Source: Spirochaetota bacterium (GTDB lineage: Bacteria; Spirochaetota; JAAYUW01; JAOAHJ01). From it: a stretch of 37,502 nucleotides of DNA. The notes beneath the pieces were generated by a model. The model worked only from the letters and a program-made list of their open reading frames with translations. It did no database searches and was not told the DNA's origin. Positions within the stretch are counted from its first letter, which is position 1. Every line of letters begins with the position of its first letter. Positions 1 to 37,502 of the stretch are shown here, in pieces. The stretch covers positions 1-37,502 of the forward strand of contig JAOAHJ010000037.1 of NCBI GenBank assembly GCA_026415295.1, written 5' to 3'. The position numbers and the translations under genes are program-made.

Positions 1-539
1 TTTTTATCAGACCTATATTTTTGTAAATATCTATCTAAAAGCTTATTGTCCAAAGGTCTGAAAATTACATTAATTGGATATCCCATCATTGAAAAAAATA
101 TTCCATTTAGTTCCCAATTACCAAAATGAAAAGATAAGCATATTAACCCTTTTCTTTCTTCAAATAATTTGTTAAATAAAGCCATGTCTACATTATTTTT
201 TATTAAAGAAGAAATATTTTTTTGATTTATCTTAGGAGAATAGATTAAAGTAAAAAAGATTTTACCTAAGTTTTCTAAGTTTTTTAGAAATATTATTTTC
301 TTAAATTTTTTAAATGGGATGTTAATATTATATAATTTTGAGAAGTTTTCGTAATCATGAAAAATAAATTCAATATTTTTATATGCTATTTTTCTTAAAA
401 TGGGTATTATATATAAAATTTTGAATAATTTTGATCCAAATCTTATGCCTTTTTCATAAGGAAAAAGATGAAAAATTCCAAAAATTAATTTTACTAAAAT
501 ATATTCAATAAATTCAAGGAATCTATTTTTTTTATTCAT
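1..539 (-). CDS. Lipid A biosynthesis acyltransferase, LpxL/HtrB family (C-terminus outside window)
   Basis: This gene runs off the left edge, so I translated it by hand: about 179 N-terminal residues are visible with no stop. A hydrophobic N-terminus is followed by HFGNWE at residues 138-143, which fits the catalytic H-x4-D/E motif of the family, and by RPLDN near residue 161. The family transfers an acyl chain from acyl-ACP (sometimes acyl-CoA) to a lipid A precursor at the inner membrane, so the cell probably makes lipid A. Its ATG overlaps the TAA stop of the upstream Lrp gene (TAATG at 537-541), which implies translational coupling. Which chain is transferred (LpxL, LpxM or LpxP type) cannot be told from this part. 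Confidence 0.85.
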   Translation of the reverse strand, partial: MNKKNRFLEFIEYILVKLIFGIFHLFPYEKGIRFGSKLFKILYIIPILRKIAYKNIEFIFHDYENFSKLYNINIPFKKFKKIIFLKNLENLGKIFFTLIYSPKINQKNISSLIKNNVDMALFNKLFEERKGLICLSFHFGNWELNGIFFSMMGYPINVIFRPLDNKLLDRYLQKYRSDK

Positions 540-1015
540 TATTCTCCAATTTCAATTGGATATTCATTTCTTTCAAATGCATCTAGTACAAGAAAAGTTT
601 CAACTTTTTTAACAGCTTCTGATTCAGAAATTTTTGCAGAGATAACTTTATTTAAATCTTGAAGATTTTTTGCTGAAACTTTTACTATAAAATCAAATCT
701 TCCTGTTATATGAAAAATTTCAAGAACTTCATTTAAATTGATTAAATATTTAAATAAACTATTAACTGTTTCTTCATTGTTTTTTTCAAGATAAATACAG
801 ATAAAAGCTAAAATAGGTCTTCCAATTTTATCTCTATCAAGAATAGCTTTATATTCTTTAATATAACCAGAATTTTCTAATCTTTTTACTCTTTCAAGTA
901 CAGAAGGAGGAGATAAATTAAGTTCATCTGAAAGCTTTTTATTAGTAATTTTTCCGTTTTTTTGCAATATTTGTAAAATTTTTAAATCTTTATTATCTAT
1001 ATTATTATTCATCAA
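539..1015 (-). CDS. Lrp/AsnC family transcriptional regulator
   Basis: The 158-residue length is typical of the family. Residues about 6-65 form the winged helix-turn-helix (LDxKDLKILQILQKNGKI-like start, then LSPPSVLERVKRLENSGYI). Residues about 68-150 form the RAM/AsnC ligand-binding domain, with the GRFDFIVKV core. Members bind DNA as oligomers and usually sense amino acids. Two adjacent ATGs are possible; AGGA lies about 11 bases upstream. The gene overlaps the lipid A acyltransferase downstream and sits 59 bases after the cupin gene, so all three may share a transcript. Its ligand and targets cannot be read from the sequence. Confidence 0.93.
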   Translation of the reverse strand: MMNNNIDNKDLKILQILQKNGKITNKKLSDELNLSPPSVLERVKRLENSGYIKEYKAILDRDKIGRPILAFICIYLEKNNEETVNSLFKYLINLNEVLEIFHITGRFDFIVKVSAKNLQDLNKVISAKISESEAVKKVETFLVLDAFERNEYPIEIGE

Positions 1016-1074
1016 TATAATATCCTATAAATTTTTTTAGAAAAATTTTTCATAATTATTAATTATATCTTAGC

Positions 1075-1347
1075 TCAATCAATGAATCTATAAAGTTTTT
1101 CTACTGTTTCTAAAACTTCCCATTTGCATTTTAAGCCTTTAGGAAATTCAACAAAATCTCCAGCTTTTATTTCTGAATAATTTTTATCATCTAACCAAAC
1201 TTTTACATGACCTTTTAAAAAATAACATTGCTCAGTATCTTGATATTCCCAGTCAAATATAGAAGGTTCACATGACCATGGAAACCATTTATCAAGATGA
1301 AGCTCTTCTATTTCTTTTTGTGTTAGCTTTTTAATAATTATTCTCAT
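1075..1347 (-). CDS. Small cupin-fold protein (DUF861/EutQ-like)
   Basis: The protein is 90 residues, a single cupin barrel. The conserved stretch runs from CYFLKGHVKVWLD to the turn KAGDFVEFPKGLKCKW, a pattern of the stand-alone DUF861 (cupin_3) family. The function of these small cupins is generally unknown; some bind metals or small metabolites. The ATG at 1347 is preferred because GAAGAGG ends 6 bases before it; the open frame extends five codons further only through a TTG that lies inside that ribosome-binding site. It lies between rpsU and the Lrp regulator on the same strand. Confidence 0.8.
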   Translation of the reverse strand: MRIIIKKLTQKEIEELHLDKWFPWSCEPSIFDWEYQDTEQCYFLKGHVKVWLDDKNYSEIKAGDFVEFPKGLKCKWEVLETVEKLYRFID

Positions 1348-1446
1348 TTGAAACCTCTTCAAAATATATAAATTTTATTTAATTTTATAATATAATAAAC
1401 TTTTATAATAAACTTTATTTGATTTTTAAAAAACTTGATAATTAAA

Positions 1447-1480
1447 TAAAAAATAATGGATAGCATTAAGCTATCCATTA
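1447..1480 (-). terminator. Rho-independent terminator of rpsU, overlapping its stop codon
   Basis: On the minus strand an 11-base-pair perfect stem (arms 1470-1480 and 1454-1464, five-base loop) is followed by a T-rich tract. The first three bases of the stem are the TAA stop codon of rpsU. Confidence 0.85.
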
Positions 1481-1702
1481 CTTCTTAGATTTTTTACCTT
1501 GTTGATTTTTTCTCTGTTTTTTTAATAATTTTCTTTCGAGAGCTTTTTTCTTTTGTTTTCTTATCTCAGAAGGTTTTTCATAAAATTCTTTTTTTCTCCA
1601 TTCCCTAATGATCCCCTCTCTTTCACATTCTCTTTTAAATCTTTTGATGACAAGTTCAACAGGTTCATTATCATCTGCAAAAACTCTAGCCAACTTTATC
1701 AC
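1478..1702 (-). CDS. rpsU: 30S ribosomal protein bS21
   Basis: The 74-residue basic protein has the bS21 pattern: the [20 protein letters not shown] start (GTG read as Met), then [24 protein letters not shown], and a Lys/Arg-rich tail. bS21 sits near the 3' end of 16S rRNA on the small subunit and takes part in initiation. The start is GTG at 1702, directly preceded by AGAGGG. Possible promoter elements upstream on the minus strand are a TATAAT at 1732-1737 and a TTGACT at 1743-1748, but they are not spaced as a pair. It ends in its own strong terminator, so the cupin gene downstream probably depends on read-through or another promoter. Confidence 0.97.
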
Positions 1703-1933
1703 CCCTCTTTCTTATTTCTTTAATTAATAAAATTATAAAATAAGTCAAGAAAAATTTTTAAAAAATTTGATTATAAAAAAAAATAATTTTATTAGGTTGT
1801 TAATTATAAAAATTAAATAAACCGATAAGATTTAAAATTGATATAATTTAAATATAAAATCAAATAATTATATAAAAAAGTAATATTAATTAAGAAAATT
1901 TAATTAATTTATTTTATTAATTAAAATTCTATA

Positions 1934-1961
1934 TTGTTTTAATATAATAATAAATTATAAT
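1934..1961 (+). promoter_or_regulatory. Possible sigma-70 promoter for the TPR gene
   Basis: TTGTTT (1934-1939), 16-base spacer, TATAAT (1956-1961). It lies in the 291-base divergent gap between rpsU and the TPR gene and would give a leader of about 25 bases. The rest of that gap is nearly pure A/T with self-complementary TTAATTAA blocks and no coding signal. In DNA this AT-rich such matches are weak evidence. Confidence 0.35.
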
Positions 1962-1993
1962 TATATTGATATTTTATTGGATGGTTTAATTAT

Positions 1994-3442
1994 ATGATGG
2001 ATAATTTATTTGAAAATATTGCTAAAATAGCTTCAACCATTGGGGAAAAATTTAATGTAATTTTTTTGTCTATTCTTTCAGATATTGATATTGAGACAAT
2101 TTTATTAAATTTGAATTCTGAAATTGGCAAGAGAAAATTTGAAAAGTTAGATAATTTAAACTATAAGTTTATTAAAAAAGACGATAGAGAAAAATATTTA
2201 AAAGAACTAACAAATGAAGAAAGAGAAAATATATTTAAAAAACATAAAGAATCTTTGGTTAAAACTATTATAGAGGAAACAAATTATTTATTACAACAGG
2301 AGACAAGAAAATTACAAAAAGAACAGGTTATAAAAATATTTACTGATTTGATTGAATATTTGATAAATGAAGAAAAAGTTTCTTTTGTAGTTAAATATTT
2401 GGATTACATTATTTCAATTGCTTATAAGAACTCAGAAAATTATGAAAGATTATTAATTTTAAAGTCTAAAATAGAATTAAGAAAGAATAATTATGAAGAA
2501 GTATCTAGATTATTAAATCAGATTAATATTTATCCAGAATTTATTGTAAGAAAATATGAAATTTTAATAGAAATGAATTATCAAAAAGGAAACATTGAAG
2601 AAATAGAAAAAATAAAAAAATCTTGGATTGAAGTTCTTGATATTTATAAAATATACAATGAATCAATTTATGTTTATAGAACTGTTGAATATATGTTGAG
2701 GATGAGTAAATATGCTGAAGTAATTGAAATTTTGTTAAATAAAATAAATGAAATAGAAAGTTTATATAGAAAATCACAATATCCTATTTTATCAAAAATA
2801 TTAGGAGATATTTATAATGTGCTTGGAAATTGCTTTTATGAAAGGGATAACTACAATGAAGCAATTAAATATTATTTAAGCTCAGTTGAATATTATAAAA
2901 AAAATAATTTTGAAAGAGAAGTTTTGTACCCTTATAATAATATAGCAGAGATCTACAAAGCTTATAAAAAATATGATAAGTCTTTATCTATTTATAGAAA
3001 TATTTATCAAACTTCTAAATCTTTGGGAGAAAAAGAGGTTCATAGTATATCTTTATGGAATATAGGTGAAATATATTTTTTTATGAATGATTTTGAAAAT
3101 GCTTATAAATATTTTTCAGAAGCAGAAAAACTACTCTTTAGTTCAGGATTATATTCTAAATATGAAAACTATATAAAAATATTCTTTTCTAAATTATATT
3201 TTGAGACAAATCAATTTGAACTTGCAAAAGAATATGTAGATGAGGTATTGCTTTCAGCTTATGAAAAAAAGCAAATGAAAGAATATGCAGATGCTTTAGT
3301 TATTAAAGGGAAACTTGTTGCCAAAAATAATGAAGATCCAATTCCATTTTTCAATGAAGCAATTGATATATATAAAGAATTAAAACTAGAAAATGAAATA
3401 AAAGATGTTGAAAAATTAAAAATTGTTTACAAAAAGTTATAG
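1994..3442 (+). CDS. Tetratricopeptide-repeat protein, probably cytoplasmic
   Basis: The 482-residue protein has no signal peptide or membrane segment. The C-terminal half (about 265-470) holds TPR-type helix pairs, recognisable from repeats such as the one around YNVLGNCFYERDNYNEAIKYY, followed by NNIAEIYKAYKKYDKSLSIY and WNIGEIYFFMNDFENAYKYF. The N-terminal half is charged and helical (long Glu/Lys/Ile/Asn stretches) and matches no family I know. TPR arrays bind other proteins. Two ATGs stand in tandem and only a weak GGATGG lies upstream. The chemoreceptor gene follows 104 bases downstream on the same strand, so a joint role is possible but not shown. Confidence 0.8.
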   Translation: MMDNLFENIAKIASTIGEKFNVIFLSILSDIDIETILLNLNSEIGKRKFEKLDNLNYKFIKKDDREKYLKELTNEERENIFKKHKESLVKTIIEETNYLLQQETRKLQKEQVIKIFTDLIEYLINEEKVSFVVKYLDYIISIAYKNSENYERLLILKSKIELRKNNYEEVSRLLNQINIYPEFIVRKYEILIEMNYQKGNIEEIEKIKKSWIEVLDIYKIYNESIYVYRTVEYMLRMSKYAEVIEILLNKINEIESLYRKSQYPILSKILGDIYNVLGNCFYERDNYNEAIKYYLSSVEYYKKNNFEREVLYPYNNIAEIYKAYKKYDKSLSIYRNIYQTSKSLGEKEVHSISLWNIGEIYFFMNDFENAYKYFSEAEKLLFSSGLYSKYENYIKIFFSKLYFETNQFELAKEYVDEVLLSAYEKKQMKEYADALVIKGKLVAKNNEDPIPFFNEAIDIYKELKLENEIKDVEKLKIVYKKL

Positions 3443-3546
3443 TTTTATAATTGTAAAAATACTTAAAAATAATTATTAGAGATAATAATGCTAAAATTAA
3501 AAATAAATTTAAAACAGCAAGTACTAAAAAAATAGAGGCAATTTAT

Positions 3547-5187
3547 ATGAGAAACATAGTTTATTATTATATACCTAAAAAAACATTTAATTTATTTAAC
3601 CATGAAGAATTAAAAAGAGTTAAGTATATTTTTTATACTACTATTTTAATGATTATTTTCTTTTCTTATGCTGTTTTTGATAAAATTAAAAATAAAATAG
3701 ACCTTAATTTTGCTTATTTGGTGTTGAGTTCTTCTATTTTAGGTGTAGCTTCTTTAGTTATTTTAAGAAAAGGAAAGTTAATTGTTTCAAGTAATTTAAC
3801 TTTAATATATATTTTTCTTAATATAATTTTTTTAATAGTAAATTATAAATTTGAGTCATATTTAAGTTTATATAGATATACTTTTTTTATGATGGCTTTT
3901 CTTTTTATATCTTCTTTAATATCTGTTAAAAGTATTCAGGTTTTAATAAGTGGTAGTGTTCTAATAATATTATTAATAATTACATATTTTTCTAAAATTA
4001 AACCCAATCTGGTTGTTGAAGAAATAGTTAGATCAAAATCTACATTTAGCATTTCTTTTGTATCTTTTTTGCTTCTTACAGTTGTTGCATATGAAATTTA
4101 TAATTTTTCAAATGAACTTATAAAAGAAGCTAATAGAGAAAGAGATTTAAATATGATGAAATTTGATAAATTGAATAAACTTATACAAAATTCATCTGAA
4201 ATAATAGGAATAGGAAATAATCTTGTTTCAAGTTCTGAAGTCTGTCTAAGTTCAATTATAAAATCAAATAGTGAATTAGAATCTATTAACAAAAAATCTT
4301 TAGAATTAAAAATTAAAAGTAAAAATATAGTTGATTCTATGAAAGCAATAGTAGATAATATAACTTACCTTGCAGATAAAATAAATGAACAAGCAACTTC
4401 CATAGAAGAAACTTCATCAGCTCTTCTGGAAATTACTTCAAATATTAATCAAATTAACCTTATAATTAAGAATAGACAAGAAAATATAAAAGATCTTAAT
4501 TATCAATTTAAACAAAATAAAGAATTACTTATAAAGATAAAAAATAATATGGAAAATTTTTTAGAAAGATCTGAAAAATTGTTACAAATATCAAAAGTAA
4601 TTGTTGATATAGCTGATCAAACAAATGTTTTAGCTATGAATGCTTCTATAGAAGCTTCACATGCTGGTGAGTATGGGAAGGGATTTATGGTAGTTGCTGA
4701 TGAAATAAGAAAATTAGCAGATAAAACCTCAAAAAATGCAAATAGTATTACAGAAGATCTAGAACAAAATAATGAATTTATAATCAATTTTGGTAAACTA
4801 AATAAGGAAGTTTTAAATTTCTTTGAAAATCTTGAAAATGAAATAAATAACTTAAATAATGGTTTTGATGAAATAACAAATGGTGTAAATGAGATAAATT
4901 TAGGTATTTCAGATATATCTAAAGCTTCACAAATTCTTGTTAGAATTACAAATGACATTAAATCATTTTCAAAAAATGTTGAAATCGAAGTCACTGAAGG
5001 GAAAAAAAATATAAATGATATTGATAATAGCATTGAAGATATAAAAAATAGTATTGAAAAAATTTTTACTGAGTTTAAACAAATTGAAGATATTATTAAA
5101 TCAATAAAAGAGATTGGAGATGATAATATTAAAAATATAGAAAAACTGACATTAGATATAGAAAAAATAAATAAAATAGAAATTTAA
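3547..5187 (+). CDS. Methyl-accepting chemotaxis protein with six membrane segments and no HAMP domain
   Basis: This 546-residue protein has hydrophobic segments at about 26-45, 53-73, 80-99, 108-126, 130-148 and 168-187, followed directly by a long coiled coil. The cytoplasmic hairpin tip at about 355-397 has the receptor signature ([20 protein letters not shown], then [17 protein letters not shown]). A methylation-helix-like [16 protein letters not shown] lies upstream of it. I see no HAMP domain and no large periplasmic sensor, so the input is probably the membrane part itself. It should drive CheA through CheW and ultimately flagellar rotation. AGAGG lies about 10 bases before the ATG. 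The antisense open frames over this gene are shadows. Confidence 0.95.
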
Positions 5188-5230
5188 TTTATTTTTAAAT
5201 TAATAAGTTAGTTTTTGAATAGGAATAATT

Positions 5231-6106
5231 ATGACAGATAAAAATGTATTAATAAATAATAATGATTCAAGTAATAAAGATGATAAAAAGGCAAATTTGT
5301 ATTTAGAAGAAGTTATTAATAAAATTAAGAATGGTGAAATTACAGATAAGGATAGAATAAAAAAATTTTTAAGTGAGCTTCTATTTTCTTTAGAAACCGG
5401 GGATATTAAATTAATTGAGAAAAAAGGGAGTTCTTATTTATTAAATAGATGGATAAAAGAAGGGATTCTATTTATATTTAAATACTTTGAAATAAAAGAA
5501 TTTTTCCCTTTTAATATGGAAGGTGTCAAATTTAATGATAAGTTTGATTATAGAGGTACAAATAACTTGTTCAGGTTAGTGCCAGGAGGTACTTCTATAA
5601 GAAGAGGAACTTTTATTGATAAAGGTGTAGTAATAATGCCTCCATCATTTATTAATGTTGGGGCTTATATTGGTGCTAATACTATGATTGATTCTCTTGT
5701 TTTAGTAGGGAGTTGTGCTCAAATTGGTAAAAATTGCCATATTTCAGCAGGGACAATAATTGGTGGTGTTTTAGAACCTCCAAATGAATTACCTGTAATA
5801 ATAGAAGACAATGTATTTATTGGAGGGAACTGCGGTATTTATGAAGGTGTTTTAGTAGAAGAAGGTGCAGTAATAGGGACTGGTACTATTATTAATTCAT
5901 CAACTCCTATTATTGATATTAATACTGGTAATATTTATTATAAAAGAGTCCCAGCAGGATCGGTAGTTATACCTGGAGGTAAGAAAAAAATAATAAATGG
6001 GGATGAGTATATTTTCCAGACACCACTAATTATAAAGAAAAAAGAAGATATATCTGATCATTCTAAAATTCAATTGAATGAGATTTTAAGAGATTTTTAT
6101 AAATAA
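5231..6106 (+). CDS. dapD: 2,3,4,5-tetrahydropyridine-2,6-dicarboxylate N-succinyltransferase
   Basis: DapD transfers a succinyl group from succinyl-CoA in the lysine/diaminopimelate pathway, in the cytoplasm. The 291-residue protein has an alpha-helical N-terminal domain and then a left-handed beta-helix of hexapeptide repeats. Family signatures are clear: PGGTSIRRGTFI, VGSCAQIGKNCHISAG, GGVLEPP, IIEDNVFIGGNCGIYEGV and RVPAGSVVIPGGKK. The first 40 residues are a polar tail. AGGA lies upstream of the ATG. No other lysine gene is nearby. An acetyl-transferring DapH is less likely because the signatures and length fit DapD. Confidence 0.93.
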   Translation: MTDKNVLINNNDSSNKDDKKANLYLEEVINKIKNGEITDKDRIKKFLSELLFSLETGDIKLIEKKGSSYLLNRWIKEGILFIFKYFEIKEFFPFNMEGVKFNDKFDYRGTNNLFRLVPGGTSIRRGTFIDKGVVIMPPSFINVGAYIGANTMIDSLVLVGSCAQIGKNCHISAGTIIGGVLEPPNELPVIIEDNVFIGGNCGIYEGVLVEEGAVIGTGTIINSSTPIIDINTGNIYYKRVPAGSVVIPGGKKKIINGDEYIFQTPLIIKKKEDISDHSKIQLNEILRDFYK

Positions 6107-6172
6107 TAAAATTACAAATAAATTTTTAGATAACTTAATTAGATTTAGGTAATAAAATATTTTAATTATATT

Positions 6173-6703
6173 ATGAAAAAAAAATTTCAAGTTTCTTTAA
6201 TTGGATCATCATTATGTTCTGAAGATGTTAAAAATGAGGCTTATAAAATTGGTTATATTATTGGGAAAAAGGGTTTTGTTCTAATTAATGGAGGAAGAAG
6301 CGGAGTTATGGAAGGCTCAGCAAAAGGTTGTATTGATGCAGGAGGATTAGTAGTAGGAATTTTACCAGATTATCAATTTGGAAGTGATAATGGCTATTGT
6401 TCAATTGTTATACCTACAGGAATTGGATTTGCCAGAAATATTATTACAGCAATTTCAGGGGATATTATAATTGTTGTTGCAGGTGAAGCTGGAACATTAT
6501 GTGAATTGTCTTATTCTTGGATATTTAAAAAAGTGATAATATGTTGTAGTTGGATTGATGGAGTTTCAAAGGATTTTGCAGGGAAAATTTTAGATAATAA
6601 ATTTATTAAAGAAGATCCAAATTATAAAATTATAGATGCTAAAAATTTAGAAGATCTTGAAAAATATTTAGATTATTATTACTCTAAATTTCTAAACTAT
6701 TAA
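6173..6703 (+). CDS. TIGR00725/LOG-like nucleotide-binding Rossmann protein
   Basis: The 176-residue protein is close to the LOG (lysine decarboxylase-like) phosphoribohydrolase superfamily. It has GGRSGVMEGSAKG at about 40-52 and GEAGTLCELSYSW at about 104-116, which correspond to the GGGxxGLMG and PGGxGTxxE nucleotide-binding motifs, with the Pro-Gly replaced by Ala-Gly. This sequence type matches the TIGR00725 group, whose substrates are not established; LOG enzymes hydrolyse nucleoside monophosphates to base and ribose phosphate. No clear ribosome-binding site precedes the ATG. It is 66 bases behind dapD. Confidence 0.82.
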   Translation: MKKKFQVSLIGSSLCSEDVKNEAYKIGYIIGKKGFVLINGGRSGVMEGSAKGCIDAGGLVVGILPDYQFGSDNGYCSIVIPTGIGFARNIITAISGDIIIVVAGEAGTLCELSYSWIFKKVIICCSWIDGVSKDFAGKILDNKFIKEDPNYKIIDAKNLEDLEKYLDYYYSKFLNY

Positions 6704-6840
6704 AATAATATTATTTTTAATAAGAAGTTTTTATAAATTTAATTTTTTTTATTTAATATTAAATTAATAATTAATAAAAAGTAAATCTTTATGGTAAATT
6801 TTAATAAAAAAATTTCTCAAGAATTTTATAATATGGATTG

Positions 6841-6866
6841 ATTAATATAATTTTATTTATATTAAT
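6841..6866. repeat. A/T inverted repeat upstream of the nitroreductase gene
   Basis: Ten bases (6841-6850) are perfectly repeated in inverse orientation (6857-6866) around a six-base centre. It sits in the 250-base gap 6704-6953, which otherwise holds only A/T-rich sequence and a weaker TTTTAC/GTAAAA hairpin near 6872-6890. It could be an operator or a chance palindrome. Confidence 0.3.
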
Positions 6867-6953
6867 TCAAATTTTACTGTTTAGGTAAAAAATATTAAAT
6901 AATTAAAAATAAATAGAAATTCACAAATTAATAATAAAAAAGGAAAGTTTTTT

Positions 6954-7466
6954 ATGGATTTTGAAGAAATTGTTAAAAAAAGGAGAAGTATTAGGAAATA
7001 TAAAAACAAGAAAATCGAAGATGAAAAGATTAAGGTTATCTTAGAGGCAGCAAGACTTGCTCCTTCAGCTAAAAATGAGCAAAATTGGAAATTTATTGTA
7101 GTAAATGATCCTGAATTAAAGGAAAAAATAGCTATTGCATCATATAATCAATTCTTTATAAAAGAAGCAGATATAGTTATAGTTGCTTGTGCTACAGATA
7201 GTAGTAGGATTATGGCTTGTGGACAACCTGCTTATACTGTTGATTTATCTATAGCTATGACTTTTATGATATGTCAAGCTTTTGAGCTAGGATTAGGAAC
7301 ATGTTGGATAGGAGCTTTTGATGAGCAGAAAATAAAAGATGTTTTGAAAATTCCTAATAACATAAGAGTTGTTGCTTTATCTCCTTTTGGATATCCTGAT
7401 GAAAACCCTCCTGCTAGAAAAAGAAAAAATTTAGACGAAATAGTTTGTTACAACTATTACAAATAA
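6954..7466 (+). CDS. Nitroreductase-family FMN protein
   Basis: The 170-residue protein begins with the FMN-binding pattern RRSIRKYKNKKI, followed by ARLAPSAKNEQNWKFIVV. Later come the dimer-interface region around VDLSIAMTFMICQAFELGLGTCWIGAF and the C-terminal LSPFGYPDENPPARKRK. Such enzymes are homodimeric flavoproteins that use NAD(P)H to reduce nitro compounds, quinones or flavins; the natural substrate here is unknown. AGGAAAG lies 7 bases before the ATG. It is the short, cytoplasmic form without an iron-sulfur domain, and it lies just upstream of the nucleoside phosphorylase. Confidence 0.93.
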   Translation: MDFEEIVKKRRSIRKYKNKKIEDEKIKVILEAARLAPSAKNEQNWKFIVVNDPELKEKIAIASYNQFFIKEADIVIVACATDSSRIMACGQPAYTVDLSIAMTFMICQAFELGLGTCWIGAFDEQKIKDVLKIPNNIRVVALSPFGYPDENPPARKRKNLDEIVCYNYYK

Positions 7467-7524
7467 AGATTAGATATAAATATTTGTGGAATAATAGAAA
7501 TTATCAAGATAATTAGGAGAGAAT

Positions 7525-8880
7525 ATGAGATTTATTGATATAATATTAAAAAAGAGAGATGGATTTGAATTAAATGAAGATGAAATAAAGTTTTTTATTA
7601 ATTCAATAAAAAATAGAGAAGTTCCAGATTATCAAGTTTCAAGTTTACTAATGGCTATCTATTTTAATGGAATGTCATTTAAGGAGACATCTATTTTGAC
7701 AAAAGAAATGGCAAATTCTGGAAAAATTTGTGATTTATCTTTTCTTAATTTACCTTCAGTTGATAAGCATTCTACCGGTGGAGTTGGGGATAAGATTTCT
7801 ATAATTCTTGCACCTCTAGTAGCTTCTTTTGATATTATTGTCCCTATGATGAGTGGTAGAGGATTGGGACACACTGGTGGAACACTTGATAAATTAGAGT
7901 CAATACCAGGTTTTAATGTATTTTTTGATATTAACGGTTTCTATGAGCTTCTTAAGAAAAATAAAGTTGCTATGATTGGACAGACAGAAGATATAGCCCC
8001 TGCTGATAAATATCTATATGCTTTAAGAGATTCTACTGGGACTGTTGAGTCTATCCCATTAATAACATCTTCTATTATGTCAAAAAAGATAGCTGAAGGT
8101 ACAAAAAACTTAGTAATAGATTTGAAAGTTGGGAAAGGTGCATTCATGAAAGATATAGAAAGTTCAAGGAAACTAGGGGAATTTTTAATTGAAACAGGGA
8201 GATTAAATAATATAAAAACAGTTTGTATTTTAACAAACATGGATGAACCTTTGGGATATACAATAGGGAATTCTTTAGAAATAATAGAATCTATTGAAAT
8301 ATTAAAAGGTAATTTTTATGCTAATGATGTTGTAGAAATAACTCTTGAACTTTCTGCACATATGTTACATTTAGCTAAAGGGATTGAAGTTAATAAAGCT
8401 AAAGATTTATGTTATGAAAATCTTAAAAATGGGAAAGCTTTGCAAAGGTTTTGTGATATTGTAAAAGCACAAAATGGGGATCAAAATATAATTATGAATT
8501 ACGAAGTATTTAAAAAACCTAAATATTCAAAAGATATATATTTTTTGGATATTAAAAAAGACTTTAACATAAAAGAGATTAATAATATAAACTTTAATCA
8601 AAATAGTTCTATCGAGTCTATAGATTCCTATAAGATAGGATTGTTCTCATGTATTCTTGGAGCTGGAAGAACTAAAAAGGAAGATAAAATAGATCCTTCA
8701 GCTGGAATAGTGTTTTACAAGAAAACAGGAGATTTAGTAAGTGAAGATGATAAGATCATGACACTTTTTAGTGATTCTGAGGAAAAGATCAATGATGTTA
8801 AAAATAAATTAAAAGATGCTATTATTTTTTCAAATAATAAACCAGAAAAAAGAAAATTGATTATTGAGAAATTATTATAA
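7525..8880 (+). CDS. Pyrimidine-nucleoside/thymidine phosphorylase
   Basis: The enzyme splits pyrimidine nucleosides with phosphate into base and (deoxy)ribose 1-phosphate. The 451 residues match the family length. Signatures are KHSTGGVGDK at 81-90 (phosphate-binding loop) and the near-invariant SGRGLGHTGGTLDKLESIPG at 110-129. LRDSTGTVESIPLITSSIMSKKIAEG follows, and a C-terminal domain has GAGRTKKEDKIDPSAGI. AGGAGAG precedes the ATG closely. Whether it is Pdp (uridine plus thymidine) or DeoA (thymidine only) cannot be settled by eye. It stands 58 bases after the nitroreductase and faces the GAF gene across a 167-base A/T-rich gap. Confidence 0.95.
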   Translation: MRFIDIILKKRDGFELNEDEIKFFINSIKNREVPDYQVSSLLMAIYFNGMSFKETSILTKEMANSGKICDLSFLNLPSVDKHSTGGVGDKISIILAPLVASFDIIVPMMSGRGLGHTGGTLDKLESIPGFNVFFDINGFYELLKKNKVAMIGQTEDIAPADKYLYALRDSTGTVESIPLITSSIMSKKIAEGTKNLVIDLKVGKGAFMKDIESSRKLGEFLIETGRLNNIKTVCILTNMDEPLGYTIGNSLEIIESIEILKGNFYANDVVEITLELSAHMLHLAKGIEVNKAKDLCYENLKNGKALQRFCDIVKAQNGDQNIIMNYEVFKKPKYSKDIYFLDIKKDFNIKEINNINFNQNSSIESIDSYKIGLFSCILGAGRTKKEDKIDPSAGIVFYKKTGDLVSEDDKIMTLFSDSEEKINDVKNKLKDAIIFSNNKPEKRKLIIEKLL

Positions 8881-9047
8881 ATATTAATTTTAATTATTAA
8901 AATTTAAATATAATAAATATGGAGTTTGAGAATAATAAATTAATAAAAATAAATTAAATTTTTATGAAATTGTTCAAAGTAATTAAAGTTAATTTTCCTA
9001 CTATAAATTATAATTTTTGCAAAAAAATTGAAATTTATTAAAAATCA

Positions 9048-9962
9048 CTATTCATTTTTGATAAGTTTTAATATAAAAAATGAAAATATTTTAATTATTT
9101 TTATATCATCCTCAGTAAAAATTTCATCTTTGCCTTTTTTAAAAATTTCAAGTATTCCTACTACATTTCCCTTTTTATCAATTATAGGGTTTGCAACTAT
9201 TGCATCTGGGAAATAATTCAATTCTTTAGCAATATTTTTATTCCATATAGTTGAATTATTTGGGTTATTTTCTATAATTATCTTTTTTTCAGAGTAAGCT
9301 TTTCCAATAAGCCCTTCATTTATATTTATTAACATGTTTCTTAGTTTTTCATGTTCTTTATCTGAAATATAACAAAAAGTAAAGTTGTCTTTTTGGGGAA
9401 TAGAAATAGAACAACAATCGGATTTTGTTTGCTGTAGTAATAATTGTAAAATATTATGGATAATTTTGGAAAAATCAAATTCCTTCTCTATCTCTAAAGT
9501 TATGTTGAAAATGATATCTCTTAAATTTTTTAATTCACTGTATTTTTTAGTCAATGTTTTTATCTCATCTTCATAATTTAAAACTTTGTATTCGTATAAA
9601 TTTTTCATTAGAACATTAATTATATAATTCTGAATAAAATTTAAACTTTTTTCGTTTAGCTGATTATTAAAAGTTAAAATTATTTTAGAATTTTCAACAA
9701 AAGCAATATAGTGTAACTTTATATTATTATTTTTTAAATATTCTTTGATGAAAAGTGTAATTATTGTTGGGTTAAACTCATCAATTGTTTTTATCTCGGT
9801 TTTTATATTTTGAATTATAGAAGAATTTAAATAATATATTTTGCCATTTATATAAAGAAAAAAATCAGAATCTATATTAAAATTTTCTTTAATAAACGAT
9901 TTTAGAATTTGAAAATTTTCTTTAATGTTTAAAGTAATTAATGGATTTAGGATAAAGTCCAT
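9048..9962 (-). CDS. GAF-domain sensor-like protein
   Basis: The 304-residue protein ends in a GAF domain at about 165-300, recognisable from ILQLLLQQTKSDCCSISIP, NEGLIGKAYSEKKIII, PDAIVANPIIDKKGNVVGIL and the final TEDDIKIIKIFSFFI. The N-terminal 160 residues are not recognised but look like a second alpha/beta sensory domain linked by a helix. No output domain is attached, so it may pass a signal through a partner. I start it at the ATG at 9962, preceded by AGGAAG. The open frame extends 19 codons further, but that extension reads antisense into tRNA-Gly and is spurious. Confidence 0.85.
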   Translation of the reverse strand: MDFILNPLITLNIKENFQILKSFIKENFNIDSDFFLYINGKIYYLNSSIIQNIKTEIKTIDEFNPTIITLFIKEYLKNNNIKLHYIAFVENSKIILTFNNQLNEKSLNFIQNYIINVLMKNLYEYKVLNYEDEIKTLTKKYSELKNLRDIIFNITLEIEKEFDFSKIIHNILQLLLQQTKSDCCSISIPQKDNFTFCYISDKEHEKLRNMLININEGLIGKAYSEKKIIIENNPNNSTIWNKNIAKELNYFPDAIVANPIIDKKGNVVGILEIFKKGKDEIFTEDDIKIIKIFSFFILKLIKNE

Positions 9963-9987
9963 AAAAAGCTTCCTAAAAAAAATAAAA

Positions 9988-10058
9988 AGCACCTGACGGG
10001 AATCGAACCCGCGTATCAAGCTTGGGAAGCTTGCATTCTACCATTGAATTACAGGTGC
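9988..10058 (-). tRNA. tRNA-Gly, anticodon CCC
   Basis: It folds as a full cloverleaf of 71 nucleotides on the minus strand: 7-bp acceptor stem (GCACCTG/CAGGTGC), 4-bp D stem, and 5-bp anticodon stem CAAGC/GCTTG. The seven-base loop TTCCCAA gives anticodon CCC. A 4-base variable loop and a T arm with TTCGATT follow. CCA is not encoded. It reads GGG codons only. The GAF gene follows it closely on the same strand. Confidence 0.97.
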
Positions 10059-10079
10059 TTTGAATTTTATTACAAGAAA

Positions 10080-10108
10080 ATTATTAAAATAAAAATTAAA
10101 AAAGTCAA
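10080..10108 (-). promoter_or_regulatory. Promoter of tRNA-Gly
   Basis: On the minus strand TTGACT (10108-10103), a 17-base spacer and AATAAT (10085-10080) match sigma-70 elements. They lie 22 bases before the tRNA 5' end, which would leave a leader of about 15 bases. Confidence 0.6.
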
Positions 10109-10245
10109 ATTTATTATATTTAAAATATATATAAAAAATTAAAATTGTAATTTTTAAAAATATAAATACAATTAGGTTGAGATAAATAATTTTAAATTTT
10201 GATTATAATATAATTTATTTTCAAAAATTTAATCAGGAAAATACT

Positions 10246-11982
10246 ATGAATTTATCTGAAAATTCTAAAATAAATGACTTTTTTAATAATTTAAAAATTA
10301 AATTTTTTTATTTACTACTTCTTTTATCTATTATTTTAATTATATTATCATTTTATTTTATAGGTTATAACTATTTTATTTTTATATCTTATGTTCCTCT
10401 ATTTTTTGTTTTATATAAAATAGAGAAAGAGAATAAAGATGCTAAAAAAATAATTTTTTTATTTTACTTTACTTTATATCTTTTTTTAACTTTATTTATA
10501 AATAAAATTACATCCTATGTTAAAGTTATGTATTTGGCTTATTTAGGACTTGCGTTAACATTGACTATATTTAGTTTTGTTATTTTTTATTTTGTTTATT
10601 TTTTCTTTAATTTATTAAAAAGGATTCAAAAAATTAAAAAAATAAATTATCCTTTGATATTTATTCTATCACAATTATTTTATGAACTGATTATGTTTTC
10701 AGGGCAATTATCTTTTCCATGGTTTAATGTATCATTGCCAGTAGCTATTTATCCAAAATTTATATCTATAGCTTCTATTTTTGGATATATTTTTGTTTCA
10801 ATTTGGGTTTTATTTATAAATTACATATTATACTTAATAATAGTAAGAGTTTATGGAATAGTTATTAACTTAAAAATAATTGAGAAAGAAATTAAAAATG
10901 ATGGTAAAGAAAATGTATATTATAACATAAATTTAAATTTTTCAAATACTTTAATAAAAAGTGGAAAAAGTTTAATATTTAAAGAATTAAAAAAACCAGT
11001 GATTGTTTTAATTTTTTTGATTTTATTTCCTATTTTATGGTATTATGTAGATCCCTTTAAAAAAATGGAAAAAACTAATTTAAAAATAACTATAGCTCAA
11101 CATAATTATCCTCTTAATTTTAAATTTCGGTATGAATATTTCCCCAAAATGTTAAAAAAAATTATAGATGCAAATGATATTTTGAAAAACGAAACAGATC
11201 TTATAGTATGGTCTGAATCAAGCTATCCAGATTTTTTTATGGATTCAGAAGATAACAAAAATTTAATTACTAAGTCTGTTATTAAAAATAATATAAATAT
11301 TATAATCGGTTTTCCATATTATGATGGAAAATATTATTATAATTGTGCTTCACTTATAAATAAGGAAGGGAAAATATTTATTTATAATAAAATTCATTTG
11401 GTTCCTTTTGGGGAATTTATTCCATTTTCTGATATATTAAAATTTTTAGAAAAATTAGCTCCCGAAGTAGGTATATCTCAACATAAAGGAGAATTAATTG
11501 ATCCGTTTGTTATATCTACAACAAAAAACTCCAATATTACAGATAAAAGAGAATCTTACAGATTTTATCCTACTATATGTTTCGAAGGTATATATTCTTA
11601 TCTTTTTTACCAAATGAAGAAAAAAGGAGCTCAATTCTTTATTAATATTACTAATGACTCTTATTATATGAATACCTATCAACCAAAACAACATCTTTAT
11701 TTGCAAGTATTCAGAACAGTGGAATTTAATGTTATGCTTTTTCGTTCTAGCTCTACTGGAATTTCTGCTATTATTAATAATAGAGGGGAAATATTAAATA
11801 ATATAAATGAGAATGTAACAGGGTTTACTACTAATTTGCTATATATTCCTAAAAGTAAAACAATTTATGAAAGTTTTGGTATAAATTTAATTTTTTTTAT
11901 AAGATATATAGTTTTTGTGTATTTATTTTCTATATTTTTTTTGATTATTTACTTTAAAATTTTGAAAAGAATAAAGAGTTAA
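10246..11982 (+). CDS. lnt: Apolipoprotein N-acyltransferase
   Basis: Lnt adds the third acyl chain to the N-terminal Cys of lipoproteins at the inner membrane. The 578-residue protein is longer than the usual 500 or so. About 270 N-terminal residues form several membrane helices and loops. A nitrilase-fold domain follows from about residue 280 (ITIAQHNYPL), and one last hydrophobic helix sits at the C-terminus. The catalytic triad is intact: E324 in VWSESSYP, K382 in NKIHLVPFGEFIPF and C445 in ICFEG. AGGA lies 9 bases before the ATG. Its presence agrees with the several lipoprotein genes in this window and with a two-membrane envelope. Confidence 0.95.
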   Translation: MNLSENSKINDFFNNLKIKFFYLLLLLSIILIILSFYFIGYNYFIFISYVPLFFVLYKIEKENKDAKKIIFLFYFTLYLFLTLFINKITSYVKVMYLAYLGLALTLTIFSFVIFYFVYFFFNLLKRIQKIKKINYPLIFILSQLFYELIMFSGQLSFPWFNVSLPVAIYPKFISIASIFGYIFVSIWVLFINYILYLIIVRVYGIVINLKIIEKEIKNDGKENVYYNINLNFSNTLIKSGKSLIFKELKKPVIVLIFLILFPILWYYVDPFKKMEKTNLKITIAQHNYPLNFKFRYEYFPKMLKKIIDANDILKNETDLIVWSESSYPDFFMDSEDNKNLITKSVIKNNINIIIGFPYYDGKYYYNCASLINKEGKIFIYNKIHLVPFGEFIPFSDILKFLEKLAPEVGISQHKGELIDPFVISTTKNSNITDKRESYRFYPTICFEGIYSYLFYQMKKKGAQFFINITNDSYYMNTYQPKQHLYLQVFRTVEFNVMLFRSSSTGISAIINNRGEILNNINENVTGFTTNLLYIPKSKTIYESFGINLIFFIRYIVFVYLFSIFFLIIYFKILKRIKS

Positions 11983-12059
11983 ATTTAAGTTTTTCTAAAA
12001 AAATAAAAATATAAAAATTTATTTTTTGTTATTTAATTTTATTTTAGGAATATCAAATT

Positions 12060-13172
12060 ATGATTTTAAATAATTATAAAAAATTATTTAATTTATTAAA
12101 TAAAAATGATTATAATGAGCTACTATTATTTACTCATTTTGATCCAGATGGAGATGCGATCGGTTCTATTTTTGCCTTTAAAAAAATATTAAAATATTTG
12201 GGAATTAATAGTAAAATATTTCTTATTAATTATGATTTTCCACTTTTTTTATTTGATTTTTATGAAGAGTTTTATTTATTTGAAAATAATAAACTTTATT
12301 ATATCAAATATTATAATGAGAAAAAATTCAATAAACTTGAGATTAAATTCGATTTGATAGAAAATTTGAAAGAAAATAAAATTTGTGTTCTTGATTCATC
12401 AAATTATTATAGAATTTTTAATTGGTTAGAATTAAGTAAAAACGATATTTATAAAGTTATTGAAAAAAACACCTTAATTAATATAGATCATCATTTTGAT
12501 AATAATATAAAAGCTACTATTAATTTTGTTTTACCTAATATTTCTTCAACTTCAGAGATTATAATAAATATAATTAAAAAAATAAAAAATTTTGATATTA
12601 ATGTATATGAAAAAATAGTTAATGATAAAATAATATTAACTTATTTAGCAGAGGGAATAATTTATGACACATATTGTTTTCAAAATAAGAATACAAATAT
12701 TTCAACTTTTAAAAATTCCTATTTTTTATTAAATATGGGAGCTGATTTCGAAAAAGCAAAGGATAGAGTTTTAAAAAATAGTAACAAGGATATATTAAAA
12801 ATTTGGGGTAAAATTTTGTTGGAGATTGATGGATTTTATGATGATAAAGTCATTCTTGCAAAAGTTTCTTATGACTTTTTAAGAAAAGAAAATATTGATC
12901 CAAACATTGTCTCTAATGGTTTTATTAATCATTTAAATTCCATTAAAAACTCTGAAGCAGTTATATTTATAATAGAAAAGGAATATGAAGTAAAAGGTTC
13001 GGTTAGAGCAAAAAATGATTTTGCATATAATTTTTGTAAAAATTTTGGAGGAGGCGGACATCCCCAAGCTTCAGGTTTTATAATAAAAAAAGATAAAAAT
13101 TTTAATTTTGATAAATTTATAGAAAAGATAAAAGAAGAAATTTTCAATTTGGGACAAATTTACTTTTGTTAA
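12060..13172 (+). CDS. nrnA: DHH/DHHA1 phosphoesterase, NrnA-like (oligoribonuclease/pAp phosphatase)
   Basis: The 370-residue protein has motif I as HFDPDGDAIGS (about 23-33), motif II around LDSSNYYR and motif III as NIDHHFDN. A fourth metal-site Asp lies in GIIYDTYCF, and the DHHA1 signature GGGGHPQASGF is near the C-terminus. NrnA-type enzymes use Mn to degrade short RNA oligomers and 3'-phosphoadenosine 5'-phosphate. It is some 50 residues longer than usual because of Asn/Lys/Phe-rich loops after motif I. It ends only 6 bases from the convergent ispF-like gene. Related DHH phosphodiesterases acting on cyclic dinucleotides are an alternative. Confidence 0.88.
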   Translation: MILNNYKKLFNLLNKNDYNELLLFTHFDPDGDAIGSIFAFKKILKYLGINSKIFLINYDFPLFLFDFYEEFYLFENNKLYYIKYYNEKKFNKLEIKFDLIENLKENKICVLDSSNYYRIFNWLELSKNDIYKVIEKNTLINIDHHFDNNIKATINFVLPNISSTSEIIINIIKKIKNFDINVYEKIVNDKIILTYLAEGIIYDTYCFQNKNTNISTFKNSYFLLNMGADFEKAKDRVLKNSNKDILKIWGKILLEIDGFYDDKVILAKVSYDFLRKENIDPNIVSNGFINHLNSIKNSEAVIFIIEKEYEVKGSVRAKNDFAYNFCKNFGGGGHPQASGFIIKKDKNFNFDKFIEKIKEEIFNLGQIYFC

Positions 13173-13178
13173 ATATAA

Positions 13179-13751
13179 TTAATTATTAAAGAATATTCTT
13201 TTATCTAAAAGCATAAGAGAATTAACAAAGCATAAACAGTAATTTTTTTTAAACAACCCTTCAGATCTTTTACCTTTAATAGAAATATTTGTGGAAGGGA
13301 AAAAATATTTTAATGATTCAGTGATTTTATTTTTGATATTTGAAATTTTTATAATATCATTACAAAAAACAATATCAAAACTTATAAATTTTAAATAAAG
13401 GTTTTTATTTAAAATATCATTTTCTATTTTTTCTAAAACTTTTTTAAGCAAATATTTTGAATCTATATTTTTATAATTTCTATCATTATCAGGAAATAAT
13501 TGGCCTATATCTTTATTAAATAAAGGAGAGATTATAGAATCTATAATTGCATGAATAATAATATCTCCATCTGAATGTGCAATAAATTTGTAATTAAAAA
13601 AAAATGTATAACCACCCAAGGTTAATCTATTGTTTTTGATAAAGTAAACTTTTTTTAATTTATGAATATCAAATCCAAATCCTGTAACATATTCCAAGTT
13701 ATTTGGGTTTATAAAGTTTGAATTGATATCATAAAGAGATTCTTTTCCCAT
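13179..13751 (-). CDS. ispF: 2-C-methyl-D-erythritol 2,4-cyclodiphosphate synthase, divergent
   Basis: IspF forms the cyclodiphosphate of the MEP isoprenoid pathway. In this 190-residue protein (typical about 160) the metal site is recognisable: GFGFDIHKL (D-x-H), IAHSDGDIIIHAIIDSI (third His) and DIGQLFPDND. The C-terminal signature is degraded: where the family has KATTxExLGFxGR, this protein reads KGKRSEGLFKKN, which keeps the Glu but lacks the two Thr and the Gly-Phe-x-Gly-Arg. Insertions lie around residue 100-125. AAGGGA sits before the ATG. The gene overlaps the end of the membrane zinc-ribbon gene by 23 bases. Confidence 0.8.
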   Translation of the reverse strand: MGKESLYDINSNFINPNNLEYVTGFGFDIHKLKKVYFIKNNRLTLGGYTFFFNYKFIAHSDGDIIIHAIIDSIISPLFNKDIGQLFPDNDRNYKNIDSKYLLKKVLEKIENDILNKNLYLKFISFDIVFCNDIIKISNIKNKITESLKYFFPSTNISIKGKRSEGLFKKNYCLCFVNSLMLLDKRIFFNN

Positions 13752-14007
13752 GAATATTCCCTTTTAAACAATAATTACAACCATATATATAGACTTTTTT
13801 CTTACCATCTACTACTATATAATCTCCAAGAACACAATCGTTTTGTCCTAGTTTTGAACCACACAAAGGACATACTCTTTTAATATTTTTTAGATTAGGA
13901 TTATCTTTACTGTTGGTTAAGTTTCTGTTTGTTATATAAATAATATAAAAGAAAAGCAGTACAACTAAAAATGAGAGAATTATAATAACAATATAATATA
14001 TATTCAT
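13729..14007 (-). CDS. Small membrane-anchored zinc-ribbon-like protein, unknown function
   Basis: The 92-residue protein has one N-terminal membrane helix (about 4-26) and then a Cys-rich domain: C46 and C49 (CPLC), C58, and C77 and C80 (CNYC). The paired CxxC motifs look like a zinc ribbon facing the cytoplasm. I do not recognise a named family. It lies 18 bases after hisC and overlaps ispF by 23 bases, so the three probably form one transcript. No Shine-Dalgarno sequence is visible. Confidence 0.75.
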   Translation of the reverse strand: MNIYYIVIIILSFLVVLLFFYIIYITNRNLTNSKDNPNLKNIKRVCPLCGSKLGQNDCVLGDYIVVDGKKKVYIYGCNYCLKGNIHGKRISL

Positions 14008-14025
14008 TTTTTTATTTTTAGTTTT

Positions 14026-15144
14026 TTAACTTTGTTCATTAAATTCTAAAATATTTTTTATAAAAAAATCCATATTTTCCTTTGTACCAATAGAAACTCT
14101 TAAACAATTATAAAGATTATATAATTTAGAAACATTTCTTAATGAAATCTCTTTTTTTAACAAATATTCATATAATTTTGTAGAGTCAAATTTACATTTA
14201 AATAGTATAAAATTTGTAGAAGATGGATATGGTTCAATATTTTTAATTGCTTGTAATCTATTAAAAATGAAATCTCTCAGCTTACATATATATTCAATTC
14301 TTTGTTCAAATTTTTCTAAATTTTCAAGAAATTTAATTCCAATAAATTGGGTTAAATTTGATAAATTATAAACACCTTTAACTTTATTTAATTCTTTAAT
14401 GTTTAGAACAGAACTTACAAAATATCCTAGCCTCAAACCTGGAGCAAAAAATCCTTTAGAAAAGGATCTAGCGATAATTAAATTTGGATAAAGATTTACA
14501 TGTTTTAAAAAAGTTACTTTGGAAAACTCAAAGTAAGCTTCATCTATAAGTATTAATTTATCTTTTATATTCTCTAACAAATAATATATATCTGCACTAT
14601 TTATTAAATTCCCAGTAGGATTATTTGGGTTGCATATAATAATTAATTTAACTTCTTTATTCTTGCTTTCTTTTATTATTTTTGAAACATTTAATTGAAA
14701 ATTTTCTATTAAAGGTATTTCCAACACATTTAATCCTACAGATAGAGCATAGTTTTTATAATCAGGATATGTGGGTATTGATATTAAAATTTTAGATTTA
14801 TAATCATTAATAGACATAAATAGAATATATAATAATTCATCAATACCATTTCCTAAAATTATATTTGATGGATTAATAATTTCTTTTAGATCAGTTTCAT
14901 TTTTAGTCAAAAACTCATTGTTATATTTACAAATCTTTTCTTTAAGTGAATTTTCTAATTCTTTTCTTGGATAAATATTAATACTAAAGTTTACTATTTC
15001 TTTTAAATCTTCATGTTTCAATAGTAAAAATGGATTAAATGGTGATTCATTTAAACTTAAATTTATTAGATTCTCTTTTACATCAATAAAATTTTCATTT
15101 TTATTAATTAAATTTTTTCTAAAAAAGTAATTTTCTTTCTTCAT
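14026..15144 (-). CDS. hisC: Histidinol-phosphate aminotransferase-like PLP enzyme
   Basis: This class I/II aminotransferase has 372 residues, the usual HisC length. Visible features are LNESPFNP near residue 31, the NIILGNGIDELLYILF cofactor loop at about 94-109, CNPNNPTG at 171-178 and D201 in LIDEAYFEF. The PLP lysine K230 sits in RSFSKGFFAPGLRLGY. The family makes histidinol phosphate from imidazole acetol phosphate; some members act on tyrosine, phenylalanine or threonine phosphate instead. No other histidine gene is visible, so the substrate is an inference. It leads the three-gene minus-strand run with the zinc-ribbon protein and ispF. Confidence 0.85.
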   Translation of the reverse strand: MKKENYFFRKNLINKNENFIDVKENLINLSLNESPFNPFLLLKHEDLKEIVNFSINIYPRKELENSLKEKICKYNNEFLTKNETDLKEIINPSNIILGNGIDELLYILFMSINDYKSKILISIPTYPDYKNYALSVGLNVLEIPLIENFQLNVSKIIKESKNKEVKLIIICNPNNPTGNLINSADIYYLLENIKDKLILIDEAYFEFSKVTFLKHVNLYPNLIIARSFSKGFFAPGLRLGYFVSSVLNIKELNKVKGVYNLSNLTQFIGIKFLENLEKFEQRIEYICKLRDFIFNRLQAIKNIEPYPSSTNFILFKCKFDSTKLYEYLLKKEISLRNVSKLYNLYNCLRVSIGTKENMDFFIKNILEFNEQS

Positions 15145-15314
15145 AAGTATATTTTTGAAAATATTTAAATAATTTTTTATAGAATAATAAAAAAAATAAT
15201 TAAATCAAATTTTTAATATGGTTTAATTAATAAAATAATTTAATTTCTTAAATTGTATTTGATTTACAAAATTAGCAAATAGATTATTTTATTTTAAAAA
15301 TTAGGTATTTAAAG

Positions 15315-16436
15315 ATGGAAATAAATGATATAAGCAAAAATCAAACTATTAAAGAGATAAAGAATTGTATTTCAAATATATTTGAAGTTGATATTGAATT
15401 GATAGAAAAATATCCTTTTTATAATAAAAAATTCTTAAATGAGTTTTTTAAATTATATAATGTAAATTTTATTAAAACTTTAGGTCAAAATTTTTTAATT
15501 GATAAAAATATTGCAAAAAAAATTTATTTTATTTTATCTCAAAAAATTAAAAGTAAAGATAATTATGGAATAGAAATAGGTGGGGGAAGTGGAAATTTAA
15601 CTTGTTTTATTAAAAATTTTTTTAGAAAACTTTATGTAATTGAATATGATAAGTTTTATAGTAAATTACTTAATTACTTATATGAGAACTTAAATATAGA
15701 GATAATTAATGAAGATTTACTAAAAGTGAATTTTGAGAATTTGGTAGAAAAAAATAAAAAATATATAGTTATTGGAGCAATTCCTTACAATATATCTTCG
15801 AAAATAATTAACCTACTTGCAAAAATGAAGAATAATTTAATTTTTTCTTTTTTGATAGTACAAAAAGAGTACTTTGAGAGAATCAATCTTTTTAATAGGT
15901 TTTTAATTTGTAAAAATGGAGATATTAAAGATAGTAATGAAGTTTGTAAAGAAAAAAAAATAAAAAAGAGAAAAAATAAAGAGGATAAAGCTTCATTTTT
16001 AACTGTTTTTGTAAACTATCATTTTAGTATTGAAAAATGTTTCGATATTTCCAAAAATTCATTTTATCCTATTCCGAAAGTGGACTCAACATGTTTTTTT
16101 CTTTATCCGAAAGATCCTATTTTAAATGAATTTGATGAAAAAGAATTTTTCAATATGGTTTCTTTTGTTTTTTCAAATAAAAGGAAAATGTTAATAAACT
16201 CTCTAGAGAGATATATCTTTTATAAATTATCTAATCAAAATATTAATCAAAAAATTAAAACAGAAAAAAATTATTTGAAAAAAGAAAAAAAGGATTTATA
16301 TGATATATTGGAAATGATAAAAAAGGATCAAAATTTATTTAAAATAGAAAATTGGCCTTTAAGTAGGCCAGAGGATTTATATTTAAATCACTGGATAATG
16401 TTGTATAATAAGATTAAATCAATAATAAACATTTAA
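15315..16436 (+). CDS. rsmA: 16S rRNA adenine dimethyltransferase (KsgA), with an altered catalytic motif
   Basis: RsmA dimethylates the two adjacent adenines near the 3' end of 16S rRNA. At 373 residues it is about 100 longer than usual. There is an N-terminal extension of about 45 residues, then GQNFLID (57-63), the SAM motif EIGGGSGNLT (87-96) and the acidic VIEYD. The C-terminal part has YPIPKVDSTCFFLYP and FSNKRKMLINSL. The catalytic N(L/I)PY motif reads GAIPYNIS at 154-161, with Ala155 in place of Asn. A Lys-rich insertion lies at about 195-225. It ends 8 bases from the convergent bactofilin gene. An Erm-type enzyme is possible but the C-terminal domain fits RsmA. Confidence 0.88.
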   Translation: MEINDISKNQTIKEIKNCISNIFEVDIELIEKYPFYNKKFLNEFFKLYNVNFIKTLGQNFLIDKNIAKKIYFILSQKIKSKDNYGIEIGGGSGNLTCFIKNFFRKLYVIEYDKFYSKLLNYLYENLNIEIINEDLLKVNFENLVEKNKKYIVIGAIPYNISSKIINLLAKMKNNLIFSFLIVQKEYFERINLFNRFLICKNGDIKDSNEVCKEKKIKKRKNKEDKASFLTVFVNYHFSIEKCFDISKNSFYPIPKVDSTCFFLYPKDPILNEFDEKEFFNMVSFVFSNKRKMLINSLERYIFYKLSNQNINQKIKTEKNYLKKEKKDLYDILEMIKKDQNLFKIENWPLSRPEDLYLNHWIMLYNKIKSIINI

Positions 16437-16444
16437 TCTATAAA

Positions 16445-16849
16445 TTATTTCTTCTGCTGTGGTTGCTGTTGTTGGGTCTGTTGTTGATGTGGTGATTTTT
16501 TAATATCCATTGAACATTTACCATTAAATTTACACCCAGATTCTATAACAAGATCGGGAGTAAAAATGTCTCCATTCAATTCAGATTCCTTAGAAAGCTC
16601 AACTCTTTCTGTTGCATAAATATTGCCATCAATCTTACCGTAGCATGTCAGTTTGTCAACTTTAATTTCTGCTTTTACATAAGAGTTGGGGCCAAGGAAT
16701 AGATGACCTTTTGCTTCTATATTTCCTTCAAACTTCCCCTTAATCATAAGCGATTTATTAAATTTTAGAACACCAGTGAAGTCAATATCTTCTGCTAATA
16801 CTGTATCAATTTCTGATTCAATTATTTCAGTAATATTAGTTTTAGACAT
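16445..16849 (-). CDS. Bactofilin-family cytoskeletal protein
   Basis: The 134-residue protein has a central bactofilin domain (about 15-110): a right-handed beta-helix made of short repeats such as LMIKGKFEGNIEAKGHLFLG, AEIKVDKLTCYGKIDGNIYA and VELSKESELNGDIFTPDLVIESGCKFNG. Bactofilins polymerise without nucleotide and help shape the cell or position envelope enzymes. The C-terminal tail is unusual, a run of Gln and Pro with final Lys. AAGGAG lies 7 bases before the ATG, one of the best ribosome-binding sites in the window, suggesting strong expression. Confidence 0.93.
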   Translation of the reverse strand: MSKTNITEIIESEIDTVLAEDIDFTGVLKFNKSLMIKGKFEGNIEAKGHLFLGPNSYVKAEIKVDKLTCYGKIDGNIYATERVELSKESELNGDIFTPDLVIESGCKFNGKCSMDIKKSPHQQQTQQQQPQQKK

Positions 16850-16889
16850 AAAATCTCCTTAAAAAATAATGTTAAATTTTACTATCAAC

Positions 16890-16917
16890 AGATTAATAAA
16901 AAAAAAAATTCTGTCAA
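16890..16917 (-). promoter_or_regulatory. Possible bactofilin promoter
   Basis: On the minus strand a consensus TTGACA (16917-16912) lies in the truA-bactofilin gap. The best downstream partner at 16 bases is TAATCT (16895-16890), which is poor. The -35 match is what supports it. Confidence 0.3.
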
Positions 16918-16946
16918 ATTTTAATAAACTTATGTTTATTTTTTTT

Positions 16947-17780
16947 TTACTTGTTTATATAAATATCATTTTTAAATATGACTTTTTTAAAATATAATCC
17001 TTCAGGTGGGGCAAAAGAAAAATTAAAAGGTTTCTTGCCATTAATAAGAGATTCTTTAATTTTTATGAAAATCTCATTTTCATTATTTTGATTCTGGATT
17101 AATAAATTATATGCATATAGTGAACAACCAATTAATCCTCTTATTTGTTTATGTAAAAAAGATTTTCCTGATATTTGAATAAAGTAAAAAAAACCGCTTT
17201 TTGAAATTGTAGGAGAATTTATTTTTTTTATTATTATTGAGTAAATATATCTCCATTTATTTCTTTTTTCAGAACTTGTTGTATAAGCTTCAAAGTTATA
17301 ATATCCTTCAAATAATTTTAAAATATTCTTAAATTTAGTAATATCTATATCTAAAAGATTTGTATTATTATATAATCTTTCTCTATTAATAAAGTAAACT
17401 TTATTTGATAAAAATGGAGGTAGAAAATTGTCAATGTAAATTATATATAAATAGATTCTTTTTATTGCATCAAATCTGGGATTAAAATCTTCTTTGACTA
17501 GACAAGTTTTAACTGCTCTAATTTCTTTTGGTAAAATTGAATTTAATATTTTATTTATTGTATCAGGGTGAAAATATTTTTCAAGTTCGAATGAAATCGC
17601 ATTACCAAGTGAGTGTACTTTTGAATCAGTTCTACCAGCATATTGTAAAACATTTTTATAAGTTGGAATTGATCTTAAGGCTTTATTAATAAAATAAGCT
17701 ACACTTTTTTCATCTTTTTGTATTTGAAATCCATTAAAAATGGAACCATCATATTGGATATAAGTTAGATATTTTGCCAT
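16947..17780 (-). CDS. truA: tRNA pseudouridine(38-40) synthase
   Basis: TruA makes pseudouridine at positions 38-40 of the tRNA anticodon arm. The 277-residue protein begins with the family pattern YIQYDGSIFNGFQIQ and carries the catalytic Asp52 in AGRTDSKVHSLGN. Later regions include NPRFDAIKRIYLYII and FLHKQIRGLIG, then the C-terminal LINGKKPFNFSFAPPEGLYF. The usual GRTDxGVHA is slightly altered, with Lys for the Gly before Val. No ribosome-binding site is visible. It follows the DUF2225 gene by 19 bases. Confidence 0.95.
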   Translation of the reverse strand: MAKYLTYIQYDGSIFNGFQIQKDEKSVAYFINKALRSIPTYKNVLQYAGRTDSKVHSLGNAISFELEKYFHPDTINKILNSILPKEIRAVKTCLVKEDFNPRFDAIKRIYLYIIYIDNFLPPFLSNKVYFINRERLYNNTNLLDIDITKFKNILKLFEGYYNFEAYTTSSEKRNKWRYIYSIIIKKINSPTISKSGFFYFIQISGKSFLHKQIRGLIGCSLYAYNLLIQNQNNENEIFIKIKESLINGKKPFNFSFAPPEGLYFKKVIFKNDIYINK

Positions 17781-17799
17781 AAAAAATAATTAATAAACA

Positions 17800-18648
17800 T
17801 TATTTGTTTTGCAATTCTTTTTGTATTTCATTTAATCTATCATACATTGCTCTAGATTTATCAAGGAGAAAAACAGTTTTTTCTTTACTCGATTTTCCCA
17901 TACCAAAAACTTTTGAAATAATAATCTTCATTTTATCTATAGTTTTTATTTTTTCTTCGATATCTTTAATTTGATCAAGACCGAATTTTAAAAAAAGGTA
18001 AACATATATATAGAGAAAACCATTGAAACCAAAATCCTTATCAAGGTCAGGACCAAATTTAATTCTATCAAAAGCTTCTTTCCCTTTTTCAACTTTTTCA
18101 TAAGCTTCTTGAAATAATAAGTATGCTTTTTTATACATAATATTTAGTAAAGCACTGTATTTTTCATCTTTTGTTTCTTCATATAAATCATTTAGTAACC
18201 ATGAACATCTTAAAGCAGATAAGGCTTTTTTAGTAGATGGTGAAAAAGATTGAGGAAAAAAAGCATAAGAATAAATAGTCAAAATATAGCTTGCAATTCC
18301 TTCCTTGATAGTTCTTTCTTTTCTAAAATCTATATCATCGAATATTTCTTTTATAAAATCTATTCTTTTTTTTGTGTCGTTAATTAATAGATCTCTATTT
18401 TTTTGTGGAAAATCATCAAAATCTTGTGAATATGCAGCAAAAAAACATTTAGGGCAAACAGTAATTGGATATATAAGAGGATTTATTTTTCCAAATTTTT
18501 TTGTAGGATTATATATTCTTCTTAATTCATCTGTTAATTCACCAGCATTTAATCTTCCTCCCCCTGTAAGCATATTTTCCCTTTTAAATTTTTCTTCACA
18601 AATTGGACAAAGTATATCTTCTTTTGAAAAAAAAGAAATTTTAAGCAT
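17800..18648 (-). CDS. DUF2225 protein, probable metal-binding
   Basis: The 282-residue protein has a Cys-rich N-terminus: CPIC at about 14-17 followed by KFKRENMLTGGGRLNAGELTDELRRIYNP, then YPITVCPKCFFAAYSQDFDDF. This layout is that of DUF2225, a family of unknown function that I recall from Firmicutes and spirochaetes. The remainder is helical and resembles TPR-like pairs. The four cysteines suggest a bound zinc. AAGGATGG lies a few bases before the ATG. It sits between acpS and truA in a four-gene minus-strand run. Confidence 0.85.
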   Translation of the reverse strand: MLKISFFSKEDILCPICEEKFKRENMLTGGGRLNAGELTDELRRIYNPTKKFGKINPLIYPITVCPKCFFAAYSQDFDDFPQKNRDLLINDTKKRIDFIKEIFDDIDFRKERTIKEGIASYILTIYSYAFFPQSFSPSTKKALSALRCSWLLNDLYEETKDEKYSALLNIMYKKAYLLFQEAYEKVEKGKEAFDRIKFGPDLDKDFGFNGFLYIYVYLFLKFGLDQIKDIEEKIKTIDKMKIIISKVFGMGKSSKEKTVFLLDKSRAMYDRLNEIQKELQNK

Positions 18649-18682
18649 TTACCATCCTTTTTTATTTTTAAAAATAAATCAT

Positions 18683-19207
18683 TTAATTTTCAACTATAAC
18701 AATAGCAGTAGAATAATTTTTTTCATGAGAAATCGATAAATGAATTGTATTTTTATTAAATTCTTTTATTAAAGGCTCATGCAAAATAATTTTTGGAAAA
18801 TTTTCTTCTTGCATTATTTCTACACTTTTATAAGATACTCCATTGCCAAAACCTTTTTTAAGAGCTTTAACACATGCTTCTTTTGCTGCAAACCTGGAAG
18901 CAAAGTATTCAATAATATTTGCTTTTGTTAAACTATTTTTAATTTCATTTAGAGTATAGATTCTTAAAAGAAAATAAATATTTATATAAAAAAAAGCTTC
19001 TTTAAACTCTTTATTTATTAAATTAAAATTAAGTTTTTCATTTAAGTTTTTTGTATTGTTATTTAAAAATTTATCCTCTATGAGATTTATAAGCTCTTTT
19101 ATCTCTTTTTTTAATAAATAATTTTTTGTATTATTTTTGTTTTTTAATATATTATTTTTGATTCTATTATTTTGTACTATATCTATACCAATGCCAAATA
19201 TTTTCAT
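18683..19207 (-). CDS. acpS: Holo-[acyl-carrier-protein] synthase, with internal expansion
   Basis: AcpS attaches 4'-phosphopantetheine from coenzyme A to ACP. The metal-binding signature GIGIDIVQNNRI is at residues 5-16 and the second conserved stretch reads YFASRFAAKEACVKALKKGFGNG. The C-terminus has IHLSISHEKNYSTAIVIVE. At 174 residues it is about 50 longer than usual; an Asn/Lys/Leu-rich insertion occupies roughly 20-85, between the two halves of the active site. No clear Shine-Dalgarno sequence precedes the ATG. It leads the acpS-DUF2225-truA run. Confidence 0.92.
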   Translation of the reverse strand: MKIFGIGIDIVQNNRIKNNILKNKNNTKNYLLKKEIKELINLIEDKFLNNNTKNLNEKLNFNLINKEFKEAFFYINIYFLLRIYTLNEIKNSLTKANIIEYFASRFAAKEACVKALKKGFGNGVSYKSVEIMQEENFPKIILHEPLIKEFNKNTIHLSISHEKNYSTAIVIVEN

Positions 19208-19224
19208 AACATTTTATTTAATTA

Positions 19225-19253
19225 AATATATTTATAAATAAATTTTTTTTCAA
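19225..19253 (-). promoter_or_regulatory. Possible acpS promoter
   Basis: On the minus strand TTGAAA (19253-19248), 17-base spacer, TATATT (19230-19225). The predicted transcript would start about 12 bases before the acpS ATG. Confidence 0.35.
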
Positions 19254-19377
19254 GAAAATAATTGTAAAAATTATAAATTAATATAAATTAATATCAGTAA
19301 AGAAGTAATATTTGTTGGTTTTTTAATTATAAAATAATTAAAAAATTTTTAGCAAATTTTATTTTAGGAGATTAAAA

Positions 19378-21147
19378 ATGACAAAAATAAAGATCAATAA
19401 TTTTGTATTAGAGGTTGAAGATAATATAACTATATTAGAAGCTGCAAAAAAAATAGGAATAAAAATTCCAACTTTATGTTTTCATGAAGATTTAAAACCA
19501 TCAGGAAATTGTGGGTTATGTGTAGTTGAGCTTAAAGGTGGAAAAATGGTAAGGGCATGTTCAACTCCTGTATCCGAAGGTATGGATATAATAACAAATT
19601 CTCCATCCATATTATCTGCAAGGAAGACTGTGTTAGAATTGATTTTATCAAATCATCCAAATAATTGTCTTGAATGTATAAAAAATCAAAAGTGTGAATT
19701 ACAGAAAGCAGCGTATGAAATGAATATAATTGATACTAAATTTACTAAAATTTTAAGGCCTATAGTCGAAAAAGATACATCATCAAATGCTATAACCCTT
19801 TCTCCAGCTTATTGCATTCAGTGTGGTAGATGTGTAGAAGTTTGTCAAGTTATTCAAAATGTTCATGCTCTTGAATACTCTAATAGAGGATTTGATACAT
19901 TTGTAGGGCCAACTATGGAAAGAAAGTTAGAAGAATCAGAATGTGTTAAATGTGGACAATGTTCTTCTGTTTGTCCTGTTGGTGCTATTTATGAAAAAGA
20001 TGATTCTGAAAAAGTTTGGGAAGCTTTGTCAAATCCAGATCTTGTTCTTGTTGCACAAGAGGCACCAGCTGTTAGGGTTGCAATAGGTGAAGAATTTGGC
20101 TTTCCTGTTGGTACAAATGTCGTAAAAAAGATGTATACTGCTTTAAGAAGATTAGGATTTAAATATGTATTTGATACAAATTTCGGGGCTGATCTAACCA
20201 TTTGCGAAGAAGCTAAAGAGTTTGAAGAATGGTTTACAAAATGCCCTGAAAAATTACCATTAATTACAACTTGCTGCCCATCTTGGGTTGATTATCTTGA
20301 GAAATTTTTCTATGATTTAATTCCTCATTTTTCATCAGCAAAATCTCCCCATCAAATGTTAGGTGCGATGGTAAAAACTTATTGGGCAAAAAAAATGGGA
20401 ATCCTTCCTAACAAAATATTCCTTGTTTCAATTATGCCTTGTACAGCGAAAAAATATGAAATAGACAGAATTGATGATATGTATTCATCAGGTACAAAAG
20501 ATGTGAATGCAACTATAACTACAAGAGAATTCGCAAGAATGTTAAAAGTTGCAGGGATAGATCTTGCAAGTTTACCAGAATCTGAGGCTGATAACCCATT
20601 AGGGGGATATAGTGGTGCTGGTACTATATTTGGTGCTTCAGGTGGAGTTATGGAGGCAGCGTTAAGAACAGCTTATTTTTATTTGACTGGTAAGGAACTT
20701 GATTCCCCAGAAATTAAGTTTGTTAGAGGCATTGATGGAATAAAAGAAGGAGAGATAGATATTCTTGGTAAAAGAATAAGAATAGCTGTTGCTTCTGGTT
20801 TAGGTAATGTTGAAAAAATTTTAAACAAAGTGAGAGAGGCTAAAAGGAAAGGGGAGCCTACACCATATCATTTTATAGAAGTAATGGCTTGTAGGGGAGG
20901 GTGTGTAGGAGGAGGAGGTCAACCTTATGGTTCAACATTAAAAGTTAGGGAACAAAGGGCTAAAGGATTATATAATGAAGATGAAACTTTAACAATAAGG
21001 CAATCACACAATAATCCATCGATTAAAAAATTATATGAAGATTTTTTAGAAAAGCCAAACTCTCATATTGCTCATAAATATTTACATACTCATTATGTGC
21101 CAAGACCTCTATATAAAGGAGAGCATGATTCAGAATGGGTAGGATGA
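19378..21147 (+). CDS. hydA: [FeFe]-hydrogenase, HndD/HydA type with N-terminal electron-relay clusters
   Basis: The 589-residue protein interconverts protons and H2. Domains in order: [2Fe-2S] ferredoxin fold (C34, C45, C48, C61); a [4Fe-4S] site with one His (H93, C97, C100, C106); two [4Fe-4S] clusters (C146/C149/C152/C156 and C189/C192/C195/C199); and the H-cluster domain. The H-cluster motifs are TTCCPSW with C299 and C300, MPCTAKK with C355, and ACRGGCVGGGGQP with C504 and C508. C299 matches the proton-transfer cysteine of this family. The C-terminal HIAHKYLHTHY also fits HndD. TTTTAGGAG precedes the ATG. HydB/HydC partners and HydEFG maturases are not in this window, so electron donor and bifurcation are unknown. 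Confidence 0.96.
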   Translation: MTKIKINNFVLEVEDNITILEAAKKIGIKIPTLCFHEDLKPSGNCGLCVVELKGGKMVRACSTPVSEGMDIITNSPSILSARKTVLELILSNHPNNCLECIKNQKCELQKAAYEMNIIDTKFTKILRPIVEKDTSSNAITLSPAYCIQCGRCVEVCQVIQNVHALEYSNRGFDTFVGPTMERKLEESECVKCGQCSSVCPVGAIYEKDDSEKVWEALSNPDLVLVAQEAPAVRVAIGEEFGFPVGTNVVKKMYTALRRLGFKYVFDTNFGADLTICEEAKEFEEWFTKCPEKLPLITTCCPSWVDYLEKFFYDLIPHFSSAKSPHQMLGAMVKTYWAKKMGILPNKIFLVSIMPCTAKKYEIDRIDDMYSSGTKDVNATITTREFARMLKVAGIDLASLPESEADNPLGGYSGAGTIFGASGGVMEAALRTAYFYLTGKELDSPEIKFVRGIDGIKEGEIDILGKRIRIAVASGLGNVEKILNKVREAKRKGEPTPYHFIEVMACRGGCVGGGGQPYGSTLKVREQRAKGLYNEDETLTIRQSHNNPSIKKLYEDFLEKPNSHIAHKYLHTHYVPRPLYKGEHDSEWVG

Positions 21148-22361
21148 AAAATATTAAAATTAATAAGAAGTATATTAAAAATAAATTTTTAATTTATAAT
21201 ATTTATTTTATTTTTTTTATTAGTTTTATTTTTATATTTTCAAGTTGTAAAAAGAGAGAAGATCTATTTAGTTCTGATAATAATAAGAATAGAGAGATAT
21301 TTTCATATATAAAAGATATAAATTATGAGGTTATATATATTTTAAACGATATTAAATTTATTTATTCAAATGATTATGATGAAGGCCTTATATACAAAGG
21401 AATTATAAAAGCCCAATATAATTATAATTTCCCTTTAACAATTATAGAAAATAAAAATAAGAAAGAGTCAAGATTAATTGACTTAATAAGTAAAAATTTA
21501 AACTTACATATTCAAGATAAAGGAGAAATAATAATAGGTTGTAACCTTGACATGGATTTTGAACTTTTTGAATTTTTTCAAAAAAATAAAAATTTATATT
21601 TGTTAAATATTATAACTGATTCTCAGAAACTGGAAAGAGCTAATATATTTGATTATCAAGAAATAAAAAAGGAAAAGATAAATAATATTAGTATTATAAC
21701 ATTAGATTATAAAAGTTTAGGAAATTTTTTACAAATGTTTTTGAATTATCTATTTGAAAAAAGAATATTATTAATAAATATTGAAGGATTTCAAAATAAT
21801 TTTTCAGTTAATTTATTTTTTAATAAAGAAAAATTTTATAATTATGATTTTAAGAAAGGATTTGAAGAAAGTTATTTAAGTAATAACAAATTTTATATAT
21901 TTAAAACTTACGATATCAATCTAATTGATTTTAATAATTTAGATAGAAAAAAACTATTGGAATTATTTAGTTTTAATAAAAGGTGTTATATTAATATAAT
22001 AAATGAGGAATACTTAGATAAATTTATTAAATTTGTTGAAGAAGAAAATTTAAAAAATATTTTGTTTATTCCACTTTTTAGTAAAAGTATAGATGAAAAT
22101 CATATTAATTATATTCCTTTTTTATTTTATATAAATTGGATTAATGTAGTTTCAGATTTTTTTGACGAAATTATAAATTTTTCAATAAATTTAGGAAATG
22201 GAAACATAATTAATAAATATGAAAATAGTGAATTAAAAATTTTTCAAATTTTAAAAATAAATGAGAAATATTTAAATATTGTCCCAAATTACAATAGCTT
22301 AAATTATTTTTTTTCAGAAGAAAAATTTATTGAAAACTTTTTTATAAGCAATTTTTTTTGA
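21135..22361 (+). CDS. Lipoprotein of unknown function, possibly a distant periplasmic-binding-protein fold
   Basis: The 408-residue protein has a basic N-terminus, a hydrophobic stretch and a lipobox ending FIFSSC, so it should be lipid-anchored at the periplasm. The body alternates helices and short hydrophobic strands (GIIKAQYNYNFPLTIIEN, GEIIIGCNLDMDFELFEFF, RILLINIEGF, KNILFIPLF). This is weakly reminiscent of BMP/PnrA-type substrate-binding lipoproteins, but I cannot align it securely. It overlaps the hydrogenase end: ATG at 21135, or an ATGA overlap at 21144. AGGAG at 21117-21121 fits the first start better. A FecCD permease follows 38 bases downstream. Confidence 0.6.
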   Translation: MGRMKNIKINKKYIKNKFLIYNIYFIFFISFIFIFSSCKKREDLFSSDNNKNREIFSYIKDINYEVIYILNDIKFIYSNDYDEGLIYKGIIKAQYNYNFPLTIIENKNKKESRLIDLISKNLNLHIQDKGEIIIGCNLDMDFELFEFFQKNKNLYLLNIITDSQKLERANIFDYQEIKKEKINNISIITLDYKSLGNFLQMFLNYLFEKRILLINIEGFQNNFSVNLFFNKEKFYNYDFKKGFEESYLSNNKFYIFKTYDINLIDFNNLDRKKLLELFSFNKRCYINIINEEYLDKFIKFVEEENLKNILFIPLFSKSIDENHINYIPFLFYINWINVVSDFFDEIINFSINLGNGNIINKYENSELKIFQILKINEKYLNIVPNYNSLNYFFSEEKFIENFFISNFF

Positions 22362-22399
22362 AATATAATTTTTGTTGATACAATCTTTTTAATATATAA

Positions 22400-23410
22400 A
22401 TGAATATAAAAAATAGATTTATTTTAATTTTTGTAATATCGATCTTTGTTCTCTTTTTTATTTCATTTTTAAGAATATCAGTGGGAACTACTATTATAAA
22501 TATATTTAAAATTGATAAACATTCTCCAAGCTATATTATTGTGACTCAATTAAGGATTCCAAAATTATATAATGGTTTAATAATAGGTGGAACTTTAGCT
22601 CTATGTGGTTTGATTCTTCAAATATTATTAAGGAATCCACTTGCTGAACCATATACTTTAGGAATTTCATCTGGTGCATCTTTTGGTGCAGTATTTATTG
22701 TTTTCTTATCCATTCTATATAACAACAATAGACTTTTATCTTTTCTACCATTAGGAGCACTTATTGGAAGCTTTACAGTTGTTATATTTATTTTTATATT
22801 TATTATAAATTCAAAGTATTTTAATGTAAATACTTTAATACTTGCAGGAGTAATAATAAACTCTTTTTTCTCTTCGTTAATTGCTCTTTTTTTATCTTTA
22901 TTGTCAAATAAAACTCATATAGCTTTATCTTGGCTTATGGGCTATGTTCCTTCTTATACAAAAATATCTCCTCTTTTATTTTTGCTTATAATTTTGATTA
23001 CTTATTTTTTTATTTTATTTTATTGGAAAGAACTAGATATATTTTATTTACCAGACTCATATATTATAAATTTGGGAATTAATATAAAAAGAAAAAAACT
23101 CTTGTTAATATTACTTGCATCTTTTATAACCTCCATTGTTGTTTCTCAATCAGGTATAATAGGTTTTGTTGGCTTTATAACTCCACATTTTGTAAGAAAT
23201 ATATTGCCTGATCAAAATTTTAAAAGAATTTCAATTATTTCAATTTTATGGGGAGGAATAATTTTAGTCGTGTGTGATACCTTGGCTCAGTTTTTACCAT
23301 CTATATTTGGTTTAAATTCTGATATTCCTGTTGGAGTTATAACATCTTTAACTTGTTCTCCCATTTTTATTTTTTTGCTATTAAAAAAAAGTTCCAATAT
23401 TATTTATTAG
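22400..23410 (+). CDS. FecCD/BtuC-family ABC transporter permease
   Basis: The 336-residue integral membrane protein has the length and layout of importers for iron-siderophore, haem or cobalamin. Signatures are LRIPKLYNGLIIGGTLALCG, then LRNPLAEPYTLGISSGASFGAVF, and later SGIIGFVGFITPHFVRNILP and SDIPVGVITSLTCSPIFIFLLL. Nine to ten hydrophobic segments are visible. It lacks a neighbouring ATPase and a recognisable FecB/BtuF binding protein; the upstream lipoprotein could be the partner but shows no clear similarity. The substrate cannot be predicted. Confidence 0.93.
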   Translation: MNIKNRFILIFVISIFVLFFISFLRISVGTTIINIFKIDKHSPSYIIVTQLRIPKLYNGLIIGGTLALCGLILQILLRNPLAEPYTLGISSGASFGAVFIVFLSILYNNNRLLSFLPLGALIGSFTVVIFIFIFIINSKYFNVNTLILAGVIINSFFSSLIALFLSLLSNKTHIALSWLMGYVPSYTKISPLLFLLIILITYFFILFYWKELDIFYLPDSYIINLGINIKRKKLLLILLASFITSIVVSQSGIIGFVGFITPHFVRNILPDQNFKRISIISILWGGIILVVCDTLAQFLPSIFGLNSDIPVGVITSLTCSPIFIFLLLKKSSNIIY

Positions 23411-23441
23411 AAAAATTTAATTTTTTATTTAAAATTAATTT

Positions 23442-24800
23442 ATGAAAGTAATTAAAAAAAGAATAAATTATAAAAAAAAATTATATTCTAAAAAATTTAA
23501 TGTTATTAAAGAAAAAAGATTAAATAAATACTATTATTTAAATTCTCATTCTGTTATTATACCATTAAAAAATAGGTTTGATCTAACTTTAGAAGCAGTT
23601 GTTTCTGTATTGCTTCAAGATGTTTATTTTATAAAAATTATTTTAATAGATGATAACTCGAAAGAAAATTTTTATACTTATTTTCTAAGTAATATTTATA
23701 AGATAATATTATACAAAAAAAAAATTGAAAACTACTTAAAATTAATTTTAAAAAGAGATTTATTCTATATAAATATTGATAATATTTATTTTTATAAAAA
23801 TGATTTTCAACTAAAAAGATTAAAATCAAAATTTTTTGCAAAAAAGATTTATAATTTATTATTGCTAAATAGATACAAGTATTTAAAAAATAAATTTGAA
23901 TTAGGTGATTATAAAATTAAATATAAAAAAACTATTTTAATTAAAATACATAATAAAAAACAAAAAAAGTTATTTATAAGAAAGATTGTAATCTTAAGAC
24001 ATTCCGAAACTTTTTTTTCTGGTGTAGCGAAAAATAATGGGTTAAAATTTTCAAAGAGTAATTTTATCTCTTTTTTAGATTCTGATGATATTTATCTTCC
24101 ATCGAGATTAAAATTGGCTGAAAATTTTGTTAGAAAAATTAAAAATAGTAATGAGTTTGAAAATATTAATAAAGACACTTTTCATTTTGATAATTTAGAT
24201 AGGGATTTCATTATTTTACAGAATAAAGATTATTATTTGTATGATGATAAATTAATTAATTTAAATAAAAAACATTTCAAGATAGAAGGTAATATTTTTT
24301 TGGAATCAATAAAACAGAATAGAATTTCTATTCCTTCATTAACACTATCAAAAAAAACTCTTGATTTTATACAAAACTTTTTTAATGAAGAACCATTTTC
24401 AAATTTACCAGTTATGGAAGATTATTACTTTTTCTTAAAAATAACATTTTTATTCAATGTTTTTCTTCTTGATGAAAAATTAACTATTATTAGAAAGTGG
24501 ACTAATGTTGAATCTTTAACAAAAACATATGATAATTTTGAATTTTATAGATTACAAGGATTTTATAGATTTATTATAAAAATTTTAGTTATATTAGATA
24601 AATACAAAAGAGAAAGTAGATTTTGTAATAGATATTTATGTTTATATAGTTTAATTTCATCTAATAAGGATTTTATTTTAGATCAAATATTTTTTAAAAT
24701 TAAATGTTGGGTAATAGGTTCTATAAAAAGAGAAAAAATAGAGATGAATAATATTGTTAAATTTGTTATTTTAGTTCTGTTATTAGTTGATTTTTTTTAA
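23442..24800 (+). CDS. Family 2 glycosyltransferase with a large insertion
   Basis: The 452-residue protein has the GT-A start SVIIPLKNRFDLTLEAVVSVL (37-57) and IILIDDNS (66-73). After a gap comes GVAKNNGLKFSKSNFISFLDSDD (194-216), carrying the metal-binding DxD-like motif. Between the two lies an insertion of about 95 residues (85-180), almost all Lys, Tyr, Leu, Asn and Ile. Later residues include PVMEDYYFFLKI, consistent with the acceptor-side ED motif. The C-terminus is hydrophobic and may touch the membrane. It probably builds a surface glycan or lipid-linked sugar. It starts 31 bases after the permease; no ribosome-binding site is seen. Confidence 0.85.
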   Translation: MKVIKKRINYKKKLYSKKFNVIKEKRLNKYYYLNSHSVIIPLKNRFDLTLEAVVSVLLQDVYFIKIILIDDNSKENFYTYFLSNIYKIILYKKKIENYLKLILKRDLFYINIDNIYFYKNDFQLKRLKSKFFAKKIYNLLLLNRYKYLKNKFELGDYKIKYKKTILIKIHNKKQKKLFIRKIVILRHSETFFSGVAKNNGLKFSKSNFISFLDSDDIYLPSRLKLAENFVRKIKNSNEFENINKDTFHFDNLDRDFIILQNKDYYLYDDKLINLNKKHFKIEGNIFLESIKQNRISIPSLTLSKKTLDFIQNFFNEEPFSNLPVMEDYYFFLKITFLFNVFLLDEKLTIIRKWTNVESLTKTYDNFEFYRLQGFYRFIIKILVILDKYKRESRFCNRYLCLYSLISSNKDFILDQIFFKIKCWVIGSIKREKIEMNNIVKFVILVLLLVDFF

Positions 24801-24802
24801 CA

Positions 24803-24830
24803 TTGAATTATTATTTAAATATGGTATTTT
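24803..24830 (+). promoter_or_regulatory. Possible promoter of the lipoprotein/outer-membrane-protein pair
   Basis: TTGAAT (24803-24808), 16-base spacer, TATTTT (24825-24830) preceded by TGG, an extended -10 arrangement. A GGGGG ribosome-binding site follows before the ATG at 24884. Confidence 0.35.
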
Positions 24831-24883
24831 TTATAACTAATTTTTAGAAACGAATTTTATTTATTAAAATATAGGGGGTTTTT

Positions 24884-25612
24884 ATGTTAAAAAAATCTAT
24901 AATTTTAGTGGGAATATTAAGTTTATTTTTGATTTATTCTTGTAATTTTAATATATTCAGACCTAAAAATTTAGGAGATATTGTTAAAAATTTACCCAAA
25001 GAAGAACAATTAAGTATTGCAGAAGAGGCTTTGGGAAATGTACAATCTCCATCAGAAGCAGCTTCAATAAGGGATTCTTTAATTCAAAGTTGGAGTTCTG
25101 ATTTAAGTAATGGAGCTCAAACTGAACAGGAAGCTCAAGCAGCATATTTAATAGCTCAAGCTACTGTTTTATCAGATCCAATACTTTTTGAAGCATATAA
25201 TCTAATACAACAACTTGCAAGTGGACAAAGTGTTAATGGTAATTCACTTGGTAGTTTTTTTAGTAATCTGTCAAATGATCCAAATGCTTTAGAAAATGCA
25301 ATTGCTGCAATATCAAATGCTGCAACATATTTAAACTATGCTGCAGAATATAATCAAAATAGTTCACAACTTAATCCAGGAATGCAAATATTAAATGCTT
25401 TATTTAATATAATTAAACATGTTGATAGTCAAATCCCACAGGGACAATGGACTAATGAAACTGTAGTTCAGAATGCTTTCAATAGTATAGATTTCAGTAA
25501 TCCTGCTAGTGGAGCATTGCAAGATGCAAAGGATTCCTTACAAGCTATAATTAATTCTCCAAATGTTTCTGATAGTTTAAAACAGATAGCACAATCACTT
25601 TTGGGTTTATAG
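24884..25612 (+). CDS. Lipoprotein, unknown function, paired with outer-membrane protein
   Basis: The 242-residue protein has a lipoprotein signal peptide with lipobox LIYSC at about 16-20. The mature part is predicted helical, rich in Ala, Ser, Gln and Asn, and low in Lys. It contains SLGSFFSNLSNDPNALENAI and ends QIAQSLLGL. This composition differs clearly from most proteins here and fits a secreted, possibly abundant protein. A strong AGGGGG precedes the ATG. The barrel gene follows 45 bases downstream with its own AAGGAG, and a terminator closes the unit. I recognise no family. Confidence 0.8.
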   Translation: MLKKSIILVGILSLFLIYSCNFNIFRPKNLGDIVKNLPKEEQLSIAEEALGNVQSPSEAASIRDSLIQSWSSDLSNGAQTEQEAQAAYLIAQATVLSDPILFEAYNLIQQLASGQSVNGNSLGSFFSNLSNDPNALENAIAAISNAATYLNYAAEYNQNSSQLNPGMQILNALFNIIKHVDSQIPQGQWTNETVVQNAFNSIDFSNPASGALQDAKDSLQAIINSPNVSDSLKQIAQSLLGL

Positions 25613-25657
25613 AAAGCATAGTTTTTTCAAATATTAAAAATAGTTAAGGAGAATATT

Positions 25658-26821
25658 ATGAAAAAAATAAAATATATTATAATATTATTATTTATTCTTT
25701 TATCATTTAAAGTATTTGCTCAACAACAAATGATTGAAGCCCCAGCTATTTATTATTTTACTCCGAGAGTTTTTTCAATGGGAGGGGCTTATACAGCTTG
25801 GGGACAAGGCCCAGATGCTTTCTTTTATAATCCTGCAGCATATGGTATACAAGGTAACAGGCATCTTTTTTTGCTTGATCCATCACTTAGAGCTAATTTT
25901 ACAATGTTAAATTTGTTTAATCAAATAATGCAAAGTCAAAATGATTTTTCTGTTTTGATGAAAGATCCAGAATTTGTAAAGACTTTAATTGGATTAAGAT
26001 TATCTATAGGGTTTTCAGGTTTACCTTTTGCAGGTTTAATGATTGGAGGAATTGGGGTTGCAGTTTTTGATTCTTTTCATGTTACTGCAAACATTAAAAA
26101 AGGTTTATTGGTTCCTGATGCATATTTAAATGTTAATGCTGATATTGGTGCTATTGTTGGTATGGCTTTCAATGTTGGTCCTTTTATTGTTGGAGCTAAT
26201 GTAAAATTGTTATTTAAACTTTGGGGTGAAGAAAAGTCTTCAATATTAAATTTATTAAATTATAGTCCATCGCAGGGAACTTTACCTATAGCTCTTTATA
26301 AAGGGAGTGGTTTAGGTTTTGATGTTGGTGCTATTATGAAACTTGGAAATCTTCAATTGGGATTAACAGTAATGGATATTTTTACAAGATTAAGTTATTG
26401 GAAGATTAACAGTACTCAGGATTTATCTATTGGTCCATCTTCAAAACCTGTTGAAGGAAAAGCATATATAAAACCTCAATTAAATTTTGGAGTTGCTTAT
26501 AAAGTTGGAACATTATTACCATTAATTGCTTATAATGTTGTTCTTACTGCTGATATTCAAAATATTAATCAATTTATAGAAGATTTATCAAGAAAAAATT
26601 ATTATACTTTAGGTTCTAAATTGTTTATGGGAACAGAAATTCAGTCATTTGGGATTTTTAAATTTAGATTTGGTTTAATGCAAGGTTATCCAACTTTTGG
26701 AATTACAATTAATCTTTTAATTTTACAAATTAGCTTAGCATATTACTCAAGAGAATTATCTCCAATTCCTGGATTAAACCAAGAGGAAAATTTATTAATA
26801 AATCTATCTTTTATTTGGTAA
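25658..26821 (+). CDS. Outer-membrane beta-barrel protein, FadL/UPF0164-like
   Basis: The 387-residue protein has an N-terminal signal peptide (cleavage likely after VFA at about 21). The mature start is followed by PRVFSMGGAYTAWGQGPDAFFYNPAAYG, a pattern shared by PorV/FadL-like and the spirochaetal UPF0164 outer-membrane proteins. Alternating-hydrophobicity strands follow and the chain ends in INLSFIW, an aromatic C-terminal residue as expected for a BAM signal. AAGGAG precedes the ATG. FadL homologues move hydrophobic molecules; the cargo here is unknown. It is probably co-transcribed with the lipoprotein upstream. Confidence 0.85.
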   Translation: MKKIKYIIILLFILLSFKVFAQQQMIEAPAIYYFTPRVFSMGGAYTAWGQGPDAFFYNPAAYGIQGNRHLFLLDPSLRANFTMLNLFNQIMQSQNDFSVLMKDPEFVKTLIGLRLSIGFSGLPFAGLMIGGIGVAVFDSFHVTANIKKGLLVPDAYLNVNADIGAIVGMAFNVGPFIVGANVKLLFKLWGEEKSSILNLLNYSPSQGTLPIALYKGSGLGFDVGAIMKLGNLQLGLTVMDIFTRLSYWKINSTQDLSIGPSSKPVEGKAYIKPQLNFGVAYKVGTLLPLIAYNVVLTADIQNINQFIEDLSRKNYYTLGSKLFMGTEIQSFGIFKFRFGLMQGYPTFGITINLLILQISLAYYSRELSPIPGLNQEENLLINLSFIW

Positions 26822-26860
26822 ATTTTTTATAAATTTAATAAAAAAAAATATAATTATGAT

Positions 26861-26890
26861 AAAGGAGGGATATTTTAATCCCTCCTTTTT
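26861..26890 (+). terminator. Rho-independent terminator after the outer-membrane-protein gene
   Basis: An 11-bp perfect stem (26861-26871 with 26878-26888) containing GGAGGGAT/ATCCCTCC and a six-base loop is followed by a T-rich stretch. It lies about 40 bases after the stop codon. Confidence 0.92.
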
Positions 26891-26953
26891 ATATTTTTAC
26901 TAAATATTTATCTATAAATGAAATAATACTATTTTATTTATTATTTGTTATTT

Positions 26954-27004
26954 GTTAGATGGTAATATTTAAGGTTGATTTTATTTTGAATAGATCTATC
27001 TAAC
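26954..27004. repeat. Inverted repeat just upstream of the tRNA-Lys promoter
   Basis: GTTAGATGG (26954-26962) pairs with CTATCTAAC (26996-27004), nine pairs with one G-U, around a 33-base loop. It ends 16 bases before the -35 hexamer of tRNA-Lys. It could be an operator, the end of an unrecognised RNA, or chance. The rest of the 26891-27020 gap shows nothing else. Confidence 0.3.
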
Positions 27005-27020
27005 TAAATTTAAATTTTAG

Positions 27021-27049
27021 TTGACAAAAAAAATTTAAATGATTTTATT
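27021..27049 (+). promoter_or_regulatory. Promoter of tRNA-Lys
   Basis: Consensus TTGACA (27021-27026), 17-base spacer, TTTATT (27044-27049), ending 11 bases before the mature tRNA 5' end. Confidence 0.55.
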
Positions 27050-27060
27050 TTTTTGAACTT

Positions 27061-27133
27061 GAGCTGCTAGCTCAGTCGGTAGAGCATCGCCCTTTTAAGG
27101 CGAGGGCCAAAGGTTCGAATCCTTTGCAGCTCA
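27061..27133 (+). tRNA. tRNA-Lys, anticodon TTT
   Basis: The cloverleaf is complete at 73 nucleotides: acceptor GAGCTGC/GCAGCTC, D stem GCTC/GAGC with GTCGGTA loop, anticodon stem TCGCC/GGCGA around CTTTTAA (anticodon TTT), five-base variable loop, and T arm AAAGG-TTCGAAT-CCTTT. CCA is not encoded. It is a single-gene unit with its own promoter and terminator. Confidence 0.98.
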
Positions 27134-27143
27134 TTTTTTAAAG

Positions 27144-27177
27144 GCTACCCTATTAAAAAATAGGGTAGCTTTTTTTT
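27144..27177 (+). terminator. Rho-independent terminator of tRNA-Lys
   Basis: An 11-bp perfect stem GCTACCCTATT/AATAGGGTAGC (27144-27154 with 27159-27169), loop AAAA, followed by eight T residues. It begins 11 bases after the tRNA. Confidence 0.96.
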
Positions 27178-27191
27178 ATATTTTTTTTAAA

Positions 27192-27219
27192 TTGAAAAAA
27201 TTGTTAAATAAGTTATAAT
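27192..27219 (+). promoter_or_regulatory. Promoter of the barrel protein at 27253
   Basis: TTGAAA (27192-27197), 16-base spacer, perfect TATAAT (27214-27219), followed after about 20 bases by GAGAGGTG and the ATG. It lies after the tRNA terminator, so this gene has its own start. Confidence 0.6.
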
Positions 27220-27252
27220 AAATAAGGTAAATAATTTTAAGAGAGGTGAAAT

Positions 27253-27963
27253 ATGAAAAAATTATTATTAGTTATTATTTTTATTTTAGTTTTTAATGTA
27301 CCAATTTTTGCACAAACTTATTATTCTACTTTTTCTGGTGTTTACGGTTATATTTTAACTCCAACAGCGAATCCATGCCCACCAAGAACTTTTATAATTA
27401 GTACATCTTATGTTTTTACTCCAGGAAGCTTACCAGTTGCTTTGACATTTTCTCTTATAAAAGATTGGGAAATTGGTCTAGCTTATGAAATTAATTTATC
27501 TGGTAGTGGTTCTATAAATCCATTACAACTTTCAACAAAGATCCAATTTACTAAAGGAGCATCATTTGGTCTTATAATTGATGGATTTTTGGGTGGACTA
27601 GGATATACTACAATAGAACCTTATGTTGCAATTCATTCAGGGTCAATCTTTGGTAAAGGTGTTATGGATGTTACTATCGGTAAAGATTTTTATATAGGAA
27701 GAGGACAGGATGATCTTATAAATCTATACATTGGTACTAAAATTCCCTTAATAGGGGATCAATTTCTTTTGTTGGCTGAGTTTTTGAATAATCCTCACAG
27801 AATGGGAGGTATAGCATATTATAGTGATGGTAGGGGTGTTTTTAACCTTGGGTTTTTATTGCAAATTACTCCTTTTTTATCAGTACATTTTATGACTTTT
27901 GATATACTTGACGGATTTGATTTTATAATGTGCTTTGGAATAAATTTAAAACTTAGTTTATAA
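27253..27963 (+). CDS. Probable outer-membrane beta-barrel protein, unknown function
   Basis: The 236-residue protein has a clear signal peptide (cleavage likely after IFA at about 20). The mature protein alternates hydrophobic and polar residues: GVYGYILTPTANPCPPRTF, SYVFTPGSLPVALTFSLI, and later KIPLIGDQFLLLAEF and NLGFLLQITPFLSVHF. Gly-rich turns and a C-terminus in NLKLSL also suggest membrane strands. The opening GYILTPTA loosely resembles YjbH-type barrel proteins, but I would not assign it. GAGAGGTG precedes the ATG. It is monocistronic. Confidence 0.75.
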   Translation: MKKLLLVIIFILVFNVPIFAQTYYSTFSGVYGYILTPTANPCPPRTFIISTSYVFTPGSLPVALTFSLIKDWEIGLAYEINLSGSGSINPLQLSTKIQFTKGASFGLIIDGFLGGLGYTTIEPYVAIHSGSIFGKGVMDVTIGKDFYIGRGQDDLINLYIGTKIPLIGDQFLLLAEFLNNPHRMGGIAYYSDGRGVFNLGFLLQITPFLSVHFMTFDILDGFDFIMCFGINLKLSL

Positions 27964-28136
27964 TAAAAAATTAAATTATTAATAAATTGAAAATTTAGTT
28001 CTTAATTTGGAAACCTGCAATACTTATAGTATACGAATAAGACAAAAAAAATTTAATCAAATAGGTTAAAGCTGAAAAAATAAATATTTTAATTATTTTA
28101 TACTTAAATTATTTTATCTAAAGTAAAGAACTAATT

Positions 28137-30314
28137 ATGAATAAAAGTTATAAAACTCTCTTTTTTATAAAATTATTACTGTTAAGTTTATTTTTATCTT
28201 TAGTTATTTTATTATCAATTTTTTTATATTTTTATAAAACATGGCAAAAAGATAAATTTGATATTTATTATCAAATTAAATCTTTAAATGGTGCTATTAG
28301 AACTTATGATAAAAAGTATTTTAGAGTTCTTGAAATAAATATTTATGATAGAAATAATAGACTTATTTCAAATTTAAAGAAAAATCAATACAATTATGTG
28401 CAATTAAATTATTATCCTTCATTTTTAATTGATATTATTTTAATTAAAGAAGATAAAGAATTTTTTTTACATAAAGGGTATGACTTAAAAAGAATTATTG
28501 TTTCTTTTTTTAAGAATATTTTAGAAGGTAAAATATTATATGGTGGTTCAACTATAACACAACAAATATCAAAATTACTTTTTACCGACAGAAGAAAAAC
28601 AATAAAAAGGAAAATTTATGAGTTATTTACTTCTTATTACATTGAAAATGTATTATCAAAAGAAGATATTCTTGAAATTTACTTAAATATTGTATATTTA
28701 GGTTTTGGAAGGTATGGTTTTGAATCTGGAAGCTTGTTTTATTTTAATAAACATGTTTGGGAATTAAATTTTTCTGAATCATTATTGCTTGTTTCTATTA
28801 TTTCATCTCCTGAATATTTTTCTCCAATTAGAAATTTAGACTTATCAAAGAAAAAATATAAAACTCTTCTTAGAAAATGTGTAGAAAATAATTTAATAGA
28901 TAAAGATAAAGAAGAAAGAATATTTGAAGAGTTTTGGGCTCAGTTTAATATTAATAAAGTTTTTAGAGATATAAATATAATAGATTACGATTATGCGCCT
29001 TGGGTTACAGATTTAGTTATAAAAGAAATAGATAAAATGTTTACACTTGAGGAAGCATATTTAAATAACTTCAATATATATACTACTTTTGATTTAAACT
29101 GCATATTGTCATTAAATAAAAGTTTTTCAAAATTTTTTAATGATAAGAGACTTTTTTTTGAAAAAATGGATAGTAATGATTTTAATAATATTGAAATAGC
29201 AGTAATTTCAATTAATCCAGAAACTTTTGAAATTGTTTCAATTTGTGGGGGAAAAAGATATTCAGAAATAAATCAGTATAATAGAGCAATTTTTTCACTT
29301 AGACAACCGGGATCTTCGTTTAAACCATTATTTTTTTTGTATTGCTTTTTGAAAAAAATATTGACTACTATCACAATATTAGAGGATAAAGAATATTCAT
29401 TTAAATTAGATAGTAATATTATTTGGGAACCTAAAAACTATGGAGATAAATACTATGGTAATGTACCAATATATTTTGCTATTAAAAAATCTATAAATTC
29501 TATACCTGCTAAAATAGCAACAGAGATAGATTTAAATGATTTTTTAAATTTTATAAAAATTATATTTGGTCATGTTAGAAATGATTTTGAAAAAAGATTT
29601 AAACCATATCCTTCTATAGTATTAGGTTCTATTGAAATGTCTTTGCTTGAATTAGTGGTTTCTTATGCAACAATTGCAAGTGGAGGCTTTAAAATAAAGC
29701 CTTATTTTATCAAGAAAATAGAATCTTTTGGTGAGGTGATCTATGAAGTTAAAAAAGTAGAAAAAGAAAAAATAATAGATAAAAGATATGCAGATATGAT
29801 ATTGTACTTGTTAAAGTTTCCTTTAGAAAAAGGAGGAACTGCATATAATGCTAGAAATTTAGCAAATTTTTTTTATCAAACTTTTGGTAAAACTGGGACT
29901 ACAAATGATGGCAGAGATAGTTGGTTTATTGGAGTTACTGGTAATCTTGTTACAGGAGTATGGGTTGGATATGAAAAAGGTGGGGGCAATACTTATTTGA
30001 CAGGAGGTGAATATGCAGCAAGACTATATTTTGAGTATATTAAAAATGTTTATCAATTTTTTTTAAAATATTATGATTTTTTAGATAGTGATTTGGTTTT
30101 TAAATATATAGATTTAAATAAAATAAATTTTTTTCTTGATGAATCAGATAAAGTTTTAATTCCCTTTGATAGAGATAATTATCCATATAATATTTTAGAA
30201 AAGATTGTAACTGACGATAATGTAAATTTAGAAAGTCTTTTAAAAAGTGAATTTAATCAAGATATAAATAGTAGTAGTAAAGATGTTGATCAAATTAGAA
30301 AAAATAAAAACTAA
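28137..30314 (+). CDS. Class A penicillin-binding protein (glycosyltransferase plus transpeptidase), PBP1A-like
   Basis: This enzyme polymerises and cross-links peptidoglycan in the periplasm. The 725-residue protein has one N-terminal membrane helix (about 10-33). The GT51 domain follows, with catalytic E105 in KEDKEFFLHKGYD, then YGGSTITQQISKLLF and LSKEDILEIYLNIVYLGFGRYG. The penicillin-binding domain has S393 in RQPGSSFKP (S-x-x-K), S452-I-N454, and K585-T-G-T in GKTGTTNDGRDSW. The C-terminal tail is Asp/Ser/Asn-rich. The lipoprotein gene downstream overlaps it by 32 bases. Only a weak ribosome-binding site is seen. Confidence 0.96.
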   Translation: MNKSYKTLFFIKLLLLSLFLSLVILLSIFLYFYKTWQKDKFDIYYQIKSLNGAIRTYDKKYFRVLEINIYDRNNRLISNLKKNQYNYVQLNYYPSFLIDIILIKEDKEFFLHKGYDLKRIIVSFFKNILEGKILYGGSTITQQISKLLFTDRRKTIKRKIYELFTSYYIENVLSKEDILEIYLNIVYLGFGRYGFESGSLFYFNKHVWELNFSESLLLVSIISSPEYFSPIRNLDLSKKKYKTLLRKCVENNLIDKDKEERIFEEFWAQFNINKVFRDINIIDYDYAPWVTDLVIKEIDKMFTLEEAYLNNFNIYTTFDLNCILSLNKSFSKFFNDKRLFFEKMDSNDFNNIEIAVISINPETFEIVSICGGKRYSEINQYNRAIFSLRQPGSSFKPLFFLYCFLKKILTTITILEDKEYSFKLDSNIIWEPKNYGDKYYGNVPIYFAIKKSINSIPAKIATEIDLNDFLNFIKIIFGHVRNDFEKRFKPYPSIVLGSIEMSLLELVVSYATIASGGFKIKPYFIKKIESFGEVIYEVKKVEKEKIIDKRYADMILYLLKFPLEKGGTAYNARNLANFFYQTFGKTGTTNDGRDSWFIGVTGNLVTGVWVGYEKGGGNTYLTGGEYAARLYFEYIKNVYQFFLKYYDFLDSDLVFKYIDLNKINFFLDESDKVLIPFDRDNYPYNILEKIVTDDNVNLESLLKSEFNQDINSSSKDVDQIRKNKN

Positions 30315-31494
30315 AACTATTTTAACTATTATTTTTTTCCTAATTGTAGTTCCGTTAAATGTTTCTTGCTTAAAAATAGAAAACAATAAGATAAATAAGA
30401 AATTTATTGATTATTTTTCTTATAAAAAATATATATCTATTAATAAAGTTGGGATTGAAATAGAACCAAATGATAATTTTAATATCAGTAATGAAATAAT
30501 TAATTTTAATAATGTATATGGACTAATAGATGATTCTAAAGATATTGATGTTTTTTCAATAAGAAATGATTCTCAAGATAATATTAAAAAAATTAATATA
30601 ATATTAAATGATGCAGGTATTAAACAACTTTATGTTGAAGTTTATGATACTGATAAAAATTTAATCTTAAAAGAAAAACAAAACAAAAATATTTATATAA
30701 ATATTTATCCAGGTGAAAAGATTTACATAAAAATTTATAGAAATGATGATAATACTGATGATAGTTCTAATAAATTTTATGAATTTTCATATAATTTAAT
30801 TTTTATTAGTAACTATAAAAATGAATTTGTTGAAATTGAACCAAATAATAAAGTAGAAAAAGCAAATAATATTATATTAAATAATATTTATAAAGGCTAT
30901 TCTAATAATAAAGATTTAGATTATTTTACTTTTGATTTTGAAAAAGCAAAATTCTTAAATATAAGTTTTAAAATATTAGATGGTTATGGGAATATTGAAA
31001 TTAGTGATGAGAATGGAAATGTATTATTTAAAAAAGAAAATATTAAATATGGTGGAAATATTTTTCCTATTCTTTTTGAAAAGGGAAAATATTATATAAA
31101 AATTTTTGGAAGTTTATTGAATTATGAGTTGTCATTAAATGATTCATATTTTACAGGGGAGATTGAATTCAATGATAGTTATGAAGTTGCAAATCAAATA
31201 ATAAATAATTCTAAAATAATTGGAGCTTTAAGTTTTGAAAATGATATTGATATTTTTTACTTTAGTAATTTGATAGATAATAAAGAAATAGTTTTTGAGA
31301 TTGAAATAGATGGCGATTCTTTTATAGATATTTTAATATTGGATTGGGAATATAATGTTATTTTTAAAGAAAAAATAAAAGAACAAAAACTATTTATAAA
31401 ATTAAACTTGAATAAAGGAATTTATTTTATAAAATTAATAAAAGGCAATATTTTATCTGAAATTTTTTATAACATTAAGGTTTATTATAAATGA
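30283..31494 (+). CDS. Lipoprotein with three PPC-like beta-sandwich repeats
   Basis: The 403-residue protein has a lipoprotein signal peptide ending in the lipobox NVSC (Cys29). Three repeats follow, each starting with a Glu-x-Glu-Pro/Phe-Asn motif and containing Asp-x-Asp-x-Phe: EIEPNDN at about 59 with DIDVFSI, EIEPNNK at about 185 with DLDYFTF, and EIEFNDS at about 293 with DIDIFYF. This is the pattern of bacterial pre-peptidase C-terminal (PPC) domains, here without any peptidase. It overlaps the PBP gene by 32 bases and the next gene by 4 (ATGA), so all three are likely translated together. The role is unknown; binding of protein or glycan is plausible. Confidence 0.8.
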   Translation: MLIKLEKIKTKTILTIIFFLIVVPLNVSCLKIENNKINKKFIDYFSYKKYISINKVGIEIEPNDNFNISNEIINFNNVYGLIDDSKDIDVFSIRNDSQDNIKKINIILNDAGIKQLYVEVYDTDKNLILKEKQNKNIYINIYPGEKIYIKIYRNDDNTDDSSNKFYEFSYNLIFISNYKNEFVEIEPNNKVEKANNIILNNIYKGYSNNKDLDYFTFDFEKAKFLNISFKILDGYGNIEISDENGNVLFKKENIKYGGNIFPILFEKGKYYIKIFGSLLNYELSLNDSYFTGEIEFNDSYEVANQIINNSKIIGALSFENDIDIFYFSNLIDNKEIVFEIEIDGDSFIDILILDWEYNVIFKEKIKEQKLFIKLNLNKGIYFIKLIKGNILSEIFYNIKVYYK

Positions 31495-33014
31495 TTTATT
31501 TTTTAGTTGTTTTTATATTATTCTTTCTAGGGTGTGGTTTCTATTTGCTTTTTATAAGAAATTTACCATTTGAAAAGCAATTAGAAAGTCTAGCTAAAAC
31601 TTCAAATTTTGCAAAAATTATAGAACTTATTAATAAAAATAAAGTTTATTTAGAAAGATCAGATGCTGCAAGATATTATTATTCCAAAGCATTATTTGTT
31701 TATGAACATTATAAAGATTGTATAATGAATCTTACTCCTGTATTTAAATCGGGTAAAGCTGATTCCTATCCATTTTATAAAGATCTATTATGGATATTGG
31801 GTTTTTCAAATTATTATTTGGGATCCTTAAAGGATGCTTTATATTATTTAATAAAACTTCTTAGAGAAGATCCTCTTAATAAAGGTGCTTTAATGTATTG
31901 TGCTAAAATATATGCTGGGGCAGGGGAATATAGAAAAGCTCTTTTTTATTATAACGAACTAAAAAAAATTGATAAAAAAAATAGTCAAATATATTATGAA
32001 ATATCTTTATGTTATTTTTTATTGAGTGAATATACAGAAGCATATGAAGCTATAAAAATAGCCCTTGAACTTGAAGAAAATAATTTGATTTATATCTTTA
32101 CTTTAGGTGTTATTTTATTTTTAAAAGGTAATTTTGATAAGGCTTTAAAAGTATTTCTTGAGCTTGTTAAAAAAGAAAACCTTCCAAAAGAGTTGCTAGC
32201 TGAATCATATAGAATAATAGGAAATATATATCAAAAATTTGATAATTTCAAATTTGCTATAAATTATTATGAAGAATTTATTAAATATAGAAATTTTTCA
32301 CAAATTGAATATTTAAAAGATGTATTGTATAATATAGCTTTTGCTTATTATAAGGATAATGATTTAAGCAATGGTGAAAGATGTTTTAAAATATTATTTA
32401 ATATGGATAAAGATTATAAAGATATTAATGACATAATACTTAAACTTGATTCAATCAAAACTGACTCAAATTTTATTCAAGCTTTAAGTAATTGGTCAAA
32501 CATGATTGAAATTAAATTTCCTATTAAATTAATTGAAAGTAATATCTTAATAAGTAAAAATATCGATCTTTCTGATATAGAAGATGAACTAGGGTTAAGC
32601 AAAACAAAAACTGGTTTTACATATAGTTTCGAACAATATAAAGAAGAAAAATATCAAAATTGGATTTTAATAAATCAATCAATTTTGAAAAATCTTGGTT
32701 TTGAAGAGATCAAAATATATAGGGATCCACTCGATCCTGATAAAGATAGCGGAGTTGGAATTTATTTTATTGGGAATAAAAAAGTTGGATCCAATGTTGA
32801 TAAGTATTTAGTAAAGTTTTTTAGAGGTAAAACTTTTTCTGAACAAATAATAGAAAATTGTTTAGATTTGATTGAAAAGTTAAATTTAACTAAAATTGCT
32901 ATTTTTTACACTGGAACTTTTGATATGAGTTTATTGAATAAATTTGCAGGGAATAAAAATATTATTTTTTTCAATAAAAATGCTATTAAAGATATATTAT
33001 CTAAATTAAAATAA
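31491..33014 (+). CDS. Membrane-anchored TPR protein with a degenerate Mrr/restriction-endonuclease-like C-terminal domain
   Basis: The 507-residue protein has one N-terminal membrane helix (about 2-22). TPR-like pairs occupy about 60-320, for example LKDALYYLIKLLREDPLNKGALMYCAKIY and EYRKALFYYNELKK. The C-terminal domain (about 390-507) has GFEEIKIYRDP, DKDSGVGIYFIG, DKYLVKFFRGK, then IAIFYTGTFDMSLLNKFAGNKNIIFFNK. This order resembles Mrr-type PD-(D/E)xK folds, but the GVD Asp reads Gly and the QxK reads VKF, so nuclease activity looks lost. The start overlaps the upstream stop as ATGA. The domain assignment is inference. Confidence 0.75.
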   Translation: MIYFLVVFILFFLGCGFYLLFIRNLPFEKQLESLAKTSNFAKIIELINKNKVYLERSDAARYYYSKALFVYEHYKDCIMNLTPVFKSGKADSYPFYKDLLWILGFSNYYLGSLKDALYYLIKLLREDPLNKGALMYCAKIYAGAGEYRKALFYYNELKKIDKKNSQIYYEISLCYFLLSEYTEAYEAIKIALELEENNLIYIFTLGVILFLKGNFDKALKVFLELVKKENLPKELLAESYRIIGNIYQKFDNFKFAINYYEEFIKYRNFSQIEYLKDVLYNIAFAYYKDNDLSNGERCFKILFNMDKDYKDINDIILKLDSIKTDSNFIQALSNWSNMIEIKFPIKLIESNILISKNIDLSDIEDELGLSKTKTGFTYSFEQYKEEKYQNWILINQSILKNLGFEEIKIYRDPLDPDKDSGVGIYFIGNKKVGSNVDKYLVKFFRGKTFSEQIIENCLDLIEKLNLTKIAIFYTGTFDMSLLNKFAGNKNIIFFNKNAIKDILSKLK

Positions 33015-33047
33015 ATTTTGATTAAAACTAAAAATTATTTATATATT

Positions 33048-33755
33048 ATGGAAAGAAATGAGAATAAAAAATCTAGAGCACTTTTTTTTCTTAATGGTTA
33101 TTATGGTAATTTAAAATTAGATATAAGTAAGATTAAAAATGATGATGTTTTAATTGGTGTTGATGGAGGATTAAATTTTCTTTTTGAGAATGGACTTCAA
33201 AATAGAATTGATTATGCTATAGGAGATTTTGATTCTTTTAATAATCCACATAAATATTTTCCGGAAAATAAAATTATTAAATTTGAAAAGGAGAAAGATT
33301 ATACAGATACTCTTGGTGCTTTTTTTTATATTAAAAATCATTATAATAAAAAGATAAAAGAATACCATTTTTATGGAGTTTCAGGAAAAAGGGAGGATCA
33401 TTTTTTGTCTCTTATATATTCCTTTTATAGTTTTAATGATTTAATTTTTTTTCATTCTCTATATGAAGATTTTCTTCTTTTAAAGAAGGGAAAATATAGA
33501 ATCAATATTGGTAAAGGGAGTCTTTTTTCAGTCTTCCCATTAAAAAGAGTTAAAAATTTAAGTTTAATAAATACAAAGTATTCATTTAAAAAAAAATATA
33601 TTAATTTAACTGGTATGGGTGTATCAAATGAAACAACAGATGATGAAATAGTTATAGAATTTGAAGAAGGTATTTTATTAATTAGTATTTTGAAAAACTA
33701 TGAAGAAATTAAAGAAATTTTAATTAATAATAACTTTTTAATAGAAAAGGAATAA
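33048..33755 (+). CDS. thiN: Thiamine pyrophosphokinase
   Basis: It transfers pyrophosphate from ATP to thiamine, giving the cofactor thiamine diphosphate, in the cytoplasm. Signatures are IGVDGGLNFLFENG, YAIGDFDSFNNP, KEKDYTDTLGAFFYI and GVSGKREDHFLSLIY; the C-terminal half has the beta-rich thiamine-binding domain. I start it at the ATG at 33048 (235 residues), which fits the family's opening hydrophobic strand; the frame stays open to a TTG at 33018. Neither has a good ribosome-binding site. No thiamine riboswitch-like element is visible upstream. Confidence 0.92.
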   Translation: MERNENKKSRALFFLNGYYGNLKLDISKIKNDDVLIGVDGGLNFLFENGLQNRIDYAIGDFDSFNNPHKYFPENKIIKFEKEKDYTDTLGAFFYIKNHYNKKIKEYHFYGVSGKREDHFLSLIYSFYSFNDLIFFHSLYEDFLLLKKGKYRINIGKGSLFSVFPLKRVKNLSLINTKYSFKKKYINLTGMGVSNETTDDEIVIEFEEGILLISILKNYEEIKEILINNNFLIEKE

Positions 33756-33860
33756 TTTAGTAAAAAATAATATAAAAAATAATTCTTTTTATTAATATAA
33801 AATTAATTATATATAAATTATTAAATTGAAAATAAAAATATATAGTATAATTTTATAGGA

Positions 33861-35474
33861 ATGGAGAAGGAAGCCTTAACTCTTAAATTTAGACCGCAAT
33901 CTTTTGAAGAATTTGTTGGACAAAGTGCTATAACAATTGTTCTAAAAAATTCTATTAAAACTAATAATATTTTTCATGCTTATCTATTTTATGGACCAAG
34001 AGGTGTTGGGAAAACTTCTGCTGCGAGAATATTTGCTAAGATGTTAAATTGTAAAGAAGGACCTACTCAAAAACCATGTAATAAATGTGAAAATTGTGCT
34101 GAAATAACAAAAGGAAATTCACCTGATGTAGTAGAAATTGATGGAGCTTCTAACCGAGGTATTAATGAGATTAGAGAGTTACAGGAAAGTATACGATATG
34201 TACCTATTAAATCAAAGTATAAGATCTACATTATAGATGAAGTTCATATGCTGACAAAAGAAGCTTTTAATGCTTTACTTAAGACTCTTGAAGAACCACC
34301 AAAAAATGTAATTTTTATTTTTGCAACAACGGAAATACATAAAGTTTTACCAACTATAAGATCAAGATGTCAACAATTTCAATTTCATCTTTTTACTACA
34401 GATGAAATTATTCAACATCTCAAATATGTATTGAGTCAGTATAATATCAAGTATGATGAAAAAGCAATATTTTGGATAGCTAAGTATGCGTATGGTTCTA
34501 TGAGAGATGCTTTATCAATATTGTCTCAAGTTCTTGCTACTAAAACCAGTGAGATTAACGAAGAAATAGTTTTAAAAATCCTTGGAGTACATCCATTTGA
34601 AATTATAGTTAAACTATTTGACTCTTTTGTTTCAAAAGATTTAAAGAGAATTTATGAAATAATTCAACAAACATATATTTCAGGCATAGATTTTAATAAT
34701 TTTATACTACAAATAGTAGAATTTTTAAGAGATATTTCTTTAATAAAAGTTGGGATTGAAAACCAAAATTACTTGAGTTTAACTTTAGAACAGATAGAAG
34801 ATGTTAAAAAATTTAAAGATATCTATACACACGATAAATTGTTATTGATGATAGAAAAACTTTCAGAATTTTCTAAAAATTTAAATTATTTTTATAATCC
34901 ATATCCTTATTTTGAAAATTTATTAGTATCTTTTGCATTTATTGATAATTATATTCCTAACAGTGAAATTATTAGAAATATTAAATTTGCAACTTCATAT
35001 ATAGAAAAACTATTTATTGATAAAGGTGTAAAAATAAAAAATGTTTCTGACATTTCTTATAAAAGAGATGAATTAGTTAGTATTGCAGATAAAGCAGATG
35101 ATTTTTCAGAAAAAACTAAAATTAAAATAGAATCCATGAAAGATGAACTCGAAGATAAAACAATTACTGATGATATTAATAAAAATAAAAAAGTAGATGT
35201 TAAGAGAAAACATATTTTTCTTGAAAAGGATTTTGATGAATTAATGAAAAAAGAAGTTGAAATTGAAGAAAAAAAAATAAATAATGATAATAAACAAAAA
35301 AATATTTCAAAAGATCTTAAAGATGAGGTGATTAAAAATGGAATTAAAAAAATAGAGAATTTGTTAAATCAGAAAAAGAATGATATTTTAAGTGAGGAAA
35401 TACCTAGCAAATATGTTAAGATTATGGAAATTATTGATTCTGAATATATAAAAGATGAAGGAGATTTAGGATGA
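33861..35474 (+). CDS. dnaX: DNA polymerase III subunit gamma/tau
   Basis: DnaX is the clamp-loader ATPase. The 537-residue protein opens with LTLKFRPQSFEEFVGQ and has Walker A GPRGVGKT at 45-52. Zinc-ligand cysteines are at 64, 73, 76 and 79, Walker B is IIDEVH at 124-129, then ALLKTLEEPP and IRSRCQQFQF. From about 370 onwards the tail is Lys/Glu/Asp-rich without recognisable domain, where tau would contact polymerase and helicase. The start has no normal spaced ribosome-binding site: AGGA abuts the ATG, and TATAAT lies at 33846-33851. The next gene overlaps by 4 bases. Confidence 0.97.
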   Translation: MEKEALTLKFRPQSFEEFVGQSAITIVLKNSIKTNNIFHAYLFYGPRGVGKTSAARIFAKMLNCKEGPTQKPCNKCENCAEITKGNSPDVVEIDGASNRGINEIRELQESIRYVPIKSKYKIYIIDEVHMLTKEAFNALLKTLEEPPKNVIFIFATTEIHKVLPTIRSRCQQFQFHLFTTDEIIQHLKYVLSQYNIKYDEKAIFWIAKYAYGSMRDALSILSQVLATKTSEINEEIVLKILGVHPFEIIVKLFDSFVSKDLKRIYEIIQQTYISGIDFNNFILQIVEFLRDISLIKVGIENQNYLSLTLEQIEDVKKFKDIYTHDKLLLMIEKLSEFSKNLNYFYNPYPYFENLLVSFAFIDNYIPNSEIIRNIKFATSYIEKLFIDKGVKIKNVSDISYKRDELVSIADKADDFSEKTKIKIESMKDELEDKTITDDINKNKKVDVKRKHIFLEKDFDELMKKEVEIEEKKINNDNKQKNISKDLKDEVIKNGIKKIENLLNQKKNDILSEEIPSKYVKIMEIIDSEYIKDEGDLG

Positions 35475-35800
35475 ATTTTTCAGATTTAGGTAAAATTTTT
35501 TCTGACTTAAAAAAATTAAGTGAAAATAAAGAAGAAATAAAAGAAAAATTAAAGCATACTATTATTGAAGGTTCTTCAGGTGGGGATTTTGTAATAGTGA
35601 AAGCAAATCTTCTTGGAGAAATAGTCCAAATAATTATTTCTGATGAATTATTTAATATGAATGATAAAAAAATGTTAGAAGATCTTATTTTGGCTGCTAT
35701 AAATGATGTTCTTTTTAGAGCTAAAAAAGAAATGGTAAATCAATCTATAAATATTCCTGAATCTTTAAAGATGTTTTTTAATGATAATTTTAATTTATAG
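35471..35800 (+). CDS. ybaB: YbaB/EbfC family nucleoid-associated protein
   Basis: The 109-residue protein has the family features GGDFVIVKANLLGEIVQIIIS and KKMLEDLILAAINDVLFRAKKE. YbaB binds DNA as a dimer and is encoded between dnaX and recR in many bacteria, as here. Its ATG overlaps the dnaX stop (ATGA), indicating translational coupling. The N-terminal helix has the usual Glu/Lys-rich pattern. Confidence 0.95.
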   Translation: MNFSDLGKIFSDLKKLSENKEEIKEKLKHTIIEGSSGGDFVIVKANLLGEIVQIIISDELFNMNDKKMLEDLILAAINDVLFRAKKEMVNQSINIPESLKMFFNDNFNL

Positions 35801-35855
35801 GGAATATTTTGAAAATAATAAATAAAAAAATTTTTTAAATAATTAAAAGTTCAAA

Positions 35856-36464
35856 ATGAGATTTGAAAAATTGTATAAGGAAATTTCTCTTTTTTTTCAG
35901 ATGTTTAATGGAGTAGGAGAAAAAAAAAGTTTTTTGTTAACTGAACAATTACTTAATTTTGATAAAAATAAAATTGAAAAAATTATAAATATTCTAGTTG
36001 ATTTGAAAGACAATATAAAAAGGTGTTCTTTATGTAATAATTTTACTTATAAAGATGATATTTGTGAGATATGTATTGATAATAGTAGGAGTAATGAATT
36101 ACTTATAATTGAAGATTTTAACGATCTTATTTCTATAGAAAAAACAAAAATATATAATGGTTTTTATTTTATTCTTTTTAACCTTATATCACCAATTAAA
36201 GGTATAACTCCAGATAATCTTTTTTTAGATAAACTTAAGAATTATTTAAATATTAAAAATATTGATAGAGTAATATTTGGATTACCTAAAACAATAGAAG
36301 GTAATATAACAACTCATTTTATTAAAAATTATATTATTAAAAATCTACCACACAGAAACATAATTTATTATAATCTTGCTGAGGGTTTATCAGGAGGTAT
36401 TAAGATATCTGAATTTCCTGAAAATACATTAAAAGAATCAATTAAAAATATGAAGGAATTCTAA
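35856..36464 (+). CDS. recR: Recombination protein RecR
   Basis: RecR acts with RecF and RecO to load RecA at gaps. The 202-residue protein has a helix-hairpin-helix start (LFFQMFNGVGEKKSFLLTEQLL), a four-cysteine zinc site (C57, C60, C70, C73), and a Toprim domain beginning LLIIEDFNDLISIE. The C-terminus NLAEGLSGGIKISEFPENTLKESI matches the RecR tail, with Phe-Pro instead of the usual Tyr-Ala-Asp. It is the last gene of the dnaX-ybaB-recR unit. Confidence 0.95.
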   Translation: MRFEKLYKEISLFFQMFNGVGEKKSFLLTEQLLNFDKNKIEKIINILVDLKDNIKRCSLCNNFTYKDDICEICIDNSRSNELLIIEDFNDLISIEKTKIYNGFYFILFNLISPIKGITPDNLFLDKLKNYLNIKNIDRVIFGLPKTIEGNITTHFIKNYIIKNLPHRNIIYYNLAEGLSGGIKISEFPENTLKESIKNMKEF

Positions 36465-36491
36465 AATTATTAATTAAATATAAATTTATTG

Positions 36492-36974
36492 CTATTTTGA
36501 TGCTTTTTCTCTTAAAGCTATATTAATTTCTATAGTTCCAAATCTAGATGTAAAATAAGCAGCGATTGTTTCAAGTTTTACAAGTTCTATATTATAATCT
36601 TTTCCGATTATAACAACTGGAGGGGTAATACTTAAAACTTTATCTTTTCCAGATAGATTTATAGTAGCTCTACCTGTGATAACATTAGCAAGTTCTGCTA
36701 TTGCAGATTTGAGCATTTCTTTATCTTGTTGTTTTTTGGGATCTGTAATCATTTGCATAGCAATTCTTTCTGCTGTATGTTGTTTTAAAGAATAAACAAC
36801 TTGTCCTTCAATAAAACCAGCAACACCAACAATAATAGAAACATCATTGCCTGGTGTTGGATCAGATTTTAGTTTTACTTCACTTTTCTTTAACTCTACA
36901 TTAGCAAGTTGCTCAAAAACTTCCAAGGCATTACTTATAAAAGGATTAATGTATTCAGCTTTGATAGATGCCAT
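36492..36974 (-). CDS. cheX: CheX chemotaxis phosphatase
   Basis: CheX dephosphorylates CheY-P to reset the flagellar signal. The 160-residue protein opens with AEYINPFISNALEVF, and carries the catalytic E-x-x-N as E94-L-A-N97 in SAIAELANVITGRA. A conserved region follows (SITPPVVIIGKDYNI). AGGAAGG lies 8 bases before the ATG. It is encoded downstream of a CheY-like receiver on the same strand, 129 bases apart. Confidence 0.95.
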   Translation of the reverse strand: MASIKAEYINPFISNALEVFEQLANVELKKSEVKLKSDPTPGNDVSIIVGVAGFIEGQVVYSLKQHTAERIAMQMITDPKKQQDKEMLKSAIAELANVITGRATINLSGKDKVLSITPPVVIIGKDYNIELVKLETIAAYFTSRFGTIEINIALREKASK

Positions 36975-37004
36975 AAATAAACCTTCCTGGTTATTTTATA
37001 AATA

Positions 37005-37032
37005 TTTATAAACTAAAATAAAAAAATTTCAA
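37005..37032 (-). promoter_or_regulatory. Promoter of cheX
   Basis: On the minus strand TTGAAA (37032-37027), 16-base spacer, TATAAA (37010-37005), placed about 30 bases before the ATG with a good ribosome-binding site between. No flagellar sigma-28-type element is apparent. Confidence 0.45.
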
Positions 37033-37103
37033 TAATTATTTTTTATCATAAATTATTATTTATTATAATAAAAATTTGAATTTAATTATTTCATAATTAT
37101 TAA

Positions 37104-37445
37104 TTATTTAATAATTGAATTAATAACTTCTGTAAGTTCAGGTTTAAAAATAAAATAATCAAATGAATAATTATTTATGTTTTCTATATTTTCTTTATGG
37201 TATCCAGACATTAAAATGATTTTAGAATCTGGTAAAAATTTTTTAATGCTTTCGATTAAATCTAAACCGTTTATATCAGGCAAAGAAATATCAAGAAATA
37301 TATATTCGAATTTATTAGAAGATTTTAAAATTTCTGATGTTTCTTTGCCGTTATTACAAATAATCGAATCTATGCCTTTTCTTGAAAGGATTTTTTTTAT
37401 TATAAGCTGAATATAAGGTTCATCATCTACAATTAATGCTTTCAT
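37104..37445 (-). CDS. Stand-alone CheY-like response-regulator receiver
   Basis: The 113-residue protein is a single receiver domain. The acidic pocket is D7, D8 and E9 in LIVDDEP, the phospho-acceptor is D52 in FLDISLPD, the switch Ser is S80 in ILMSGY, and the conserved Lys is K101 in IFKPE. There is no output domain, so it acts by binding a partner, such as a flagellar switch or kinase. CheX, which can remove such phosphates, lies just downstream. Whether this is the flagellar CheY is not certain. It lacks a clear Shine-Dalgarno sequence. Confidence 0.93.
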   Translation of the reverse strand: MKALIVDDEPYIQLIIKKILSRKGIDSIICNNGKETSEILKSSNKFEYIFLDISLPDINGLDLIESIKKFLPDSKIILMSGYHKENIENINNYSFDYFIFKPELTEVINSIIK

Positions 37446-37470
37446 ATTCTATTCATAAATCTTTATTAAA

Positions 37471-37498
37471 ATTTTAATTTAATATTTTATAAATTCAA
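37471..37498 (-). promoter_or_regulatory. Possible promoter of the receiver gene
   Basis: On the minus strand TTGAAT (37498-37493), 16-base spacer, TAAAAT (37476-37471), about 25 bases before the ATG. Confidence 0.35.
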
Positions 37499-37502
37499 AT
37501 AT

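Follow-up and report, generated by a model that had tools for sequence, protein, structure and literature searches.

What could a membrane-anchored TPR protein do with a C-terminal domain that resembles a restriction endonuclease of the Mrr type, and what does it mean that its gene is joined to that of a peptidoglycan synthase? These questions are raised by an open reading frame on the + strand (31491..33014, ATG start, 507 aa) of a 37,502-nucleotide stretch of spirochaete DNA, hereafter the window, which belongs to a genome (G000) of 2.1 Mb in 39 contigs. A preliminary description of the locus had seen in this protein an apparently dead nuclease fold joined to a membrane helix and TPRs, and had considered it an unusual scaffold and a possible sensor of DNA or of a ligand in the envelope.

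Gene unit and domain organisation

In the clade to which the window belongs, the gene is the third of a unit formed by a PBP1A gene, a PPC-type lipoprotein gene and the TPR/pseudo-Mrr gene. In the window, where all genes discussed lie on the + strand, the first gene encodes a class A penicillin-binding protein (28137..30314; Transgly, E 1.2e-47; Transpeptidase, E 3.1e-18) and overlaps by 32 nt the lipoprotein gene (30283..31494), which in turn overlaps the TPR/pseudo-Mrr gene by 4 nt; the overlap with a PBP-linked lipoprotein was thus correctly described from the start. The lipoprotein is homologous to PPC-domain lipoproteins encoded beside relatives (E 1.2e-14 to the protein of locus L075, itself matching Pfam PPC with E 5.1e-16). 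The next gene encodes a thiamin pyrophosphokinase (33018..33755), a neighbour shared with genomes G001, G002 and G003, in which the order is PPC-type lipoprotein, TPR/pseudo-Mrr protein and thiamin pyrophosphokinase. These three genomes, the searched members of the window's order, hold full-length orthologues with 31-32 % identity, which together with the ORF call support the reading frame.

The protein begins with a membrane helix (residues 2-22, 31494..31556) followed by R23 and K29, for which the charges predict an N-out/C-in orientation. A TPR superhelix spans residues 27-338 (31569..32504), as indicated by Pfam (TPR_2, E 1.9e-17, plus other TPR models), by tandem TPR motifs, by the full-length model and by a structure match to consensus TPR (Z 22.9 for this part of the model). 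Beyond it lies a linker of low model confidence (residues 339-379, 32505..32627), with a NIDL..IE..LG motif that is invariant in the four sequences of what we call the window group, and then the predicted pseudo-Mrr domain (residues 380-507, 32628..33011), assigned from structure models, Foldseek and VIA searches and profile comparison. All motifs quoted earlier were found in their places: DSGVGIYF (residues 419-426, 32745..32768) occupies the position of the GxD motif with the Asp replaced, YLVKFFRGK (residues 439-447, 32805..32831) that of the replaced QxK, while IAIFYTGTFD and IIFFNK start at residues 469 and 491, respectively.

Fold of the C-terminal domain and its link to Mrr

The preliminary description had made the nuclease assignment depend on a predicted PD-(D/E)xK fold and on profile matches other than TPR. 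The predicted fold is indeed PD-(D/E)xK. A model of residues 339-507 built from four sequences (mean pLDDT 68.5, pTM 0.66, first 40 residues unreliable) runs helix-strand-strand-strand-helix-strand-helix-strand-helix and contains the alpha-beta-beta-beta-alpha-beta core of this superfamily (model H42-63, E66-74, E85-94, E97-106, H113-125, E130-135). The best PDB matches obtained with Foldseek were AspBHI (1.7e-4), an RPB5 chain (4.0e-4) and MspJI (5.2e-4). With VIA, where Z < 8 may reflect a common arrangement and the best four lie above that value, the matches were AspBHI (Z 9.6, rmsd 3.2, 122 aligned), AF1548 (Z 9.1, rmsd 3.2, 108 aligned), MspJI (Z 8.4, rmsd 3.4, 121 aligned) and RPB5 (Z about 8).

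The full-length model (mean pLDDT 79.4) reproduces this domain after helix 2-22, a TPR superhelix reaching to residue ~338 and a loose linker, in agreement with the architecture first proposed. TPR superhelices dominate the structure search with this model, and the absence of LapB among the best 50 matches listed is evidence in neither direction.

Profile searches of Pfam and protein families with the window protein alone gave TPR matches only, with no Mrr_cat (PF04471) at E up to 1; but its relatives carry Mrr_cat, and the question could therefore be resolved through them. Besides the close orthologues, we distinguished two sets, both found across the phylum: family A, made of more distant full-length relatives (510-530 aa), and family B, with shorter proteins (450-460 aa). 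Mrr_cat was detected in 7 of 11 family-A members scanned singly (best E 1.8e-16), the window protein giving none. The curated cut-off of 21 bits was exceeded in three of four family-A proteins (L027, 44.7; L024, 52.1; L042, 34.2 bits) and in five of six from family B (L021, 50.0; L039, 24.2; L038, 32.3; L016, 51.9; L044, 49.5), with L040 of family B slightly under it at 20.1 bits; the family-A protein L004, a member of the window group, had no Mrr_cat match at E up to 1.

Profile-profile comparison with hhalign, controlled by 40 column shuffles, connected the four-sequence window group to seven other family-A members (probability 90.4 %, score 43.6; shuffles at most 11.7 % and 25.0), to family B (85.6 %, 40.0; shuffles at most 0.9 % and 16.7) and to nine intact spirochaete Mrr proteins (43.8 %, 31.1; shuffles at most 1.2 % and 18.0). 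Family A without the window group reached 98.9 % against Mrr, and family B 98.2 %. Moreover, a family-B profile of 14 rows from which the window group was absent recovered the window domain in G000 (E 1.6e-6). PDB sequences searched with both family profiles gave nothing significant: the best match was a sperm flagellar protein (E 0.022 over 26 positions), and RPB5 was matched weakly by both (E 0.15 and 0.48). Overall, a PD-(D/E)xK/Mrr fold of the C-terminal domain is well supported by the models and by these profile links.

Active site, spread and gene context of the family

Intact spirochaete Mrr proteins read GG[IV]D ... QxK. To describe the corresponding positions, we took 30 family-A proteins, from 30 of the 54 genomes with strong matches (89 bits or more). 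The Asp of GxD is kept in 22 of them and the Lys of QxK in a single one (L105, which lacks the Asp), so that none combines the Asp with [QE]xK. The 22 proteins with the Asp are exactly those whose gene has a ParB_N-type neighbour; at the QxK position they show WxR and a further R directly after it. The window protein has GVG and KFF at the two sites, as its first reading had stated, and the next Arg (R445) is invariant in 11-row family alignments; in the window group, the basic K, R and K of the QxK strand are invariant. Loss of the canonical active site is well supported. Residues 380-507 of the window protein have a net charge of +4, a value that is uninformative as to DNA binding or other uses; true Mrr domains are similar.

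The architecture had been thought unusual as a single case, a view that its distribution does not sustain. The family-A profile matched 212 of 296 spirochaete genomes (54 strongly) and the family-B profile 265 of 296, counting any match at E <= 1e-3, cross-matches within the superfamily included. As spread was measured within Spirochaetota, spirochaete-wide does not mean spirochaete-only. Mrr_cat itself was present in 113 of 120 spirochaete genomes; among the matches listed, most lie in frames of ~445-590 aa, not in ~300-aa enzymes. G000 alone encodes five proteins in which this C-terminal domain follows a membrane anchor and TPRs (the window and contigs C30, C3, C17 and C4; loci L173-L176), plus a weak sixth match (E 0.0076).

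Family members also occur in reduced genomes of about 1.0-1.2 Mb. Two Borrelia-like genomes have one each; the member at L170:7664-9046, presumably BB0261, has bacA-like, M23-peptidase-like and signal-peptidase-like genes nearby, as recognised by eye. Two Mrr_cat matches in Borrelia-like genomes were set aside: one (L072:448-1881) is part of a fusion between a DNA methyltransferase and a Mrr-like domain that seems intact, and the other (L071) has no such ORF at the listed length. A Treponema-like genome of 1.14 Mb holds two members, one of which (L171:7838-9247) is TP0471 by coordinates and residue numbering, according to a table in PMC10013896; there, TP0471 is no more than a hypothetical protein with a TPR domain, and a D357N difference in it separates Nichols clones (PMC10013896). 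Counting residues, this position corresponds to the first pseudo-Mrr helix. Genome G107 carries three tandem TPR/pseudo-Mrr-like genes (L178:3538-8640), in a genus with several copies of ~540-590 aa. A MAG titled Brachyspira murdochii (L126, DYJT01000013.1) carries an Exilispira-type gene, and its label is probably wrong.

Two gene contexts recur among the 30 family-A loci. A ParB_N-type gene lies directly downstream in 22, whereas a PPC-type lipoprotein gene lies upstream in 7 (the window, G001, G002, G003, G004, G028 and G066). Wherever a longer stretch was read (4/4: the window, G002, G004 and G028), a PBP1A-type gene precedes the lipoprotein gene, with 31-43 % identity between the PBPs. 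A GAF-type gene is found downstream in 4 of the 30 loci (G004, G028, G066 and G093). A tree of 48 rows places all seven members with a lipoprotein gene in one group (support 94/77, which also includes the GAF-linked L105) and the 22 ParB-linked members in another; the Treponema- and Borrelia-like proteins share a third region with family B. Long branches and unusual composition, including those of the window, were flagged in this tree.

The family-A gene adjoins the ParB_N-type gene at, for example, L073:1821-4294, L182:11775-14338, L180, L181 and L183. Such clusters often also hold a family-B gene and genes for two further proteins: one that is STAS-like by eye, and one that weakly matches a cNMP-binding domain and has a GKTT stretch resembling a P-loop, again by eye. 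Directly upstream of the family-A gene, L076 (10131-11903) and L179 (7757-9484) encode a further, longer TPR protein; that of L076 has 590 aa and matches Mrr_cat with 42.6 bits.

No paper describing a TM-TPR-pseudo-Mrr family in spirochaetes was found in the open-licence literature. Automatic Mrr_cat and TPR annotation probably labels many members already, and the single elements are known; the inactivation pattern, the spread and the gene context appear to be undescribed.

Topology and possible function

In families A and B, the first helix starts at residue 1 or close to it, with Arg and Lys after it. The 15 residues after it contain more Lys and Arg than those before it in 46 of 47 rows, with equality in one; this count includes duplicates (the window is L097, and L025 is L080) and starts placed too far upstream in L099, L110, L111 and L038. 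Following the positive-inside rule, we therefore predict from sequence an outside N-terminus with TPRs and pseudo-nuclease in the cytoplasm. The envelope-facing location suggested at first is at odds with these charges, which make an envelope sensor less likely than a cytoplasm-facing, LapB-like adaptor.

The reading that we tentatively prefer, at a probability somewhat short of even, is that of a non-enzymatic membrane adaptor of the LapB/YciM kind, facing the cytoplasm and, in the window's lineage, coupled to the co-encoded peptidoglycan synthase. The single helix would leave the N-terminus outside and the TPRs and dead nuclease in the cytoplasm, where the superhelix could hold a partner at the membrane. 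The former nuclease domain, with its conserved basic strand (K.F.R.K in the window group), may bind either a polyanionic ligand or a second partner. In the window's lineage, the protein might then connect the synthase with a signal or substrate from the cytoplasm, the PBP1A unit being the likely client. Several points weigh against this adaptor. The PBP and the lipoprotein encoded with it belong to the periplasm, an awkward setting for TPRs that are predicted to be cytoplasmic; when the window group is compared directly with true Mrr profiles, the probability is no more than 44 %, and neither the window protein nor L004 has a Pfam Mrr match; the models are built on four sequences; and only 7 of the 30 loci examined show the link to the lipoprotein gene.

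The main rival, to which we give a modest chance, is a tether between membrane and nucleoid: the pseudo-nuclease would have retained DNA binding and would anchor the chromosome to the inner membrane, or sense its position there, with a ParB_N protein as partner in one clade. This possibility is favoured by the pairing with ParB_N in the sister clade (22/30), where the GVD and an RR pair are kept, and by the presence of RPB5, a polymerase subunit, among the closest folds. However, the ParB link is absent from the window's own clade, the seven lipoprotein-linked members have domains with a modest net charge (0 to 5), and PD-(D/E)xK folds serve protein binding too.

A periplasmic PBP1A cofactor, comparable in function to LpoA or CpoB and with TPRs on the outside, would account for the gene overlaps with PBP and lipoprotein, but we hold it improbable given the basic residues after the helix, with almost none before it, and given that other clades have no such partner. 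Retention of enzymatic activity through rearranged catalytic residues is more doubtful still: PD-(D/E)xK enzymes can relocate such residues and 22 of 30 relatives keep the GVD Asp, but the window protein has neither Asp nor Lys, and the one relative with the QxK Lys is without the Asp. We consider it very improbable that the protein is part of an anti-phage or conflict system, like the inactive REase domains joined to NACHT proteins. With E up to 1, NA-iREase1 (PF22722) matches five out of 11 relatives, below the curated cut-off where a score was shown, but not the window protein; against this, synteny is conserved, the family is present in most genomes of the phylum, and no defence genes were recognised among the neighbours inspected by eye.

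A component of the periplasmic flagellar collar, suggested by descriptions of FlcB as TPR plus a circular head domain (PMC8609358, PMC11750108), is scarcely credible in view of the predicted cytoplasmic location. A 25-base pattern derived from a published primer served to find FlcB (BB0058) in Borrelia-like genomes; the C-terminal part read, whose ORF runs past the stretch, is not Mrr-like by eye and looks unrelated. Five neighbours of family-B genes considered as FlcA all fell far below the NCBIfam FlcA cut-off, and the window protein scored 28.1 bits against FlcA_CTERM (cut-off 300).

If the adaptor reading is extended to the phylum, a restriction-enzyme fold would have given rise, throughout the spirochaetes, to a set of pseudo-nuclease adaptors anchored in the membrane and connecting the envelope with the nucleoid side: one clade with a ParB-type protein, the window's with a PBP1A synthase and lipoprotein, and others in syphilis- and Lyme-type spirochaetes. 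We regard this wider picture as speculative and rather unlikely as a whole. Reading the C-terminus as a dead nuclease would connect an inactive restriction-enzyme fold with the organisation of the envelope or the chromosome, not with defence, in a family with members in most spirochaete genomes searched, small ones included. It offers a testable second binding site for these TPR proteins, and the two conserved gene contexts (PBP with lipoprotein; ParB_N) name candidate partners.

Among known proteins, TP0471 of Treponema pallidum is a TM-TPR-pseudo-Mrr paralogue, although it groups with family B, outside the PBP-linked clade. NA-iREase1 (NACHT-associated inactive restriction endonuclease) shares an inactive REase fold with relatives of the window protein, whereas the window family has a conserved, housekeeping-like synteny. 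The N-terminal domain of RPB5 is close in fold, but belongs to a polymerase subunit with neither membrane anchor nor TPR. Mrr_cat has the same predicted fold, relatives above its curated cut-off and a profile link; the window family differs in lacking the canonical active site and in carrying a membrane helix and TPRs in front, while the intact Mrr proteins examined are mostly about 280-310 aa.

The nearest functional parallel may be LapB/YciM, which delivers LpxC to FtsH. According to PMC7157816, it is an inner-membrane protein whose cytoplasmic region consists of nine TPRs and a rubredoxin-like domain. NCBIfam LapB models score far below their cut-off on the window protein, and window residues 380-507 contain a single Cys. 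The two proteins would share an inner-membrane anchor, TPRs that are cytoplasmic in LapB (PMC7157816) and predicted from charges to be so here, and a small C-terminal domain, which is rubredoxin-like in LapB and PD-(D/E)xK-like in the window protein.
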